NCBI RefSeq assembly: GCF_011039135.1
Contig: NZ_JAAKEJ010000003.1
Span: forward strand, 186,001-250,000
Length of the DNA: 64,000 nucleotides
Reading direction: 5' to 3'
Source: Desulfovibrio sp. ZJ209
Lineage (GTDB): Bacteria; Desulfobacterota; Desulfovibrionia; Desulfovibrionales; Desulfovibrionaceae
Shown here: one piece after another, positions 1-64,000 of the stretch
Position numbering within the stretch: the stretch's first letter is position 1
How the letters are laid out: each line of letters begins with the position of its first letter
Program-made: the position numbers and the translations under genes
The notes under the pieces: generated by a model
What the model was told of the DNA's origin: nothing
What the model saw: the letters and a program-made list of their open reading frames with translations, nothing else
Databases searched by the model: none

Positions 1-97
1 ATGTCCCCGGGCCGTTAACTCGTTGTACTTTGGCGTTAATGCCTGGGATTTGCAGAAGATTGGAGGCATTTCCTCCCGGGCTGCCAGTGGAAGGCCG

Positions 98-910
98 TCA
101 GATGTCGATGTGCTCCAACTCCGTTTTCAGGAATTCCTGTATGGGCGCCGGCCCCTTGGGGAAAGGCCGGCTTCTCCGGGGATAGCCGCAGAAACCGCGA
201 GCGCTCGGACTGGGGACACCAAGGAGATGAATGGGATGTCGATGCTGGCCTGTACACCTGCATACTCTATATTTGTAATCCATGGTGCATGGGCCATGAA
301 TTGCGTCTGAGGGAAATGTATTGACGGGTATGAGCTGTTCCTGGGGGGCAGCGAATCCAAGACCCTTGAGGACATCCTGTACAAAAGCAAAGGGCTTGTC
401 GCCTGCGGCAAGAATCACTTTTGGTTGCCAGATCCGTAATATTTGGCCCCAGTACTGTTCTTTTGAGAAATGTATATCTTCTTTATTCGGTTCCGTAGTA
501 CGGAAAGGGATAAAGCTGGCAACGACCATGTTGTGATTGACAAATTTTTCAAGTGCCGTGTTATCCATGGACGCTGTGTAGTCGATACCTTCTTTTCGTA
601 AGGCAATTTCCGCCGCCATGGTCAGGAGCCGCACCGGGAAAAGCGAATTCGGCCAAGGATCGGGCTTGAAAAGCTCATTGTCCCCAGGCCACGGTCTGTC
701 GGGAGCCGGCTGCGGATTTTCAGGGCTTTCATTCTTGTGCGGCGCCGGATGATAGGTCAGCAGCAGCACACTGGGCATGGCGTCCCAGCTTTTCTTCGGG
801 CTGTAGCTGAAATTGAAGCCTGTGCAGGATTCCCGATGCTGTTGGTAAAATTTTTTCATTTCCTCGAAACTGTCCCAGCAGCACGAAATCAGCTCTTTGG
901 CGTCGTTCAT
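98..910 (-). CDS. Unknown protein, possible uracil-DNA-glycosylase-like fold (paralogue A)
   Basis: Protein of 270 residues with no family I can name firmly. The start is the ATG at 910, because AAAGGAG lies just upstream; an in-frame ATG at 928 lacks this. It is a clear paralogue of the next gene (1091-1912): both share a 'YSPxKSW' segment near residue 40, a hydrophobic strand ending LLLTYHP near residue 50, a WGQILRIWQPKVILA region in the middle, and an ending of the form GxAPIQxFLxxEL. The LLLTxxP strand plus a late LLGVP(H/S)P loop resemble the two active-site loops of the uracil-DNA glycosylase superfamily, but this is a weak inference. Here the late loop reads LLGVPSPSA, so the His seen in the paralogue is replaced by Ser. 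It is the last gene of a minus-strand group ending near the window edge. Confidence 0.75.
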   Translation of the reverse strand: MNDAKELISCCWDSFEEMKKFYQQHRESCTGFNFSYSPKKSWDAMPSVLLLTYHPAPHKNESPENPQPAPDRPWPGDNELFKPDPWPNSLFPVRLLTMAAEIALRKEGIDYTASMDNTALEKFVNHNMVVASFIPFRTTEPNKEDIHFSKEQYWGQILRIWQPKVILAAGDKPFAFVQDVLKGLGFAAPQEQLIPVNTFPSDAIHGPCTMDYKYRVCRCTGQHRHPIHLLGVPSPSARGFCGYPRRSRPFPKGPAPIQEFLKTELEHIDI

Positions 911-1090
911 CGAGTCTCCTTTGTGCACTTGGCACGGCTATGGGGAGAATTTTTTTCTGTTGCGAGCGTCCCGGCCCCATGGCCGCGGACGCCGTGTTCC
1001 GTTCCAGGCCTTGCGCGGCGCAGCTTTCACCGGGCCCGCTGCGGGCGCCCGCCGCATCGCCGTCTTCAGGAAAGGCGGCGGAAAGAACCG

Positions 1091-1912
1091 TCAAGAGGGG
1101 ATTTTTTCCAGCTCCTCCCGCAGGAATTTTTGAATGGGCGCGTTCCCCTCGCCGTATCTCCCATCCCGGGTGGGAAAGCCGTACAGGCCGTAGCGGGCAG
1201 CGGGGTGGGGCACGCCGAGGAGCCGCGTGTGTTTCCCGGAGGGAAAGGCGAACTTGCAGGCCCGGTACGTCCCCCGGCAGCGCGGGCCGGTCCCCGGGGC
1301 CTGGTAGCCGCTGACCTTTCTTTCTTCCACTGCGGCCTTTTGTCCTGCCAGCTTCGAGAGGATACCCCGTATCCCGTCAAAGGGGAAGGTGCCGGTGGCG
1401 ATGACCAGTTCGGGCTGCCACACGGGCAGGATCCTGTTCCAGTAGTGTTCTTTTGCAAAACGCTTCATTTCCCGAGGCAGGTCTTTCGGGCTGCCGGACG
1501 GTGTGCGGAACGGCACATAGCTCGCCAGCGCCACGTTGCCATCGACGAACTGCTTCAGCTCCGCATCCTCGCAGCTTGCTGCAAGTTTCCGGCCCGTGCG
1601 GGAGCGGCCGATTTCTGCGAGGATGGTGAGGATGTCGTTCTTGAGGGGAAAGATATTTTCCCTGTCGAGATAGTCATTGTCTTTCGGCCACGGAGAGGAC
1701 GGAAGGATCGTCTTGTGCCGCCTCTCCCGCGCGTCCCAGGACTGCGGGTTGAGCGTCAGCAGCAGGACCCGCGTGTCGGGGCGCCAGCTTTTCTCCGGGC
1801 TGTAGGTGAAATGGAAGCCGTAGCTTTTTTCCCCCAGCCGGGTATTTTTTTGCTCCATGTCCTTGAAGATCTCTTCACAGACCTTCTTCAGTTCCGCGTT
1901 CTTCCCGTTCAT
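1091..1912 (-). CDS. Unknown protein, possible uracil-DNA-glycosylase-like fold (paralogue B)
   Basis: Protein of 273 residues, tandem paralogue of the gene at 98-910. The ATG at 1912 is chosen because AAGGGAG precedes it; the upstream in-frame ATG at 1936 has no such site. Visible features are YSPEKSW near residue 42, a strand ending LLLTLNPQSW near residue 50, WNRILPVWQPELVIATG in the centre and LLGVPHPAARYG near the C-terminus, then APIQKFLREELEK. The N-P and H-P loops would correspond to the two catalytic loops of the uracil-DNA glycosylase superfamily if that reading is correct. Nothing in the neighbourhood (a phosphatase upstream) defines the function. A 180-bp gap separates the two paralogues, so they may be separately expressed. 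Confidence 0.78.
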   Translation of the reverse strand: MNGKNAELKKVCEEIFKDMEQKNTRLGEKSYGFHFTYSPEKSWRPDTRVLLLTLNPQSWDARERRHKTILPSSPWPKDNDYLDRENIFPLKNDILTILAEIGRSRTGRKLAASCEDAELKQFVDGNVALASYVPFRTPSGSPKDLPREMKRFAKEHYWNRILPVWQPELVIATGTFPFDGIRGILSKLAGQKAAVEERKVSGYQAPGTGPRCRGTYRACKFAFPSGKHTRLLGVPHPAARYGLYGFPTRDGRYGEGNAPIQKFLREELEKIPS

Positions 1913-1983
1913 CAGGTCTCCCTTGTGCCGGGGCACGGTTGTGGGTTCGCTCCTCTCTCCAGCCCTTCACCACGCGCGCAGGC

Positions 1984-2529
1984 TCACCTGCCCAGCCACG
2001 CCTTGTGGCGCAGATAGTCCTCCTGCTCTTCTGTCTCGATGGCCCCCGGGCGCGCGGCGCGCACCTCGCGGATGGCGGCCTCCGGCTCAAGTCCGCGCCC
2101 CATGAGCAGGCGCGCGGCAAGGGTGCCCGTCCTGCCGAGGCCGCCGCGGCAGTGGATGAAGATTTTTTCCCCGCGCTCGAGGGCCCGGAGCAGGAGCGCG
2201 CATTCCTCCCGCCACGGGTCGGCCCGCGCGCCATGCCGCGTGCGCAGGGCGCTGCCGTCCATCACCGGCCAGTGATGCCAGGCCATGCCCGCCTTGCGGA
2301 CTTCCTCGCCGAGGCCCGTGACCTGCAAATACTCAAGCTCGTCCGGCTCGAGCAGGGTGACGATGTGCGCGGCCCCCCATTGGCGGACGGTTTCCACGTC
2401 CTCGCCGAGGTTGCGGGCGCAGGGGCCTGAATAGGCCCACGGGTCGACCTTGCCCGGGCAGATGGAGAGGCCGAGTTGCGGGCACGAGGCCGGGGAAGTG
2501 ATGCGCAAGAGGCTGTTTTGCTGGGGCAT
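1984..2529 (-). CDS. Dual-specificity / tyrosine protein phosphatase family protein
   Basis: Protein of 181 residues with the cysteine-phosphatase P-loop HCRGGLGRTG at about residues 126-135 (the C-x5-R signature) and an upstream Asp in WPVMDGSA near residue 91 that can serve as general acid. The start is the ATG at 2529, which follows AAAAGGAGG; the frame stays open further upstream to 2628, but without a ribosome site. The family removes phosphate from Tyr/Ser/Thr or from small phosphorylated molecules; substrate is unknown here. No secretion signal is visible, so it is probably cytoplasmic. It is the first gene of a minus-strand group leading to the paralogous pair at 1091-1912 and 98-910, with 71 bp to the next gene. 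Confidence 0.88.
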   Translation of the reverse strand: MPQQNSLLRITSPASCPQLGLSICPGKVDPWAYSGPCARNLGEDVETVRQWGAAHIVTLLEPDELEYLQVTGLGEEVRKAGMAWHHWPVMDGSALRTRHGARADPWREECALLLRALERGEKIFIHCRGGLGRTGTLAARLLMGRGLEPEAAIREVRAARPGAIETEEQEDYLRHKAWLGR

Positions 2530-3098
2530 GCATCCTCCTTTTTGTGGCAGCGGGTTACGCTGGGGGCGCGAATCGGGGGCCGCGCGCTCACGGGGCCGGC
2601 CCTGCTCCCATATGGAGTTGTCCCCCACGCGGTCCCTTCTTTGACGGAAACAAACTCATCCTAGCAAAGAGGCTGGGAAAAGGGGCCCCGAAACGGAAGA
2701 AATTTAGGAATTCCAGAAATTTTTTCGCTTAGTAGCCGAAAATACAGGAGAAAAATTTTTCGCAGCCCGTCGGCCGCCAGTTTCTTCACTTTTTTACGCA
2801 AATCCCGGGCAAGCCCATGCCCGCCAAGGGAATGGGCGGGTTGGTGGCAGGAGTGTGAAAGAAAAATATTCTGTAAATCCAGTATGTTCAAGTAAGCAGC
2901 GGCGTCGCCGCCGGTTTGACACCGCTTCTTTTGCCGGGTTATGGTTCAAGTGACGAGGAAAAGGCATCCTCCCGAAAAGGCGCAGCCGGCGCGCAGAGGC
3001 GCTGGGCCCGCCAGCGAAATTCCGGGGGGTCAGGGCCGCGGGCGCGGCCCGCGCGGGTTCCCTCCGCGCAGCCTCATAACGCCAACCAAGGAAGTGTC
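2530..3098. other. Intergenic region between divergent genes
   Basis: About 570 bp without a convincing gene, between the minus-strand phosphatase and plus-strand rlpA. The middle (about 2640-2890) is noticeably AT-richer than its surroundings and holds short A/T runs, including two similar copies of GAAA(A)TTTTTTCGC near 2716 and 2751. It should contain the divergent promoters; a candidate for rlpA is listed separately. Confidence 0.5.
2916..2945 (+). promoter_or_regulatory. Candidate sigma-70 promoter for rlpA
   Basis: A perfect -35 TTGACA at 2916-2921 is followed after 18 bp by TATGGT at 2940-2945 (4 of 6 matches). It would start transcription about 150 bp upstream of rlpA, giving a long leader. 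Read by eye only. Confidence 0.4.
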
Positions 3099-3827
3099 AT
3101 GAAGTATCTTCGCTGGCTTTCCATCGGGACGGCGCTCGCGCTCTGCCTGTGCATCGCTCTCCCTTCCGCCGCTCAGGCGGCATCCGCCCAGGCCAAGAAC
3201 CGGAAAACTGTCAGCCAGGCGCAGGCCAAGGCCGTGAAGAAACCGGCCAAGGCCGCCAAGGGCAAACACGGCGCCAAGAGCGCGAAAAAAGAGAGCCGCC
3301 ACAAATCCGTGGCGAAAAAGGGCGCTGACGACCGCGACCTCTGGCTCCAGCGCGCCCAGCAGGGCGACCTGCTTTCCGGCAAGGCATCCTGGTACGGCCC
3401 CGACTTCCACAACAAGGCCACCGCAAGCGGCCTTTCCTACGATATGTATACCTTCACGGCCGCGCACCGCACCCTGCCCATGGGCACGGTGGTCAAGGTC
3501 ACGGACCAGGACAACGGCAAGAGCGTCATGGTCTGCGTGACCGACCGCGGCCCCTTTGTGCGCGGCCGGATCATCGACCTCTCGTATGCCGCGGCGCAGC
3601 AGATCAACCTCGGCAAGCGCGGCGTGGGCCGCGTGGACCTCGAGGTGGTGAGCGACGAGACCGGCACCCCGCTCAAGGCGGACCAGGCCTATTTTATCCG
3701 CTACGGCGCCCACGGTGGCGCCAGCAAGGTGGGCCCCTTCCGCGCTTTCGCCGACGCAGCCGCCATGCACGAGGCCCTGCGCCAGGCGCACCCCGAAGCC
3801 GAGGTGGTGTTGGACAGCACGCGCTGA
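3099..3827 (+). CDS. rlpA: RlpA-like septal ring lytic transglycosylase
   Basis: Protein of 242 residues. The ATG at 3099 is chosen because AAGGAAG lies 6 bp upstream and because it begins a clean signal peptide (MKYLRWLSIGTALALCLCIA, then PSAAQA as a cleavage region). Residues 30-80 are a Lys/Ala-rich linker, probably for wall contact. A double-psi beta-barrel RlpA domain runs from about residue 94: GKASWYGPDFHNKATASG, then a VTDRGPFV strand with the catalytic Asp and RIIDLSYAAA. A C-terminal stretch of about 60 residues has an SPOR-like look (YFIRYGAH...AFADAAAMHEAL). The family cleaves denuded glycan strands of peptidoglycan in the periplasm. It is a single-gene unit with a terminator 50 bp downstream. 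Confidence 0.9.
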   Translation: MKYLRWLSIGTALALCLCIALPSAAQAASAQAKNRKTVSQAQAKAVKKPAKAAKGKHGAKSAKKESRHKSVAKKGADDRDLWLQRAQQGDLLSGKASWYGPDFHNKATASGLSYDMYTFTAAHRTLPMGTVVKVTDQDNGKSVMVCVTDRGPFVRGRIIDLSYAAAQQINLGKRGVGRVDLEVVSDETGTPLKADQAYFIRYGAHGGASKVGPFRAFADAAAMHEALRQAHPEAEVVLDSTR

Positions 3828-3878
3828 CACGCATCACCCAGTCAGCTTCATACAGGGCATAAAGAAAAATTCAGCCAA

Positions 3879-3916
3879 GGCCACTGTTCCGGCGCCTGCC
3901 GGGGCGGTGGCCTTTT
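3879..3916 (+). terminator. Rho-independent terminator after rlpA
   Basis: GGCCAC at 3879-3884 pairs with GTGGCC at 3907-3912, with an inner CCGGC/GCCGG helix, followed by TTTT. Confidence 0.75.
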
Positions 3917-4016
3917 GCCGCGCCTTCGGGTAGAGTCGCGGCGCGCCCGGGAGGGAGTGGGCCGTCACTGAACGGGCCGGCTGCGGCGCCCCCCGTACCC
4001 GGCGCACGGAGGCCAG

Positions 4017-4895
4017 ATGGGCTTTCTCTACGGCTTGCTATCTTCCGCGGCCTTCGGGCTCATCCCGCTCTTTTCCCTGCCCCTGCTCCGGGCCGGCATC
4101 TCGGTGCAGACGGCGCTCGTCTACCGTTTCAGCATCGCGGCGCTGGTGCTCTGGCCAATCCTGCGCCTCAAGGGCGAGCGCTTCGCCCTGCGCGGCATCG
4201 ACCTGTGCAAGCTCGCCGGCCTGAGCCTCGCCTACATGGTGGCGGTACTCTTTTTCTTCGAGTCCTTCTACCATCTCCCGAGCGGCATCGCGGCCACCAT
4301 CCAGTTTCTCTATCCCGTCATGGTCATGCTCATCATGATCGCCTTTTTCCACGAGCGCTTTTACTGGAACGTGGGCCTCGCCGTGGCGCTGGCCCTCGGC
4401 GGCGTGGCCCTGCTCAGCGTGGCCGGGCCGCAAGCGGGCGCCGCCACCGTGAGCTTCTGGGGGGTGTGCCTCGGGCTGTTGTCCGGGCTCTCCAACGGGC
4501 TCTACATGATTGGCCTCCAGGTGGCGCGCATCCCCAACCTGGGCGGCCTTGTCATGACCTTCTACATCATGGCTTTCGGGGCGCTCATCGCCTTGGCCGA
4601 CGGGCTTATGCGCGGCTCGCTCCAGTGGCTCGACACGGGCCCCGAGCTCCTCTCGGCCACCCTGCTCGCGCTGGTGACGGCGGTGTTTTCCAACCTGACC
4701 CTCATCCTCGCCATCAGGCGCATCGGCTCCACCTTGACTTCGGTGCTCGGCGTCATGGAGCCGCTCACCGCCGTGGCCGTAGGCATCCTCGTTTTCGGGG
4801 AGCCTTTCACCCTGCCGCTGGCCGCGGGGGTGGCGCTCATCACCGGGGCCGTGCTCCTCGTCATGCTGGCCCCGCGCCGGCGGCAGGGCGCCTGA
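4017..4895 (+). CDS. EamA/DMT-family transporter
   Basis: Protein of 292 residues with about ten hydrophobic segments arranged as two EamA repeats (about residues 5-135 and 145-285), the usual length for the drug/metabolite transporter superfamily. The second repeat carries the typical TSVLGVMEPLTAVAVGILVF segment near the C-terminus. The start ATG at 4017 follows GGAGG by 4 bp. Substrate cannot be read from sequence; members export amino acids, nucleosides or other metabolites across the inner membrane. A 92-bp gap separates it from the sugar operon that starts at 4988 on the same strand, so it may be co-transcribed or simply adjacent. Confidence 0.88.
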   Translation: MGFLYGLLSSAAFGLIPLFSLPLLRAGISVQTALVYRFSIAALVLWPILRLKGERFALRGIDLCKLAGLSLAYMVAVLFFFESFYHLPSGIAATIQFLYPVMVMLIMIAFFHERFYWNVGLAVALALGGVALLSVAGPQAGAATVSFWGVCLGLLSGLSNGLYMIGLQVARIPNLGGLVMTFYIMAFGALIALADGLMRGSLQWLDTGPELLSATLLALVTAVFSNLTLILAIRRIGSTLTSVLGVMEPLTAVAVGILVFGEPFTLPLAAGVALITGAVLLVMLAPRRRQGA

Positions 4896-4987
4896 ACAGC
4901 CGCTTGCCTGCTGCCCGCCCATGCCGTATGTTCGGGCAACAACACCGGGCCCAAACACAGATATGGGGCCCGCAAGGAGAGTCATCC

Positions 4988-6070
4988 ATGTACCGCAACG
5001 CCAAGAACGTGGGCTATTATATGATTGGCGACGGCGCCCTCGCCCAGCTTCAGGACATCCTCGCCCCGCGCCGCGAGGCCATGCGGGGCGCCCCGGCCGT
5101 CTGGTTCCTCGACCATTATTTCGAGAACACCAATTTCCGCGAGCAGCTCCCCATCCGGGAATGGGACGAGGTGGTCTATGTGGACACCACGGAGGAGCCC
5201 ACCACGGACAGCGTGGACGGCTACACCGACCGCGTGAAGGCCTTTCTCGCCGGGCGCAAGCCCTGCGCCCTTCTGGCCTTCGGCGGCGGCTCCACCATGG
5301 ACACCTGCAAGTGCGTGGGCAATTTGCTCACCAATCCGGGCAAGGCCGCGGACTACCAGGGCTGGGAGCTCGTGAAGAACCCCGCGCCCTACAAGGTGGC
5401 CGTGCCCACCATCTCGGGCACCGGCTCCGAGACCTCGCGCACGGGCATCATCTGCAACGAGGAGAAAAACCTGAAGCTCGGCATGAACAGCGACTACACC
5501 ATGTTCGACCAGGTGCTCCTCGACCCGCGCCTCACGGCCACGGTGCCCCGCAACCAGTATTTTTACACCGGCATCGACACCTTCATGCACTGCTTCGAGA
5601 GCCTGGACGGCGCCTATCGCAACACCGTGGTGGATTCGCTCTCCGAGAAAGCCATCGACCTCTGCAAGCGCGTCTTCCTCTCCGAAGACATGATGAGCGA
5701 CCATAACCGCGAGCTTCTGATGATCGCCTCCTATCTCGGCGGCATGGCCGCGGGCTTCGTGGGCGTGGTGCATCCGCTTTCGGCCGGCCTCAGCATGGTT
5801 TTGCACATGCACCACGGCATCGCCAACTGCTACGCGCTCTCGGTTTTGGAAGACATCTATCCCGAGCCGTACAAGGTGTTCCGCGAGATGATGGCCCGGC
5901 AGAAGATCGACCTGCCCACGGGCATCTGCAAGAACCTCACGGACGAGCAGTACAATGCCCTCTATGAGGCGAGCATCGTCCACGAAAAGCCGCTCATCAA
6001 CAAGCTCGGGCCCAGGTACCGCGAGATACTCACGCGCGAGAACGTCATCGAGCGCTTCAAGCGCATGTAG
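4988..6070 (+). CDS. kdnB: KdnB-like iron-containing alcohol dehydrogenase (Kdo 8-oxidase)
   Basis: Protein of 360 residues of the iron-containing alcohol dehydrogenase fold. Seen: nucleotide-binding FGGGSTMDTCK near residue 97, PTISGTGSETSRTG near 140, a metal-site segment YTGIDTFMHCFES near 195 and HMHHGIANC near 280. The overall pattern, including MLTNPG-like/YQGW and ASY(L/F)GGM segments, matches what I remember of Shewanella KdnB, which oxidises the 8-hydroxyl of Kdo to an aldehyde for Kdo8N synthesis. The start ATG at 4988 follows AAGGAGAG. The aminotransferase that should use the product follows after 30 bp. A related sugar substrate other than Kdo is possible, since the operon's nucleotidyltransferase is unusual. 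Confidence 0.8.
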   Translation: MYRNAKNVGYYMIGDGALAQLQDILAPRREAMRGAPAVWFLDHYFENTNFREQLPIREWDEVVYVDTTEEPTTDSVDGYTDRVKAFLAGRKPCALLAFGGGSTMDTCKCVGNLLTNPGKAADYQGWELVKNPAPYKVAVPTISGTGSETSRTGIICNEEKNLKLGMNSDYTMFDQVLLDPRLTATVPRNQYFYTGIDTFMHCFESLDGAYRNTVVDSLSEKAIDLCKRVFLSEDMMSDHNRELLMIASYLGGMAAGFVGVVHPLSAGLSMVLHMHHGIANCYALSVLEDIYPEPYKVFREMMARQKIDLPTGICKNLTDEQYNALYEASIVHEKPLINKLGPRYREILTRENVIERFKRM

Positions 6071-6100
6071 CCGCAGGTCGCCGCGGCACGGAGAACTGCC

Positions 6101-7288
6101 ATGGATCTCAAGATCAATTTCAGCGGCCGCGCCATCCGCTACACCGAGGACGAGATCGCGGCCGTGGTGGAGGCCATGCGCCATGCCGACCCCCTGACCC
6201 AGGGGCACTACATGCGCGAGTTCGAGGCGGCCTTCGCCCGTTACCAGGGTGTCGCCGAGGGCACCTGCTTCACCACCATGAACGGCTGCGCGGCGCTGGA
6301 GATGTCGGCCCAGCTCTGCCGTTTCAAGCCCGGGGACGAGGTGGTCATCCCCTCGCACACCTTTACGGCCTCGGCCTATCCCTACCTGAAAAAGGGCGCC
6401 ACGCCCGCCTGGGCGGACATCGACCCGCTCACCCGCGTGGTCACGGCAGAGACCATCGAGAAGGCGCTCACCCCGCGCACCAAGGCCGTGGTGGTGGTGC
6501 ACCTCTACGGCTATGTGGCCGACATGCCGGCCATCATGGCCCTCTGCCGCGAGCGCGGCCTCATCTGCATCGAGGACGCGGCCCAGGCCATCGGCGCGGA
6601 GGTGGCCGGCCAAAAGGCGGGCAGCTTCGGCGACATGGCCATTTTCTCCTTCCATTCCCACAAGAACCTCACCACCCTGGGCGAAGGCGGCATGCTCTAT
6701 GTGGCCGACCCCGAAGCCTGCGCCATCGTGCCGGCCCTGCGCCACAACGGGCACTGCGCGTACCCCTTCGAGCGGCCGGACTACTGGAAGCCGGCCATGG
6801 GCAATGTGGACATCCCCACCCTCGGGGACGACCTGCTCATGCCCAACAACTATTGTCTCGGCGAAGTGGAATGCGCGCTCGGCATCCAGCTTTTGAAGCG
6901 CATCGACGCCATCAACGACGAAAAGCGGGCCCGCGCCCTGCGCTTCATCGACGGCCTCGCGGACTTCCCTGAGCTCCAGTTCCACCGCGTGGAGACGCGG
7001 CGCCACAATTACCACCTGCTCGTGGCGCGCATGACCAAGGGCCCGGAGGCGCGCGACCGCTTCATCCGCGCCATGCACGACGAAAAGGGCGTGAAATGCG
7101 TGGTGCAGTACATCCCGCTCGACAGGTATGACTTTTACCGCCGTCTGGGCTTCGGCGAGGCCAACTGCCCCGAGGCCGACACCTTCTTCGACACCATGGT
7201 CTCCTTCCCCTTCCAGCACTGGATGAGCGACGCCGAGCTCGACTACATGCTGGCCTCTGCCCGGGAAGTGCTCGCGGCCTTGGACTGA
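6101..7288 (+). CDS. kdnA: KdnA-like PLP-dependent sugar aminotransferase (DegT/DnrJ/EryC1 family)
   Basis: Protein of 395 residues, typical length for the DegT/DnrJ/EryC1/StrS family. The PLP lysine lies in FHSHKNLTTLGEGG near residue 188; IEDAAQAIGAE near 160 supplies the cofactor-ring Asp. In Shewanella, KdnA transfers an amino group to 8-oxo-Kdo made by KdnB to give 8-amino-3,8-dideoxy-octulosonate, and the adjacency here with the same gene order of functions supports that role. The start ATG at 6101 has a weak purine site (CACGGAGA). It is followed after 18 bp by the fused nucleotidyltransferase gene. Specificity for Kdo rather than another keto/aldehyde sugar is inferred from context. 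Confidence 0.8.
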   Translation: MDLKINFSGRAIRYTEDEIAAVVEAMRHADPLTQGHYMREFEAAFARYQGVAEGTCFTTMNGCAALEMSAQLCRFKPGDEVVIPSHTFTASAYPYLKKGATPAWADIDPLTRVVTAETIEKALTPRTKAVVVVHLYGYVADMPAIMALCRERGLICIEDAAQAIGAEVAGQKAGSFGDMAIFSFHSHKNLTTLGEGGMLYVADPEACAIVPALRHNGHCAYPFERPDYWKPAMGNVDIPTLGDDLLMPNNYCLGEVECALGIQLLKRIDAINDEKRARALRFIDGLADFPELQFHRVETRRHNYHLLVARMTKGPEARDRFIRAMHDEKGVKCVVQYIPLDRYDFYRRLGFGEANCPEADTFFDTMVSFPFQHWMSDAELDYMLASAREVLAALD

Positions 7289-7306
7289 GCGGCCGGATGA
7301 CGCGGC

Positions 7307-8953
7307 ATGAAAGAGCGCTGCATCGTCATCCCGGCCATCAAGAAGAACGCGGTCATCCCCGATCAGCTCGTGAAGAGGCTGGCCGGGGTGACGCTCATGG
7401 AGCGGGCCATCAACACGGCGCGGGCCTGCGCGCCCGGCGAGGACATCATTGTCCTCACCGACAGCCAGGAAATCTCGCTCATCTGCGAGCGCGCGGGCGT
7501 GCGCCACGCATGGAACCGCGACCTGCGTTTCAAAAGCCTCGACATCGTGGCCGAGATGCGCGGCCTGCTCGAAGGGCTCGCCCGCGAGTACGAGCATTGC
7601 CTCATCCTGCGCGCCTCCTGCCCCCTCCTCACTTGGGTGGACATGGAGGACACGTGGCGGCGCTACCGCGAGGCCGGGGCGGACAGCCTCGTCACCGTGC
7701 GCGGCGTGCGCCAGCGCATCTGGCGCGAGCACGGGGACTCCATGGAGAGCCTCATCGAGGGCGCGGGCGGCGAGGACGGCGGGAAAAGCTACCTCGTGGA
7801 GAGCCGCGCGCTCATCATCATGAGGCTCGCGCTGTTGCGCGGCGCGGGCGAGGCCGTGGTGCCGGCGCAGCCCGGCCGCGTCATCCCCTACTTCCTCGAC
7901 GAGCGGGCCATCGAGATCCAGAACTACCAGGACTGGTGGATCTGCGAGCGCCTGCTGGAGCGCCGGCACGTGGTCTTCGTGGTGGCCGGCTACCCGGCCA
8001 TCGGCATGGGGCATATCTTCCGCGCGCTCATGCTGGCGCACGAGATCACGAGCCACAAGATCACCTTTGTCTGCACGCGCGAGAGCGAGCTCGCCGTGGA
8101 GAGCGTGGCCCGCAAGGATTACCGCGTGGTGCGTCAGGGCGGGGAAGACCTCGCCGACACGGTGCTCGCCTTGCGGCCCGACCTCGTGGTCAACGACATC
8201 CTCGACACCAAGGCCGCCTATATGGAGCGCCTGGCCGCAGGCGGCGTGCGCTGCGTGAACTTTGAGGACGAGGGGCCGGGCGCGGCGCTGGCCGACCTTG
8301 TCATCAACGCCCTCTATGAGAGCAGCGAAAGCACGGAGCGCGTGCGCTGCGGGCCCGACTATTTCTGCCTGCGCGACGAATTCCTCAATGCCCGGCGCAA
8401 CCCGCTGAGGCCCGGGGTGCGCACGGTGCTTCTGACCTTCGGCGGAACGGACCATGACGACGTCACGCGCCGCGTGCTCGACATCATCGAGCCCATCTGC
8501 CGCGCCTACGGCATCGCCATCCGCGTGGTGGCCGGCCCGGGCTACGCCCACAAGGAAAAGATGGAAGCCCATGTGCGGCAGCTGGAAAACCCGTTGCTCG
8601 AATTCACCTGGGCCACCAACGTCATGAGCCGGATGATGGAGGGCGCGGACCTCGCCATCTGCTCGGCCGGCCGCACGGTCTACGAGCTCGCGCATATGCG
8701 CGTGCCCGGCATGGTGCTCGCCCACCACGAGCGCGAGGCGCGGCATACCTTCGCCCGGCCTCGCAACGGCTTCGCCTTCGCGGGTGTGCTCTCCAGGGTG
8801 GGCGACACGCGCATCCGCAATGTGTTTCTCGCCCTGCTCAAGCAGGAGCGGCGCGCCCGCTACTGGGAGCGGCAAAACCGGCTCGACTTCACGGCCAACA
8901 AGGCGCGCGTGGTGGGCCTCATGGAAGACCAGCTGGAAAAGGAGGGCGCATGA
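7307..8953 (+). CDS. Cytidylyltransferase / PseG-like bifunctional fusion protein
   Basis: Protein of 548 residues with two domains. Residues 1 to about 220 look like a NeuA/PseF-type cytidylyltransferase: IPAIKKNAVIPDQLVKRLAG at the N-terminus corresponds to the nucleotide loop, with LILRASCPLLT further on. Residues about 225-530 look like the GT-B fold hydrolase PseG: GMGHIFRALML at about 238 is the G-x-G-H-x-x-R motif, followed by FGGTDHDD and a late ICSAGRTVYELA segment. PseG removes UDP from a diamino-trideoxy sugar in pseudaminate synthesis and PseF activates the acid with CMP. Finding both fused beside KdnB/KdnA is odd: a pure Kdo8N pathway needs only the CMP transferase. The gene overlaps the next one by ATGA. 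Confidence 0.8.
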   Translation: MKERCIVIPAIKKNAVIPDQLVKRLAGVTLMERAINTARACAPGEDIIVLTDSQEISLICERAGVRHAWNRDLRFKSLDIVAEMRGLLEGLAREYEHCLILRASCPLLTWVDMEDTWRRYREAGADSLVTVRGVRQRIWREHGDSMESLIEGAGGEDGGKSYLVESRALIIMRLALLRGAGEAVVPAQPGRVIPYFLDERAIEIQNYQDWWICERLLERRHVVFVVAGYPAIGMGHIFRALMLAHEITSHKITFVCTRESELAVESVARKDYRVVRQGGEDLADTVLALRPDLVVNDILDTKAAYMERLAAGGVRCVNFEDEGPGAALADLVINALYESSESTERVRCGPDYFCLRDEFLNARRNPLRPGVRTVLLTFGGTDHDDVTRRVLDIIEPICRAYGIAIRVVAGPGYAHKEKMEAHVRQLENPLLEFTWATNVMSRMMEGADLAICSAGRTVYELAHMRVPGMVLAHHEREARHTFARPRNGFAFAGVLSRVGDTRIRNVFLALLKQERRARYWERQNRLDFTANKARVVGLMEDQLEKEGA

Positions 8954-9684
8954 GCGCAAGCGCGGCCGCAACGGGAGGCCCAAGGCAGGGAGTCAAGGTG
9001 GTGGCCATCGTGCAGGCGAGGCTCGGCTCGAGCCGGCTGCCGCTGAAATCCCTGCTCACCTTGCGCGGAACGCCGATCATCGACTGGGTGACGCAGCGCC
9101 TTTCCCGGGCGCGGCGGCTGGACGGGCTTATCGTGGCCGTGCCGGATACAAAGCTCGACCGCGTGCTCTACGAGCACCTTGAACGCCTGGGCGTGCCGGT
9201 CATGGCCGGCCCGGAAGAAGATGTGCTCGCCCGCTTCACGCAAGCCGCCAAGCAGGCGGACGCCGGCCTCGTGGTGCGCGTCTGCGCCGACAATCCCTGC
9301 ATCTGGGGCGAGGCCGTGGACCGGCTGGTGGAGTTTTACCGCAAGGGCGGCTGCGAGTACGCCTATAACCACATCCCGCGCGGCAACCTGTGGCCCGACG
9401 GGCTGGGGGCCGAGATCCTGTCGCGCGAGTTGCTGGACGAGCTGGACAGCCGGGCGAAGCTCCCCTCCCAGCGCGAGCATTGCCTGAACTACATCTGGGA
9501 CAATGCCGGAAGCTACCGCATTGCGACCTTCGATCCCGAGGAACCGTGGCTGCGCCGCCCGGACCTCAAGCTGGACGTGGACAGCGCGGAGGATTTTCGG
9601 CGGCTGGCGCTCCTGCCGCTTTCGCCTGCCATGGACGCGCGGGAGATCATTGACGCGTGCGACGGGGAGCAGGGCGCAGTTTAA
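8950..9684 (+). CDS. SpsF-like nucleotidyltransferase (spore-coat polysaccharide protein F family)
   Basis: Protein of 244 residues starting with a short variable tail, then VVAIVQARLGSSRLPLKSL, the nucleotide-binding loop of the SpsF/cytidylyltransferase family. Also seen: AVPDTKLDR, ADNPCIWGE and a C-terminal LKLDVDSAEDFR stretch common to this family. The family is thought to transfer CMP to sugar acids, or to act in glycosylation loci with NeuB-like genes. The ATG overlaps the stop of the preceding gene (ATGA), so translation is probably coupled. As the fourth gene of the operon it gives the locus two putative CMP-transferases, which suggests two different sugars or that one has diverged. 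Confidence 0.82.
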   Translation: MSASAAATGGPRQGVKVVAIVQARLGSSRLPLKSLLTLRGTPIIDWVTQRLSRARRLDGLIVAVPDTKLDRVLYEHLERLGVPVMAGPEEDVLARFTQAAKQADAGLVVRVCADNPCIWGEAVDRLVEFYRKGGCEYAYNHIPRGNLWPDGLGAEILSRELLDELDSRAKLPSQREHCLNYIWDNAGSYRIATFDPEEPWLRRPDLKLDVDSAEDFRRLALLPLSPAMDAREIIDACDGEQGAV

Positions 9685-9727
9685 ATGCTTTCTTGCAAGT
9701 TAGGCTACCCAAAATCGTTGGCAGATG

Positions 9728-10043
9728 TTCCTTAAGTCCGTCTGGAGCGAAGCGGAAGACGGGTGCTGGTGCCGGAAGAATCCTAAAAAATAAGATTTTT
9801 CGCTGCTGGCAAGGAAGACAAAAATTTCCGAAGGGAGTGTACTTAAGTACTCGACCGAGGAAATTTTTTTCTGACGCAGCCAGCAGCGAAGCGCTAGCCG
9901 TTGGCGAGTCTGCGAGCCTTACGGAGAGCGACAGCGGTTCCGTTGACTGGCTGCTGCGATAACTAACTGCTGTCTTCATCCGTAGCTTCCTTCGTCGCAA
10001 CGGCTGAAGCAAGGCTGTTTTTGACGGATAATTTCGGCATTAC
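9728..10043 (+). repeat. Dispersed structured repeat, copy 1 (316 bp)
   Basis: Non-coding. The sequence recurs in inverted orientation at 14082-14277 with high identity, except that 9891-10010 (120 bp) is absent from copy 2. It can fold into a long hairpin: outer arms TTCGCTGCTGGC at 9799-9810 and GCCAGCAGCGAA at 9879-9890, inner arms AAATTTCC at 9822-9829 and GGAAATTT at 9859-9866, and a central palindrome GTACTTAAGTAC at 9839-9850. The extra 120 bp has its own arms, AGCCGTT at 9896 and AACGGCT at 9999. No open frame of note lies inside. It fills most of the gap between the SpsF-like gene and the phosphodiesterase. Confidence 0.85.
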
Positions 10044-10128
10044 TCAAGCGGCACAGCAACATCACCCCCTCGCAAGCAGAACAAAGCCTTTCCGCAACCC
10101 CGCAGCCACACCGCAACAGCACGCCCGC

Positions 10129-10163
10129 AAAAAAGCCCCGCCGCCGGAAACCCGGGGCGGGGC
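10129..10163 (-). terminator. Rho-independent terminator of the glycerophosphodiesterase gene
   Basis: On the minus strand GCCCCGCC and GGCGGGGC form an 8-bp GC stem (10135-10142 with 10156-10163) followed by six T (A at 10129-10134 on the plus strand). It lies 27 bp beyond the stop codon. Confidence 0.85.
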
Positions 10164-10189
10164 GTCGTTTTAGCGGGGATGGGCGGGAC

Positions 10190-11572
10190 TTAGCGCAAGC
10201 CCTGCTCCTTGAGGTAGTGCACCACATCGCCGGGGAAGTCGGAGAACAGGCCGTCGAGCTTGATCTCCTTGAAGGCCGTGTCCAGCGACTGGCGCGAATC
10301 CTTGAAGCCCTTGAAGGGCGCGTCGCGGCGGTGCGTCCAGGAATGGACCTTCATGCCGTGCTGGCGCGCGAGGTCGGCGAGGTTGCTCACCTTGTAGCCC
10401 TTGCCGTCCTCGGTGGGCACGGCGAGGTGCGAGAACCAGGGCGCGTAGATGGTGGCGTAGCGGGAGACTTCCGCAATGCCTTCGGGCGTGAGCAGCCACT
10501 CGTGCACGGCCTTGTCGTCCGTGAGGTGCTGCCCGCCGCGCAGGACGAGCATGGCGAGGTCGCCCTTCCAGCCCTTCATGCGCGCGTCGCGCACCGCGTC
10601 ATAGTCGAAGATCTGGAGGATGGACCTGGCCTCCGGGCTGTTGTAGCCGTACTTGTCCAGCATGGCGATGACCGCGCCCGTGATGTCCTTGCCCTCGCGG
10701 GCGTAGAAGGCGGGCTCCTTCACTTCCACATAGACGCCCACATTGCCGCCCGTGGACTTGTTCAGGCCCTGGATGAGCTTGAGCTCTTCCTCAAGGGTGG
10801 GGATCTGGAAGCCGATGCCCGAATCGCCGGGGAAGCGGCCCGCGAAGACCGGCTTGCCGGTCTTGGGGTTGAAGCGCTCGGTCACGGTGAGGCTGCGCAG
10901 CTCGGGATAGGTGAAGTCCACGGCGTAGAAGCTGCCGTCCTTGCGCGCGCGGTCCGGGAACTTCCTGGCCACGTCGGTGGTGGTGTCGAGGACCGGGTCA
11001 TGCATGATCATGAGCACGCCGTCCTTGCTCATGATGACATCCTGCTCGATGAAGTCCGGCCCGAGGGCATAGGCCATGGTCTTGGCGGGCAGGGTGTGCT
11101 CGGGCACATAGCCGCTGGCGCCGCGGTGGGCGGCCACCGCCGGCTTGTAGGTGATGGCGGCCGCCGGCGCGTCCTCGGCGTTGGCGATGAAGGCGGCCTC
11201 CTCCTTGGCGCTGTCCGGAGCGGCCGGGGCCAGTTCGGCGGGCGCCGCCACGGCCGGGGCGGCTGCCGGGGCCGGGGCGGCCTGCTCAACGGCCGGGGCG
11301 GGGGCAGCGCCGGCCGCGGGCGTGGCCGCAGGGCAGGGCGCGGCGGGCGTTTCCGCCGGGGCGTTTTGCGGCGTGGCCGGATAGGTGACAGCGGCCTCGG
11401 GCGCGTCCTTGGCGTTGATGGCGAAGGCGGCCTGGATCTTGGCGAGGTCGGACGCCGTTTTGTCGGGCATGGCGGGCGCGTCGGCGGCGAGCGCGGGCGC
11501 GCAGAAGAGGCCGAGGAGCAGCGTCGGGAAAAGAATGCGCTGCAAAAGTTTCGGGGCCGGGGGCATGGGCAT
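10190..11572 (-). CDS. glpQ: GlpQ-like periplasmic glycerophosphodiester phosphodiesterase
   Basis: Protein of 460 residues. The ATG at 11572 follows AGGAGG by 6 bp. A signal peptide covers about residues 1-30 (hydrophobic LFPTLLLGLFCAPALA). Residues 31-145 are an Ala/Pro-rich linker that contains a duplicated segment (AAFAINAKDAPEAAVTY at about 48 and AAFIANAEDAPAAAITY at about 126). The catalytic TIM barrel starts with HRGASGYVPEHTL near residue 149, then EQDVIMSKDGVLMIMHDP, the metal- and acid/base-site motifs of the GDPD family. It should hydrolyse glycerophosphodiesters in the periplasm to glycerol-3-phosphate and an alcohol. It stands alone with its own terminator. The linker makes it about 100 residues longer than typical GlpQ. 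Confidence 0.88.
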   Translation of the reverse strand: MPMPPAPKLLQRILFPTLLLGLFCAPALAADAPAMPDKTASDLAKIQAAFAINAKDAPEAAVTYPATPQNAPAETPAAPCPAATPAAGAAPAPAVEQAAPAPAAAPAVAAPAELAPAAPDSAKEEAAFIANAEDAPAAAITYKPAVAAHRGASGYVPEHTLPAKTMAYALGPDFIEQDVIMSKDGVLMIMHDPVLDTTTDVARKFPDRARKDGSFYAVDFTYPELRSLTVTERFNPKTGKPVFAGRFPGDSGIGFQIPTLEEELKLIQGLNKSTGGNVGVYVEVKEPAFYAREGKDITGAVIAMLDKYGYNSPEARSILQIFDYDAVRDARMKGWKGDLAMLVLRGGQHLTDDKAVHEWLLTPEGIAEVSRYATIYAPWFSHLAVPTEDGKGYKVSNLADLARQHGMKVHSWTHRRDAPFKGFKDSRQSLDTAFKEIKLDGLFSDFPGDVVHYLKEQGLR

Positions 11573-11729
11573 GGAACACCTCCTGGCAAGTGCCGGGGAA
11601 AAGGGGGGAGCGGTGGGGACGCGGCCCGGCCGCGCGGCACTGATACGCGTCGCCGGCGGGCCTGCCCCCAGCATAGGCGAAAGCGGCGTTGCGCGGCAAT
11701 GCTTTTTTTGCGCGGCCGCGGCCTTGCGG

Positions 11730-11758
11730 TTGACTTCGGGCTGGCGCGCGGCTAGAAA
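11730..11758 (+). promoter_or_regulatory. Candidate sigma-70 promoter of typA
   Basis: TTGACT at 11730-11735 and TAGAAA at 11753-11758 are separated by exactly 17 bp and lie about 90 bp before typA, in the gap between two divergent genes. Confidence 0.6.
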
Positions 11759-11850
11759 AAACGCGGCCTTGCGGGCGCGCCCCGCACTGGGCTCCGGCCC
11801 CGGATTTCGCGCCCGGGGCGCCTCCTTCCTCTCATTTCCCGGGACACTTC

Positions 11851-13686
<1,836 letters not shown>

Positions 13687-13727
13687 GCCACATCCGCCGC
13701 CATTGCGGCTCAAAACAGGAGGATGCC

Positions 13728-14033
13728 ATGATCCGGCACATCGTCTGGTGGACGCTCAAGGAACACGCCCATGGCCGCAGCGCGGCCGAAAACGCCCAGC
13801 ACCTCGTCAACGCGTCGGCCATGCTGCACGGCATGCCGTCCGTGCGCTCGGTGGAGGTCTCCTGCCTCATCCAGCCCACGAGCACGGTGCCCGCGCAGGT
13901 GGTGCTCCAGTCCTCGCATGACGACATGGCCGCGCTCAAGGCCTATGCCGAGGACCCGGTGCATCTCCAGTTCGCGGAACAGGTCAAGGCCGTGGCCTCC
14001 TCGCGCAACGCCCTCGACTATTCGGTGGAATAA
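13728..14033 (+). CDS. Stress-responsive A/B barrel (Dabb) domain protein
   Basis: Protein of 101 residues. It begins MIRHIVWWTLKE, the characteristic first strand of the Dabb ferredoxin-like barrel, and has the late His/Phe region HLQFAEQVKAVASSR typical of the family; usual length is about 100 residues. Dabb proteins form homodimers; bacterial members mostly have unknown roles. The ATG follows AACAGGAGG by 5 bp. It sits 41 bp behind typA. Confidence 0.85.
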   Translation: MIRHIVWWTLKEHAHGRSAAENAQHLVNASAMLHGMPSVRSVEVSCLIQPTSTVPAQVVLQSSHDDMAALKAYAEDPVHLQFAEQVKAVASSRNALDYSVE

Positions 14034-14081
14034 GAAGGCTTTGTTATACCAGTGAGTTGACAGTGCGCCTGTGCTGCGGGG

Positions 14082-14277
14082 GTAACGCCGAAATTATCCG
14101 TCAAAAACAGCCTTTTCGGCGCTGGCCGCGTCAGAGAAAAATTTCCTCGGTCGAGTACTGAAGTACACTCCCTTCGGAAATTTTTATCTTCCTTGCCAGC
14201 CCCGAAAAATCTTATTTTTTAGGATTCTTCCGGCACCAGCACCCGTCTTCCGCTTCGCTCCAGACGGAATGAAGGAA
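14082..14277 (-). repeat. Dispersed structured repeat, copy 2 (196 bp, inverted relative to copy 1)
   Basis: Inverted copy of the element at 9728-10043, lacking the 120-bp internal segment. The hairpin is kept: outer arms TTCGGCGCTGGC at 14115-14126 and GCCAGCCCCGAA at 14195-14206 pair at 11 of 12 positions. Relative to copy 1, one outer base pair has changed on both sides (C-G to G-C), while the neighbouring pair has become a mismatch. Inner arms AAATTTCC/GGAAATTT are unchanged and the central palindrome differs by one base in its loop. It fills the gap after the Dabb gene. Confidence 0.85.
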
Positions 14278-14345
14278 TAATCTGTCAACTGCCTTGTATA
14301 ACACAGCCAATAAGAAAGGTTCGGCCCCGCTTCACGGGGGCGCTC

Positions 14346-14383
14346 CCAAGGCGCGCACCGCGTTTTGCGGCGGCGCGCCTTGG
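14346..14383. terminator. Strong inverted repeat downstream of the FeoB-associated gene, possible terminator
   Basis: CCAAGGCGCGC at 14346-14356 and GCGCGCCTTGG at 14373-14383 form a perfect 11-bp stem. It lies 18 bp beyond the stop of the minus-strand gene at 14401, where a terminator would be expected, but there is no T-run directly after it. Confidence 0.5.
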
Positions 14384-14400
14384 CATTTAAGCGGGCGCCT

Positions 14401-14580
14401 TTAGCGGCGCGGGCGCAGCTCCTCGATCTGTTTCCGCTCCGGGCAGGCGGCGGGGTCGCAGCAGTTGGTCTTGGAGCAGCCCGGGCAGGCCTTGCTTTTA
14501 ACGGCGCGCAGAAAGCGGCGCCCCATGAAGAGGGCGGCCACGGCCACACAGATGATGACGATAGCCAGCTGGATATTCAT
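14401..14580 (-). CDS. FeoB-associated Cys-rich membrane protein
   Basis: Small protein of 59 residues. The ATG at 14580 follows AAGGAAGGAG. One membrane segment (IQLAIVIICVAVAALFM, residues 3-19) is followed by a basic stretch and a cysteine cluster CPGCSKTNCCDPAAC near residues 34-48. This layout matches the FeoB-associated Cys-rich proteins found beside ferrous-iron transport genes in anaerobes; the role is not settled but is tied to Fe(II) uptake. No feoA or feoB is in this window. It lies downstream of fur on the same strand, 228 bp away, with a possible Fur-box-like site in between, which supports an iron connection. Confidence 0.75.
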   Translation of the reverse strand: MNIQLAIVIICVAVAALFMGRRFLRAVKSKACPGCSKTNCCDPAACPERKQIEELRPRR

Positions 14581-14716
14581 TGCTCCTTCCTTGCTTGAGC
14601 GCTTGGGAAATAGTGTGCGCCGGCCGGGCACAGCGGCCGGGCGCAGGTCAGGGGATATCCCTCAGCGGGCAGGCCGCAGAGGCGCAGGTCCGCAGCGCTG
14701 ACTGCATCCTGCACGA

Positions 14717-14739
14717 AATGAAAATGAATGTCAATTTTT
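14717..14739. promoter_or_regulatory. Possible Fur-box-like site
   Basis: AATGAAAATGAATGTCA within an AT-rich patch matches about 12 of 17 positions of the classical Fur box half pattern. It lies between fur and the FeoB-associated gene. Visual match only. Confidence 0.35.
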
Positions 14740-14808
14740 ATGGCGGCTGGGGAAAGACGCCGGGTGACTCCATCCCGGCGGGGGCTGTGTGCCTCCTGAC
14801 GCGGCCGT

Positions 14809-15270
14809 TCAGGCGGGTTTTTCCGCGGCCTGTTTTTCCCGGCAGGCGCGGCAATAGCCGTACATGTTGTGCAGGTGGCCGGTGAGGCTGAAGCCCTCGG
14901 CCTCGGCGAGCTCGCGCTGGAGCTTTTCGATGCGCGGGTCGCAGATCTCCACAATGGCGCCGCAGCCGAGGCACACGAGGTGGTCGTGGTGGCTCTTGGG
15001 CCGCGCCACCTCGTAGCGGGTGATATTGTCGCTGAACTGGATTTCCGTGGCGAGGCCCGCGTCGCAGAGGAGCTTCAGGGTGCGGTAGACCGTGGTCTGG
15101 CCGATGCCCGCATCCTGCTTGAGGACATACTGGTAAAACTCTTCCAGCGAATGGTGCCCGGGCAGCTCGAAAAAGGCCTGGGCGATGGTGCGGCGCTGGG
15201 CCGTGGTGTTGAGCCCGCGCCGGTTCATGAAGTCGAGAAACGCGTCCAGGGGCGTGGCGGGTGTGGTCAT
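14809..15270 (-). CDS. fur: Ferric uptake regulator family protein Fur
   Basis: Protein of 153 residues, normal Fur length. An N-terminal winged helix includes TTAQRRTIAQAF and the recognition region GIGQTTVYRTLKLLCDAGL. The metal and dimerisation half has KSHHDHLVCLGCG (the HHxHxxCxxC signature) and YCRACREK near the end, giving two CxxC pairs for structural zinc. The ATG at 15270 follows GGAG, preferred over an in-frame ATG at 15300. The family represses iron-uptake genes with Fe(II) bound; PerR or Zur function cannot be excluded by eye. The nearest downstream gene codes for a FeoB-associated protein, in line with Fur. Confidence 0.9.
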   Translation of the reverse strand: MTTPATPLDAFLDFMNRRGLNTTAQRRTIAQAFFELPGHHSLEEFYQYVLKQDAGIGQTTVYRTLKLLCDAGLATEIQFSDNITRYEVARPKSHHDHLVCLGCGAIVEICDPRIEKLQRELAEAEGFSLTGHLHNMYGYCRACREKQAAEKPA

Positions 15271-15380
15271 GGCTGCTCCGATCCTTTGGCGTGGGCTCAT
15301 GCCAGGCGCGGTGCGCCGGCGGGGGCTCCGGCTTCAGGATGCCAAAGGGGCGGCAAAAGGTCGAGGGAAAATCCGGGGCT

Positions 15381-16529
15381 TCAGCCCCGGCCCGCGACCC
15401 CGGCCAGCAGGCGCTCCCACGCGGCGAGCAGGTCTTGCGGGGCGTGGCGCGGCAGGGCGCGGCCGGGCGCGCCGTTCGCAAGAACCTGGCCGAGGCGCGC
15501 GGCCAGCTCGGCCGCATCCGGGGCCACGAAGCAGGCGCCGTCTTCGGGGCGGGCGAGCTCGGGGCCGCCCCCGCAGGACGAGGCGAGAAAGGGAATGCCG
15601 CTTTCCAGGCACTCGCTGACCACGCAGGGCGAGTTCTCCCGCAGGGAGGGCATGACCGCGAGCCGCCCGGCCCCGCAGAGATAGGCGCGCGCCGCGCCGG
15701 CATCAAGGCCGGTGTGGAAAGTGGGCGTCACGCCGGCCTGCGTCAGCGGCGCAAGCCACGCCCGCACCTGCTCCGGCGTATAGCCGCCCTCGCGCCCGAG
15801 AAAGGTCACTTCGCGCCCGGCGAGCAGTTCCGGCGGGAGCAGCCGCAGGGCCTCGCAAAAGACGCGCAGGCCCTTGCGCTCCTCAAGGCGCCCGAAAAAG
15901 ACGAGCTCGCGCGGCGGGGCCGTCTCTTGCGGCCGGCGCGGCGGCACGGCGCCCAGGGGCGCGGTGAAATTGGGGATGACATGGCTTTGCCCGGGGAGGC
16001 GCCAGCCGCGCTCCCGCATCCAGCCGAGCAAATAGGCGCTCGGGCTGACCAGAAAATCCGCCTCTTCGCAGCACTGGCGCTCCATGTCGTAGAGCCGGGC
16101 CCGGGGGCCGCCGCTCGCAAGCTGGCCGTTACCCTCGTCCACCCACTGCGCGCTGCCGTGCGTCACCATGCCGCAGGGCGCGCCGCCGCACGGGCGCTCG
16201 CGCAGGAAGGCCCAGCCGTCGGCCATGAAGTCATGGAAAAGGTAGCAGTCGTGCCTTGTGCCGGCGAGGGCGGCGGCCGCGGCCCTGCTGCGGCGCAGCG
16301 AATCGTGCAACAAGAGCCCCAGGGGCGCGATGACCGGCCTGAAGCCCATGCCCTCCCTGCGCAGCGCCGCCGCAAAGGGCAAAAGGCGCGGCCCCGGGCG
16401 CCCCGTATAGTAGACGGTGAGGCGGTGGCCCTTGGTCCGCAGGGCGTGGCAGAGGTTGCCCACGGCCGTGCCGATGCCGCCGTTGCGGGTGAGCGGCGAA
16501 AATTCGCGGGTGATGACGGCGATGTCCAT
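15381..16529 (-). CDS. Glycosyltransferase family 4 (GT-B)
   Basis: Protein of 382 residues. The N-terminal Rossmann half begins MDIAVITREFSPLTRNGGIG, where the Gly-rich loop binds the acceptor side, and the C-terminal half carries FFGRLEERKGLRVF and a late SLRENSPCVVSECLESGIPF segment, the E-x7-E donor site of GT4 enzymes. The ATG at 16529 overlaps the stop of the upstream glycosyltransferase by one base (TGATG), showing tight coupling. It is the last gene of the long minus-strand glycan cluster. Donor sugar is unknown. Confidence 0.88.
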   Translation of the reverse strand: MDIAVITREFSPLTRNGGIGTAVGNLCHALRTKGHRLTVYYTGRPGPRLLPFAAALRREGMGFRPVIAPLGLLLHDSLRRSRAAAAALAGTRHDCYLFHDFMADGWAFLRERPCGGAPCGMVTHGSAQWVDEGNGQLASGGPRARLYDMERQCCEEADFLVSPSAYLLGWMRERGWRLPGQSHVIPNFTAPLGAVPPRRPQETAPPRELVFFGRLEERKGLRVFCEALRLLPPELLAGREVTFLGREGGYTPEQVRAWLAPLTQAGVTPTFHTGLDAGAARAYLCGAGRLAVMPSLRENSPCVVSECLESGIPFLASSCGGGPELARPEDGACFVAPDAAELAARLGQVLANGAPGRALPRHAPQDLLAAWERLLAGVAGRG

Positions 16530-17362
16530 CAGTGGCGCCAGAGGCTCAGGAAGCGCTCGAAAAACATGCACAGCCGGTAGCGCGCGCGGACCACGGCCGC
16601 GGAGAGGCATTCCAGCGGCAGCACGAGCAGGGGGTAGAGCACATTGAGCGCCACGAAGCCCGGCGAGCAGCCGTGCTTGCGCAAGAGGCGCATGCGGCCC
16701 CGGGCATAGACGCGGATCTTGCGGCGCATGGCCGGCCCCGCGGGCGTGGTTGCGGGGTGCAGCACCACGACCCCGGGCACGCGCGCGGCCGCGAAGCCGG
16801 CCCGGACGGCGCGCAGGGCGAAATCCGTCTCCTCGCCGGACTGCCAGGGCGTGCCGCAGCCCACGCCGAGGCTCTCGTCAAAGCCGTCCACCACGGCCGT
16901 GACGGCCGTGCGGTAAAACTGCACATAGCTCGGGCAGCCGGTGAACAGCCGCCACTCGGGGAGGGGCAGGGGCTGCTCGCCCTCGGGGAGGGGCCCCGGG
17001 TCGAGGGAGAGGGAGCTGCCCATGAGCACGCCGAGCCCAGGATGGTGCCGGAAAGCCGTGAGCACCCGCGCCGCCACCTCTGGCGTGTAGACGCAATCGT
17101 CGTCGGCGATGGCGAAGCAGTCGCCCTTTATGCGCGCGAGCCCGGCATTGCGCGAGCGCGAGAGGCAGGTGTCCGGCGAGGGATAGGCGCGGATGCGCAA
17201 GCCCGGGAACTTGCGGCACATGCCCTCGGCCACGGAGGGGTCGAGCCCGGGCGCGTACATGAGCACCACCTCGAAGTCCGCGCAGGTCTGGTGCGTGAGG
17301 CTGAGGAGGAAGCGCTCGGTCGCCAGCGGGCGGTCTACCGTGACGAGGATGATGGAGAGCAC
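16529..17362 (-). CDS. Glycosyltransferase family 2 (GT-A)
   Basis: Protein of 277 residues opening with MLSIILVTVDRP, the first strand of GT2 enzymes. It has SRSRNAGLARIKGD and the metal-binding AIADDDCVY (DxD-like) near residues 87-95, then GEETDFALRAVRAG, the acceptor-side ED motif. The C-terminus has a hydrophobic stretch (NVLYPLLVLPLECLSAAVV) that may hold it at the membrane. The start overlaps the end of the ABC transporter gene by 28 bp. Donor and acceptor are unknown; context is glycan assembly. Confidence 0.87.
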   Translation of the reverse strand: MLSIILVTVDRPLATERFLLSLTHQTCADFEVVLMYAPGLDPSVAEGMCRKFPGLRIRAYPSPDTCLSRSRNAGLARIKGDCFAIADDDCVYTPEVAARVLTAFRHHPGLGVLMGSSLSLDPGPLPEGEQPLPLPEWRLFTGCPSYVQFYRTAVTAVVDGFDESLGVGCGTPWQSGEETDFALRAVRAGFAAARVPGVVVLHPATTPAGPAMRRKIRVYARGRMRLLRKHGCSPGFVALNVLYPLLVLPLECLSAAVVRARYRLCMFFERFLSLWRH

Positions 17363-19365
17363 GCTTCCTCCGGGGCTTTCTCTTCCGCGGGCGTTGTTTC
17401 AGGGGCTGGCGTGCGCCCGGCCGCCGGTTGGGCGGCTTCCGGGTTCCGCGCGTCGGGCGACGCAGGCGCCGTGCCCGGCGTCCCGGTCTCTTGTCGCTCC
17501 TCCGCGGCCTGCGTTTCTCCCGCTTTTTCTTCCGCTTCCTCAGCGGCCTTGCGGGCTGCCGCTTCCGCGAGGCTGGCCTTGTAGGCGGGGAGGATTTCCG
17601 CCGGTGTGCCCACGGCGTGAAGGCGGCCGTCCTCGATCCAGAAGAGCGTGTCGCAGCGCTCCACCGTGCTCAGGCGGTGGGCGATGATGATGGTGGTGAT
17701 GCCGGCCGGCAACGCGAAGATGGTGTTCATGATGCCGGCTTCCACGCCGCTGTCGAGGGCGCTCGTGGCCTCGTCGAGGATGAGCACCGCGGGCTCGGCG
17801 TAGAGGGCGCGCGCGATGGCCACGCGCTGCATCTGGCCGCCCGAAAGGCCGGCGCCGCCTTCGCCGAGGCCGCTTTCGATGCCGCGCTCAAAGGCCACGT
17901 CCAGCGAGGCCATGCGGCAGGCGCGGACCACGCGCTCCTCGTCCCAGGGCTTGCCCCACTGGCTGAAGGCCACGTTTTCCGCGATGCTGCCCGCGAGGAT
18001 ATAGGGATTTTGCGGCACATAGCCGATGCGCTCGCAATAGGCGGCGCGGCCCTCGGGGCTCAGGGGCTGGCCGTCCACGAGGAAGGCGCCGGAGGAGGGC
18101 TCCACAAGGCCGCTCAGGATGGCGGCGAGCGTGCTCTTGCCCGCGCCGGACTGGCCAATGATGCCCACGCGCGCGCCGCAGGGGATGGTGAAGCTGATGC
18201 CGCTCAGGGAATCGTGCTCGGCGCGCGGATAGCGGAAGGCCGCATCCTCAAGGGTGATGCCCTCGTGCAGGGCGAAGTCCGGGGCGGGCTCGACGCGGGC
18301 GGCGTCGGTCTCGCCGAGGGCCTCCTCCACCTTGTCGAGGCACTCCATGGCGCCGGGCCGCGTGCCGCGCACGATGACAAGCGCGCTCAACGAGCGGTTG
18401 AAGAGGGGCAGCACGCGCCAGGCGATGAGGATGATGATGGTGAGCACGCCCGCGATCTGGGGCAGCGGCGCGTCCAGGAGGCCCCACATGACGCCCATGG
18501 CCGCCACGATGGCGATGAAGCCCGCCGACTCCAGGATCCACGTGGGCATGGTGGGCGCGATGCTGAGGAAGGCGCGGGGCGGGGCGCCCTCGATGCAGGC
18601 GGTCTCGAACTTGGAATAAAACACTTCCTGCTGGCGGTAGATGAGCAGTTCGCGGATGCCGCGCATGGCGTTCAGGGTGGCCCGGCTCTCGTCGCTGCTG
18701 CGCGCGTTGGACTCGCGGCCCGCGCTGTCCATGAGCGTGCGCAGGCGCCGGTAGAGGAGCACGGCGATGATCATGATGCCGCCCATGACCACCAGCACCG
18801 GCCCCGGGGTAAAGACAAGGAGGGCGAGCGTCATGACGAGCGACACCAGCGCGTAGCTGTACACGGCCATGAGGTGCACCATGAGCCGTCCGAGCTCCGC
18901 CCGGCGCGTGAGCGCGTTGAACATGATGTTGCTGTCGCCGGAGAGGTGGCGGATATAGGGGCTGTAGAGAAAGTTGTGGAAGATGACATCCCCGGCGAAG
19001 AGCGCGATGCGCTCGCCGAGCACGTTGGTCTGGTGGGTGACAAGGGCCGACACCGCGTTCTTGGCGGCGATGAGGGCGGCCGAGAGCACGGCGCAGGCCA
19101 GCGCCACGCGCCTGAGGTCCTCCCCAAGGAAGTTCAGGGCCGGCACCTGGGCCAGGAGAAGCTGCGTGGCCGGATGCCCGAGCAGGCGCTCCGGCGCGGC
19201 CACGCTCATGGCCACGAGCGACATGGCGAGAATGGCGCCCACCTCCAGCAGGGCCTGGACAAAGACGCCGAAGAACACGAAGACCGTCTCCCGCTTCAGG
19301 GCCGGCGGCAGGATGCGGTAGACGCGCAGATAATCGGCGAAGCAGCGGGCGAAAAGGGCTTTCAG
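17335..19365 (-). CDS. PglK-like ABC flippase (fused permease and ATPase)
   Basis: About 676 residues. An N-terminal domain with six membrane segments (residues about 20-330) is fused to an ATPase: Walker A GQSGAGKST near 400, signature LSGGQMQRVAIARAL, Walker B VLILDEATSALD and the switch His in IIAHRLST. The closest picture is PglK/MsbA-type exporters that flip lipid-linked oligosaccharides. No ATG or GTG fits the start. A CTG at 19365 lies 7 bp after GGAGG, directly behind the upstream gene, and gives the expected N-terminus (LKALFARCF), so I use it. The last 80 or so residues are an Ala/Glu/Pro-rich tail not needed for the fold; its end overlaps the next gene. Confidence 0.85.
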   Translation of the reverse strand: MKALFARCFADYLRVYRILPPALKRETVFVFFGVFVQALLEVGAILAMSLVAMSVAAPERLLGHPATQLLLAQVPALNFLGEDLRRVALACAVLSAALIAAKNAVSALVTHQTNVLGERIALFAGDVIFHNFLYSPYIRHLSGDSNIMFNALTRRAELGRLMVHLMAVYSYALVSLVMTLALLVFTPGPVLVVMGGIMIIAVLLYRRLRTLMDSAGRESNARSSDESRATLNAMRGIRELLIYRQQEVFYSKFETACIEGAPPRAFLSIAPTMPTWILESAGFIAIVAAMGVMWGLLDAPLPQIAGVLTIIILIAWRVLPLFNRSLSALVIVRGTRPGAMECLDKVEEALGETDAARVEPAPDFALHEGITLEDAAFRYPRAEHDSLSGISFTIPCGARVGIIGQSGAGKSTLAAILSGLVEPSSGAFLVDGQPLSPEGRAAYCERIGYVPQNPYILAGSIAENVAFSQWGKPWDEERVVRACRMASLDVAFERGIESGLGEGGAGLSGGQMQRVAIARALYAEPAVLILDEATSALDSGVEAGIMNTIFALPAGITTIIIAHRLSTVERCDTLFWIEDGRLHAVGTPAEILPAYKASLAEAAARKAAEEAEEKAGETQAAEERQETGTPGTAPASPDARNPEAAQPAAGRTPAPETTPAEEKAPEEACSPSSSSR

Positions 19366-19366
19366 G

Positions 19367-20050
19367 TCAGATCCTCCGTTTTGCGGCGCGGAGCCGCTCC
19401 CGCAAAAGGCTCGCGTGGTCCCGGCCTTCCTGGTGCTGCATGGTCCTGCCCATGTTGGTGAGGTGCAGGCGCCTGTCCACAGTAATCGGCTCGATTTTCC
19501 GCATGGCAAGGCCCGCCTGCTGCGCCTGCTGGAGAAAGTCCAGGGTCTGCGCCGTGGCGCGGGCCTCGTCAAAGCCCTTTACCCGCCCGAACACCGGGCG
19601 CCGGAACAGCATGGCGCCGGACATGAGCCCGTGATAGGGCTCGGGCCGCACGGCGATTTTTCGTTTTTCTTCCTCGCACAGCTCCGGGGAGACGAAGTCC
19701 TGCGCCCGGGCAAGCACCATGTCGGCGTCTTCGGCCGCGTCCAGCGCCTCCAGCAGGGCCTGGAGCGCCACGGGGCGCAGGCGGTCGTCATGGTCGAGAA
19801 AGAGGATGAAGTCCCCCCCAGCGCGGGCAAGCCCCGCGTTCCTGGCGGCGGAAAGCCCGGAATGCGGGATGGACACCACCGTGCAGCCGAGCGAGCGCGC
19901 GAGCTTTGCCGTGGCGTCCGTGGAGCCGTCGTCCACCACGATGATCTCGAGGGGGGTGTCAAGCGCCTGTTGGCGCACGCTTGTGACCGCCTCGGCCAGA
20001 TAGTTCGTTCCGTTGCGGCAGGGGATGATGATTGATAGGTGGAGTGACAT
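19367..20050 (-). CDS. Glycosyltransferase family 2 (GT-A)
   Basis: Protein of 227 residues. It begins MSLHLSIIIPCRNGTNYLAE, then EIIVVDDGSTDATAK and NAGLARAGGDFILFLDHDDRL with the DxD-type metal site near residue 94. Short for the family, it has the catalytic core and little else. The ATG at 20050 follows GGGAG; the in-frame ATG at 20062 has no such site. It ends one base before the ABC flippase start, so the two are probably coupled. The 176 bp beyond its start are AT-rich and separate it from the FkbM gene. Confidence 0.87.
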   Translation of the reverse strand: MSLHLSIIIPCRNGTNYLAEAVTSVRQQALDTPLEIIVVDDGSTDATAKLARSLGCTVVSIPHSGLSAARNAGLARAGGDFILFLDHDDRLRPVALQALLEALDAAEDADMVLARAQDFVSPELCEEEKRKIAVRPEPYHGLMSGAMLFRRPVFGRVKGFDEARATAQTLDFLQQAQQAGLAMRKIEPITVDRRLHLTNMGRTMQHQEGRDHASLLRERLRAAKRRI

Positions 20051-20226
20051 ATATACTCCCACTGGGAACGACAGCCATAGGAGAAATATGAGAGCGAAAC
20101 CGATTTGATGATCGGCACAGGGGATAGGGCTACATGTTTAAGCGGGGCTTATCAATCATGCACGAATAAAGCCCCTCCACAAATTTCCCTAATTTTTTAT
20201 GCACCAAGAATTCGACCTCAAAGTGG

Positions 20227-21357
20227 CTACTCTGGTTCACAAAAGAGCATGATTTCGGAGCCAAGATATTTTGTAATTGGCTGGTAAAAGTTAAATTTAT
20301 AACCCAAGTTCAGGCTTTCTATATATGGCTTGATGCCATAAAGATCCTCGTAGGAGTGGTAAATGGAGATGATAAGGATGGGACGCTGGGTGGTGATGGT
20401 CTTCAGGGCACCCTTGAGCATCGCCATTTCCCAACCTTCTACATCGATATGGATTAAACTGACGGAATCTCCCGTTCGTGAAATGTAGTTATCCAAGGTG
20501 TCACAGGTTGTTTTCTCGTCTGGTGACATATTAGGACCTTGGAAGACAACTGAGGGCTGGACGCCTGGATGATCTGTCAGGGCAATATTCTCAACCCTTA
20601 CATCGTGAATATCGTTCAGTGCGAGAGTTTTTTGGATGATTTCACAACTTACTTTTCCCGCTTCAAAACAAATAATTGGATTGGGGAAAAACTTGCGGAA
20701 TATGGCAATCGTTTCGCCGTAAAGGCCGCCCACATTAATGAGAGCCCCCTCCGTTGGGACTCTCCCCTGAATCCGCTCCAGGCCGTGAAAGCCAGGAAAG
20801 GCACTGGGATCAAAATAATTAATGGGCAGCTTAATGCCCTCATATTCATAATAATCGTCGATATGGCGTATCTTTCGTTCGAACCATTCATATGCCGTGA
20901 TGGCGTCCCTTTCTTCCTGTGTTACAAAGACATCGGAAAAGGTGGTGCAGAGATACATATTGCCAAGCCGCCAAAGCCTGTCCAGAATCTTCCGCAGGTT
21001 CTCCGCAGCCTCGTGGCTCAGGCCCGAAAAAAGGGCAGCCTCATTGGCTTTATGCTCGGCCTCCGATAAAGTGTATCTTTTTTTCATCCTCTCATAGAAC
21101 GCTCTCTTACGCCAATTGAAAAGGGGGATTTGCGAGTACTGCCCGATCTCGGCATATTGCTTTTCCAATTCGGCGAATTGCTTCTCAAGTTTTTGCAGGT
21201 GGGCGTTTTGTGCGCGGAGTTCTTCCTGGGAAGAGCGGAGCTGGCCCAACGCGTCCAGAAAGGAAAAATATTTTTTTCTAAAATTTATGCGGCGTTTTGA
21301 GTCCCAAATCATCAGGGAAGCCAGAAATATCATCGTCCTGCATATGCGCTTTACCAT
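20227..21357 (-). CDS. FkbM-family methyltransferase with N-terminal coiled coil
   Basis: Protein of 376 residues. Residues about 30-70 are heptad-rich (QEELRAQNAHLQKLEKQFAE), likely a coiled coil. The C-terminal SAM domain has INVGGLYGETIAIF near 190, CFEAGK (motif II acid), SLIHIDVEGWEMAMLKGA and LIISIYHSYEDLYG, the hallmarks of FkbM enzymes that O-methylate sugars or other small groups. It is a paralogue of the gene at 23479-24453, sharing the YHSYEDxxxIKxxIExL ending. The start ATG follows GAGGAG. The gene is clearly AT-richer than its neighbours, which hints at separate origin. A 294-bp gap without a gene lies upstream. Confidence 0.87.
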   Translation of the reverse strand: MVKRICRTMIFLASLMIWDSKRRINFRKKYFSFLDALGQLRSSQEELRAQNAHLQKLEKQFAELEKQYAEIGQYSQIPLFNWRKRAFYERMKKRYTLSEAEHKANEAALFSGLSHEAAENLRKILDRLWRLGNMYLCTTFSDVFVTQEERDAITAYEWFERKIRHIDDYYEYEGIKLPINYFDPSAFPGFHGLERIQGRVPTEGALINVGGLYGETIAIFRKFFPNPIICFEAGKVSCEIIQKTLALNDIHDVRVENIALTDHPGVQPSVVFQGPNMSPDEKTTCDTLDNYISRTGDSVSLIHIDVEGWEMAMLKGALKTITTQRPILIISIYHSYEDLYGIKPYIESLNLGYKFNFYQPITKYLGSEIMLFCEPE

Positions 21358-21651
21358 GATCTCCTCACAAAACAGGAATGTGTGACCCTTTCCTTGCGGC
21401 CATCATCCAGAATTTTCCGCATGAGGCTGGCAAGCCCGTGGATTTTCAGGGCCGGCCTCATTCATCCCGGAGGCGCCGGACCCGGTCATGGCGCCGAAAG
21501 CGGGCTGCCGCCCTTTGGGGAGTGACCAAAGTTCATCCCCGGCAGGCGGGGTCAGCCCGCTCACCATTTGGGCCTGTTGCCCCGTTCAACAGCGCCCCCG
21601 CGCGTTCCGAAAGCGCTAGGGGCGCGCCCTCCTCCAGGCGGGAACAGCCGC

Positions 21652-22455
21652 TCATCCCTGCAGTTTCCTGAGGATAATGAGATTGTTCTCCCAGCAATCG
21701 GGCGTTTCCATCACGAAATATTTAATGACAAAGCCAGTTCTTCTACATATATACTGCTGAAATTTATGCATAAATTGTGGCGTTAAATCTTCAATGACAT
21801 AGAGGCCACCGGCACGAAGGTACGGCTCGGCGTGATCGAAAAGGCAACTGGCCGCTTCATATGTATGCAGCCCGTCGTCGATCATGATGTCGAAGGTATC
21901 CACGCCGGCATTTGCAAAAAAGGCCTGTACCGCTTCCGGAGAGGTTTGGTCCATCCATGCTGTATGGATGCGCGGTTCTTGAAAAAGTGCGGTGCGGTCT
22001 ATATCGGCGCCCCAGATCTCGGCGTGGGGGAAAAAGTCGCGCCATACGCGCAAGGAGGCGCCCGCTTTGTAGCCATTGCCGAAATTGCCGTGCTGCCCGG
22101 GGTTATCCGTACCCACGCCGCATTCAAAGATATGGCGCGCCGTTAAGCGGATGGGCGCAAACAGCGCCTCATACACTTCCGTGTAGGTATGCGGCGGCAT
22201 GGGATAATACGGATGGTGCTTGCCGGATTTGCTGAGCGAGCCCTTGTTGCAGCCATAGCGGTCGCAGAGCAGGGCGAGCTCCCCGTAACCGGAGTCAGGC
22301 GCGTGCAGGATATTTTCCACTGCCCGGGCGGTCTTTTGCCAGAGGCGCTGCTCATGGACGAGCTTCCTGAGTTCGCCGTAGAGGTCAGGGATGGATTCCC
22401 CGGCTCCCCGGCTCCTGCGGATCTTTTCCCGCAAAAATTCCGCGCGCTGGCTCAT
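21652..22455 (-). CDS. Class I SAM-dependent methyltransferase (sugar-type)
   Basis: Protein of 267 residues. The SAM core includes HIFECGVGTDNPGQHG near residue 105, EIWGADIDRTAL (acidic loop for SAM ribose) and DTFDIMIDDGLHTYEAA, a layout typical of methyltransferases of antibiotic and glycan loci that often act on sugars. An upstream segment CDRYGCNKGS...HPYYPMPPHTYTEVYE is also seen in that group. The ATG at 22455 follows GGGAGG and overlaps the radical SAM gene's stop (ATGA), so the pair is coupled. Substrate unknown. Confidence 0.83.
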   Translation of the reverse strand: MSQRAEFLREKIRRSRGAGESIPDLYGELRKLVHEQRLWQKTARAVENILHAPDSGYGELALLCDRYGCNKGSLSKSGKHHPYYPMPPHTYTEVYEALFAPIRLTARHIFECGVGTDNPGQHGNFGNGYKAGASLRVWRDFFPHAEIWGADIDRTALFQEPRIHTAWMDQTSPEAVQAFFANAGVDTFDIMIDDGLHTYEAASCLFDHAEPYLRAGGLYVIEDLTPQFMHKFQQYICRRTGFVIKYFVMETPDCWENNLIILRKLQG

Positions 22456-23441
22456 GCCGCACCTCCCGGCAATTGCTCGGCGGGCATCACATCGCCTTCC
22501 GGGCGCACACAATGCCGGCACACTTCAAAATACGGCCTGGAATAGAATTCGGCGAACTGTTCCCATACATCAGAAGGGCCGCGCAAATCAACCACTTCAC
22601 CCGGAGCGGCCGCCGGGACCATGCCCAGTTCATAGGCCGAAGAAGCCTTGGGGCAAACGGCGATCCGGCCGTTTTTGGCCTCAAGGGTCCGCTTCATCCA
22701 GCATAGGCCAAAATTTTTCCGGGTTGGCTCCGGGTCGGCGGCCGTCGGGCTCATGGGGGGTTCAGCCGACCAGGCCACGTCCCGCGCCATCTGGTGGGGG
22801 ATGGCGCGCTCCTTCAGGCAGGCGAAGAGCTCCTCATGGCGCAGGCGCGGCAGGAGCGCGGGATTGACCGCATAGTTGCTGACGTGGAAGTAGATCTTGT
22901 CACGGTGGGCCGCGGCGACGCGCAACACCGCTTCGGAGGGCGGGAGGGTGCCGTTGGTCACCACCTCCACAACGCGGAACAGGGGGCTTGCGGCCGCAAG
23001 CGCAAGTATCTCCGCAAACCGTCCGTAAGCCAGGGGCTCGCCCCCCAGGAGCATGAAGCGGCGCACGGAGTTCACGGCTCCCTCAAGCGCGCGCAGATCG
23101 CGGGCGAAGTCTTCGGGCGCCAGTTCCACATGGGGCGTCCCGTGGCCGAAGCGCGGGCTATAGGCGTTGCAGTTCTTGCAGCGCAGGGTGCAGCGTGTCG
23201 TCACCGCGAATTGCAATTGCGGCAGGTTGATTTGGCGCCTGATGTAAAAATTTTCTATTTCCTCCTGCAGGAAGGTTTTTTCCATGAGCTTTTTCTTGGG
23301 GGGAGGGATGAAATGCCCCCGTTTCCAGAGCATGAATTCCAGCTGATGCAGGCCGAGGCGCATCTCCGCATTGCGTTCAAAATATCGGCTAAAAAAAGGT
23401 TGCGGTATGGCGTACTTTTTTTTCAGCGCTTCAATTTCCAT
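22452..23441 (-). CDS. Radical SAM protein with C-terminal cysteine region
   Basis: Protein of about 329 residues. The cluster motif is CTLRCKNCNAY (CxxxCxxC) near residue 84, followed by MLLGGEPLAYG, the SAM-contacting GGE motif, and a strand VVEVVTNGTLP. The C-terminal part has further Cys residues (FGLCWMK, RIAVCPKA, FEVCRHCVR) that could bind an auxiliary cluster, as in SPASM/twitch proteins. Three in-frame ATGs (23465, 23453, 23441) are possible; the last is chosen because GGGGGA precedes it. Such proteins modify peptides, sugars or cofactors; the location among glycosyltransferases and its coupling to a methyltransferase argue for glycan or glycoprotein modification here. Confidence 0.85.
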   Translation of the reverse strand: MEIEALKKKYAIPQPFFSRYFERNAEMRLGLHQLEFMLWKRGHFIPPPKKKLMEKTFLQEEIENFYIRRQINLPQLQFAVTTRCTLRCKNCNAYSPRFGHGTPHVELAPEDFARDLRALEGAVNSVRRFMLLGGEPLAYGRFAEILALAAASPLFRVVEVVTNGTLPPSEAVLRVAAAHRDKIYFHVSNYAVNPALLPRLRHEELFACLKERAIPHQMARDVAWSAEPPMSPTAADPEPTRKNFGLCWMKRTLEAKNGRIAVCPKASSAYELGMVPAAAPGEVVDLRGPSDVWEQFAEFYSRPYFEVCRHCVRPEGDVMPAEQLPGGAA

Positions 23442-23478
23442 GGCATCCCCCATGCCCCCGGCCACTCAGGGCCGCCTG

Positions 23479-24453
23479 TCAGTTCCGCGGCTGCCCCGCC
23501 CGGGGCACTTCGCACAACAGCATGATTGACGCCCACACGCTTGCATCGACGCCTTTAAAAAAGTCAAACTCGTAGCCGCAGTCCAGCTGCTCGATGAAGG
23601 TCTTGATGTGGAAGAAATCCTCGTAGCTGTGATAATTGCTGATGATGAGGCGGGGCTTCTGGGTTTTCAGGGTCTGTACCGCCCCGCGGAGGAAGTGCTG
23701 CTCATGGCCCTCGATATCGAGCTTCACAAGGCCTACCCGCAAGCCGTGCCGGGCAACATAGTCATCCAGCGTGACCGTCTCCGCTTCCACCCCGCTTGTG
23801 AGGCCCGGGTCGATCTGGCTGCTGCTGCCGTTGTCGGTCATGAAGACGCGGGTGCCGGTCGTATCCGCCAATGCCTGATCCACGACGGTCACAGCATCGC
23901 CCAGCAGGCCGGCATTGAGGCGCAATGTCTCCCGGAGAAGCGCGCGCATGCCCGGGTGCGGTTCAAAGGAATGGATGGGATTGCGCAGGTATTTCCGGAA
24001 GACCAGCAGCGAATCGCCGTGCGCGCCCCCGCCGTCGATGATCACGCTGTCCCCCATGCCGTCCAGCGTCCTCAAGGCGGAGAGCCCATGCTCGTAGAGA
24101 AAGACCGCGGGGGTGAATTCCCGGATGGGCAGCAGGAAGTCCTTGTAGCGGAAGGCGCCGTTGTTGGGGACGATTTCCTTGGTAAAGGCTTCGTAGCGCG
24201 TGAAGGCCTCCCAGTCCTCGCCCTGGTACAGGTCCCGGTAGCTCCTGACCGCGGGGTCAAGAAGTTTTTGCCGGCGTCCAATGATGGCATCGAGATGCCG
24301 CGCCGCCTCGGGCGCAAGGCCACGGTAAAGGCCCTTGAGGTCTGCCTGGTGAGCCTCGGGGCCGCGCTTTTGCGCCACCTCGTGGAAGTTTTTGCGCTCG
24401 CCGGCCCTTTGCGCCGCAATGAGGGCCTGTTGCATCCGTTCACGCATGTCCAT
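23479..24453 (-). CDS. FkbM-family methyltransferase
   Basis: Protein of 324 residues with an N-terminal helical region of about 100 residues and a C-terminal SAM domain: SVIIDGGGAHGDSLLVFRKY near 140, HSFEPHPG, VGLVKLDIEGHEQHFLRGA and LIISNYHSYEDFFHIK. It is a paralogue of the FkbM protein at 20227-21357 but lacks the coiled coil. The ATG at 24453 follows GGGAAG. It lies 15 bp behind a GT4 gene and 37 bp before the radical SAM gene, so it is within the operon. Likely role is O-methylation of a sugar in the glycan. Confidence 0.88.
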   Translation of the reverse strand: MDMRERMQQALIAAQRAGERKNFHEVAQKRGPEAHQADLKGLYRGLAPEAARHLDAIIGRRQKLLDPAVRSYRDLYQGEDWEAFTRYEAFTKEIVPNNGAFRYKDFLLPIREFTPAVFLYEHGLSALRTLDGMGDSVIIDGGGAHGDSLLVFRKYLRNPIHSFEPHPGMRALLRETLRLNAGLLGDAVTVVDQALADTTGTRVFMTDNGSSSQIDPGLTSGVEAETVTLDDYVARHGLRVGLVKLDIEGHEQHFLRGAVQTLKTQKPRLIISNYHSYEDFFHIKTFIEQLDCGYEFDFFKGVDASVWASIMLLCEVPRAGQPRN

Positions 24454-24468
24454 GACAGCTTCCCGTGT

Positions 24469-25869
24469 TCAGGGCAGGGGGATATGGGAGAGGGCCGCCA
24501 TGTGGCGGAACATCTGGAGATAGCGCCCCGCCACAAGGGCCGGGTTGAAGGTGGCCTCGGCCAGGCGCCGGCATTCCCAGGCCATGGCCTCGCGGCGCCA
24601 GCCCGGCAGGGCGAAAAACTCGCGGATCTTGTCGGCCAGGCTGCTGCACTGGCCCGGCCCGGGTTCATAGGGCGCGGGCTGGATGAGTTCCCCCTCCGGC
24701 GAGAGCGGCAGCCCCGGATGTCGTGCCAGAAAACCCGTCACCCCGTCAATGACCACGTCTTCCGAGCTGAAGCGGTCAAAACAGATGACCGGCGTTCCGC
24801 AGGAGAGCGACTCGTTGACCGTATTCGGCAGGTTGTCCTGGAACGAGGGGCTTACGAACACGTCCGCCGCGGCGTAGATGTCGGCAAGGGTGTGCACGTC
24901 GTCCACCCAGCCCAGGGACTGGGCCTCAAGCCCGGAGCCTTGCAGGCGGGCGAGAAAGGGGGCGTCCGAGCCGAAAAACAGGACGCGGGGGGGCTGACCC
25001 TCCCAGGTGCCTTCAAGCTGCCGCAAGGCCTCGCACAGGACCTGGCCGCCCTTGTTCTTGCGCAAGCCCGCGCTGCCGGTAAGGAGGATGGGCCGGTCAT
25101 CGGGAAGGCCCAGCGCCTTGCGGGCCACGGCGCGCGGCTTGGGGCGATAGACATCCAGCCTGACATCGGTGGGGATGACCGCGCGGGGAAACTGCCTTCC
25201 TAAAATGCTTTGTCCTATCTCGCGACCAAGCCATCTGGAAGGAGTGACGACCGTAAAATTGCGGGCAGCGGCGTATCCGAGTTTTTTACGCTGGAAGACA
25301 GTGGCGCAATTGTCTTTATTATCACTGCTTTTCCCGAGTATGGGGCAGTCCTGGCAGCCGACATCCTGCCATTTTGTACACCCCGCCGTGCATGAGCAAA
25401 ACCCGGTAAAAGGATTGGCGGTGCAGCTGAGTAAAATCGTCTGCTTATGGGCCAGCGTCGAGGAGATCTTGTCGGCATCGATGAGCAAGCCGAAATGCCC
25501 CAGCAAGACCAAATCGCACTTTTGAAAGCCGGCATCTGACGCGAGCGGAACATGAAGATCACCGGCTGTAAAAAAATATTCATATTCAGATTTAATATGG
25601 GGATGTTTTTTAATAAATAAATTTTGTAATACTGTAAACTTATATAAATAGTCTTTTCCTTTGTCGTGAATGGTCACACGATTGGTTATAGAAGAGTCAA
25701 AATACGACTGTGCTTTTATTTTTCTTGTTAAATTAAAAAGAAAAATATTTGCCCCAATTTTTTCAAAGGAAGCAGCAAGGCGTTCAAAAGGGCCAGCAGG
25801 AAGGTTGCTTATAATGGCGATACTTGGCAAGTCCTTTACCAACCCAGAAATGTCAGCATAAGAGAGCAT
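24469..25869 (-). CDS. Glycosyltransferase family 4, WcaC-like with Cys cluster
   Basis: Protein of 466 residues. The N-terminal half contains NPFTGFCSCTAGCTKW followed by GCQDCP, a cysteine cluster also found in colanic-acid-type GT4 enzymes. The C-terminal half has GSAGLRKNKGG and SFQDNLPNTVNESLSCGTPV, the E-x7-E donor-binding motif. The ATG at 25869 is chosen because GAGGGA precedes it; another ATG at 25896 is less well placed. The N-terminal coding half (about 25200-25870) is AT-rich and the C-terminal half GC-rich, so the gene itself looks mosaic. It follows the asparagine-synthase-like gene by 61 bp. Confidence 0.87.
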   Translation of the reverse strand: MLSYADISGLVKDLPSIAIISNLPAGPFERLAASFEKIGANIFLFNLTRKIKAQSYFDSSITNRVTIHDKGKDYLYKFTVLQNLFIKKHPHIKSEYEYFFTAGDLHVPLASDAGFQKCDLVLLGHFGLLIDADKISSTLAHKQTILLSCTANPFTGFCSCTAGCTKWQDVGCQDCPILGKSSDNKDNCATVFQRKKLGYAAARNFTVVTPSRWLGREIGQSILGRQFPRAVIPTDVRLDVYRPKPRAVARKALGLPDDRPILLTGSAGLRKNKGGQVLCEALRQLEGTWEGQPPRVLFFGSDAPFLARLQGSGLEAQSLGWVDDVHTLADIYAAADVFVSPSFQDNLPNTVNESLSCGTPVICFDRFSSEDVVIDGVTGFLARHPGLPLSPEGELIQPAPYEPGPGQCSSLADKIREFFALPGWRREAMAWECRRLAEATFNPALVAGRYLQMFRHMAALSHIPLP

Positions 25870-25930
25870 GGCGTCCCTCAAGCGCGGAAATTGCATACAA
25901 TCGCCTGCAAATCCCGGGAATGTCCCTGAA

Positions 25931-27727
25931 TCATTCGGCGCCGGCCTGGGCTTCCCGCCAGGCCTGGAACATCAATGCGGCCCAAATTCCATCCACATAT
26001 ACCTTGCCCGCGAGGGTATCCCTCCACATCCGGGCCACCGCATCCGGGTTCAGCCAGCCTTCCCTGCGCAGGCGGTCGGGCGCCAGCAGACTCTCCGCCC
26101 ACTCGCGCAAAGGCCCGCGCAGCCAGAGCAGGAGCGGGCAGCCAAAGCCCTGCTTGGGGCGATCCGTCAGCACGGGGGAAACATAGTGGTCAAGGATGTG
26201 CCGCAGGGGCCACTTGCCCTTGCCGCAGGCGCGCCTGAGCTCGGGCGGCATGCGCCAGGCAAGCGCATAGATGCGGTGGTCGAGCAGAGGCGGGCGTACC
26301 TCAAGGGAGACAGCCATGGAGGCGCGATCCACCTTGGTCAGGATGTCGCCGGGCAGATAATGCTCGGTGTCGATGAGCTGGGTAAGCTCCGCGTCGTTCT
26401 CCAGCATGCTGTCCGCAATGCCCTGAACGAAGTAGGCCGAAGGCGCCCTTCCCCCGGGCACGGGGTTCAATCCCATCCAGCGGCCGAAGTGGTTGCGCTG
26501 GTAGAAGACGGAGCGGCTGAGCCCCACGGGGATTTTGCGCGGGAGCGTACAGCCTGCCTGCGCATAGCCGCCAAAGAGTTCGTCACCACCGTCGCCGGAC
26601 AGGGCCACGGTAACGTCACGTCTTGTCAGTTGCGAGAGGAAAAACGTGGGCATCTGCGAGCTGTCCGCAAAGGGGCCGTCATAGATGTGTGGCAATTGGG
26701 GAATGAGCCTGATGGCGTCCTCGCCGGTGACATAAAGTTCCGTATGCACCGTGCCCAGGGCCTCGGCTATGGCCTTGGCATAGGGAGCCTCATTGAGTTC
26801 CGCCTGCTCGAAGCCGATACTGTAGGTACGCACCGGGGTGGGGGAAGCCTCCTGCATGAGGGCGACCACGAGGGAGGAGTCGATGCCCCCGGAGAGGAAG
26901 GCGCCGATGGGCACATCGGACACCAGGCGGCGGGAGACCGCGTCCCGCAAGAGGGCGTGCAGCTCGTCCAGAGCCCCGCGGTGGTCACGCACGCGGTTTG
27001 CCACCCCGGCGAGCGCCACCTTGCGGGCGCTCCACCATTCTTCTTCCTGCGGGGCGTCGCCTGGGCGGACGCGGAGCAGGTGGCCGGGCTTGAGCTGGTG
27101 AACCCCGGAAAACAGGGTCAGGGGCGGCGGCAGGTAGCCGCTGCGGAAAAAGGCCGCCAGCATGTGCCGGTCGATGTCGGGATGGAAATCCGGGTGCTGG
27201 TGAAGCGCCTTGAGCTCGGAGCCGAAAAGCAGCTGGTTGTCGCACACGGCCCAGTAGAGCGGCTTGATGCCAAAGCGGTCGCGGCCGAGGATAAGTGTAC
27301 GCTCCCTGGCGTCCCAAAGGCCAAAGGCGAACATGCCGATGCTTTGCTCAAGGGCGCGGCCCACGCCGAGCACGGCGCAGGCCTCGAGAAAGACCTCCGT
27401 ATCCGAGCGGCCGCGCCACGGGATGGTCTGCCCGGCAGCGGCCTCAACCTCCCGGCGCAGGTCCTCCGCATTGTAGATCTCGCCATTGTAGGTGAGCACA
27501 TAGCGGCCGTCGTGGGAGCGCATGGGCTGCGCGCCGGCCAGGCTGGTGTCGCGGATGGAGAGGCGCCTGTGCCCGAGGGCGATGCCGGCGTCCGCGTCCA
27601 GCCACAGGCCCTCGCCGTCGGGGCCTCGGTGGGCTAGCACGCGCGTCATGCGCGCAAGGATGCCCTCGGCGTTTTCAAGGGAGGGCAGGATACCTGCAAG
27701 ATTATAGAACCCGGTGATACCGCACAT
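25931..27727 (-). CDS. asnB: Asparagine synthase (glutamine-hydrolysing) family amidotransferase
   Basis: Protein of 598 residues. The start is the ATG at 27727, which puts Cys2 (MCGITGFYN) at the N-terminus as glutaminase nucleophile and follows AAGGA. The glutaminase domain covers about residues 1-210 (TYNGEIYN, GRSDTEVFLE), and the synthetase domain has the PP-loop FLSGGIDSSLV near 255 and LSGDGGDELFGGY near 370. In glycan clusters this family often amidates a sugar carboxylate instead of aspartate, as in some O-antigen loci, and its place amid glycosyltransferases supports that. Ordinary asparagine synthesis cannot be ruled out. Confidence 0.9.
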   Translation of the reverse strand: MCGITGFYNLAGILPSLENAEGILARMTRVLAHRGPDGEGLWLDADAGIALGHRRLSIRDTSLAGAQPMRSHDGRYVLTYNGEIYNAEDLRREVEAAAGQTIPWRGRSDTEVFLEACAVLGVGRALEQSIGMFAFGLWDARERTLILGRDRFGIKPLYWAVCDNQLLFGSELKALHQHPDFHPDIDRHMLAAFFRSGYLPPPLTLFSGVHQLKPGHLLRVRPGDAPQEEEWWSARKVALAGVANRVRDHRGALDELHALLRDAVSRRLVSDVPIGAFLSGGIDSSLVVALMQEASPTPVRTYSIGFEQAELNEAPYAKAIAEALGTVHTELYVTGEDAIRLIPQLPHIYDGPFADSSQMPTFFLSQLTRRDVTVALSGDGGDELFGGYAQAGCTLPRKIPVGLSRSVFYQRNHFGRWMGLNPVPGGRAPSAYFVQGIADSMLENDAELTQLIDTEHYLPGDILTKVDRASMAVSLEVRPPLLDHRIYALAWRMPPELRRACGKGKWPLRHILDHYVSPVLTDRPKQGFGCPLLLWLRGPLREWAESLLAPDRLRREGWLNPDAVARMWRDTLAGKVYVDGIWAALMFQAWREAQAGAE

Positions 27728-27911
27728 GCGCATTCCTTATGACAATGACTCGTATGCAGAGCCGCGGCCGGAGCATGGGGCCCGCGTTGGCGGCCGTATC
27801 CTCTTTACCGCAGATAGGGGTGGAAGTCTTCCAAAAAACTGTTGGGGAACGGCGGGGAAGGAAACGCAGTTTTTGGACCAGGCCTGTAACGCCGGTGGCA
27901 GGCGCGGCGCT

Positions 27912-29150
27912 TCAGCATCCCTTGCAGGGCGCCTCGGCGAGCAGCGTCTCGTATCTTTGGAGCACACGGTCGCCCAGTTTCTTCAGGCTGAACTCCTCCG
28001 TTATTCTTTGCCGCCCGGCGGCGCCGAGACGGGCCCGCAAGGCGGCGTCGTCCAGCAGGGCCAGCACGCTTGCCGCCATGGCGTCCACGTCCCCTGCTTC
28101 GTGCAGAAAACCCTCCTGTCCGTGGCGCACGAGGTCCGGAATGCCGCCCACATTGCTCGCCACCACCGGGAGGCCCGCTGCCATGGCCTCCATGATGGCA
28201 TTGGGGAAGCCCTCCAGCCGGGAAGGCAGGAGGAAGACATCAGCGGCGGAGAGCAGCGCCGCCACATCGTTCTGCACACCGAGCAGGTGCACCCGCCCCT
28301 CAAGGCCGGCCGCGCGCACCATGGCGCCCATTTCGTCCTCATCGGTCATCTTTGTGCCGGCAATAAGATAATGACAGTCCGGCTGCTGGGGAAGGAGGCG
28401 GCTAAAAATATCGAGCATGGCAGCCGGGGACTTTTCTTCGGAAAACCGCGCGAGAGTCAGCACGATGGGAGAAGCCGGCGGCAAGCCCAATGCCTTGCGC
28501 AGTTCGCCGGCTTCCTGCCTTGGGCGCCCGGGGGTGAGGGCCGGGTCTATGCCGTTGGGGGCATAGGCGACCAGCTCGGGGTCGATAGCGAGCCAGCGGG
28601 CATAGTGGAGCGCGCCAGCCCTGGAGTTGGCCTCAAAGTGCGGGGAGGCACGGTCAATCAGGTAGCGGTACATCCGGCGCGTAAGCTCCGCGAAGTCACG
28701 GGCGAGGGTTTGCGGGTCAACATTGCGAAAGGATGCCAGGTGCGCGGGCACGCCGGCCAGGACGGCGGCGCAGCCCGCTGCGCAGTTGGGCGCGTCGAGA
28801 TAGGAATGGACGACATGGGGCCGGAAGCGGGCAAAGGCCCCCGCAAGGAAAAGTATCCCGGTCTTCAGCGTGTGCGGCGCCGGGATATGGCCGAAAAAAT
28901 CGGCATGCTCCCGGGAGAGGCGTATGCCTTGCTTGAGAAAGTCCGGCGACATCACATTGACGATCTCGACGCCGCTTTCCCCAAGGGCCTCCAGGTAATG
29001 CGCCTGCCGCATGTCCTTTTGCGCATGGAGCAACACCACATGGTGCCCGCGCCGGCCCAGTTCGCCGGCGAGGTTCACCATCTGCCGCTCGGCGCCTCCC
29101 GGCAGGAAGGTGGAGATGTAAAGACAGACGCTTAAGGACACTTGGGCCAC
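27912..29150 (-). CDS. Glycosyltransferase family 4 (tandem paralogue 1)
   Basis: Protein of about 412 residues. It opens with VCLYISTFLPGGAERQMVNL, the acceptor-side loop of GT4 enzymes, and the donor site holds ARFSEEKSPAAML, VFLLPSRLEGFPNAIMEAMA and LPVVASNVGG. It is a close paralogue of the next gene upstream (29481-30701), with long shared stretches (for example SRAGxLHYARWL and YAPNGIDP). No ATG fits; a GTG at 29150 is used, with only a weak ribosome site, so the start is unsure by a few residues. A gap of 184 bp separates its end side from the asparagine-synthase gene. Confidence 0.88.
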   Translation of the reverse strand: MAQVSLSVCLYISTFLPGGAERQMVNLAGELGRRGHHVVLLHAQKDMRQAHYLEALGESGVEIVNVMSPDFLKQGIRLSREHADFFGHIPAPHTLKTGILFLAGAFARFRPHVVHSYLDAPNCAAGCAAVLAGVPAHLASFRNVDPQTLARDFAELTRRMYRYLIDRASPHFEANSRAGALHYARWLAIDPELVAYAPNGIDPALTPGRPRQEAGELRKALGLPPASPIVLTLARFSEEKSPAAMLDIFSRLLPQQPDCHYLIAGTKMTDEDEMGAMVRAAGLEGRVHLLGVQNDVAALLSAADVFLLPSRLEGFPNAIMEAMAAGLPVVASNVGGIPDLVRHGQEGFLHEAGDVDAMAASVLALLDDAALRARLGAAGRQRITEEFSLKKLGDRVLQRYETLLAEAPCKGC

Positions 29151-29480
29151 TCGTCAGTGAGGCTTGCCTGATGCCGACGCTTTGCGACAGTGCGGTGGAG
29201 AACCGCAGGAGGGCGGCCAGCCGGCCCCGGGCGCACCGTTGTCGGGCGGCTCAATTGCTGTTGGGAAACCGCGCGGAGCCCTGTTTTCGCCGCAGGGCCC
29301 AACCAGAAAACTGCCCGGGCACGCTGCCAAAACATCCCGCTGGAATGCGGCCTTGCTGCTACCCGCCCGCTGCTTCTCCACCTGCGGGATGCGGAGTGCC
29401 CCCGCCGTTTCCAACGGAAAATCCTGGTTTATGGGCGCATCAGGGCAGCATTTTATGCGAATCCAGCCACCTATATAGCA
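29151..29480. other. Intergenic gap between the paralogous glycosyltransferases
   Basis: About 330 bp with no gene I can support. Short open frames exist on both strands but have no ribosome site or family features. It could be scar sequence from the duplication of the two flanking genes. Confidence 0.4.
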
Positions 29481-30701
29481 TCAGCGGCCGGATTTTTCAA
29501 GGAGCTCCGCATACCTGGCAAGGACACGGTCGCCCAGTTTTTGCAGGCTGAACTCCTCCAAGATCCTCTGGCGTCCGCCGTTGCCGAGCCGCGTGCGCGT
29601 TTCCGTATCGGCCAGGAGCCTCCGCACGCTTTCGGCCATGCCTTCCACATCCCCGGCCTCATGCAGGAAGCCGTCTTCGCCGTGGCGCACGAGGTCGGGG
29701 ACGCCGCCCACATTGCTGGCCACCACGGGCACCCCTGCCGTCATGGCCTCCATAATGGCATTGGGAAAGCCCTCCACCCTTGAGGGCAGCAGAAACACGT
29801 CGGCGCAGGATAAAAGGGGCGCCACATCGCTGCGCACGCCAAGCAGGTGCACCGTGCCCTCGAGCCCGCGCTCGCGCACCATGGCGCCCATTTCTCCGTC
29901 ATCGGTCATCCCGGAGCCGGCGATGACATAGTGCGCTTCGGGGTGTGCGGCATGCACACGCGCGAAGATATCCAGCATGGCCTCGGGGGATTTTTCCTGG
30001 GAGAACCGCGCGAGCGTCATGACAATGGGCGCTGCCGGGGGCAGTGCCAAAGCCTCGCGCAGTTCCCGGGGCGAACCGGCGCCCGGGGACATATAAACGG
30101 ACGGGTCGATGCCGTTGGGCGTGTAGGCGATGCTCCCGGGGTCGATATCGAGCCAGCGGGCATAATGCAGCACGCCGGCTCTTGAATTGGCCTCGAAATA
30201 CTGTGAGGTATTGGCCAGGAGATACCGGTAGAGCGGCAGGGTGAGGTCGGCCCAGGGGAAGCGGCCTGTGCGGGGGTCCACATTGCGGAACGAGGCCAGG
30301 TGCACAGGCGCCTCAGCCAGAAAGGCGGCGCAGCCACCTGTGCAATTTGTCAGGTCGAGATACGAATGGACGATATCGGGCTTGAGCTGGGCCAGGGCTC
30401 CCGCCAGATAGAGGATGACCATCCGTATGGAGCGCGCGGCAGGAATATTCCCGAAAAATTCAGGGCGGCGCCGGGATTGCATGATGCCCTGCTTGAGAAA
30501 GTCCGGGGCAAAGGCATAGACAAGCTCCACCCCCTTTTCGCGGATGGCATCAAGATAATGCGTCTTTTGCACATCTTTTTGCTCGTGGAGCAGCGTCACC
30601 CGCTGCCCCCGGCCGGCGAGTTCGCGCGCGAGATTGACGATCTGCCGTTCTGCCCCGCCGGGATTGAATGTGGAGATATGCAGACAAATTTTCAATGGCA
30701 T
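29481..30701 (-). CDS. Glycosyltransferase family 4 (tandem paralogue 2)
   Basis: Protein of about 406 residues beginning MPLKICLHISTFNPGGAERQ. Donor-site motifs ARFSQEKSPEAMLD, FLLPSRVEGFPNAIMEAMT and VPVVASNVGGVPDLV match those of the gene at 27912-29150, and the two proteins align along their whole length. The ATG at 30701 is chosen because the paralogue also begins at this point; an upstream in-frame ATG at 30746 has an AGGAA but adds residues not shared. Presumably both enzymes add related sugars to the same chain. Confidence 0.88.
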   Translation of the reverse strand: MPLKICLHISTFNPGGAERQIVNLARELAGRGQRVTLLHEQKDVQKTHYLDAIREKGVELVYAFAPDFLKQGIMQSRRRPEFFGNIPAARSIRMVILYLAGALAQLKPDIVHSYLDLTNCTGGCAAFLAEAPVHLASFRNVDPRTGRFPWADLTLPLYRYLLANTSQYFEANSRAGVLHYARWLDIDPGSIAYTPNGIDPSVYMSPGAGSPRELREALALPPAAPIVMTLARFSQEKSPEAMLDIFARVHAAHPEAHYVIAGSGMTDDGEMGAMVRERGLEGTVHLLGVRSDVAPLLSCADVFLLPSRVEGFPNAIMEAMTAGVPVVASNVGGVPDLVRHGEDGFLHEAGDVEGMAESVRRLLADTETRTRLGNGGRQRILEEFSLQKLGDRVLARYAELLEKSGR

Positions 30702-30767
30702 GGTGGAATACCCGAGTTGAAGCCAGCGGGGCTGCCGCTGGCTCATGGAAGGAATTTCCTCGCCGCA

Positions 30768-31850
30768 TCACGCCGGGGCTGGCCCACGCCCCCGTTTCTG
30801 CGGGCGTCCTGCGGCCAGCGCCTGCGCGGCCAGGCAACGCAATTTGCCTCGCACCATGGCCGAGGAGCCGGCACCCGAATGAAGGTCGGCATACTGTTTT
30901 ACGATGGTCAGCAGAAAATCTTTGCCGTCCCGGGCAAAGAAGGGGAAGAGCGGTTCAAAATTCTTTTTGAGTGCTTCCAATAAGGCCTGTGGATAGCGGT
31001 GGATATTTTTTAGGGCATAGAGGTAGTCGCAGCAGAGAGCGCGGCTTTCGCTGTCCCTGCACCTGTTATACAGTACATCAACGCCATTCTCGAAGCATTG
31101 CCAGAGTTTATATATGTAGCCATCCGGGTCGGCGACATCAATATGGGCCCCGTGCAGCAGCTCGACGATGCGCAGCCGTGAAGCAATGGTGGACCGGATT
31201 TTTTCCTGCGAAAGGGTGAGCGATGCGCCGCTGTCCGGCAGTAAAAAATGTGTATAGACAAGATCATCGACACAGCGGAGCCGGGGTGTGGCGATCAGCG
31301 CTTCGGTGAGAAAGACCATGTCCGCGCCGAGGGCATAGCTCTCGTCAAAACGCAGTTTGCCCTGCACGAGGCCCGCGCGGTAGATGGCGCTCCACCAGTC
31401 AATATTGAAAAAAAAGCGGCTAGTGTCATGGATGTCCTTGTGCAACTGCAAGGGCGAAAGGCTCGCCTGGCCCTCATAATCAACGGTCTTCACCCGGCCG
31501 CGCACGATGTCGGCGCCGGTTGCCCTTGCCGCCTCGTAGAGCAGCCGGCACGCGTCCGGCTCGAGCATGTCGTCGTGGTCGAGGAAGGCAAGGTACTCGC
31601 CACGCGCGAGGGCGACACCGTGATTCCGCGCGGCGGATTCGCCGCCATTGACCGGCCGGTGCACCACGCGGAAGCGGCTGTCGGCCCCGGCGCGCGCGTC
31701 CAGCATGGCGGCGCTGGCGTCCGTGGAGGCGTCGTCCACGCAGATGATTTCAAGCTCTGGCTCGGTTTGCGCGGCGGCACTGTCGAGACAGCGCTCCAGA
31801 AAGGGCTCCGCGTTATGGACGGGAATAATGAGGGAAACATGCGGCTGCAT
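30768..31850 (-). CDS. Glycosyltransferase family 2 (GT-A) with C-terminal extension
   Basis: Protein of 360 residues. The GT2 core runs to about residue 230: MQPHVSLIIPVHNAEPFLE, EIICVDDASTDASA and GEYLAFLDHDDMLEPDA with the DxD-type site near 90. The rest is a helical region without a clear name. It resembles the GT2 at 35060-36100 in domain plan (about 350 residues, same core followed by a helical tail). The ATG at 31850 follows GGGG. Located between a GT4 and a methyltransferase of the same strand. Confidence 0.88.
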   Translation of the reverse strand: MQPHVSLIIPVHNAEPFLERCLDSAAAQTEPELEIICVDDASTDASAAMLDARAGADSRFRVVHRPVNGGESAARNHGVALARGEYLAFLDHDDMLEPDACRLLYEAARATGADIVRGRVKTVDYEGQASLSPLQLHKDIHDTSRFFFNIDWWSAIYRAGLVQGKLRFDESYALGADMVFLTEALIATPRLRCVDDLVYTHFLLPDSGASLTLSQEKIRSTIASRLRIVELLHGAHIDVADPDGYIYKLWQCFENGVDVLYNRCRDSESRALCCDYLYALKNIHRYPQALLEALKKNFEPLFPFFARDGKDFLLTIVKQYADLHSGAGSSAMVRGKLRCLAAQALAAGRPQKRGRGPAPA

Positions 31851-31935
31851 ACAGGCCCCAAAACTTCTTCAGCACCGAGAGCGATACATTTTTTAGAGGC
31901 TGGAGGAGGGTTTTCTGCCGCCCGCTGCGCGCCGG

Positions 31936-32916
31936 CTACGGCTTTACCTTCTTGTACATGCGCCACATGACCTTGCCGAGAGGATACAGGACTTTGGCCG
32001 CCACGGGATGCGAGGCCCGGATGCGTTCATACACCTGCCGGCGCAAGGGCACCCGCGGCGCGGGGGCTGCCGCGGGCGCCTGGCGAAAGTCCCGCCGGTG
32101 GTTGATGTTCTCGCCCACCATGTTTATGGCATATTCCTTGAGCATTTCCGGCTTTGTTTCAATATTTTTCTTCAAGATCGCCAAAAATTCAAAATTGCTG
32201 TTTTCGGGAACGAGAATCCTGTCGACGCCCAGGGTGGTCAATCCGATCTTTTGAATATAGGAAATTAAAAAGGCAAAACTTGCGGGAGTATATACAAAAC
32301 CGTGGGCGTCATTATACGCGTCTTGCGTGTAAAGATCCTCAACGAGTTCATGGACCACATGGGGAGGGCGAAGGAAGTTTACTGTTCCGTAGTCGCCATT
32401 GCCGTCGGTCGCATAGGCGTAATAGTTATATAAGGAGGAAAAGGAATGGATGGCATGGTTTTCTTTATAGGCCTCCATCCATTGGCCTATGGTCGAGTAG
32501 GGCCGATAGTAGTCGAAGGTCCCACGCCGGTCAGGAATGACGAGGCAGATTTTGCCCTTGTCGGCCAGCGCGTTCTCACATCTCTGCAAGAAGCGGATGG
32601 GATTGGGGATGTGCTCAAAGTTATGGATGCCCACAATATAGTCGACGCCGCGATCGAGCCCGAGGAGATCCCGAAATTCCCTGCCGTTATCCACGGCATC
32701 CACATGCTGGATGTTGTCCAGCAGGTGCCTGACATTGCCATCGTTTTTATATTTTTCAACCAGCTCTTCCCTTGTCGCGTGATCAATGGAATAGATGGAA
32801 TAGCCTTCCTTTCTTGTGGCAAGGGGATTGTAGCCGCCGCCAATTTCAATGCCCGTCTCGGAGGGCTTGAGCAAGGATTTTGTATAGGCGCGAAGGGAAG
32901 GTCGGGATTCATACAT
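31936..32916 (-). CDS. SAM-dependent methyltransferase domain protein
   Basis: Protein of 326 residues. Features: GIEIGGGYNPLATRKEG near residue 21 as a glycine-rich SAM loop, VDYIVGIHNFEHIPNPIRFLQRC near 92 and KICLVIPDRRGTFDYYR near 120, together a class I methyltransferase core of the type found in glycan loci. The C-terminal 60 residues are basic and Pro/Ala-rich (APAPRVPLRRQVYERIRAS), perhaps a membrane or partner contact. The ATG at 32916 follows GGAAAT, preferred over an ATG at 32976. The first two-thirds is AT-richer than the surroundings. Confidence 0.8.
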   Translation of the reverse strand: MYESRPSLRAYTKSLLKPSETGIEIGGGYNPLATRKEGYSIYSIDHATREELVEKYKNDGNVRHLLDNIQHVDAVDNGREFRDLLGLDRGVDYIVGIHNFEHIPNPIRFLQRCENALADKGKICLVIPDRRGTFDYYRPYSTIGQWMEAYKENHAIHSFSSLYNYYAYATDGNGDYGTVNFLRPPHVVHELVEDLYTQDAYNDAHGFVYTPASFAFLISYIQKIGLTTLGVDRILVPENSNFEFLAILKKNIETKPEMLKEYAINMVGENINHRRDFRQAPAAAPAPRVPLRRQVYERIRASHPVAAKVLYPLGKVMWRMYKKVKP

Positions 32917-33041
32917 GGCTATTTCCAGCTGTGTTGGTGCCCCTGTCCCTGGCCATGGAGCAATGGGAAGGCGCATGCGGGGCGCGCACCCAGTGGCCGC
33001 CCCGGGGGAGCCTCTGGAGCGGCGGCAGTTTCCCTGTGTTG

Positions 33042-34847
33042 CTATTTGGGGGAAAGACGGCGCCGCATCTTTGCGCGCAGCAGCTCCAGCGTGGCGGGCT
33101 TTGTGCTGCGGCTTGCCGCCTGGGCATGCAGCCTGCGATACTCACCGAAAGCCCGCTCGTTCTGGAAGCCGGAGGGCTGCGTCTCAAGCTGCCGCGAAAT
33201 ACGGTAGTCATATCCCTGGTCCCAGGCCACATAGACGGGGAGACGCTCCAGCGCATGCAGCAGGGTGCCGTTGGTGGGCAGGGGCTCTTCGGGAATGTCG
33301 CGCCGTGCCCAGGGTGTTTGCCAGAGGGGCGCCAGCGCGGCCGGTCGATACCAGAACATGTTGCCATAAGAGAACACCAGCATCGACAGATTGGGAAAAT
33401 CCACCTCGCGGGTGCAGCCGATACGCGCCCATACCTTTGGGAGAAGCTTTTTCATGTCCTGGTCCTGCTCATAGGAATACGGGAGCGGGGGAAACCTGAA
33501 GCCCGAGGGGATATCGGGAATCACGATGCCCAGTCCTGGCTGGCGCGCAAAGGCGTCCTCAATGTCCTCAAACCGGTCCAGCAGGCTCTCAAGCAGTTCG
33601 TCCAGCCACAATTCCCCGAAAAGCCGGTTTGCGGTGGGGGCCTTCTTGGTGTGGAGGTGGCAGGCCATGTCATACCCTGCAAGCTCCGGCGCCACCTGCA
33701 GCCATGGCCAGACATCGCGGCCCAGGTTTTCGCAGACCACGAGCTTGCGAAGGTTCAGCCCCGGAAACTCCTTTGCGAGCATTTCCCTGCATTCCGCCGC
33801 CTTGGCTTCGCTGTCGGTGGTGAGGAAAATATCCGCCCGGGCCCGGAGCCGTTCCGTGATGCGCGTCAAGATTTGGCGCAGAATGTCGGGATAGAAGACA
33901 TGGATATGGATGGCGATGCGCTGCCTTGGTGGCTTCGCCCGCGCCCGCTTCTTTTTCGGGAGGTCATGCGACACGATATGGACGGAGACCTCCGGCGAAA
34001 CCAGCCGCCCGAGGTGGTCACGGATCAGGGAAACAGGATAGCGGGAATGCTGCCGGATCAGCGGAAAGAGATACCTTGTTTCCGGCGGATTGTAGGTGAA
34101 AAAGGCCTTGACCTTGAGAAGGGGGTTTTTCTTCTGGAGCAGATAGCCCGGTTCCTGGGTGGTGACATTGGAAACTTCGGCTTCCTCCCTTGCCGCGTCG
34201 CAGAGAACTGCCGGCTTAAAGCCATGCCGGCAGAGATAGGGCGTCAGCTGGGTTTCATATTTCCTGATGCACGCCTCCACCCCCGTTTCGGGTTCCACAG
34301 CGCGCCAGAAATCGGCAAAGGGCGCCGAAAGGGCCGTCTTCTTGTTAAAACACAAAAAATAGGACTGGATGTGCTCGGGGATGCGCCCGTCGGTCGCCAG
34401 GGGGTCATCGCCCAGTTCTTCGCGGTGGTTGGTGAGGCCCCAGAAGTCCGCGCCCCGGGCCTCCATCTCGCGATGCACGGCCTCAAGTTCGAAGAGCGGC
34501 CCAAAGCAGGTGTCGTTCATCAGGGTCACGCTGTCATGGCGGGCGAGCCCCTCTGGCCCCTCATGGTCGAGGGCGACCTTCCAGGCATAAAAATCAAAGC
34601 CCGTATTTTCCCGCTCACGCACCTCGTCGCACAGGCCGGCCACTATGCGCCGCGCCTCTTCGGAGAGCGGGCTGTTGGAGATGAAGACGATGCGGGCATA
34701 GACCTTGCGCACCCGCTTCAACAGGTAGACGACATAATCCGCCAGGTTGCCCCACTTGTTGTAGTGGACAAACAGGAGAAGCCGCCGGGGGCGCCGCGCG
34801 CGGCGGCTTTTGGATGAGGGTGATGAAGCCGTGGCCGTTATGCCCAT
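33042..34847 (-). CDS. RgpF-like rhamnan synthesis family protein
   Basis: Protein of about 601 residues resembling the rhamnan synthesis F family: FVHYNKWGNLADYVVYLLK near the start, ISNSPLSEEARRIV, ENTGFDFYAWKVAL, SVTLMNDTCFGPL, then in the C-terminal half ENLGRDVWPWLQVAPEL and HLHTKKAPTANRL. Members are glycan-assembly proteins, often two glycosyltransferase-like halves, that build rhamnose-containing polymers. The ATG at 34847 follows AGGAC and gives a short basic tail before the domain; ATGs at 34877 and 34982 are alternatives. It suggests that a deoxyhexose polymer or oligosaccharide is one product of the cluster, though no rhamnose-synthesis genes are in the window. Confidence 0.83.
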   Translation of the reverse strand: MGITATASSPSSKSRRARRPRRLLLFVHYNKWGNLADYVVYLLKRVRKVYARIVFISNSPLSEEARRIVAGLCDEVRERENTGFDFYAWKVALDHEGPEGLARHDSVTLMNDTCFGPLFELEAVHREMEARGADFWGLTNHREELGDDPLATDGRIPEHIQSYFLCFNKKTALSAPFADFWRAVEPETGVEACIRKYETQLTPYLCRHGFKPAVLCDAAREEAEVSNVTTQEPGYLLQKKNPLLKVKAFFTYNPPETRYLFPLIRQHSRYPVSLIRDHLGRLVSPEVSVHIVSHDLPKKKRARAKPPRQRIAIHIHVFYPDILRQILTRITERLRARADIFLTTDSEAKAAECREMLAKEFPGLNLRKLVVCENLGRDVWPWLQVAPELAGYDMACHLHTKKAPTANRLFGELWLDELLESLLDRFEDIEDAFARQPGLGIVIPDIPSGFRFPPLPYSYEQDQDMKKLLPKVWARIGCTREVDFPNLSMLVFSYGNMFWYRPAALAPLWQTPWARRDIPEEPLPTNGTLLHALERLPVYVAWDQGYDYRISRQLETQPSGFQNERAFGEYRRLHAQAASRSTKPATLELLRAKMRRRLSPK

Positions 34848-35059
34848 GCCGTTCCGTCCTGTATCCCGGTGTTTCATGTACGCCGCGGCTGGCGTACATC
34901 TGGCTGCCGGCACTCCGGGAAAAACGGGTATCGTTTCCCGGGCCGGAGGAAGAAGGCCCCGCAGGAGATGGCCGGGCGCCATCGTTTGCCTGAGGCCGTT
35001 CCAGGCGTGGGCCGTCGCAAAGCCCGGCGCCCCGGGGAGCTTCAGATGCTTCGGCCCGC

Positions 35060-36100
35060 CTAGCCCGGGCGCCCCGGCCTGCGCATCGTCGTCTTGAGCA
35101 TCTGCACGCGGCGCAGTCGGTGCATCTGGCTCTCGACGCTTTGCGTCATTTCATTCTCATGGCGCAGGAAAAATTCATTTCTGGCATTGATGGCAAAAAT
35201 TTTTTTGCGCAGGGATCGGGTGCAGGAATACAGAAATTCCTGCTGCAGCCCCGAGGCTTCATACAGCCCGGTGAGCATGTCCGTGAGGGGCCGGATGTCC
35301 TCATCCGTGGCGTCGGGCACCAGGGCGACGCCCTGAAGCATCTGCGCCAGGAAGGCGATGACCGGCATGTGCTGCGTCGAGACCCCGGCGTTCTTGACCA
35401 TCTCCCCGATAAGGAGGCAGGCCCGCATGGTCGCGGCCGCCACCGTGGCGCCCTGAATGGTGCAGGTGACCGAGTGCGGATTTTCCGCATATACATAGAT
35501 GGCGTCATCGACCACGTTGACAGCATTGGCCTTGAGCACGCAGTCGATGGTGAAGCAGGGGTCTTCCATGGTCTGCATTTGCTCGGGAAAGCGGATGCCG
35601 TGGCGCTTGATAAGCTCCCTCTTGAAAATGGCCGAGGTGAAGCCGATGGAGAACCAGTTCCTGTTTTCCCGGACCAGCGCATTGAGGCTATAGTGCGGCC
35701 TCGGGCGCACCTCTTCCTTTTCGTTGTCGAAGCCCCAGATGTCCCCCTTGACGATATCGGCACCCCGCGCCGCCTCATAGAGCAGCTTGTAAAACGAGAG
35801 GAACACGAAATCATCGCTGTCCACGAAGCCCACATATTCCCCGCGGGCCGCATCGAGCCCGCGGTTCCTGCTGGCGCCCGCGCCTTCGTTGACGGCGTTG
35901 CGCAACAGGCGGAAGCGCGGGTCTTTTCGCGCATATGCCTGAAGGATGTCCCACGAGCCATCCGTGGAGGCATCGTCGATACAGAGAATTTCCAGCCCCG
36001 GCAGCGCCTGGTGGCTGAGGCAGTCCAGGCAGCGCGGGAGCCACTTCTCCGTGTTATGGACGGGGACTATGACCGAGACTTTCTGGCTGTTTGCCATCAT
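35060..36100 (-). CDS. Glycosyltransferase family 2 (GT-A) with C-terminal extension
   Basis: Protein of 346 residues. Core motifs: VSVIVPVHNTEKWLPRCL, EILCIDDASTDGSW and GEYVGFVDSDDFVF near residue 90 (DxD-type metal site). It shares length and plan with the GT2 at 30768-31850. Two adjacent ATGs (36100, 36097) are possible starts, both close to a GGGTGG. It directly follows the PqqD-like gene (59 bp) and precedes the RgpF-like gene. Confidence 0.88.
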   Translation of the reverse strand: MMANSQKVSVIVPVHNTEKWLPRCLDCLSHQALPGLEILCIDDASTDGSWDILQAYARKDPRFRLLRNAVNEGAGASRNRGLDAARGEYVGFVDSDDFVFLSFYKLLYEAARGADIVKGDIWGFDNEKEEVRPRPHYSLNALVRENRNWFSIGFTSAIFKRELIKRHGIRFPEQMQTMEDPCFTIDCVLKANAVNVVDDAIYVYAENPHSVTCTIQGATVAAATMRACLLIGEMVKNAGVSTQHMPVIAFLAQMLQGVALVPDATDEDIRPLTDMLTGLYEASGLQQEFLYSCTRSLRKKIFAINARNEFFLRHENEMTQSVESQMHRLRRVQMLKTTMRRPGRPG

Positions 36101-36159
36101 CCACCCATGCCGCCGGGCGCTCCTGCAGGGCCCGGGCCCAACGGGAACCCGGAGCCCGG

Positions 36160-36639
36160 CTACTGCTCCAGCTTGGACTCTTTTTGCTGGACGGTCGCCT
36201 CGTCCGTTTCGAGGGCGTCCTTGTCCGGCTGCCAGCCGGTATCTTCCTTCACTTCGTGGATGGGGTCGGCGAGGAGCAGCTCCTGGGCGTCGTTGTATTC
36301 CTCCACCATGAGGGCGAATTCATCCGCCTCGGCCACCGGGGCGTCGATGCTCACCTCCACGGCGCCGGCGCCGTCATTGCCATCGAGGACGATGTCAAAT
36401 TCCTTCAGCTTGTCCACAAAGGCCGTGAGGCGCGCGTCCATGTCCGCCGGGGCGCCGGGCAGCGCCTTGAGCGCGGCGAGCACGGCCTCGGCGGAGGCGC
36501 CGGCCATGAGCGCGTCGAAGACGGCCGTGCCCAGGCTGTTCATGCCATAGTAGATGCCGGTCTCGGAATTGATGATGATGGCGATGCCGTCGGCGATATC
36601 GCTGAACATCTTGCTTTCATTCAGGGCATAGGTGGCCAT
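36160..36639 (-). CDS. PqqD-like protein with acidic C-terminal extension
   Basis: Protein of 159 residues. Residues about 1-85 look like a PqqD/RiPP-recognition-type winged fold: ADGIAIIINSETGIYYGMN followed by LGTAVFDALMAGASAEAVL and a helix-rich end. PqqD family proteins are usually about 90 residues and bind peptides for modifying enzymes. The last 70 or so residues are strongly acidic and end in a Gln/Lys/Ser-containing tail, which is unusual. The ATG at 36639 follows AAAAAGGAG, a very strong site. It sits directly behind the HPr-kinase-related gene (38 bp) and the nucleotidyltransferase; this trio is seen together in several bacteria (the so-called HPr-rel-A arrangement). Its target here is unknown. 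Confidence 0.75.
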   Translation of the reverse strand: MATYALNESKMFSDIADGIAIIINSETGIYYGMNSLGTAVFDALMAGASAEAVLAALKALPGAPADMDARLTAFVDKLKEFDIVLDGNDGAGAVEVSIDAPVAEADEFALMVEEYNDAQELLLADPIHEVKEDTGWQPDKDALETDEATVQQKESKLEQ

Positions 36640-36677
36640 AGGCGTTCTCCTTTTTTTGGGGTGGCTTGCGTTCGGGG

Positions 36678-37787
36678 CTAGCGTCTTTCCAGAAATTCCC
36701 GCAGGCAGCGGGTGTTGCGCGCGATATTGCGGGAGAGGTTGAAGCGGTAGAAGGGCAGGTCGCGCACAAAGTCGTAAAGCTTGCCGATGGTGAGCGCGTC
36801 CCTGAGGTTGCCGGTGTTGTTGAGGGTGGAGAAGGCGAGCTCCTCGATGGCCAGTTCCCGGTAGCCTTCCTCAATGGAAGGTTCCTGGCAGTCGCAGATA
36901 TTGGGGAACATGGCGAGCTTCACGGGATAGGCCCGGCGGAACTGGTCGTGGTAGGCCGCGATGTTGAACATGTACTTGTCTTTGCGGGCATTGTTGGAAA
37001 GGAACTTGCCGCGGAAACTGTCGTACATGGCCTGGTAGGCGCGCGGCGCCAGCGCGATGATGGAATAGATGGGCCATGCGCGCAGGTCGTCGCCGGGCTT
37101 GCGCCCGAGGATGAGATAGTCGTCCGAGACGTATTCAAAGCCGTCCAGCAGCGCATGCACCGACAGGGTGGACTTGCCCCTGTAGCCGAAGGCGCAGAAG
37201 AGCACGCCCGCTCCGTTCAGGCCCACCACGGCCCCGTGCGCCAGGCTGCTCCCGGGCACGTTGCAGATGCGGAAGAGGGTCTGCACGAAGATGTGCCCGC
37301 GCCGGATGATCTCTTCGGGGTCGAGATCCTCGACCGCATAATAATAGGTGTTGCTTTCCGGGTCGTAGGCCGAGAGGCTGCGGTCGCCGGGCTCAACGTC
37401 CAGAAGCCACCAGTGGCGCAGGAGGGATTCGTCGAAAACCTGCTGTGCTTCCGGCGCGGCCGTGCTGCCGGCAAGGCGCGCCACGCGCAGCTTGCGGTAC
37501 AGGGGCCCATCCAGCACCCGCGTGAGCGCAAAGGCCGTGTCGGCCACGCTGCGCTCCTGCCAGATGACGAGGGTGGCGTCAAAGGCGGCCGCCTCCTCGC
37601 GCAGGGAGCACGTCATCTGCCGTTCCACATGGCGCAGGAAGGCGGCGGAATGGCAGATGAGGCGCACCATGCGCGTGCCGCAGTCGATGAACCTGACGAT
37701 GGGCTCGGGGGCGCAGCGGCGCGCGCGCTCCCGAAGGACGGCATAGGCCTGCTGCCGGACGCCGCGCGGGACTCCGTCAAAACGCAT
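36678..37787 (-). CDS. HPr-kinase-related (HprK-like) protein
   Basis: Protein of 369 residues. A P-loop-like AFGYRGKSTLSVHALLDGF lies near residue 206, followed by YVSDDYLILG, the DD pair seen in HPr kinase/phosphorylase relatives. The first Gly of a standard Walker A is replaced by Ala, so the loop is slightly degenerate. The N-terminal 190 residues have no name I can give. HprK-related proteins of this kind occur with a PqqD protein and a nucleotidyltransferase and are thought to phosphorylate an unknown partner. The ATG at 37787 overlaps the end of the nucleotidyltransferase gene by 11 bp, so the two are coupled. Confidence 0.75.
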   Translation of the reverse strand: MRFDGVPRGVRQQAYAVLRERARRCAPEPIVRFIDCGTRMVRLICHSAAFLRHVERQMTCSLREEAAAFDATLVIWQERSVADTAFALTRVLDGPLYRKLRVARLAGSTAAPEAQQVFDESLLRHWWLLDVEPGDRSLSAYDPESNTYYYAVEDLDPEEIIRRGHIFVQTLFRICNVPGSSLAHGAVVGLNGAGVLFCAFGYRGKSTLSVHALLDGFEYVSDDYLILGRKPGDDLRAWPIYSIIALAPRAYQAMYDSFRGKFLSNNARKDKYMFNIAAYHDQFRRAYPVKLAMFPNICDCQEPSIEEGYRELAIEELAFSTLNNTGNLRDALTIGKLYDFVRDLPFYRFNLSRNIARNTRCLREFLERR

Positions 37788-38904
37788 GGCTCACGATCCC
37801 CCTCTTGTGGGCGAGGTACCAGCGCACGAAGGCCGGGTATCCGCGCAGTTTTTTCAGCAGCAGGAACTTGAGGATGCGGCTGCCGTGGCGCCACGGCTCG
37901 TTCTTGAGGTCCACCACGCGGATGGCCTGGCAATGGCGCTGGCGCGGCAGGAAATAGTCCTCGTCGAAGATGACGAGGTTGCAGAAGTCCTCGATGCCGC
38001 GAAGCTCGGGGAAGAGCTCTTCGGGCTCGGGGAAGAGACCGGGCACGGCCGCGTTCATGAAGGCCGCGGCGAGGCTCGTCTCCACCTCGTGGCCGCTCGC
38101 CACGGCGTCCTCGCGCACGATGTCCCAGTTGAGGGGGCTGTCGCGCTGGAGCCACGCGCAGTCTTCAAGCGAAAAGTAGATGCTGTGCAGGGTGGTGTGT
38201 TCGCGCAGGTTCTTGGTCAGGTTGGCCATGACCAGGAAGCAGAGGTCTTCGCGCGAGGGCAGCAGCACGTCCACCCCGAACACCGTGACCGGCTTCGCGC
38301 GGTCGAAGAGGCCTTGGTGGAAGGCCGTGTAGTCCCGGTCCGGGTCGAAGATGGAGTGATGCACGTCCACGGCGCTTTCTGCCTCGGTGTGGAAGTCCAC
38401 CGCGTGTTTCGACTCTTCGCGGGTGTGCAGGTAGCCGAGGCCCTCGCCGATGCGCGTGGCCTCGTCGATGCGTTCGGCCGGGATGAGGATGTCCGCGTCG
38501 CCCATGGGGCGGGGAAGCTCGGGCCTAAGCGCCCGCATGGCCGCGCCCTTGAAGAGCAGGATGGGGATGCCGGCCTGGTTCAGCGCCTTGCCGATCCTGG
38601 AGAAGTGGGCGAGCGTCTTGGTGTTGGCGAAATGGAAGAAGCGGATGAGCCCGTCGATGCGCGGGCCCGCGTAATCGGAAAAGACGAGCTCGGGGTGCTC
38701 GCGCCGGGCATAGGCGAGCAGGATGCTCTTGCTCGAGCCCATGGCCTCGATGTCGCATTGCGCGAGGCAATCATCGAGCATGGCCTGGGTGGGCGCCTTG
38801 GCAAAGCGAAAGTCCAGCAGGCACTGGTCCCGCGCATTGAGGTGGGTGCCGCATAGCTTGGCCACCAGGCGCCGCAGGGCCGCGTTTTCCGGCAGACGGT
38901 TCAT
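37777..38904 (-). CDS. Nucleotidyltransferase-fold family protein (NTP_transf_5 type)
   Basis: Protein of 375 residues. The family motif appears as ILLFKGAAMRAL near residue 117, then RPMGDADILIPAERI near 133 with the G-x-x-D-x-D metal site, and a later VDVHHSIF. These match the uncharacterised nucleotidyltransferase family common in glycan, lasso-peptide and exosortase-related loci. The enzymatic product is unknown; the fold suggests nucleotidyl transfer to a protein or small molecule. The start ATG has a GAGG 11 bp upstream. It is the first gene of the long minus-strand cluster: a clear promoter lies 57 bp upstream, and the HprK-like gene overlaps its end. Confidence 0.8.
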   Translation of the reverse strand: MNRLPENAALRRLVAKLCGTHLNARDQCLLDFRFAKAPTQAMLDDCLAQCDIEAMGSSKSILLAYARREHPELVFSDYAGPRIDGLIRFFHFANTKTLAHFSRIGKALNQAGIPILLFKGAAMRALRPELPRPMGDADILIPAERIDEATRIGEGLGYLHTREESKHAVDFHTEAESAVDVHHSIFDPDRDYTAFHQGLFDRAKPVTVFGVDVLLPSREDLCFLVMANLTKNLREHTTLHSIYFSLEDCAWLQRDSPLNWDIVREDAVASGHEVETSLAAAFMNAAVPGLFPEPEELFPELRGIEDFCNLVIFDEDYFLPRQRHCQAIRVVDLKNEPWRHGSRILKFLLLKKLRGYPAFVRWYLAHKRGIVSHAF

Positions 38905-38960
38905 GAAAAATCCAGCCTCGTCAGGAAATTGGGCACAATGCCCGCAAATCCGAAAGCGGC

Positions 38961-38989
38961 ACTATAGCGGCAGCGGCCATTTCCGTCAA
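38961..38989 (-). promoter_or_regulatory. Sigma-70-type promoter of the glycan cluster
   Basis: On the minus strand TTGACG and TATAGT are separated by exactly 17 bp, placing a start site about 50 bp before the nucleotidyltransferase ATG. It is the only good promoter seen upstream of the long gene run ending at 15381. Confidence 0.75.
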
Positions 38990-39017
38990 CATACGGGCTG
39001 TTGACAAATATGGCGAG

Positions 39018-39053
39018 AAAAAAGCCGCGCCGGCGCGAGGCCACCGGCGCGGC
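39018..39053 (-). terminator. Rho-independent terminator of the wbpP-like gene
   Basis: A 10-bp GC stem (GCCGCGCCGG with CCGGCGCGGC at 39024-39033 and 39044-39053) is followed on the minus strand by six T. It separates the epimerase from the cluster promoter just downstream. Confidence 0.85.
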
Positions 39054-39071
39054 GGAAGCGGCGCTTTTTGC

Positions 39072-40094
39072 CTACAGGTTGGCGGCGTACCAGTCGCCCG
39101 CGAGGGTGAGGCCCTCGCGCACGTCATAGCGCGGGTCATAGCCGAGCAGGGTGCGCGCGCGGCTGATATCCGCGAGGGAGTGGCGCACGTCGCCGGCGCG
39201 GAAGTCGCGGTGCACGGGCTCGGCGGTGGCGGCCTCGGGCTTGTGGCGCACCACCTCGTCGCGGAGGAGCGCGAAGAGCTCGTTGAGCGTGGTGCGCTCG
39301 CCGAAGGCCACGTTATAGATGCGGTTCTGCGCGTCCTTCGGCGCCAGGCTGGCGAGCAGGTTGGCCTGAACCACGTTGTCGATATAGCAGAAGTCGCGGC
39401 TCGTCTCGCCGTCGCCGTTGATATAGACCGTCTCGCCCTTGATCAGGCTCGCGAACCACTGCGGGATGACCGCGGCGTACGCGCCGTACGGATCCTGGCG
39501 CTGGCCGAAGACGTTGAAGTACCGGAGCCCGATGCTCGGGAAGCCGTAGCAGCGGGCGAACACGTCGGCGTAGAGCTCGTCCACGTACTTGGTCACGGCA
39601 TAGGGCGAGAGCGGCCGGCCGATCCTGTCCTCCACCTTGGGGAGCTCGGGCGAGTCGCCGTAGGTGGAGGAGGAAGCGGCGTAGACGAAGCTCTGAACTT
39701 TCGCGTCGCGGGCGGCCACCAGCATGTTGAGGAAGCCGTCGATGTTGCAGCCGTTGGTGAGCAGCGGGTCGTCGATGGAGCGCGGCACCGAGCCGAGCGC
39801 CGCCTCGTGCAGCACATGGTCGGCGCCCTCGCAGGCGCGCCGGCAGGTGGCGAAGTCGCGGATGTCGCCCTCGATGAAGGTGAAGCGCGCCCAGGCCTCG
39901 TCGCCCACGGCCGCATGCACCATGTCGAGGTTTTTCTGGTAGCCGGTGAGAAAGTTGTCGAGGCCCGTGACCGTCTGGCCGAGCCGCAGGAGCTGCTCGA
40001 GCAGGTTGGAACCGATAAAGCCGGCCACGCCCGTGATGAGCCAGCGCGAGGGCGCGGCGGCGAGGCGGTTGCGGAGCTGTTCGTAGGCGTTCAT
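39072..40094 (-). CDS. wbpP: WbpP-like UDP-N-acetylhexosamine 4-epimerase
   Basis: Protein of 340 residues of the extended short-chain dehydrogenase family. NAD loop [17 protein letters not shown] near residue 19; catalytic Ser/Thr and YxxxK in [11 protein letters not shown] and [16 protein letters not shown] near 150; [20 protein letters not shown] and [14 protein letters not shown] match WbpP-type epimerases, which interconvert UDP-GlcNAc and UDP-GalNAc (or their uronic acids). The ATG at 40094 follows AGGAC; the ATG at 40139 is less likely. It supplies nucleotide sugar for a glycan pathway, presumably the cluster downstream, although a terminator separates them. Confidence 0.87.
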
Positions 40095-40214
40095 GGGGTC
40101 GTCCTGTTGTGATGGAGGGTCTGAACCATGGCCGTTCATTTTGGCGCGGCCGTGCCGTGCCTTGTAGCGCCATGATGGCGCCCTGTAAAGCGGGCGCCGC
40201 GCTGTGGGCCGGCC

Positions 40215-40523
40215 TCAGGCATGCCCCTGGCGCGGCGAGCCGAAGCCTTCGCCGTCGCCGCCCACGCGGAAGACGCGCACCTCGTAGCCGGTCTCCCCGT
40301 CCGGGCCGTCCGTCGCGCCCTCCCGCCCTTCGGGGGCGCCGCACATGGGGCAGGCATTGGTGATGAGCAGGCAGGAGGGGTCGAGCTCCAGCGGGTCGAT
40401 GCCGGCCTGGTCCAGGAGGCGCGTGGCCCGGCCCTGTTCCCAAAGCACGGGCGCGCCGCAGCGGCCGCACTCCACATAGAGCAATTCCGGGTCATAGCCG
40501 GGGCGGCCGCCGCGCAGCGACAC
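40215..40523 (-). CDS. Small protein with two CxxC pairs (probable zinc ribbon)
   Basis: About 102 residues with an uncertain start; a GTG at 40523 is used because the upstream extension in this frame becomes Arg-rich and overlaps mutL. The recognisable part is [15 protein letters not shown] followed by [13 protein letters not shown], two CxxC pairs that could bind one metal ion, and a short Gly-rich C-terminus. I do not recognise the family. It is divergent from mutL, 189 bp away by this start. Confidence 0.5.
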
Positions 40524-40712
40524 GGCGGCGAGCGGCGTCCTGCGGCGGAAGCGGCCCCCGGCACGCGCCTCCCGCCGCGCGAGGCGACCGCGCGCGAAAG
40601 CCGCGAAGCGCGCGCGGCGCTGGCGAAGCGCCGCTTTGCCCCACAGCGTCCGGGGCCGCGCCGTCCTAGGCCCCTTCTTGCCATGCGCCGGGGCGCCCGC
40701 TATGCTCCTGCC

Positions 40713-42674
40713 ATGCCGGAAAGTTCGCGTCATATCCGTCTTTTGCCCTCCGCCCTGCGCAACCAGATCGCCGCCGGTGAAGTGGTGGAGCGCCCGGCCA
40801 GCGTACTCAAGGAACTGGTGGAAAACAGCCTCGACGCCGGCGCCCGCGCCGTGGATGTGCGCCTCGACAATGGCGGGCAGGCCCTCATCCGCGTGCAGGA
40901 CGACGGCTGCGGCATCCCCGCGGAGGAGCTTGAGCTCGCCGTCACGCGCCACGCCACCAGCAAGATCGCGGCGCTGGAAGACCTGGAGCGCGTGCGCTCC
41001 TACGGCTTCAGGGGCGAGGCGCTGCCGAGCATCGCCTCGGTGTCGCGGCTCACCCTCGTCTCGGCCCCGGCCGGCGCGGACATGGCGCAGGCCGTGGAAG
41101 TGGAACACGGGCGCCTTGTGGCGTCAAGCCCGGCCGCCCTGCATCGCGGCACCGTGGTGGAGGTGCGCGACCTCTTCGCCAATGTGCCGGCGCGCCTCAA
41201 GTTTCTCAAGACCCCGGCCACGGAGTTCCGCCGCGCGCAGGACTGGCTCTCCCGGCTGGCCCTCGCCCGGCCCGGCACCGCCTTCACCCTTTCGGCCGGC
41301 GGCCGCGAAGTGGCCCGCTTCCTTCCCGGGCAGGACGTGCGCGGGCGCCTTTCCGTCATCTGGCCCGGGAGCCTCGTTACCGGCCTCGTGCCCTTCGACG
41401 CCGAGCGCCACGGCATCCGCTGCCACGGGCTCGCCGCGCCCGCGGGCATGCGCCAGCAGCGGGCCGACCGCGTGCTGCTCTACGTCAACGGGCGCGCCGT
41501 CACGGACAGGCGCCTCTTCGCGGCCGTGCGCGAGGCCTACAAGGGCCGGCTTCTGAGCCGCGAATATCCGCTCGCCGTGCTCTTTGTGGAAATGGAGCCG
41601 GAAGGGGTGGATGTCAATGTCCATCCGGCCAAGTCGGAAGTACGCTTCAGGGACGAATCCGCCGTGTTCTCCGCCGTGCTCCACGCCGTGCGCGGCGCGC
41701 TGGACAGGGCCGTTTTCGGGGGAGGTGAGGTGTCCGGGCGCGAGGAAGCGGCGCCCGCTGCCGCTCCCGTTCCGGCGCCCCAATCCGCCGGATGCTGGGC
41801 CGGACGCCCGGCCGAACCGCGCCGGCCCGGCTTCTGGGGCGCTCTGGACGAGGAGCGCATCCTGCCGGCGCCGGAAGCCCGGAGCAAGGGCCTGTGGGAG
41901 CTGCGCCGGCCGGAAACAGGGGCGGAAGCGGCCGGGCTCCCCCTGCCTGGGCCCGGCTTCATGGCCGACCCCATGCCGCGCCGGGCCGCGCCCCTCAGGG
42001 AAAATACCGCCCCTTACGGCAGTCCCGCGCCCACTCCGGCAAGCCCCGCGCCTGCACCCACATCTCCCCGTCCGGCTCCCCCGGAAGCGCCGGCAGCCCA
42101 GCCAGCCGCGAGCCGCGAGCCGCTGGCCGTAGGCGGGTACAGCTATCTCGGGCAGGTGGCCGATACCTATCTCGTGCTTCGGGACGGAGAGGGCGCCCTG
42201 CTCCTCGTGGACCAGCATGCGGCCCATGAGCGCGTGCTGCATGCGCGCATGGCCGCGGGCGGCTTTTCGGGCACGGGCCAGCTTCTGGCCCTGCCGCTGG
42301 AGCTCAGGCTGGACGCGGCCGAGCGCGAGCGCCTGCAGGAGGCGCGCCCGGTGCTGGAAAGCCTCGGTTTTTCGCTGGAATGCGGGGGGGACGTGCTGCT
42401 GGCCCGGGCCATGCCGCCGGGGCTCTCGCGCCGCGAGGCTGCGGACTTCCTGCGCGAGGCTCTCGCCGGCGCGCGCGACGACCTCGACGCCATCTTCATT
42501 TCCATGGCCTGCAAGGCGGCCATCAAGGCCGGGCAACGCCTCACGGATGACGAGGCCGCAGGCCTCATCGCCCAGTGGCTGGCCACGCCGGGCGCGGCCA
42601 ACTGTCCGCACGGCCGCCCCTGCGTGCTGCGCTGGGACGCGGCCGGGCTGGAAAAGCTCTTCAAGCGCCGCTGA
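40713..42674 (+). CDS. mutL: DNA mismatch repair protein MutL
   Basis: Protein of 653 residues. The GHKL ATPase domain has [35 protein letters not shown] and [10 protein letters not shown], then [15 protein letters not shown] Pro/Ala-rich linker (about 340-470) joins it to a dimerisation/endonuclease domain with [13 protein letters not shown] near 505, [10 protein letters not shown] and [11 protein letters not shown] at the end. MutL couples MutS mismatch recognition to repair. The DQHA-type nuclease motif is present but its last Glu position is Ala, while the other two metal motifs are kept. The start ATG at 40713 is set by the conserved N-terminus; ribosome site is weak. Confidence 0.95.
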
Positions 42675-42698
42675 AGTCCATCCCACCCGCGCGGTGTC

Positions 42699-45443
42699 CT
42701 ACGATGTCTGGGACTTGTCTTCCGTGCCTCCGGGCGCGGGGGCGCCCGCTTCCGCCGTGTTTTCCGTGGCGACAGCGGTGGGCGCAGTCGTCCCCCCGCT
42801 CTTCGTTCCGGCCCCTGTTGCCGGGGCGCGGCGCACGGGCCGCGGCCGCGCGCGCCGGCCCGCCGATGGCGTGGCGGCCTTCGCGCCGCACACGCGCGGC
42901 GGCAGGTCCTTGACATGCACGTCGAGCTGCGGGAAGGCGATCTCGATATTCGCCTCGCGGAAGGTCTTTTCGATGCCCAGCCGGATCTGCGAGGCCGTGC
43001 TCGCGCCGAGCTCAAAATCCTTCACCCAGAAGCGCAGGGCGAAATCCAGCGAGCTCGCGCCGAAGTTCAGGAAGATGACGCTCGGGGCCGGGTACTTGAG
43101 GACATTCTCGTTGGCCTTGGCCACGTCGATGAGCAGCTTGGTCACCTGGCCCGTGTCCGAGCCGTAGGCCACGCCCACCTCCACCTGCCGGCGCACGCTG
43201 CGGCTGAAGCGCGTCCAGTTGATGAGCCGGTTGGACATGAATTCGCTGTTGGGCACATAGATGAGGGCGTTGTCGTAGGTCTCCACCATGGTGGCGCGCA
43301 CGCTGATCTTGCGCACCTTGCCGGTGACGCCGCCCACCTCCACCACGTCCCCGGCCTGCAGGGTGCGGCTGAAGATGAGGATGAGCCCGGAGAGGAAGTT
43401 GTTGACGATGGTCTGCATGCCAAAGCCGATGCCTACCGAGAGGCCGCCGGCCACCATGGCGAGATTGCTGAGCTCGAGGCCCAGCGCCCGCAGCACGAAG
43501 AGCCCGAAGATGGCCCAGGCCGCGTAGGTGAGCGCGGTCTGGAGCGGCGGGATGAGCGTGGCGTCGAAGCTCAGGCCCTTGGCGGGCAGGCGCGCCAGGA
43601 AGCGCGTGCCCATGGAGACCACGGTGCGCGTGAGGAAGAACACGCTGATGATGAGCAGGGCCTGGATGATGTTGAGCTGGGTCTGCCCCACGCTCACGCC
43701 CTTGAGCGCGTATTCGCCGAGCAGGTAGGTGCCGCCCGGGAGGGTCGCCACCCAGAGCAGCACCCCGATGACCGCCACCACGAGCACCACCGGCGCGGCC
43801 AGCGCCACGGCGAGGCGCGCCAGCGCCGCCCCGGCGCCCTCGCGCGGCAGCCGCTCGTTGAGGCTGCTCACGAGCGCCATGCCGGCGCGGCAGAGCTCCA
43901 GCGCGAGCGACAGGGAGACGAAGAGCAGGTAGGCCGCGATGCTGTAAATATGCAGGCCCGTGAGCGCGAGGAAGAGGCAGATCCAGAGGATGCCGGGCTC
44001 GCAGTCGAGCACGCCGTGCTCCAGCCGGAAGGGGCCGAGCGCGGGGATATGCTCCTTGCGCCGCCGCCAGAGGGCGAACGTGACGAAGACCGTCCAGATG
44101 ACGAGGATGAGCGGCTGGATGAGCGGCAGGTACAGGAGGGCGTAGGCCCCAAGCGTGAGCGGCAACAGCTGGAGCAGGGGCGAGGCCCGGGGCGCGTCCT
44201 GCGCCTCGGGATACTGGAGCCGCCTCAGGTCCCACGCGAGGGCCACCTGCCCGAAGATGAGGCAGAGGTTGCCCAGGGCCAGGAAGAGCCGGAAAAAGTC
44301 GCCATAGGCGGAAAGGGCGCTCCCCAAAAGGGCCATGCCGAGGCAGAGCCACGGGATGCTGCGCCGGAAGAGATGCTGGAGCGCCGGCGGCGACTGCGGC
44401 GTGAGCCAGCGGCGCCGGAGCAGCAGCGCGAGCACGCCCGTGAAGAGGAGGCAGATGACGAAGCGCAGGGCCGCCGTGCCCCACTGCGGCGGCGTGGTGG
44501 GCATTTCCACGGGCAGCCGCAGCAGCACGGCCTGCCAGGAATAGAACATTTTTTGCGAAAAATCGGCCCAGGCGTCGGGGCTGAGCCACGGTGTCGGCCC
44601 CTGCAGGTAGTAGTCCTTCCAGAGCGCGGGCAATTGCGCGGTGATGGTCTTGCGCGCCTCCTCGAGCCGGGTGAGGATCTGGAGCGAGGGCACGAGCGAG
44701 TCATACTGCGCGAGCACGGCGGTGAGCCGGAGGCGCGCGCGGGTGATGCCCTCCACATAGGCCCGCATCTCCTCGCTGAGGCGCCCCTGCTGGACTTCCT
44801 CGGGCAGGCTCGCGGCCATGTAGTTGACGCGCTCGAGCAGGCTCTGCGCCTCGGAGCGGGCGAGGTTCACGGGCGAGAGCACCATGTGGAAATCGCCGAT
44901 GGTGGCGGCGATGCGCCGGCTCACGGCCTCCATGGCGTTGGGATAGCCCTTGAAGGTGTTGGCGAAGACGAGCAGGCGCCGGCCTTCCTCCTCAAAGGGC
45001 TGGAGCTGGCGCGAGAGGTTTTCCGTCTGGGCGCCGAAACTGTCGCTCAGCTTGAGCGCGGTCTGGCGCATCTCGTCGATCATGGCCCGCTGGCCGCTCC
45101 AGATGGCCTCCCAGGCGGCATTGCCCGCGGGTTCCTCGGGCTCGGGCTCCGCTTCCTCCGCGGGCGCGCCCTCCCCCTCCGCCTCGGCGCCCCCGGCAGT
45201 TTTTTCGGCATCGGGAGCCTTGGCGGGCGCGGCTTGCTTGCCATCCTTTTTGGCGTCGGCATGTTTGGGCGTCTCGAGCACGGCTTCCACAGCGGAGCTT
45301 GCCGTCGCGGCGAGCGGCGCCGGGAGCTGCCCGGGCAGCAAAAGGCCGCCCAGCACGAGGGCGGCCAGAAGCAGGGCGCGGCAGAGGAAGGGGCGCGAAA
45401 GGCGCCCGCGCCGGCCGTGGGAAAGGTGGGCGAAAGCGGGCAT
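42699..45443 (-). CDS. Large mechanosensitive channel, MscK/KefA-like (MscS family)
   Basis: Protein of 914 residues. A signal peptide or first membrane segment (ALLLAALVLGGLLL) is followed by an Ala/Glu/Pro-rich region, a long helical periplasmic part (about 100-330) and about ten membrane segments. The MscS pore domain lies near residues 660-780 (GLSVGIGFGMQTIVNNFLSG, then AGDVVEVGGVTGKVRKISVRA). A C-terminal tail is Ala/Pro/Arg-rich. The family opens under membrane tension to release solutes on osmotic down-shock. It ends 24 bp from the convergent mutL stop. dksA lies 7 bp upstream on the same strand. Confidence 0.9.
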   Translation of the reverse strand: MPAFAHLSHGRRGRLSRPFLCRALLLAALVLGGLLLPGQLPAPLAATASSAVEAVLETPKHADAKKDGKQAAPAKAPDAEKTAGGAEAEGEGAPAEEAEPEPEEPAGNAAWEAIWSGQRAMIDEMRQTALKLSDSFGAQTENLSRQLQPFEEEGRRLLVFANTFKGYPNAMEAVSRRIAATIGDFHMVLSPVNLARSEAQSLLERVNYMAASLPEEVQQGRLSEEMRAYVEGITRARLRLTAVLAQYDSLVPSLQILTRLEEARKTITAQLPALWKDYYLQGPTPWLSPDAWADFSQKMFYSWQAVLLRLPVEMPTTPPQWGTAALRFVICLLFTGVLALLLRRRWLTPQSPPALQHLFRRSIPWLCLGMALLGSALSAYGDFFRLFLALGNLCLIFGQVALAWDLRRLQYPEAQDAPRASPLLQLLPLTLGAYALLYLPLIQPLILVIWTVFVTFALWRRRKEHIPALGPFRLEHGVLDCEPGILWICLFLALTGLHIYSIAAYLLFVSLSLALELCRAGMALVSSLNERLPREGAGAALARLAVALAAPVVLVVAVIGVLLWVATLPGGTYLLGEYALKGVSVGQTQLNIIQALLIISVFFLTRTVVSMGTRFLARLPAKGLSFDATLIPPLQTALTYAAWAIFGLFVLRALGLELSNLAMVAGGLSVGIGFGMQTIVNNFLSGLILIFSRTLQAGDVVEVGGVTGKVRKISVRATMVETYDNALIYVPNSEFMSNRLINWTRFSRSVRRQVEVGVAYGSDTGQVTKLLIDVAKANENVLKYPAPSVIFLNFGASSLDFALRFWVKDFELGASTASQIRLGIEKTFREANIEIAFPQLDVHVKDLPPRVCGAKAATPSAGRRARPRPVRRAPATGAGTKSGGTTAPTAVATENTAEAGAPAPGGTEDKSQTS

Positions 45444-45450
45444 GGGCGCG

Positions 45451-45813
45451 CTAATCCCCGCGCAGGTGCTCGTCTTCCTCCTGCCGGGCCTTGCAGTTGA
45501 TGCACAGGCGCGTCACGGGGCGGGCCTTGAGGCGGGGGATGCTGATCTCCTCGCCGCATTCTTCGCAGATCCCGTAGGTGCCGTCCTCGATGCGCTGGAG
45601 CGCGGCCTGGATCTTGCGGATGAGGCGGCGCTCCCGGTCGCGCAGGCGCAGGGTGAAGGCCCGGTCGGACTCGGCCGTGGCCCTGTCCGCCGGGTCGGCG
45701 AAGACCTCGTTGCTGTCGGTCAGTTCCTCGATGGTGCTGTCGCCGTTCTGCTGGGCTTCTTCGAGCATGCCGGAAAGCAGCTTGCGGAAATATTCGATGT
45801 CGTTGTGGTCCAT
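45451..45813 (-). CDS. dksA: DksA/TraR-family zinc-finger transcription factor
   Basis: Protein of 120 residues, near DksA size. A coiled-coil region (EYFRKLLSGMLEEAQQ through RLRDRERRLIRKIQAAL) is followed by a C4 zinc finger: YGICEECGEEISIPRLKARP and LCINCKARQEE. DksA binds RNA polymerase's secondary channel and, with ppGpp, adjusts transcription. The coiled-coil tip reads ADPADRATAESD, with the acidic residues typical of DksA. The ATG at 45813 follows GGAGGTG. A good promoter lies 78 bp upstream; the MscS gene follows immediately and is probably co-transcribed. Confidence 0.92.
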   Translation of the reverse strand: MDHNDIEYFRKLLSGMLEEAQQNGDSTIEELTDSNEVFADPADRATAESDRAFTLRLRDRERRLIRKIQAALQRIEDGTYGICEECGEEISIPRLKARPVTRLCINCKARQEEDEHLRGD

Positions 45814-45890
45814 GATGCACCTCCGGTCACAGGGCGCGGGGGTTGAAGGCATGGCCGGGCCCCGCGGGGTCTGCCCTGCCAAGACCCAAG

Positions 45891-45919
45891 CCTATAGCCG
45901 TTCCGCCGGGCATTGTAAA
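45891..45919 (-). promoter_or_regulatory. Sigma-70-type promoter of dksA
   Basis: On the minus strand TTTACA and TATAGG are separated by 17 bp, about 80 bp before the dksA start. Confidence 0.65.
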
Positions 45920-45946
45920 GGGAGCGGCCCGCGCGGGGCGATGGGG

Positions 45947-47047
45947 TCACGGGCGCCGGCCCTCCGCCCGCTCCCGGGCCTCGGCGCGGATTTCCTCGCG
46001 CACTTCCTCCCAGGTGGGCAGGTCCCACGAGTCGCGCTCGCCTTGCGCCACCGCCCCGGGGCTCAAGGTGAGGCGCAAAGTCCCGGCGCTGACGCCCACG
46101 CTCCCGCCCCTTGCCGCGGCCTCCCGCGCCCTGGGCGCGCAGGACGCCACGATGGCCGCGGCCTCATCGAGCAGCGGTTTTTCCCACCCGGCGCCCCCGC
46201 GCGCCAGCCCGAGCGGCCCGGGCAGGCCCATGAGGCGCAGCACGAGGTCTTCGGGGCCGGCGGCTTCCCTGAGGCGTTCGTTGTCTTTATTGTTGCGGCC
46301 CACGCAGAGCCAGTGCCAGCGGCCGCCGGCTTCGCGCCAGTATTGCCGCCCCGTGGCGGCGAGGCGGAAGTCCTGAGCCGTGGGCGTGCCAGCCCCCGCG
46401 CCCGTGGGCTTGCGCGTGAGCGTGAGCCAGTAGCGGCGGGCGTTTTCCCGCTCGGTGAGGCGGCAGCCGCCGCCCGGCGTGGGTATCTCGGAAAAGCCGA
46501 ATTCCCGCGCGAGCGCGAGCTGGTCGCCGCGGCCGCGGCCGGAGATGCCGAGCAGGCGCTCCCGACCCACGAGGCCGCTTGCTTCGGCCTCGGTGGGCGG
46601 CAGGTGGCGGGCTGAGAGCGGCCTGAGCAAAAGCCCGCGCACCCCGGCCTCGCGCGGGATAAGGTGCAGGGTGTCCAGCCGTTGCGACATGGGCCGCTGC
46701 CCCAAGACTTCGCCGCTGGCGAGGAAGCGCGCGCCCACCTCCTCCATGTGCCGGCGCGCCGCCCGCAGGAGGAGGATCTTGCAGTCCACGCAGGGGTTCA
46801 GGCACTTGCCGAAGCCGTGGGCCGGCCGCTCGCGCAGCATGGCCGCGAAATCTTCGCTCACGTCGGCCACGTCCACGTCAACACCGTAGAGCCGGCGCCA
46901 GCGCGTGACGGCCCCGGGCTCGCCGAAAAAGGGCGAAACACAGTGCAGGCAGCGCACCCCGAGGCCCTGGGCCATGAGCACGCGGGCCGCGAGGATGCTG
47001 TCGAGCCCGCCGGAAAAAAGCACGACCGCGTCGGGAATTGCTGTCAT
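45947..47047 (-). CDS. PP-loop RNA-modification protein with NFACT-R-like domain
   Basis: Protein of 366 residues. The N-terminal domain is a PP-loop ATPase (VVLFSGGLDSILAARVL) like the sulfur-transfer enzymes MnmA and ThiI, with CLNPCVDCKILLL near 80 as a possible thiolation Cys pair and FLASGEVLGQRPMSQR, typical of tRNA thiolases. The C-terminal part has WHWLCVGRNNKDNERLR, which looks like the RNA-binding NFACT-R domain; such fusions to ThiI-like domains have been described in bacteria. It should modify tRNA or rRNA, exact site unknown. The start ATG at 47047 has a poor ribosome site; an ATG at 47083 is an alternative. Confidence 0.82.
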   Translation of the reverse strand: MTAIPDAVVLFSGGLDSILAARVLMAQGLGVRCLHCVSPFFGEPGAVTRWRRLYGVDVDVADVSEDFAAMLRERPAHGFGKCLNPCVDCKILLLRAARRHMEEVGARFLASGEVLGQRPMSQRLDTLHLIPREAGVRGLLLRPLSARHLPPTEAEASGLVGRERLLGISGRGRGDQLALAREFGFSEIPTPGGGCRLTERENARRYWLTLTRKPTGAGAGTPTAQDFRLAATGRQYWREAGGRWHWLCVGRNNKDNERLREAAGPEDLVLRLMGLPGPLGLARGGAGWEKPLLDEAAAIVASCAPRAREAAARGGSVGVSAGTLRLTLSPGAVAQGERDSWDLPTWEEVREEIRAEARERAEGRRP

Positions 47048-47149
47048 GGCGCAAGGTGTACGCAAGGAAGGCCGCCAAGGCAAGCGCGCCGCCCGCGCCG
47101 TCGCGCCGGGCCGTCCTCCTCGGGCTCCGTCTTCACCCCCCGGATACCC

Positions 47150-47178
47150 TTGTCACCCCGGGCATTATTGCATATAAA
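47150..47178 (+). promoter_or_regulatory. Sigma-70-type promoter of pdxST
   Basis: TTGTCA at 47150-47155 and TATAAA at 47173-47178 are 17 bp apart, about 140 bp upstream of pdxS. Confidence 0.75.
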
Positions 47179-47314
47179 CGCCCCTGACGCGCCGGGGGGC
47201 GCGCTTTGTCTGTTATTCCGGCCGCGCGCACGGCGCGGCGCTACCGTCTAACGCGCGGCGCGGGCCTTGGCTGTCGCGCCGCTGCCGCCGCAAGGCGCAT
47301 AGGGAGCACACGCG

Positions 47315-48214
47315 ATGAAGAAGGGCGAACACGGGGAGCGCGGCACCATCCGCCTCAAGACTGGTCTGGCCGAAATGCTCAAGGGCGGGGTCATCATGGA
47401 TGTCACCACCCCCGAGCAGGCGAAAATCGCCGAGGAGGCGGGCGCCTGCGCCGTCATGGCGCTGGAGCGCGTGCCCGCGGATATCCGCGCCGCCGGCGGC
47501 GTGGCCCGCATGGCCGACCCCAGCATCGTCAAGCGCATCATGGAATCGGTGAGCATCCCGGTCATGGCCAAGGCGCGCATCGGCCACTTTGTGGAGGCGC
47601 ATATCCTCGAGGCCCTGGGCGTGGACTACATCGACGAGAGCGAGGTGCTCACGCCGGCCGACGACCGCTACCATATCGACAAGTTCAAGTTCACGGTGCC
47701 CTTTGTCTGCGGCTGCCGCAACCTGGGCGAGGCCCTGCGCCGCCTCGGCGAGGGCGCGGCCATGATCCGCACCAAGGGCGAGCCGGGCACGGGCAACGTG
47801 GTGGAGGCCGTGCGCCACTGCCGCATGGTCATGGACCAGATCCGCATGCTCTGCGCCATCCGCGAGGACGAGGTGCCCAATTTCGCCAAGGAGATCGACG
47901 CCCCGCTGGAGCTCTGCTACATCGTGCGCAAGGAGGGGCGGCTCCCTGTGGTGAACTTCGCGGCCGGCGGCATCGCCACCCCGGCGGACGCGGCGCTCAT
48001 GATGCAGCTCGGCTGCGACGGCGTGTTCGTGGGCTCGGGCATCTTCAAGTCCGGCGACCCGGCCAAGCGCGCCAAGGCCATTGTGCAGGCCGTGACCAAC
48101 TACAAGGATTACAAGCTCCTGGCCGATATCTCCTGCGACCTCGGCGAGCCCATGGTGGGCATCGAGATCTCCGATATCCCGCAGGAACAGCGCATGCAGG
48201 AACGGGGCTGGTAA
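47315..48214 (+). CDS. pdxS: Pyridoxal 5'-phosphate synthase, PdxS subunit
   Basis: Protein of 299 residues, the usual size. Diagnostic segments: [20 protein letters not shown] near residue 26, [19 protein letters not shown] and [14 protein letters not shown] (with the catalytic Lys in AKARIGH), then [14 protein letters not shown]. PdxS forms the barrel where ribose-5-phosphate, glyceraldehyde-3-phosphate and ammonia yield PLP. The glutaminase subunit PdxT starts 1 bp after its stop, so both are in one operon. Confidence 0.97.
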
Positions 48215-48215
48215 G

Positions 48216-48821
48216 ATGGCGAAGGAGAAGTGCCCCCTCGTGGGCGTGCTCGCCCTGCAGGGGGCCTTCCGCGAGCATGTGGCCGCGCTCGAGAAGCTGG
48301 GCGCGCCCACGCGCGAGGTGCGCCAGCTCAAGGACCTGGACGGCATCGGCGCCATGGTCATCCCGGGCGGCGAAAGCACCACCATGGGCAAGCTGCTTGT
48401 GGATCTCGGCATCATGGAGCCCCTGCGCGCGCGCATCGAGGCCGGCATGCCGGTGTACGGCAGTTGCGCGGGGCTCATCCTGCTCTGCCGGCACATCGAG
48501 GGCTCGGAGCAGCCGCGCCTCGGCGTGCTCGACGCCACAGTGCGCCGCAACGCCTTCGGCCGGCAGGTGGACAGCTTCGAGGCGGATCTCGTCATCCCCG
48601 CGCTCGGGCCCGAGCCCATGCCCGCGGTGTTCATCCGCGCGCCGGTCATCCTTGCCACCGGCCCGGGGGTGGAGGTGATCGCCCGCGTGGAGATGGACGG
48701 CGCCGAGCGCGCCGTGGCCGTGCGCGAGGGGCGCATCCTCGCCACCTCCTTCCACCCGGAGCTCACGCCGGACACGCGCTTCCACCGCTATTTTCTCGAC
48801 ATCTGCACGGGCGCGGCCTAG
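48216..48821 (+). CDS. pdxT: Pyridoxal 5'-phosphate synthase, glutaminase subunit PdxT
   Basis: Protein of 201 residues. It starts GVLALQGAFREHVAAL, has IPGGESTTMGKLL (oxyanion region), the nucleophile Cys in GSCAGLILLCR near residue 87, and the catalytic His-Glu pair in TSFHPELTPD near the end. PdxT releases ammonia from glutamine for PdxS. The gene overlaps none but starts one base after pdxS, and a terminator follows it. Confidence 0.97.
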   Translation: MAKEKCPLVGVLALQGAFREHVAALEKLGAPTREVRQLKDLDGIGAMVIPGGESTTMGKLLVDLGIMEPLRARIEAGMPVYGSCAGLILLCRHIEGSEQPRLGVLDATVRRNAFGRQVDSFEADLVIPALGPEPMPAVFIRAPVILATGPGVEVIARVEMDGAERAVAVREGRILATSFHPELTPDTRFHRYFLDICTGAA

Positions 48822-48845
48822 CTTTTGGCCGCTTCACAAGAAAAG

Positions 48846-48877
48846 GGCCGCCGGGCGCGAAAACCCGGCAGCCTTTT
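48846..48877. terminator. Rho-independent terminator between pdxT and the convergent EFR1-like gene
   Basis: A 10-bp stem with one mismatch (48846-48855 with 48864-48873) is followed by TTTT on the plus strand; an AAAA run on the other side could let it act on both strands. Confidence 0.8.
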
Positions 48878-48918
48878 GATTTTGTGTGGAACCGAAAGAC
48901 CCGGCGCCCGAAACTCCC

Positions 48919-49704
48919 CTACCGCGCCGCCTCGCCGAGCCAGAGTTCCGGCTCCTTGCGGCGCCCGGCGGCCGTTTCGAGGTGGTGCGCCAGCTTTTGG
49001 CGGCTCTCCGGCGTGCCCATCTGGCGCGCGCCGGTGGGGCAATACTTGGCGCAGGCCGCGCACACGATGCACGTTTCCGTATCCGTGGCCGCCGGGTCGT
49101 CCGTGGGGATGGCGCCGGCCGGGCATACGGCCGCGCACTGGCCGCAGGCCACGCATTTTTGCCTGTCGGTCACGGGGAAGAGGCTGGCCCCCTTGGGGAG
49201 CTTCCATTCCGGCCAGGCCCCGGGCGCCTTCTCCAGCGCGGCCCCGGCCCGCATGGCCTCCACGATGCGGCAGCCGAAGGCCGCCAGCTTTTCCCGGTCT
49301 TGCGCATCCGGGCGCCCGGCGGCCACCTGTGGCGCGAGGGAGTGCTGCGCAATGGCCGCAACGGCCGCGGCCGGCCGGAAGCCCCTGTTCACGGCCGCGG
49401 CGAAGAGGTCGAGCAGGGCGCCTTCAAATTCGCGGTTGCCGTAGACGGCCACGAGGGCGCAGCGGGCGCCGTTGCCCTCGATGCGCCGGAATACCTTGTC
49501 GATATTGCGCGGCATCCTGCCGCCGTAGACCGGGAAGGCGAGGAACACGAGATCGTCCGGCCCGCAGGCGATGACGGCCTCTTCCACGCCGGCGCGGGCG
49601 CAGTCCTGCGCGAGGAGTTCGGCGTCCACATCGCGGGCGAGAGCCCGGTTGACCTCGGCGGTGCCCCCGCAGGGGCTGAAGGAAAGAAGGCGGAGTTTGT
49701 CCAT
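48919..49704 (-). CDS. EFR1-like protein: flavodoxin-like domain plus two [4Fe-4S] ferredoxin motifs
   Basis: Protein of 261 residues. Residues 1 to about 160 have a flavodoxin-like fold start (LLSFSPCGGTAEVNRALA) and FLAFPVYGGRMPRNIDK. The C-terminal part holds CVACGQCAAVCPAGA and CIVCAACAKYCPTGARQ, two CxxCxxCxxxCP motifs for [4Fe-4S] clusters. EFR1-type proteins are electron carriers in anaerobes with no fixed partner. The start at 49704 has a weak ribosome site (AAGG). It lies 107 bp from the preceding TIGR04076-like gene on the same strand, so may be the last gene of the ctpA-proC operon. Confidence 0.87.
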   Translation of the reverse strand: MDKLRLLSFSPCGGTAEVNRALARDVDAELLAQDCARAGVEEAVIACGPDDLVFLAFPVYGGRMPRNIDKVFRRIEGNGARCALVAVYGNREFEGALLDLFAAAVNRGFRPAAAVAAIAQHSLAPQVAAGRPDAQDREKLAAFGCRIVEAMRAGAALEKAPGAWPEWKLPKGASLFPVTDRQKCVACGQCAAVCPAGAIPTDDPAATDTETCIVCAACAKYCPTGARQMGTPESRQKLAHHLETAAGRRKEPELWLGEAAR

Positions 49705-49811
49705 TGTGCCGGCCTTGCCCCGTAAGGGCTGTTTGCGCGCGAAAATTCGGGAGTGGGAAAATCGCCCTCTGGGCTCCGTCGGGCCAGACGGCGCGGCGAG
49801 GAGAGCCTGCT

Positions 49812-50150
49812 CTACGGCGCGGCCGGCGGCACGGCCTCCTCGTCCGTCACCTCGAGCTTGAAGATGACGGGGCGGATGCCGTCGTTGCAGCTGCAGATGG
49901 CCGTGCCCGGGGTCTTCATCCAGTCCCCGTAGTACCACAGTTTTTCGGGCGCGCCGTGGGCCAGTGCGAAGGCGTACTGGTAGATGGCTTTCCACGCCTC
50001 GTCGCAGAGGCCCGCGGGCTTGGCGTAGTCGCCGTAGAACACCTCGCCGGGCCGGTGCATGGGGCAGGGGCCGAGGCCGTCCACGCCGTATTCCTTGGCG
50101 AGGTCGTCCAGAAAGGTGGTTTTGAGCACCGTGATTTTTACTCTTTTCAT
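49812..50150 (-). CDS. TIGR04076 family protein (unknown function)
   Basis: Protein of 112 residues. It begins MKRVKITVLKTTF, then GPCPMHRPGEVF and GLCDEAWKAIYQYAFAL, ending with CSCNDGIRPVIFKLEV. This pattern of Cys residues and the length fit the TIGR04076 family of anaerobes, whose function is unknown; the Cys residues may bind metal. The ATG at 50150 is 11 bp behind the proC stop, so it is in the same operon. No clear ribosome site beyond GGGCGA. Confidence 0.82.
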   Translation of the reverse strand: MKRVKITVLKTTFLDDLAKEYGVDGLGPCPMHRPGEVFYGDYAKPAGLCDEAWKAIYQYAFALAHGAPEKLWYYGDWMKTPGTAICSCNDGIRPVIFKLEVTDEEAVPPAAP

Positions 50151-50161
50151 GGGTCGCCCCC

Positions 50162-50998
50162 TCAGCTCTCCATCTCGCGGCCGCGCTTCCGCGCGGCGAG
50201 CACCGCGTCCACGATGAGGCCCGAAAGGCCCGCCCGGTCGAGCACGTTCACGCCCGCGATGGTGAGCCCTCCCGGGGAGCACACGTCGTCGCGCAACTGG
50301 ATGAGCGGCGCCGCCTCCGCCTCGGCCAGCGCCGCGCAGCCGGCAAAGAGCGCGCCCACCATGCGCCGCGACGCATCCTGCGGAAAGCCCAGGGTGATGC
50401 CCGCCTGCACGAGGCCCTGCATCATGGCGAACACATAGGCCGGCCCGGCGCCGATGAGCGCGGAAAAGTCGGTGAACTTCCCTTCGGCGAGCTCCAGGCA
50501 GACGCCCATCCGCCCGAAAAGCTTGAGCACCGGCGCCCGCCACTCCTCGGCGTCGGCCCTGAAGCAGAAGGCGAAGACGCCCTTGCCCACGAGGGCCGTG
50601 GTGGTGGGCATGCAGCGGGCCACGTCCACGCCCTGGTCCACCTCGGCCGCGAGCCGCGCGAGGCTCACGCCCGCGGCGATGGAGAGCACGAGCGTCCCGG
50701 GCCGGATATGCCCGCGCGCGGCCGCCAGCACCTCGGCCACCTGCTGGGGCTTGACCGCGATGAGGAGCAGGTCCGCCTGTTCCGCCGTGGGCGCCACGCC
50801 GGGCATGGCCGTGACGCCGAGCGCCTTGAACGGCTCGAGCTTTTCCGGGCTGCGGTTGTAGGCGCAAAGCGAAAGCTCCGGCAGCTTCAGGGCCGCGAGC
50901 CCGGAGAGCAGGGCGCCGCCCATGCGGCCGCAGCCGATGCAGCCGATGCGCAGTTTCCCGCCGAGATGCGCCGGCAAAAGGCCGCTCACGCTCGTCAT
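50162..50998 (-). CDS. proC: Pyrroline-5-carboxylate reductase
   Basis: Protein of 278 residues. The NAD(P) loop is GCIGCGRMGGALLSGL near residue 18; AVKPQQVAEVL and SIAAGVSL follow, and the C-terminal ProC signature is seen in LRDDVCSPGGLTIAGV. It reduces pyrroline-5-carboxylate to proline. The ATG at 50998 lies close to a GGGGAGAGG and 10 bp behind the ctpA stop, so the genes form one transcript. Confidence 0.94.
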   Translation of the reverse strand: MTSVSGLLPAHLGGKLRIGCIGCGRMGGALLSGLAALKLPELSLCAYNRSPEKLEPFKALGVTAMPGVAPTAEQADLLLIAVKPQQVAEVLAAARGHIRPGTLVLSIAAGVSLARLAAEVDQGVDVARCMPTTTALVGKGVFAFCFRADAEEWRAPVLKLFGRMGVCLELAEGKFTDFSALIGAGPAYVFAMMQGLVQAGITLGFPQDASRRMVGALFAGCAALAEAEAAPLIQLRDDVCSPGGLTIAGVNVLDRAGLSGLIVDAVLAARKRGREMES

Positions 50999-51008
50999 CC
51001 TCTCCCCC

Positions 51009-52424
51009 TTACTTGGCCGGCGCGGCCTTGGCCTGAGTCTCGGGCTTGGCCTGCGGCTTCTGCAATTCCTGGAGGCGCGGCAGGCTCTTGACCATTTGCA
51101 GGCCCATGCGCAGCTGGTTGTCGCGGGCGAGCTGCTCCTTGCCCTCGTCTTTCGCCGCCTTGCCCTTGGCGGGCTTGCCCTTGCTGTTTTCAAGGTGGCG
51201 GTTGAGGTCCTGCTCGCGCAGGAGCAGGCGGGGATTATCCTTGTCTTCGGCGTGCGGCGGCTCGAAGACCACCTCGAAGTCCGGCACGATGCCCTCGGCC
51301 TGGATGGAACTGCCATTGGGCGTGTAGTAGAGCGCCACCGTGAGCTTGAGGCCCGAGCCGTCGGCCAGCGGGATGATGTTCTGCACCGAGCCCTTGCCGA
51401 AGGAGCGCTCGCCGAGGATGGGGGCGCGCTTCTGGTCGCGCAGGGCGCCGGCCACGATCTCCGAGGCCGAGGCCGAGCCCGCGTTGACGAGCACCACCAT
51501 GGGCACATCGATGTCATCGGCCTGCTTGCGGGCCGAGTAGGTGCGCTGGGCGCCGTCGTCGCGGCCCTTGATGGAAACGATGGTGCCGTTGTCGAGGAAG
51601 ATGTCGGACACGCTCACGGCCTGGTCGAGGAGGCCGCCCGGGTTGTTGCGCAAATCGAGCACGATGCCCTTGATGCCGCCAGCGGCCTTGCTTTCCTTCT
51701 GGGCCTGCTTGAGCGCCTCCTTGAGCTCCTCGGTGGTGCGCTCGGAAAAACGGGTGAGGCGCACCCAGTAATAGCCGTCTTCGAGCTGCTTGGACTTGAC
51801 GCTGATGAGCGGGATGGCGTCGCGCGTGATGCGCACGGTCTGCGGGGTCTTGGCATTGCTGTGCAGGACGGTGAGCTCCACCTCGCTGCCCTTGGCGCCG
51901 CGGATGCGCGAGACGACCTCCTGCAACGAGAGCTCCTGCGCGGGCTGGCCGTCGATGGAGAGGATCACGTCCCCCGGCTGGAGGCCGGCGCGGAAGGCCG
52001 GGGTGTCCTCGATGGGCGTCACCACGATGACCTGCCCGTTCTCCAGCGAGATCTCGATGCCCACGCCGAAGAATTCGCCGGAGGTGGTCTCCTGCATTTC
52101 CTTGTATTCGTCCGAGGTCATGAAGGTGGAGTGCGGGTCGAGCCCCTGGAGCATGCCCTTGAGGGCGCCGTTGATGAGCTCGGACTGGGTCACGTCCTTG
52201 ACGTAGTTGCGCTCCACGAGGTCAAGCACCTGGCTGAAGCGGCGCGCGGCGTCATACTTGTTGAGCTTTTCCCTGGCCTGGTCGCGGGCCTGTTCTTTCT
52301 GGGTCTTGGCCGTGTCCTTGCCGCTCTGCGGGGCCGCGGCGTCGGGCCCGGGCGCGGCCTGGGCGCCGCAGCCGCAAAGGAGAAGCAGGAACACGAAAAG
52401 GCAGGTGGGGGCGAAAACGCGCAT
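51009..52424 (-). CDS. ctpA: C-terminal processing protease CtpA (S41 family)
   Basis: Protein of 471 residues. A signal peptide with a possible lipobox (LFVFLLLLCGCG) suggests an exported, perhaps lipid-anchored protein. A PDZ domain lies near residues 125-205 (GVGIEISLENGQVIVV, GLQPGDVILSIDG). The catalytic core has LDLRNNPGGLLDQAV, the nucleophile Ser in VNAGSASASEIVAGAL and the Lys in ERSFGKGSVQ. The C-terminus is Lys/Gln-rich. The family trims C-termini of periplasmic proteins. The ATG at 52424 follows GAGG; the frame runs further upstream without a site. It is the first gene of the ctpA-proC-TIGR04076 group. Confidence 0.94.
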   Translation of the reverse strand: MRVFAPTCLFVFLLLLCGCGAQAAPGPDAAAPQSGKDTAKTQKEQARDQAREKLNKYDAARRFSQVLDLVERNYVKDVTQSELINGALKGMLQGLDPHSTFMTSDEYKEMQETTSGEFFGVGIEISLENGQVIVVTPIEDTPAFRAGLQPGDVILSIDGQPAQELSLQEVVSRIRGAKGSEVELTVLHSNAKTPQTVRITRDAIPLISVKSKQLEDGYYWVRLTRFSERTTEELKEALKQAQKESKAAGGIKGIVLDLRNNPGGLLDQAVSVSDIFLDNGTIVSIKGRDDGAQRTYSARKQADDIDVPMVVLVNAGSASASEIVAGALRDQKRAPILGERSFGKGSVQNIIPLADGSGLKLTVALYYTPNGSSIQAEGIVPDFEVVFEPPHAEDKDNPRLLLREQDLNRHLENSKGKPAKGKAAKDEGKEQLARDNQLRMGLQMVKSLPRLQELQKPQAKPETQAKAAPAK

Positions 52425-52794
52425 GGTTGCCTCGTTGGTCTGGCGCCGGCGGGGCTGCCGAAGGCCGGCCCCGGCCCGGGGCTGGCGGGAGGGGGCACGG
52501 GGGCCTGTGCCGGCAGGGCACGGAAATGCGGCGCTGATAGTGCCGTTTTTCAGGGGAAAAGGCAATGCCGCAACGGCCGGAAATGGCCGCAAAACGCGGC
52601 CAGGGCGCGGGGCGCCGCGGATGGAACAAGCTAAGGCCCATCCCGGAGCCGTCAAGGGTGTTCATCCCCACCCGGGGGCGGCGCCCTGTCGGCTTTTTCG
52701 GCCTTTTCGCTTGCCAGCCCGCGCGGAATGGCGTAAGCGGAAGCAAAGCACCTCTGGCCTTGCGGGCGGGCCGTCATTCCAGCAAAGGATCGCC
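52425..52794. other. Intergenic region between divergent ctpA and carboxypeptidase genes
   Basis: About 370 bp with no supported gene. It must hold both promoters, but I see no -35/-10 pair good enough to list. Confidence 0.4.
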
Positions 52795-54048
52795 ATGCCG
52801 CTGTCGCGTCTTTTCCGTCATTGCCGTTCTTCGCGCCCCTGGCGCGCCCTCATCCTCCTGCTCCTGTTGCTGGCGCCCGCGGGCGCCCATGCCGCGCCGC
52901 AAGTGCTCCCGGCGAGCCCCGTGGGCGTGTGCTCGGCCATGGTCTATGACCTCGACCATGACGCCATCCTGTTCGAGCAGAACGCGGACGAGCCCATCCC
53001 CCCGGCATCGCTTACCAAGATCCTCTCCATGTATCTCGCGCTCGACCACATCAGCGAGGGCCGCGCCAGGGCCGACACGCCCGTCACCGTGAGCCCGGCC
53101 GCGGCGGCCACGGGCGGCTCGCGCATGGGCTTGAGGCGTGACGAGACCGTCCCGCTGGGCCGGCTTTTGCTCGGCATGGCCGTTTCCTCGGGCAATGACG
53201 CGAGCCACGCGGTGGCCGAATTCGTGGGCGGCTCGGTGCCCGCTTTCGTGAACATGATGAATGTGCGGGCGCGCGAGCTCGGCATGCACGACAGCCTCTT
53301 TCTCAACCCGCACGGGCTGCCCGCCGCCGGCCAGCGCACCACGGCGCGCGACATGCTGACGCTGGCGCGGGCCTACCTGAAAAGCCACCCGGACGCGCTC
53401 GAGCTGCACAACACGCGCCTCCTCACCCACGCCGGCCAGACCACGTGGAACAAGAACCCGCTGCTCGGGCAGTATCCCGGCGCGGACGGCCTCAAGACCG
53501 GCTGGATCCGGGCCTCGGGCTACAACATGGTGTTCACGGCCAGCAAGAACGGCCGGCGGCTTTTGGCGGTCATCATGGGCGCGCCCGACATGTACGCGCG
53601 CGGCGCCGAGGCGTGCCGCCTCTTGGACGCGGGCTTCCTTGTCTGCGAAAACGAGGCCGTCTCCGTGACCGCGGCGCTGGATGGCCTGCCCGTGGACGCC
53701 AGGCGCATCGACGTGCGCAAGACCGCGCGCGACGCCGGGCTGCTCAGGCCGCAGCGCGCCTATGCCCGGGCGCCCAAGCCCTCCAAAGACCGGGAATTCA
53801 GCCTTTTGGGCAACTACGCCCAGGGGCGCCATGCCGCCAGGGCGAAGGCGGCCTATGGCAAGAAGCCGCAGGGCCGGGTCACCGCCCCGAGGGGGGCGGC
53901 CAGGGCCTCGGGGGCCAAGGCCACCGCGGGCAGGAAGGCCGTGGACATGCGCACCGCCAAGCGCAAGGCCACCCTGCGCAAGCATGAGCCTGGCAAGGGC
54001 GCGGGGCACGCGGCCAGGGGCGGCCGCACGAGAGGACGCTCCGGCTAG
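52795..54048 (+). CDS. D-alanyl-D-alanine carboxypeptidase (penicillin-binding protein family S11)
   Basis: Protein of 417 residues. A signal peptide (ALILLLLLLAPAGAHA) is followed by the S11 catalytic motifs: SxxK in PPASLTKILSMY near residue 75, SGN in AVSSGNDASHAVAEF near 135, and KTG in GLKTGWIRASGY near 235. The last 150 or so residues are very basic and Ala/Gly/Lys-rich with no fold I can name, which is unusual for this family. It should trim the terminal D-Ala of peptidoglycan stem peptides in the periplasm. The ATG at 52795 follows AAAGGA. Confidence 0.93.
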   Translation: MPLSRLFRHCRSSRPWRALILLLLLLAPAGAHAAPQVLPASPVGVCSAMVYDLDHDAILFEQNADEPIPPASLTKILSMYLALDHISEGRARADTPVTVSPAAAATGGSRMGLRRDETVPLGRLLLGMAVSSGNDASHAVAEFVGGSVPAFVNMMNVRARELGMHDSLFLNPHGLPAAGQRTTARDMLTLARAYLKSHPDALELHNTRLLTHAGQTTWNKNPLLGQYPGADGLKTGWIRASGYNMVFTASKNGRRLLAVIMGAPDMYARGAEACRLLDAGFLVCENEAVSVTAALDGLPVDARRIDVRKTARDAGLLRPQRAYARAPKPSKDREFSLLGNYAQGRHAARAKAAYGKKPQGRVTAPRGAARASGAKATAGRKAVDMRTAKRKATLRKHEPGKGAGHAARGGRTRGRSG

Positions 54049-54072
54049 GCTTTGGGCAAACAGCGGCGCGGA

Positions 54073-54101
54073 TTGCCATTTGCGCCAAGATGGGCTAAAC
54101 A
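54073..54101 (+). promoter_or_regulatory. Candidate promoter of tRNA-Ser
   Basis: TTGCCA and TAAACA are separated by 17 bp and lie 33 bp before the tRNA gene. Confidence 0.5.
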
Positions 54102-54134
54102 GTCTTTCCACTGGCGGCGCTCCCGCCAGCGGCC

Positions 54135-54228
54135 GGAGGGGTAGCGAAGCGGCCGTAACGCGCTCGACTCGAAATCGAGTTATCGGTGAGTAACCGGTAC
54201 GTGGGTTCGAATCCCACCCCCTCCGCCA
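54135..54228 (+). tRNA. tRNA-Ser (anticodon CGA)
   Basis: A 94-nt cloverleaf: acceptor GGAGGGG pairs with CCCCTCC, anticodon loop CTCGAAA gives CGA (reads UCG), a long variable arm typical of serine tRNAs, TTCGAAT T-loop, and an encoded CCA end. Its 3' part is the attachment site for the element that follows. Confidence 0.95.
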
Positions 54229-54230
54229 CA
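54205..54230 (+). other. attL-type attachment site (3' end of tRNA-Ser)
   Basis: The T-arm and acceptor end of the tRNA gene plus two bases. A degenerate copy occurs at 60972-60994 beyond the last element gene, as expected for an integrase that uses tRNA 3' ends. Confidence 0.6.
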
Positions 54231-54265
54231 TAGACCTTCCAGATACCTCCAAAAAGTACCGCAAA

Positions 54266-54310
54266 AGCCCGCAGAACCTAGGGTTTCTAGGGGAAGCGGG
54301 CTTCTTTTTT
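54266..54310 (+). terminator. Rho-independent terminator after tRNA-Ser
   Basis: AGCCCGC at 54266-54272 pairs with GCGGGCT at 54296-54302, with an inner CCTAG/CTAGG stem, followed by TCTTTTTT. Confidence 0.8.
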
Positions 54311-54423
54311 GTTCCTCTTTATTCCTTGCCATTGCGTTGCAACCCACATTGAAAGTGGGTATGGAAACGGGAACGGCGTTTTCGGGGAAGAAAATTCCCC
54401 ACAAGCTGTTCCGGGAGGAACCT

Positions 54424-55602
54424 ATGCCCCCACTAACTGACGCAAAAATCCGCACCCTACCTGTTCCCGCTGCTGGCCGCAAAAAGTATGCGGACGGGCG
54501 CGGGCTCTGCCTGCTGGTGGCTTTCACCGGCAAAAAAGTCTGGTACTTGCGGCGGCGCGTGGACGGCAAGGAACAGATGGTGCGCCTGGGGGCATACCCT
54601 GACATGGGGCTGGCCGATGCCCACAAGGCTGCGGAAGCGGCCCGGGGACGCCTCGCCCGTGGGCTGCCGGCAAAAGAAGTGCTTGCGCCTGTCGTGACCT
54701 TTGCGGACGTGACCCGAGAATGGCTTGAGCTTCAGCGGGCCACGAAGTCCCCCGGGTATGTAAAAGACATCGGGGAACGGCTGGCGCGGCATGTCCTTCC
54801 GGCACTCGGGGAAAGGCCCGTGGCGGAACTGAGGCCCGGCGAGGTGCTGGACGTGTTGCAGGGCGTGGCGGCTCAGGGCATCCGCGAGACCACCCGCCGC
54901 TTGCGCCGCTACGTGAGCGCCATTTGCCGCCTGGCAGTCATAAAGGGATATGCGGACATCGACCCGGCCGCCTCCCTTGCCGAAGCTCTCCCGCCGCCCG
55001 TGGCCACGCACATGCCCGCGAGGACGAGCCCCGAGGAGGTGCGCGCGCTGTTCGCCGCCTGTGCCGCCTACTGGGGGAACCGCACCATTCGCAACGCCCT
55101 CCTGTTGCTGGCGCTCACCGCCGCCCGGCCCGGCATGATCTCGGGGGCGCGCTGGGAGGAGTTTGACCCTGCCGGGGCCGCGTGGACGCTTCCGCCCGAG
55201 CGCATGAAGATGCGCCGCCGCTTTGCGGTGCCACTTTCCGCACCGGCATTGGAAATACTGGACGAGCAGGCGGGCATCTCCGGGGGCGGCGTGTTCGTGT
55301 TCCCCGGCCGGGACAGGACGCGGGGCCTTTCCAACGGGGCGCTTAATGCCGCGCTCAGGACCATGGGGGTACATGACCACGTGGCCCACGGCTGGCGCTC
55401 CTCCTTTTCCACGCTGGCGCATGAGGCCGGGCACTTCCGGGGCGAAGTCATCGAGAAGGCGCTGGCGCATGAGCAGAAAAACCGCGTGGCCGCTGCCTAT
55501 GACCGCTCGGAACTATGGCCGGAGCGCGTTGCGCTCATGGACTGGTGGGGGGAGTTTTTGCTGGAGGGGCTGCTCAATAGTAAGGAAAATCAGCTACTGT
55601 AA
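54424..55602 (+). CDS. int: Tyrosine integrase, P4 type
   Basis: Protein of 392 residues. An N-terminal arm-binding domain of the P4-integrase type (LTDAKIRTLPVPAAGRKKYA, then GLCLLVAFTGKKVWYLRRR) is followed by a core-binding domain (FADVTREWLELQRATKSPGY) and the catalytic part. Active-site residues: Arg in LTAARPGMISGARWEEFD, HxxR in AHGWRSSFSTLAHE, and the nucleophile Tyr in VAAAYDRSEL near the C-terminus. It should integrate the element into tRNA-Ser. The ATG at 54424 follows GGGAGGAA; the frame is open further upstream but without a site. Confidence 0.95.
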   Translation: MPPLTDAKIRTLPVPAAGRKKYADGRGLCLLVAFTGKKVWYLRRRVDGKEQMVRLGAYPDMGLADAHKAAEAARGRLARGLPAKEVLAPVVTFADVTREWLELQRATKSPGYVKDIGERLARHVLPALGERPVAELRPGEVLDVLQGVAAQGIRETTRRLRRYVSAICRLAVIKGYADIDPAASLAEALPPPVATHMPARTSPEEVRALFAACAAYWGNRTIRNALLLLALTAARPGMISGARWEEFDPAGAAWTLPPERMKMRRRFAVPLSAPALEILDEQAGISGGGVFVFPGRDRTRGLSNGALNAALRTMGVHDHVAHGWRSSFSTLAHEAGHFRGEVIEKALAHEQKNRVAAAYDRSELWPERVALMDWWGEFLLEGLLNSKENQLL

Positions 55603-55971
55603 CGCGCCGGGGTATCCACAGTATGGATGCCCTTTCATAAGGCTGCAAAATAGTGAGGGAAATCAGAGCTTGATACTATTTCATTGCGTAAAAAAATTAT
55701 ATAAAAATATTGCTAAATTCCCGGATTGTTGACAGTGCGTGGGAAGTTGCTGCAATAATACACCAGAAAAAGGGCGGTAAAGCGTTCCCGCGCTCCACCG
55801 CCCAAAGTAACCCGCCGCCGGGCCGCCTATTGCTCCTGGGTATCCCGTAACGGCTCAACCGCCCTTCGGGGCGAAACTCGCCCGAGAAGTGCCGTCCGTT
55901 GTCTTATGCCGAAAAATGCAATTTTTGGCAACGGCAACAGGGGGACGGCCTCGGGCAAAGGAGAAATTCCC
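55603..55971. other. Control region between integrase and AlpA gene
   Basis: About 370 bp with no supported gene. An AT-rich patch near 55690-55720 is followed by TTGACA at 55729-55734 and AATAAT at 55754-55759 (19 bp apart), a candidate promoter. Downstream lie a GGGCGGT/ACCGCCC hairpin (55772-55803) and a palindrome-like TGCCGAAAAAT/ATTTTTGGCA near 55907-55930 shortly before AlpA, a possible operator. Confidence 0.45.
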
Positions 55972-56250
55972 ATGCCGAAGGCGAAAAGTACCGCCGCAAC
56001 CCCCACCGCCTCCACCGTTCCCGCACCTTCCACTTCCCCGCTCACCGAAAATCGTTTCCTGCGCCGCCGTGAGGTCGAGGCGCGGACCGGGCTTTGCTGC
56101 AGCGCCATTTATGCTGGCATGAAGCGGGGCACCTTTCCCGCGCCTGTACAGATTGGCTCCCGGGCCGTTGCCTGGCGCTCGCGGGACATCGAGGCATTTT
56201 TGGAGTTTGGCATCGACTGGCAGAAGGGGCTCAGCCATGACGGGGAGTAG
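55972..56250 (+). CDS. alpA: AlpA-family transcriptional regulator
   Basis: Protein of 92 residues. After a Thr/Ala/Pro-rich start comes an AlpA/MerR-like DNA-binding fold: FLRRREVEARTGLCCSAIY, then GTFPAPVQIGSRAVAWR and DIEAFLEFG, the typical strand-helix-turn-strand order of the family. AlpA proteins act as excision or integrase regulators in satellites and prophages. The ATG at 55972 follows AAAGGAG. A small gene begins inside its 3' end. Confidence 0.88.
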   Translation: MPKAKSTAATPTASTVPAPSTSPLTENRFLRRREVEARTGLCCSAIYAGMKRGTFPAPVQIGSRAVAWRSRDIEAFLEFGIDWQKGLSHDGE

Positions 56251-56371
56251 TCCTGAAAAGCGAAGCCGCCCGGCGGGAGAACCGAGCGGCAACAAAAAGA
56301 AGAAGTCCGTCTGTGAAGGCAGTATGCGCCATTTCCCGGCGGCTGGCAAGGCTGAAGGGGGGCGGGCATGA
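56237..56371 (+). CDS. Small protein overlapping alpA and the primase gene
   Basis: A 44-residue open frame, too short to be strong by itself. It starts 14 bp before the end of alpA with AAGGGG in front, and its stop overlaps the next ATG (ATGA). The predicted product is basic with a Lys-rich patch. I do not recognise it; the two-sided coupling is what suggests it is translated. Confidence 0.4.
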   Translation: MTGSSPEKRSRPAGEPSGNKKKKSVCEGSMRHFPAAGKAEGGRA

Positions 56372-58866
56372 GCAGCAAAATAGACTTCCGTGCGTTGAAT
56401 GAAGCGGCGCTGGCCCGTTGCCCCGGCCTGCTGGAAAAGCTGCTTCCAGGGGGAAAGCTCCGGGGGGCGGAATATGTTTGCGGCAATCTGAACGGGGGCC
56501 CCGGCGATTCCTGCTCAGTGAACATCCATTCCGGCAAGTGGGGAGAGTTTGCGGGGGGACCTGGCGGCGGCGACCTCATTTCTCTGGTGGCAGCGCAGCG
56601 CGGCGTGAATCAGGTGGAGGCGGCGCGCCAGCTCGCGGAAATGGTGGACTACCCGGTGGACGCACCGCCGCGAGAGAGTACAGCCCCCGCCAAGACGCAA
56701 GCCATGATGCCCGTTCCTGATGGCGTCTTCCCTCCTGCCGAACACAAGCACCTGCGCCATGGAACCGCCGCCGCCGTGTACCGCTATGAGGACGCGGCCG
56801 GGCGGCTTTTGGGCGTTGTGTGCCGTTTCGTCAAGCAGGAAATGGACAGCAGGGGGAAGCATCATAAAGCATTCTCTCAGCGTGTCTATACGGCCGAGGG
56901 CTGGCGCTGGCAGGGCTTCCCCGCGCCGCACCCCCTGTATGGCCTGCCACGCCTGACAAAAGCGCCCGCTCCGGCTCCTGTTGTGTTGGTGGAGGGTGAA
57001 GGCAAGGCTGATGCGCTTCAGGCCGTCCTCGGGCCTTTTGTGGCCGTTCTCGGGCTCTATGGTGGAAGCAGTGGTGTGAGGCAGATGGACTTTACGCCAT
57101 TGCACGGGCGGCGCGTGGTCTATTGGCCGGATGCTGACGCGCCGGGGGCCAAGGCGGCGCTGCTTGTCTGCTCCCTGCTGGAACAGGCCGGGGCCGCGCC
57201 TGTGAGTGTGGCCGTGCCCCCTGAAGGCGTTCCTCATGGATGGGACGGCGCGGACGCGGTAGGGGCTGACGGCTGGAACCGTCAGCGGGTGGTAGAGTTC
57301 ATCAAGGAAGCGAGCACTTCCCCTGCGGACTTTGCCACTGTGGCGGCGGCGCGCTGGGAAGTGGGGATGCCTAAGAGCAGCACACAAGAAGAATGGGGGG
57401 CCCCCGTTCCTTTTACGGCGCAAGACTTGCCCGTGCTGGACGTGGCGGTGCTTCCGCCTGTCCTCGGGGGCTTTTGCGAGGCGCTGGCAGAAGAAAAACA
57501 GGTGCCCGTGGAATTGGCCGCAGCAATGGCCCTTGCGGCATTGGCAACGGCGGCGCAGGGCCGTTTCATGGTGCGCGTCCGTGAAGGATACGAGGAACCC
57601 CTGAACCTGTACACCATTTGCCCGCTGGAACCCGCCAACCGAAAAAGCGCTGTGGTGGAGGCTTGCCTTACCCCTTTGCGGCAATGGGAAAAGCGCATAG
57701 CCGAAAGCATGGCCTTGGAAGTGAAGAGGGCCAGAAGCGCCCGGCAAACGATGGAAAAGGCCATAGAGACGGCGCGGGCGCAAGTGGCAAAGTGCAAGAG
57801 CATTGAGGAAATTCAGGAAGTCCAACGCAAGGTGGAGGAGCGGGAAGCGGAACTTCAGGAGGTTCCGGCCATTCCGCGCTTGCTGGCCGACAACATAACG
57901 CCGGAAGCGCTGGCCCCGCTCATGGAAGCCAATGGGGGCTGTGCTTCAATCCTCACTGCCGAGGGTGGCATTTTCGATATTCTGGGCGGCGACATGTATT
58001 ACAGGGGCGTGGCGAATCTGGATTTATTCCTCAAAGCCCATTCCGGCGACTCCTTCCGCGTTGACCGCCGTGGGGGCACTTCTGTCCTGCTGGACAATCC
58101 GCGCCTGACTTGTGCAATTGCACCGCAGCCGGTGACATTGACGCAGCGGGACAAGGCGAAAATCTTCAGGGGACGCGGGCTTGACGGGCGCTTTCTCTAC
58201 TTCTTGCCTCAAAGCCTTCTCGGGCGGCGCAAACAGGAACCCACCCCCATGCCGGAAACGGTGCGGGAGAGATTCCACAATGCCCTGCTGGACCTGCTTC
58301 CCCGCCAATGGGAAGCCGAGCAACCCGCCCCCGTACGGCTGGAACTCTCACAGGATGCCTATAGGCTTTGGCTGGAATTTTCCGCAGAAGTGGAGAAGGA
58401 GCTGGCCCCCGGTGGCGAATTTGAGGCCATGAGCGACTGGGCCGGGAAGCTCCCCGGCGCTGTGGCAAGGCTTGCGGGCCTCTTTCACCTCATAGAGCGC
58501 GAGCGCCCGGCGGATGCCAAAATAGACGGGGAAACAATGGAGCATGCCGTCAATATGGGCGCCTTCCTCTCCGAACATGCCAAGGCAGCTTATGCCCTCA
58601 TGGGGACAGATACCCGGCTGGAAGGGGGCAAGCGTGCACTGGAGTGGATACGGCGGCAAGCGGTGGACAAGTTCAGCGCACGGGATTGTTTCAACGGCGT
58701 TCGGGGGCAAACATCGGTTTTTTCGCATATGGAGGACGTGCGGGCGGCGCTTGATGAACTGGAAGAGCGGGGCTTTATTCGTGCCCTCTACTCGGAGCGG
58801 ACGGCGGGGCCTGGCCGAAAGCCAAGTCCACGATATGAGGTCAATCCGGCCACGCTGAGGGGGTGA
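56368..58866 (+). CDS. DUF3987 primase/helicase-like replication protein
   Basis: Protein of 832 residues. The N-terminal part has CGNLNGGPGDSCSVN and ISLVAAQRGVNQVEAARQL, resembling a zinc-ribbon primase start, then VVLVEGEGKADALQAVL near 208 and VVYWPDADAPGAKAALL, a TOPRIM-like core. The C-terminal half fits the DUF3987/YfjI family: PPVLGGFCEALAEEKQVP and ICPLEPANRKSAVVEA, where KSA is a degenerate P-loop, and a long helical insert (ESMALEVKRARSARQTME). Such proteins initiate replication in satellites and plasmid-like elements. Its ATG at 56368 follows AAGGGGGG. The adjacent iteron array would be the origin it uses. Confidence 0.87.
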   Translation: MSSKIDFRALNEAALARCPGLLEKLLPGGKLRGAEYVCGNLNGGPGDSCSVNIHSGKWGEFAGGPGGGDLISLVAAQRGVNQVEAARQLAEMVDYPVDAPPRESTAPAKTQAMMPVPDGVFPPAEHKHLRHGTAAAVYRYEDAAGRLLGVVCRFVKQEMDSRGKHHKAFSQRVYTAEGWRWQGFPAPHPLYGLPRLTKAPAPAPVVLVEGEGKADALQAVLGPFVAVLGLYGGSSGVRQMDFTPLHGRRVVYWPDADAPGAKAALLVCSLLEQAGAAPVSVAVPPEGVPHGWDGADAVGADGWNRQRVVEFIKEASTSPADFATVAAARWEVGMPKSSTQEEWGAPVPFTAQDLPVLDVAVLPPVLGGFCEALAEEKQVPVELAAAMALAALATAAQGRFMVRVREGYEEPLNLYTICPLEPANRKSAVVEACLTPLRQWEKRIAESMALEVKRARSARQTMEKAIETARAQVAKCKSIEEIQEVQRKVEEREAELQEVPAIPRLLADNITPEALAPLMEANGGCASILTAEGGIFDILGGDMYYRGVANLDLFLKAHSGDSFRVDRRGGTSVLLDNPRLTCAIAPQPVTLTQRDKAKIFRGRGLDGRFLYFLPQSLLGRRKQEPTPMPETVRERFHNALLDLLPRQWEAEQPAPVRLELSQDAYRLWLEFSAEVEKELAPGGEFEAMSDWAGKLPGAVARLAGLFHLIERERPADAKIDGETMEHAVNMGAFLSEHAKAAYALMGTDTRLEGGKRALEWIRRQAVDKFSARDCFNGVRGQTSVFSHMEDVRAALDELEERGFIRALYSERTAGPGRKPSPRYEVNPATLRG

Positions 58867-58870
58867 GGCC

Positions 58871-59290
58871 GTGAGCTTGTGGGAAAAATTCGGGGGCCGC
58901 TTCCGAAATGAAAACCATATACGCAATATACGCAAAATACGCAGAATACCCGGAGACGGCGGGGCGGAAGCTAATTCTGCGAATATTGCGTATATTGCGC
59001 ATATACCTTCAATCCCTGAATCTTCCCCCGCACCTCCACCGCTGGCCACCGGCGAAGTGGAAGACACCTCACCAGAGCCCCCGCCCCCCGCGCCGCCGCT
59101 CCAGTGTTTCGCCTGTTCCTGCTGGCAGAAGGTTCCGGGGCTGGCGTGGTGGTGCGGGCGTTGCGCGGTGACGGCCCGGAAAATCAACATGCAGAGCCGG
59201 TGCGACAGGGGCTTTACGGCGTGGCAGCCTTCCCCCCTGCCGGAACGCACCGCGCCGCAACCGGGGGGCGCTCATGCGAATTGTGGTTGA
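58871..59290 (+). CDS. Unknown protein encoded over an iteron array
   Basis: Protein of 139 residues starting at GTG 58871 just behind the primase stop. The N-terminal third reads as a repetitive pattern (NIRNIRKIRR, later NIAYIAHIP) because the DNA there is an inverted set of 9-bp repeats. A Pro/Ser-rich middle is followed by a cysteine pair CFACSCW and CGRCAVTAR, perhaps a zinc site. I do not recognise the family. The gene overlaps the ERCC4-type nuclease gene by 17 bp. Confidence 0.6.
   Translation: MSLWEKFGGRFRNENHIRNIRKIRRIPGDGGAEANSANIAYIAHIPSIPESSPAPPPLATGEVEDTSPEPPPPAPPLQCFACSCWQKVPGLAWWCGRCAVTARKINMQSRCDRGFTAWQPSPLPERTAPQPGGAHANCG
58917..59005. repeat. Inverted 9-bp iteron array, candidate replication origin
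   Basis: Three ATACGCA units start at 58919, 58928 and 58937, exactly 9 bp apart. Facing them are TGCGAAT, TGCGTAT and TGCGCAT at 58978, 58987 and 58996, also 9 bp apart and reading as the reverse complement. The spacer is 34 bp. The array lies directly downstream of the primase-like gene, where satellite origins often lie. Confidence 0.75.
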
Positions 59291-59756
59291 CAGCCGGGAG
59301 CAATGCCCCTTCACCTTCTCCGGGCCCCGATACGAGGGCGTGGAGGTGGTGCCGGGCTCCCTGACCGTGGGGGACTATTCCCTTGCCGGGCTGACTGACC
59401 GCGTGGCGCTGGAGCGCAAGGAGCTGGCAGACCTTGTGCAATGCCTTGGCAGGGAGAGGGAGCGCTTTGAGCGGGAGCTATTGCGCGGCATGGCACTGGA
59501 CGCCTTCAGCGTGGTGGTGGAAGCGTCATGGGCTGACCTTGCGGGCGGGCGCTACCGTTCCCGGCTCAACCCGCACGCGGCCTGCCAGAGTGTGGCGGCG
59601 TTCATGGGGCGCTATCGTGTGCCCTTCCTCTTTGCCGGAAGCAGGGCGGCGGCGGAATATGTGGCGTGGAGCTTCCTTCGGCAATACCTCGAGGGCGCGC
59701 GCCGCCGCTGGAAGGCCATAGCCACGGCGCACGGGGAAGGAGGGGCCGCAGCATGA
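59274..59756 (+). CDS. ERCC4-fold nuclease domain protein
   Basis: Protein of 160 residues made almost entirely of an ERCC4/XPF-type nuclease domain: RIVVDSREQCPFTFSG near the start, SLTVGDYSLAG, and VALERKELADLVQCLG near 40, the GDY...ERK metal-site pattern. Later, AASVAAFMGRYR-like and FAGSRAAAEYVAW segments complete the fold. Small proteins of this kind are found in phages and integrative elements; they may cut branched DNA during replication or defend against rivals. The start overlaps the previous gene; the stop overlaps the next (ATGA). Confidence 0.87.
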   Translation: MRIVVDSREQCPFTFSGPRYEGVEVVPGSLTVGDYSLAGLTDRVALERKELADLVQCLGRERERFERELLRGMALDAFSVVVEASWADLAGGRYRSRLNPHAACQSVAAFMGRYRVPFLFAGSRAAAEYVAWSFLRQYLEGARRRWKAIATAHGEGGAAA

Positions 59757-59929
59757 CCACCGCAACAATTACGAGAAGGCCCGCAAAGAGGCGCGAGAGA
59801 CGCGAAAAGGAAGGGCGTGGCCACGGGCTCACGCCAAGGGAAAAGGCCGCGCTGGAGGCCATAGAAGGCTGGTTCCGGGAGCATGGCGAGCGGCGTGAGG
59901 TGAGAGCATGGCCCGAGAAGACAACCTAA
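59753..59929 (+). CDS. Small basic protein, possible DNA-binding
   Basis: Protein of 58 residues. A basic start (RRPAKRRERREKEGRG) is followed by HGLTPREKAALEAIEGWF, which looks like the first helix of a winged-helix domain. It overlaps the previous gene by ATGA and the next by 22 bp, so it fits the coupled gene chain. I do not recognise the family. Confidence 0.55.
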   Translation: MTTATITRRPAKRRERREKEGRGHGLTPREKAALEAIEGWFREHGERREVRAWPEKTT

Positions 59930-60384
59930 AGGCGCGAAGCCCGAGCGAAGCCCGAAAGATGGGAGCGAAAGGCGGGCGGGCGTCAGGCGAGGCGCGGCGC
60001 AAAAAGCGGGCCATGCGGGAGCGACTCCAGGCCCTGCTGGACGGCCGCCACGGTGAAACGGATGGGGCCGATGCCCTTGCTGCGGCCCTGTTCGGCAAAG
60101 CCCTGACCGGGGACGTGAAGGCGTTTGAGTCGGTCATGGCACTGACCGGGGACGCACCCCGGCAAACAGTGAACCTTCCCCACCTGCCGGAAATCAAAAC
60201 CGCCGCCGATGTGCCGAAGCTGACCGCCGCAATTCTGAGGAATGTAGCCGGGGGAGTGTTGACCCCGGAAGAAGGCCAAAGACTGGCAGCCCTTGCGGAG
60301 ACTCACCGGAAAGCCCTTGAAACAGCGGAACTTGAACAGCGCATAGCCGCGCTGGAAGCGGCAGCGAAGGAGTTGGAATCGTGA
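59908..60384 (+). CDS. KGG-motif protein, possible terminase small-subunit-like
   Basis: Protein of 158 residues. The N-terminus has MGAKGGRASGEARRKKRAM, a KGG-type basic segment seen in small phage proteins, then LFGKALTGDVKAFESVMAL, which resembles terminase small-subunit-like proteins, and a C-terminal helix (LETAELEQRIAALEAAAKEL). A terminase role would let the element use a helper phage's packaging; this is only a resemblance. It overlaps the genes on both sides. Confidence 0.5.
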   Translation: MAREDNLKARSPSEARKMGAKGGRASGEARRKKRAMRERLQALLDGRHGETDGADALAAALFGKALTGDVKAFESVMALTGDAPRQTVNLPHLPEIKTAADVPKLTAAILRNVAGGVLTPEEGQRLAALAETHRKALETAELEQRIAALEAAAKELES

Positions 60385-60707
60385 AAGGGGCAATGGCGAA
60401 GAAAGTTGAAGCATTGGAACAGCTACTTAATACAGCAATGAAGCCAAGGGGCGTACACGTTGCCTTTGCTCCCTTTCCGGGAATCTGTGACAAGTACAGC
60501 CTAACAGTTCCTGAAACTGGAAAGCGCATGGAATTTGACACGGAAGAGGCCATGCTGGACTGGCTTACCGAGCGGCAGCAACAGCATATTTTGGTCTTCA
60601 CCGTGGACGGAAGGCGTCCCGGCCCGAAAAAAAAGGGCGGCGGGGGGATTCTCCTTACTTCCCCGCCCATGACAGAAGAACAATGGGAAGCCGCCGCCCG
60701 GCCATAG
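60381..60707 (+). CDS. Unknown small protein at the end of the element
   Basis: Protein of 108 residues starting at GTG 60381, which overlaps the previous stop (GTGA) and follows AAGGAG by 7 bp; an ATG at 60393 is an alternative. A Lys/Gly-rich patch (GPKKKGGGGI) lies near the end. No family recognised. It is the last coding gene before the right att site. Confidence 0.6.
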   Translation: MKGAMAKKVEALEQLLNTAMKPRGVHVAFAPFPGICDKYSLTVPETGKRMEFDTEEAMLDWLTERQQQHILVFTVDGRRPGPKKKGGGGILLTSPPMTEEQWEAAARP

Positions 60708-60763
60708 GGGTAAGAAGTAAATGATTTCAGGGATAGCCGGACGCTACACTATTCCCCTGCTGG

Positions 60764-60800
60764 CATGGATGAGCATCCATGCGCATGGATGGACATGGAT
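60764..60800. repeat. Phased CATGGAT repeats near the right end
   Basis: CATGGAT begins at 60764, 60784 and 60794, and its complement ATCCATG at 60775, so the units fall about one helical turn apart. The centre forms a 16-bp palindrome (60775-60790). This is a likely binding site for the integrase arm domain or AlpA, about 170 bp from attR. Confidence 0.5.
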
Positions 60801-60971
60801 GGAGGTTGTGACCACCGCGAGGACTGCTTGACTTCCTGCCGACAGAGGGGGAAAAGAGGAGAGTAACGGGCCACGCGAGAGGGGGTACTTTCACGAAAGT
60901 GGGTATATTTGTGGGGACGAAACCTTTTTCAAAAAATGTTTCCCCATGAGTTTTGGCAGGTTAGAAAAATA

Positions 60972-60994
60972 GTTCGACTGCCACCCCCGCCACA
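60972..60994 (+). other. attR-type site, degenerate copy of tRNA-Ser 3' end
   Basis: Matches 54205-54230 apart from two substitutions and a 3-bp deletion (GTTCGA, then CCACCCCC, then GCCACA are shared). It marks the probable right end of the element. Confidence 0.55.
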
Positions 60995-61090
60995 GGAAAT
61001 TTTTCAGGCTCCCGGCCGGTCATAGCCGGGGGCCTTTTTCATCAGCGCGGGGCGCCGTGGCTTGCGGGGCCGGCCCGCGCGGGAGGGCGT

Positions 61091-61414
61091 ATGGAAGTCT
61101 GCATCGGTGAAGTGCGGGGCAAGCCCGTCATGCTGGAGGTGCGCGATGGCATCGTCTCCATCGACGGCGTGGCCGAGCCCATCAAGAACCTCGACGAGGA
61201 AGAGCTCAGGCAATTCCAGGAAAGCATCGACGCGCTGCCCAGAAATGACGAGGAAGGCTACCGGGCCCTCGTCAACGCGCGGCGCGCGGCCTTCCTTTCC
61301 TCGCTGCTCGGGCGCGCCGTGGGCGACGAATGCGTGGGGCGGCTCACCGACATCCTCGACCATGTGCACTACGAGGTGCTGAAATACCTCGGCGAGACCG
61401 GCGAGGAAGCCTAG
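61091..61414 (+). CDS. Unknown conserved-looking small protein
   Basis: Protein of 107 residues. The ATG at 61091 follows GGGAGGG, a strong site. The sequence starts with short beta-like segments (GKPVMLEVRDGIVSIDGV) and continues with acidic helices (NLDEEELRQFQESIDALP). No motif or family is recognised; no membrane segment or signal is visible. It lies between the right end of the element and the CAU-anticodon tRNA gene. Confidence 0.65.
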   Translation: MEVCIGEVRGKPVMLEVRDGIVSIDGVAEPIKNLDEEELRQFQESIDALPRNDEEGYRALVNARRAAFLSSLLGRAVGDECVGRLTDILDHVHYEVLKYLGETGEEA

Positions 61415-61450
61415 CCGTGGGCGGCGCGACGCTCCCGCGCCCGGCGCTCC

Positions 61451-61479
61451 TTGACAGCGGAGAGCCCGCGCCGTAAGGA
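61451..61479 (+). promoter_or_regulatory. Candidate promoter of the CAU-anticodon tRNA
   Basis: A perfect TTGACA at 61451 and a weak -10 (TAAGGA) 17 bp later lie just before the tRNA gene. Confidence 0.45.
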
Positions 61480-61485
61480 ACTGCG

Positions 61486-61561
61486 GGGCCTATAGCTCAG
61501 TTGGTAGAGCCTCCGGCTCATAACCGGCAAGTCCCAGGTTCGAGTCCTGGTGGGCCCACCA
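61486..61561 (+). tRNA. tRNA with CAU anticodon (Met, or Ile2 if lysidine-modified)
   Basis: A 76-nt cloverleaf: acceptor GGGCCTA pairs with TGGGCCC, anticodon loop CTCATAA gives CAU, T-loop TTCGAGT, CCA encoded. The acceptor stem starts with a paired G, so it is not the initiator. Elongator Met and Ile2 cannot be told apart here. Confidence 0.93.
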
Positions 61562-61643
61562 TTTTCTGAAACAGCGAAGTCCCGCAAGGTGTGAAAAGCC
61601 TTGCGGGACTTCGCTGTTTCAGAACATAAATGGTGGGCCACCA
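61549..61643. repeat. Long inverted repeat at the 3' end of the CAU tRNA
   Basis: A perfect 24-bp pair (61566-61589 with 61599-61622, loop 9 nt) extends imperfectly outward so that the tRNA acceptor end (GGTGGGCCCACCAT) pairs with ATGGTGGGCCACC at 61631-61643. There is no T-run on either side, so it is not an ordinary terminator. Confidence 0.8.
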
Positions 61644-61730
61644 AGGCACAACCCGGGCCCCGGCAGGCGTCGCTCTTGCGGCTGCCCCACGAACCCTCCA
61701 ACGGCTCCCCCGCAGTCGCAGGCGCCCTTT

Positions 61731-62660
61731 TCAGGGCCGCCCCTCCATGGCGGCCGCCTCATGCCCGAGCATGTCCAGAAATTTTTGCGCCGCCGGGGTG
61801 AGCGCCGCCTTTTTGTGCAGCGCCGCGATGTCATAATAGAAGCGGCAGGCCTCGAGGGTGAGGATGCCGATGGGCTGTTTCATGGCCTCGCGCATGGCGA
61901 GCAGGCCGGCATGGGCCCCGGCCCAGAAGCCGTGGGTGCTTTGGGCGATGTCATGGTTCAGGACATGGTTCACCTGGAGCACGTCGCCCGTATAGCCCAG
62001 TTGCCCGAGATAGAGATAAAAGGCGTCTTCCCGGGGGTTTTTGTTGGTGATGTAGGGGTAGGCCATCAGTTCGTCGAGCGTGCACGCGGCCTTGGCAAAG
62101 AGCGGGTGCGCCCCGGTGACGGCGATGCACACGGGGTCGGAAAGGATGTGCCGCGCGCAGAGGTCGTACTTGCCCACCGCATCCGGCAGGAGCCTTTTCT
62201 CCTCCATGCGCCCCACCTGGATGAGGCCGAGGTCGCAGGCATCCGTAGAGACATCGAGGATGGTGTCCTGGTTGGTCGCGATGTCGCGGATCTTGATGTT
62301 CAGGGCCTCGCTGGCTTCGCGCAGGGCCAGAAGGGCCCGGGTGGCGAGCAGGTTGCAGAGATAGGACGACACCCCGACGGACACATCCACCGCCAGGCGC
62401 GATTCCTCCCGCGCCCCTATCCGCTGGATCTCGTTCACGGCGCTGCAAATGATCCGGGCGTGCTTCAGGATCTCCGCGCCCTTTTTGGTCAGGGAGACGC
62501 CCTGCGGCGACCGGACGAGGAGGGCGCAGTCCAGCTCCTCCTCCAGCTTCCTGATGGAAATGCTCAGCGAGGCCTGCGAGATGAAAAGCTGGGCCGCCGC
62601 CTTGGAGAGCGAGCGGTGGAGGTCGATGAGCACGATGGCTTTCAGTTGCGTCAGGTTCAT
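61731..62660 (-). CDS. LysR-family transcriptional regulator
   Basis: Protein of 309 residues. An N-terminal HTH with LSKAAAQLFISQASLSISI is followed by the effector domain of the LysR family (VDVSVGVSSYLC, LGLIQVGRME). LysR proteins typically control an adjacent gene in response to a small molecule. Here the transporter gene 14 bp upstream on the same strand is the obvious partner, although the arrangement is co-directional instead of divergent. The ATG at 62660 follows a GGGGCGGCGGAG region. Confidence 0.92.
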   Translation of the reverse strand: MNLTQLKAIVLIDLHRSLSKAAAQLFISQASLSISIRKLEEELDCALLVRSPQGVSLTKKGAEILKHARIICSAVNEIQRIGAREESRLAVDVSVGVSSYLCNLLATRALLALREASEALNIKIRDIATNQDTILDVSTDACDLGLIQVGRMEEKRLLPDAVGKYDLCARHILSDPVCIAVTGAHPLFAKAACTLDELMAYPYITNKNPREDAFYLYLGQLGYTGDVLQVNHVLNHDIAQSTHGFWAGAHAGLLAMREAMKQPIGILTLEACRFYYDIAALHKKAALTPAAQKFLDMLGHEAAAMEGRP

Positions 62661-62674
62661 GGCTCCGCCGCCCC

Positions 62675-63973
62675 TTAGCCCACCCAGTTGCGCAAGATGC
62701 CCGCATACAGGCAAAACTCCAGCCAGACCAGCCCGGCGATGGGCAGGAAGAGCAGCTTCTTGAACAGCCTGTCCGCCTCCTTCTGGTCCTCGAGGCCGGC
62801 GAGGGCCATGGCGCCGCAGGTGGAGAAGGGGGAGGAGCCGGTATAGAAGCCGCCCACGGAGATCAGCGAGAAGATGATGATTGGCTCCATGCCCGTGCTG
62901 GCGGCGAGCGGCGCCACGAGCAGGGCCAGCGTGGGGATGACCACCCCGAGCGTGGCCACGAAAAAGCTCATGGTGCAGGCCGCGGCCAGCAGGAAGTAGG
63001 GCGCCGCGCCGCTGGTCACGTTTTCCTGTACCCAGACGGAGAGGCTGTTGACAAGGCCGCCGGATACAGCCGTGCCGATGAGGGTGCCCATGGCGCAGAT
63101 CATGATGATGATGGCGAAGGGCACCTTGGCGATGGCCTCCTTTTCGCTGGCCACCTTGCAGAGGCTGCACAGGATGATGCCGATGGTGCAGATGACCGTC
63201 ACGTCGCAGAAGCCGGCGAACTTCCTGAGCGAGGCCACCTCGGGGAACATGGCCTTGGCCAGGGCCGGCACCACGGTGAAAAAGAACACCAGCCCCACGA
63301 TCCACAGGGTCTTGCGCTGCACCGGGGTGAAGGGCTCGGGCTTTTCGATGCTCACGTGCCGGGTCTTGTGGCCGCCGGTCACGAAATAGGTGATGATGAA
63401 AAAGATGACCATGGTGACGGCGGAGTTCAAAAGCACGTTCATGCACACGGCCATGCCGTCGCTCTGGAAGCCGTTGCTCTCCGCCACCTGCTGCACGATC
63501 ATGCCGCCCACGCTGAACGGGAACTGCGAGCCAATGGTGGCGCCGCAGAAAATGAGCACCGTGGCGAGCACGCGCGAAATCTGAGACTTGATGCACACGG
63601 CCATGACGAGCGGCGACAAAAAGGCGAAGGCCGCCGGCGCGCCCGCGCCCGTGCCGGCGAAGAGCATGCAGATGGCGAAGAGCACGAAGGGCAGCAAGGC
63701 GGGCCGGTTGCGGTTTTTATAGATGATGGTCTCGGCCACCTTGACGAGGGTGCCGTTGGAAATGGCGAAGCCGTAAAAGGTGGTGACGATGAAGAGCATG
63801 AGGAAGAGATAGATGGGCCACATGGCCGCCACTTTCTTGATGCTCAGCCCATAGGCGAAGACCCCGTTCATGAAGGCGAAGGTCAGGGCGAAATAGCCGA
63901 TGTTCACCTTGAACAGGAAGCCGAGGCACAGCGCCGCGACCAGTGACACGAGAAACAACATTTCAACGCTCAT
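62675..63973 (-). CDS. Organic-anion transporter of the DASS/MatC-like type
   Basis: Protein of 432 residues with about twelve hydrophobic segments. Recognisable stretches are AGTGAGAPAAFAFLSPLVM near residue 107 and ATIGSQFPFSVGGMIVQ, which fit the sodium-dependent dicarboxylate or MatC-like carrier group, and a second repeat with GGFYTGSSPFSTCGAMALAG. The substrate, probably a dicarboxylate or similar anion, is not determined. The ATG at 63973 follows GGGAG. It is followed by the LysR gene, possibly co-transcribed. Confidence 0.83.
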   Translation of the reverse strand: MSVEMLFLVSLVAALCLGFLFKVNIGYFALTFAFMNGVFAYGLSIKKVAAMWPIYLFLMLFIVTTFYGFAISNGTLVKVAETIIYKNRNRPALLPFVLFAICMLFAGTGAGAPAAFAFLSPLVMAVCIKSQISRVLATVLIFCGATIGSQFPFSVGGMIVQQVAESNGFQSDGMAVCMNVLLNSAVTMVIFFIITYFVTGGHKTRHVSIEKPEPFTPVQRKTLWIVGLVFFFTVVPALAKAMFPEVASLRKFAGFCDVTVICTIGIILCSLCKVASEKEAIAKVPFAIIIMICAMGTLIGTAVSGGLVNSLSVWVQENVTSGAAPYFLLAAACTMSFFVATLGVVIPTLALLVAPLAASTGMEPIIIFSLISVGGFYTGSSPFSTCGAMALAGLEDQKEADRLFKKLLFLPIAGLVWLEFCLYAGILRNWVG

Positions 63974-64000
63974 GGCGAAACTCCCAACATTAAGAGATGC

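Follow-up and report, generated by a model that had tools for sequence, protein, structure and literature searches.

Surface sugars of the sialic-acid type influence recognition, phage adsorption and contact with the host, and the pathways for their synthesis are read from gene content. Among the closest described systems, legionaminic acid in Bacillus subtilis is made by the sps gene set, in which SpsC is the aminotransferase, SpsG the hydrolase, SpsE the synthase and SpsF the putative cytidylyltransferase (PMC7439481). The other relevant precedent is KdnB from Shewanella oneidensis, an enzyme that oxidises a terminal CH2OH and is the only member of the FeADH3 group to have been characterised (PMC5125639). 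The locus described here combines parts that resemble both systems, and the original prediction had framed it as a Kdo8N-like operon of the KdnA/KdnB type.

The window, a stretch of 64,000 nucleotides (C3:186001-250000) from the 2.70 Mb genome of Desulfovibrio sp. ZJ209 (99.96% complete), contains four genes that are real and operon-like. All lie on the + strand, with successive spacings of 30 nt, 18 nt and a 4-nt overlap, exactly as first predicted with respect to coordinates, gene order and the short gaps or overlaps. They encode a KdnB-like dehydrogenase, a DegT-family aminotransferase, a fusion of NeuA and PseG folds (hereafter, gene 3) and an SpsF-like cytidylyltransferase. On both sides of the operon, none of the flanking genes comes from the conserved set to which these four belong.

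The extent of that set was examined by a scan of approximately 85,000 GTDB species genomes for gene 3, which returned 114 relatives, 80 of them kept; since the loci were gathered through gene 3, their gene content is conditional on it. Most of the kept relatives are Desulfovibrionaceae with the order dehydrogenase, aminotransferase, gene 3 and SpsF. The full set, in which the synthase NeuB follows or precedes SpsF, is found in Bacteroidota, Desulfarculus, Omnitrophota, Sulfuricurvum, Burkholderiales and Crocinitomicaceae; Chlorobiaceae and Sulfurimonas have four of the five genes. A search for the four-gene order, as first proposed, thus recovered it in several phyla, and the repetition rules out chance adjacency. 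The conserved set of KdnB, aminotransferase, altered NeuA-fold/PseG fusion, SpsF and NeuB is represented in Desulfobacterota, Bacteroidota, Omnitrophota, Campylobacterota, Burkholderiales and Chlorobiota, making at least six phyla. The KdnB homologue lies directly 5' of the aminotransferase in nearly all loci. Neither a 4,6-dehydratase nor a PseH-type acetyltransferase is conserved in the gene 3 clusters; a PF13480 GNAT occurs in four loci outside Desulfovibrio. Searches of plasmids gave no match for KdnB and only distant ones for PseG.

The first gene (4988..6070; 360 aa) encodes an iron-containing alcohol dehydrogenase that scores 300 bits to S. oneidensis KdnB (PDB code: 5k8c), against 84 bits for the next family, and the KdnB-like label given to it earlier is borne out. 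A tree was calculated from 51 sequences, including 26 from nonulosonic-type clusters and 20 KdnB sequences, the latter mostly KdnA-adjacent in Desulfobacterota and including the S. oneidensis enzyme. Gene 1 falls within the 26-sequence nonulosonic clade, with support of 100/100, apart from the Kdo8N-linked KdnB sequences, with which it shares 42–47% identity; the Kdo8N set itself is not one resolved clade in this tree. By phylogeny, the membership in KdnB on which the original prediction depended holds in part only, as the oxidase belongs to a sister clade of the Kdo8N enzymes. The predicted metal ligands D197, H201, H262 and H276 and the cofactor glycines (GGG99-101) are kept in both groups in the alignment of 26 nonulosonic-type and 20 Kdo8N-type sequences. 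The ligand codons, together with those for the adjacent clade-specific residues T198, P263 and A266, span 5576..5815. The consistent differences from the Kdo8N type to the nonulosonic type include C198T, A263P and Y266A, all beside metal ligands, and W336L, and their location suggests that the substrate of the nonulosonic clade may have changed. In two single cases, both assigned by eye, one component appears to be exchanged: an Fe-ADH from another subfamily occupies the KdnB position in locus L171, and an apparent class III aminotransferase lies upstream of gene 3 in L173. Together these hint that oxidation plus amination may be the essential input to the pathway.

The second gene (6101..7288; 395 aa) encodes a DegT/DnrJ/EryC1 aminotransferase (Pfam PF01041, 288 bits). 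Perosamine synthetase is its best match in the PDB, with 155 bits, compared with 120 bits for KdnA (PDB code: 5k8b), and its best NCBIfam model is PseC with 229 bits, under the cut-off of 423.5. In L099, another Desulfobacterota genome, the protein adjoining a KdnB of the Kdo8N type scores 567 bits to the same KdnA structure. Gene 2 is 26–31% identical to 13 KdnA sequences versus 54–68% to the aminotransferases that other phyla encode in this cluster, and the two groups split with 100/100 support in a tree that comprised no other DegT subfamilies. The enzyme was therefore rejected as a KdnA orthologue, and the KdnA-like designation of the original prediction fails on scores and phylogeny alike. 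The usual amination substrates of DegT enzymes of this type are C4 keto sugars.

Gene 3 (7307..8953; 548 aa) is a bifunctional-looking fusion that HMM profiles recognise weakly, with 118 bits for PseG (TIGR03590; cut-off 153.55) and 29 bits for PseF. An AlphaFold model built from 25 homologues (pLDDT 88) was compared with known structures using Foldseek. The N-terminal domain (7307..7960) matches the CMP-nonulosonic acid synthetases PpNeuA (PDB code: 9t4z; TMt 0.74) and 1eyr (TMt 0.75), and the C-terminal domain (7964..8950) matches Campylobacter jejuni PseG (PDB code: 3hbm; TMt 0.76). The cytidylyltransferase-PseG fusion noted earlier is in this way backed by the model and by HMM matches below their cut-offs. 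The NDP-sugar hydrolase expected of nonulosonic acid biosynthesis is represented by the PseG fold and the invariant GxGH at residues 233-236, with the HMM score under the equivalog cut-off. In the NeuA-fold domain the nucleotide loop is remodelled: it reads IPAIKKNAVIPDQLVKR where canonical enzymes have IPARGGSxxIPRKN, and the form IPA[IV]KKNxxxPDxLxKK is shared across phyla by nearly all full-length homologues. Each full-length member of the cluster that was checked has a changed loop. As the loop is changed and yet strongly conserved, the domain has probably been repurposed and has not simply decayed. In G132, a more distant relative, the fusion is also present, with the loop in its canonical form. 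In six g20 genomes (G056, G078, G095, G107, G119 and G131) the PseG part alone was matched, and in the two g20 loci that were inspected (L051 and L052) the gene 3 homologue is directly 3' of the aminotransferase, leaving no room for the N-terminal domain. With the loop altered and the domain missing in some relatives, a working CMP transferase was judged unlikely here; the NeuA-fold domain, which has not kept the usual catalytic loop, is probably not the CMP transferase.

That role is more readily assigned to the fourth gene (8950..9684; 244 aa), whose product scores 78 bits to PF02348 and carries intact QARLGSSRLPLK, RVCADNP and LDVDSAED motifs, in keeping with the SpsF-like transferase of the original prediction. 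The motifs QARxGSxRLPxK, RVCADNP and LDxDxxxD are kept in nearly all copies. Since its catalytic motifs are intact, SpsF is likely to be the CMP transferase of the pathway, in agreement with the putative role of its B. subtilis namesake (PMC7439481), and it supplies the cytidylyltransferase expected of nonulosonic acid biosynthesis.

The remaining expected enzyme, a NeuB synthase, is encoded once in the window genome, at C2:93454-94515, unlinked to the operon and followed by a LIC12162-family gene. In loci from other genera of the family (L046, L048, L049 and L053) NeuB lies directly after SpsF, followed in the first three by the LIC12162 gene. Among 149 family genomes, gene 3 is present in 29, and each of the 25 with a matching NeuB (at least 66% identity) has it (Fisher p 1.5e-24, uncorrected for relatedness and so making the association look stronger than it is, as related genomes are not independent). 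That there are zero exceptions among the 25 is telling. The four gene 3 genomes in which no matching NeuB was found comprise three incomplete assemblies (86–92%) and the distant G132. The nearest PDB entry to this NeuB is B. subtilis SpsE, a legionaminic acid synthase, and the sequence resembles the SpsE/NnaB type more than it does PseI. All 21 copies possess the KRPxxG motif, which contacts the N-acetyl group in the Neisseria enzyme. A standalone four-gene pathway was consequently rejected, NeuB being part of the conserved set, and this synthase supports the early suggestion of a different nonulosonic sugar as the product. The assignment to a nonulosonic acid pathway is well supported.

The bearing of Kdo on the locus was considered separately. 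Neither the window genome nor any of the nine genomes of the genus has KdsA, which is present in 112 of the 149 family genomes; WaaA is likewise missing from these nine, and the four KdsA-positive genomes tested all have it. A single KdsB is retained in the genus; in the window genome it is grouped with an HpaI aldolase and an SDR that scores 73 bits to LegB (cut-off 475). Because KdsA and WaaA are absent from the genus, Kdo is strongly argued against as the substrate of KdnB here, unless there is another route to Kdo, for example through the HpaI aldolase. A pathway to Kdo8N or another 8-amino octulosonic acid, with accessory nucleotide-sugar enzymes, would account for the KdnB homology of gene 1 and for the HpaI aldolase and KdsB, which are encoded elsewhere in the genome and adjoin the cluster in five loci (L046, L156, L162, L171 and L176). 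It is nevertheless very improbable, given an aminotransferase that is not KdnA, an oxidase in a separate clade and a genus with neither KdsA nor WaaA; moreover, real kdnA-kdnB(-kdsB) operons in other Desulfobacterota are found with no PseG, SpsF or NeuB homologues. The Kdo8N framing of the original prediction was abandoned on these grounds, and the locus was rejected as a Kdo8N operon.

Most of a CMP-nonulosonic acid pathway is probably encoded by the operon; in this pathway the KdnB-like dehydrogenase and the aminotransferase would replace the customary 4,6-dehydratase and aminotransferase, the predicted product being a C9-amino or, less likely, a C7-amino acid. A KdnB-type oxidase, known only from the pathway of another sugar, at the place of the usual first step points to an unexpected amino group. 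From homology, the dehydrogenase would oxidise a primary alcohol, the likeliest target being C6 of an NDP-2-acetamido-hexose, and the DegT aminotransferase would turn the aldehyde into an amine, converting CH2OH to CH2NH2 overall. The PseG-like domain would remove the nucleotide, NeuB would join the free amino-hexose to phosphoenolpyruvate, whereby C6 of the hexose becomes C9 of the acid, and SpsF would form the CMP-sugar. The transferase of the LIC12162 family encoded next to NeuB probably attaches the sugar to a surface glycan; this role is named from the NCBIfam model only (343 bits, cut-off 225), as a fold search with a low-confidence model gave weak GT-B matches alone. Alternatively, oxidation might follow the NeuB step and act on C9 of the completed acid. 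By analogy, the amine would be located at C6 of the hexose and C9 of the nonulosonic acid because the KdnB precedent, the sole basis for this placement, concerns a primary alcohol. 9-Amino-9-deoxy nonulosonic acids are not known other than as synthetic compounds. It is conceivable, though we would not call it probable, that the conserved set constitutes a widespread route to such an acid through Kdo8N-type chemistry on a hexosamine, with the NeuA-fold domain repurposed for a new nucleotide-binding role.

Several observations count against the proposed pathway: the action of such DegT enzymes is usually at C4, NeuB is unlinked in the genus of the window, and WecB is absent from the window genome, which bears on the source of a manno-configured precursor. 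An ordinary di-N-acyl nonulosonic acid of the legionaminic or pseudaminic type would call for the aminotransferase to act at C4 of a 4-keto-6-deoxy sugar supplied by an unlinked dehydratase, with KdnB as an accessory enzyme. PseC is indeed the nearest NCBIfam model to the aminotransferase, PseG- and SpsE-type enzymes work in pathways of this kind (PMC7439481), and the SDR of the HpaI-KdsB locus has its faint resemblance to LegB. We nonetheless regard this explanation as rather unlikely, as conservation of the cluster extends to no dehydratase and no N-acetyltransferase, a strong Polysacc_synt_2 dehydratase is missing from the window genome (where the best PF02719 match is 50 bits, short of the 4,6-dehydratase that such a pathway needs), and KdnB is so regularly placed immediately before the aminotransferase. 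Were KdnB instead to oxidise the secondary alcohol at C4 of the NDP-hexosamine, with no dehydration, the product would be a 7-amino nonulosonic acid that keeps its C9 hydroxyl; the usual site of PseC-like aminotransferases would then be respected and a dehydratase would not be needed. This is less probable again, since oxidation at C4 would be a new reaction for an Fe-ADH and the only FeADH3 enzyme to have been characterised acts on a terminal CH2OH (PMC5125639).

If the proposed pathway is correct, it would be a new way of entering nonulosonic acid synthesis and would probably yield a new monosaccharide; it would also give the FeADH3/KdnB group a second function and correct an annotation. The five-gene set, carried by many gut Desulfovibrio and by other phyla, would today be misread as a Kdo 8-oxidase with assorted parts. 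In the open-access literature we found no paper that ties KdnB to nonulosonic acids or that deals with their 9-amino forms. The pathway has apparently not been the subject of an earlier study. As the genus has no canonical Kdo genes, the result also touches on the identity of the acidic sugars in its lipopolysaccharide, a matter that the literature has decided both ways (PMC3354558).

In comparison to the B. subtilis sps set (SpsM, SpsC, SpsD, SpsG, SpsE and SpsF), the cluster shares a DegT aminotransferase, a PseG-like hydrolase, an SpsE-type NeuB and SpsF, but it has a KdnB-like dehydrogenase in place of the SpsM dehydratase and SpsD acetyltransferase, and its SpsG homologue is fused to a NeuA-fold domain. 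The aminotransferase, PseG, synthase and CMP-transferase roles are likewise those of the pseudaminic acid pathway of Campylobacter and Helicobacter (PseB, PseC, PseH, PseG, PseI and PseF), although PseB and PseH are missing, the CMP transferase is of SpsF type and NeuB is nearer to SpsE/NnaB than to PseI. With KdnA/KdnB of S. oneidensis it has in common a KdnB homologue directly before a DegT aminotransferase and the logic of oxidation plus transamination; it differs in the separate oxidase clade, in the unrelated aminotransferase subfamily and in having NeuB in place of KdsA and KdsB, in a genus with no canonical Kdo genes. The KdnB homologue and its aminotransferase thus hold the place that a 4,6-dehydratase and aminotransferase take in the legionaminic and pseudaminic acid pathways.

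Neither KdsA (Kdo-8-P synthase) nor the Kdo transferase WaaA was found in any of the nine genomes of the window genus, the window genome G000 included. KdsB is present in all nine, with 82–87% identity to the G000 copy; in G000 an HpaI aldolase and an SDR are encoded alongside it. The absence of KdsA and WaaA together with the retention of KdsB in this setting suggests that the genus uses an alternative ulosonic acid, or else reaches Kdo by an aldolase route. Reports on Kdo in the LPS of D. desulfuricans are contradictory (PMC3354558).

A cluster encoding an HpaI aldolase, an SDR, KdsB, a hexapeptide acetyltransferase and a HAD phosphatase occupies positions 4038–8069 of the collected locus L042. 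The nonulosonic acid (NulO) genes are followed by HpaI and KdsB in loci L156, L162, L171 and L176, and by KdsB, an SDR and HpaI in L046. Outside Desulfovibrio, genes for three kinds of protein, possibly tailoring enzymes, repeatedly lie 3' of the NulO genes (L166, L174, L175, L178): PF13480 GNATs, DUF4910 proteins and radical SAM/SPASM proteins.

In L171 a non-KdnB Fe-alcohol dehydrogenase (7623–8780) stands where KdnB is expected, 5' of an orthologous aminotransferase, an apparent non-orthologous replacement. In L173, from a Riflebacteria MAG, a protein reading like a class III aminotransferase (8621–9949) is encoded 5' of the fusion gene, in the usual place of KdnB and the DegT aminotransferase. 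One window-genus genome, G146, carries an additional 288-aa gene between the KdnB-like and aminotransferase genes (L043, 10133–10999).

Two identical copies of a 28-nt sequence, both intergenic, lie at window positions 9774–9801 (+) and 14204–14231 (−), each embedded in a longer similar stretch that is also recognizable near 8304–8636 of L042. The sequence and its surroundings look like an interspersed repeat.

Kdo8N-type kdnA-kdnB pairs, distinct from the NulO-type KdnB of the window operon, were identified in L086, L089–L093, L095, L096, L098–L100 and L104, with kdsB adjoining in L086, L091 and L104. They range over several Desulfobacterota families, far outside Shewanella.
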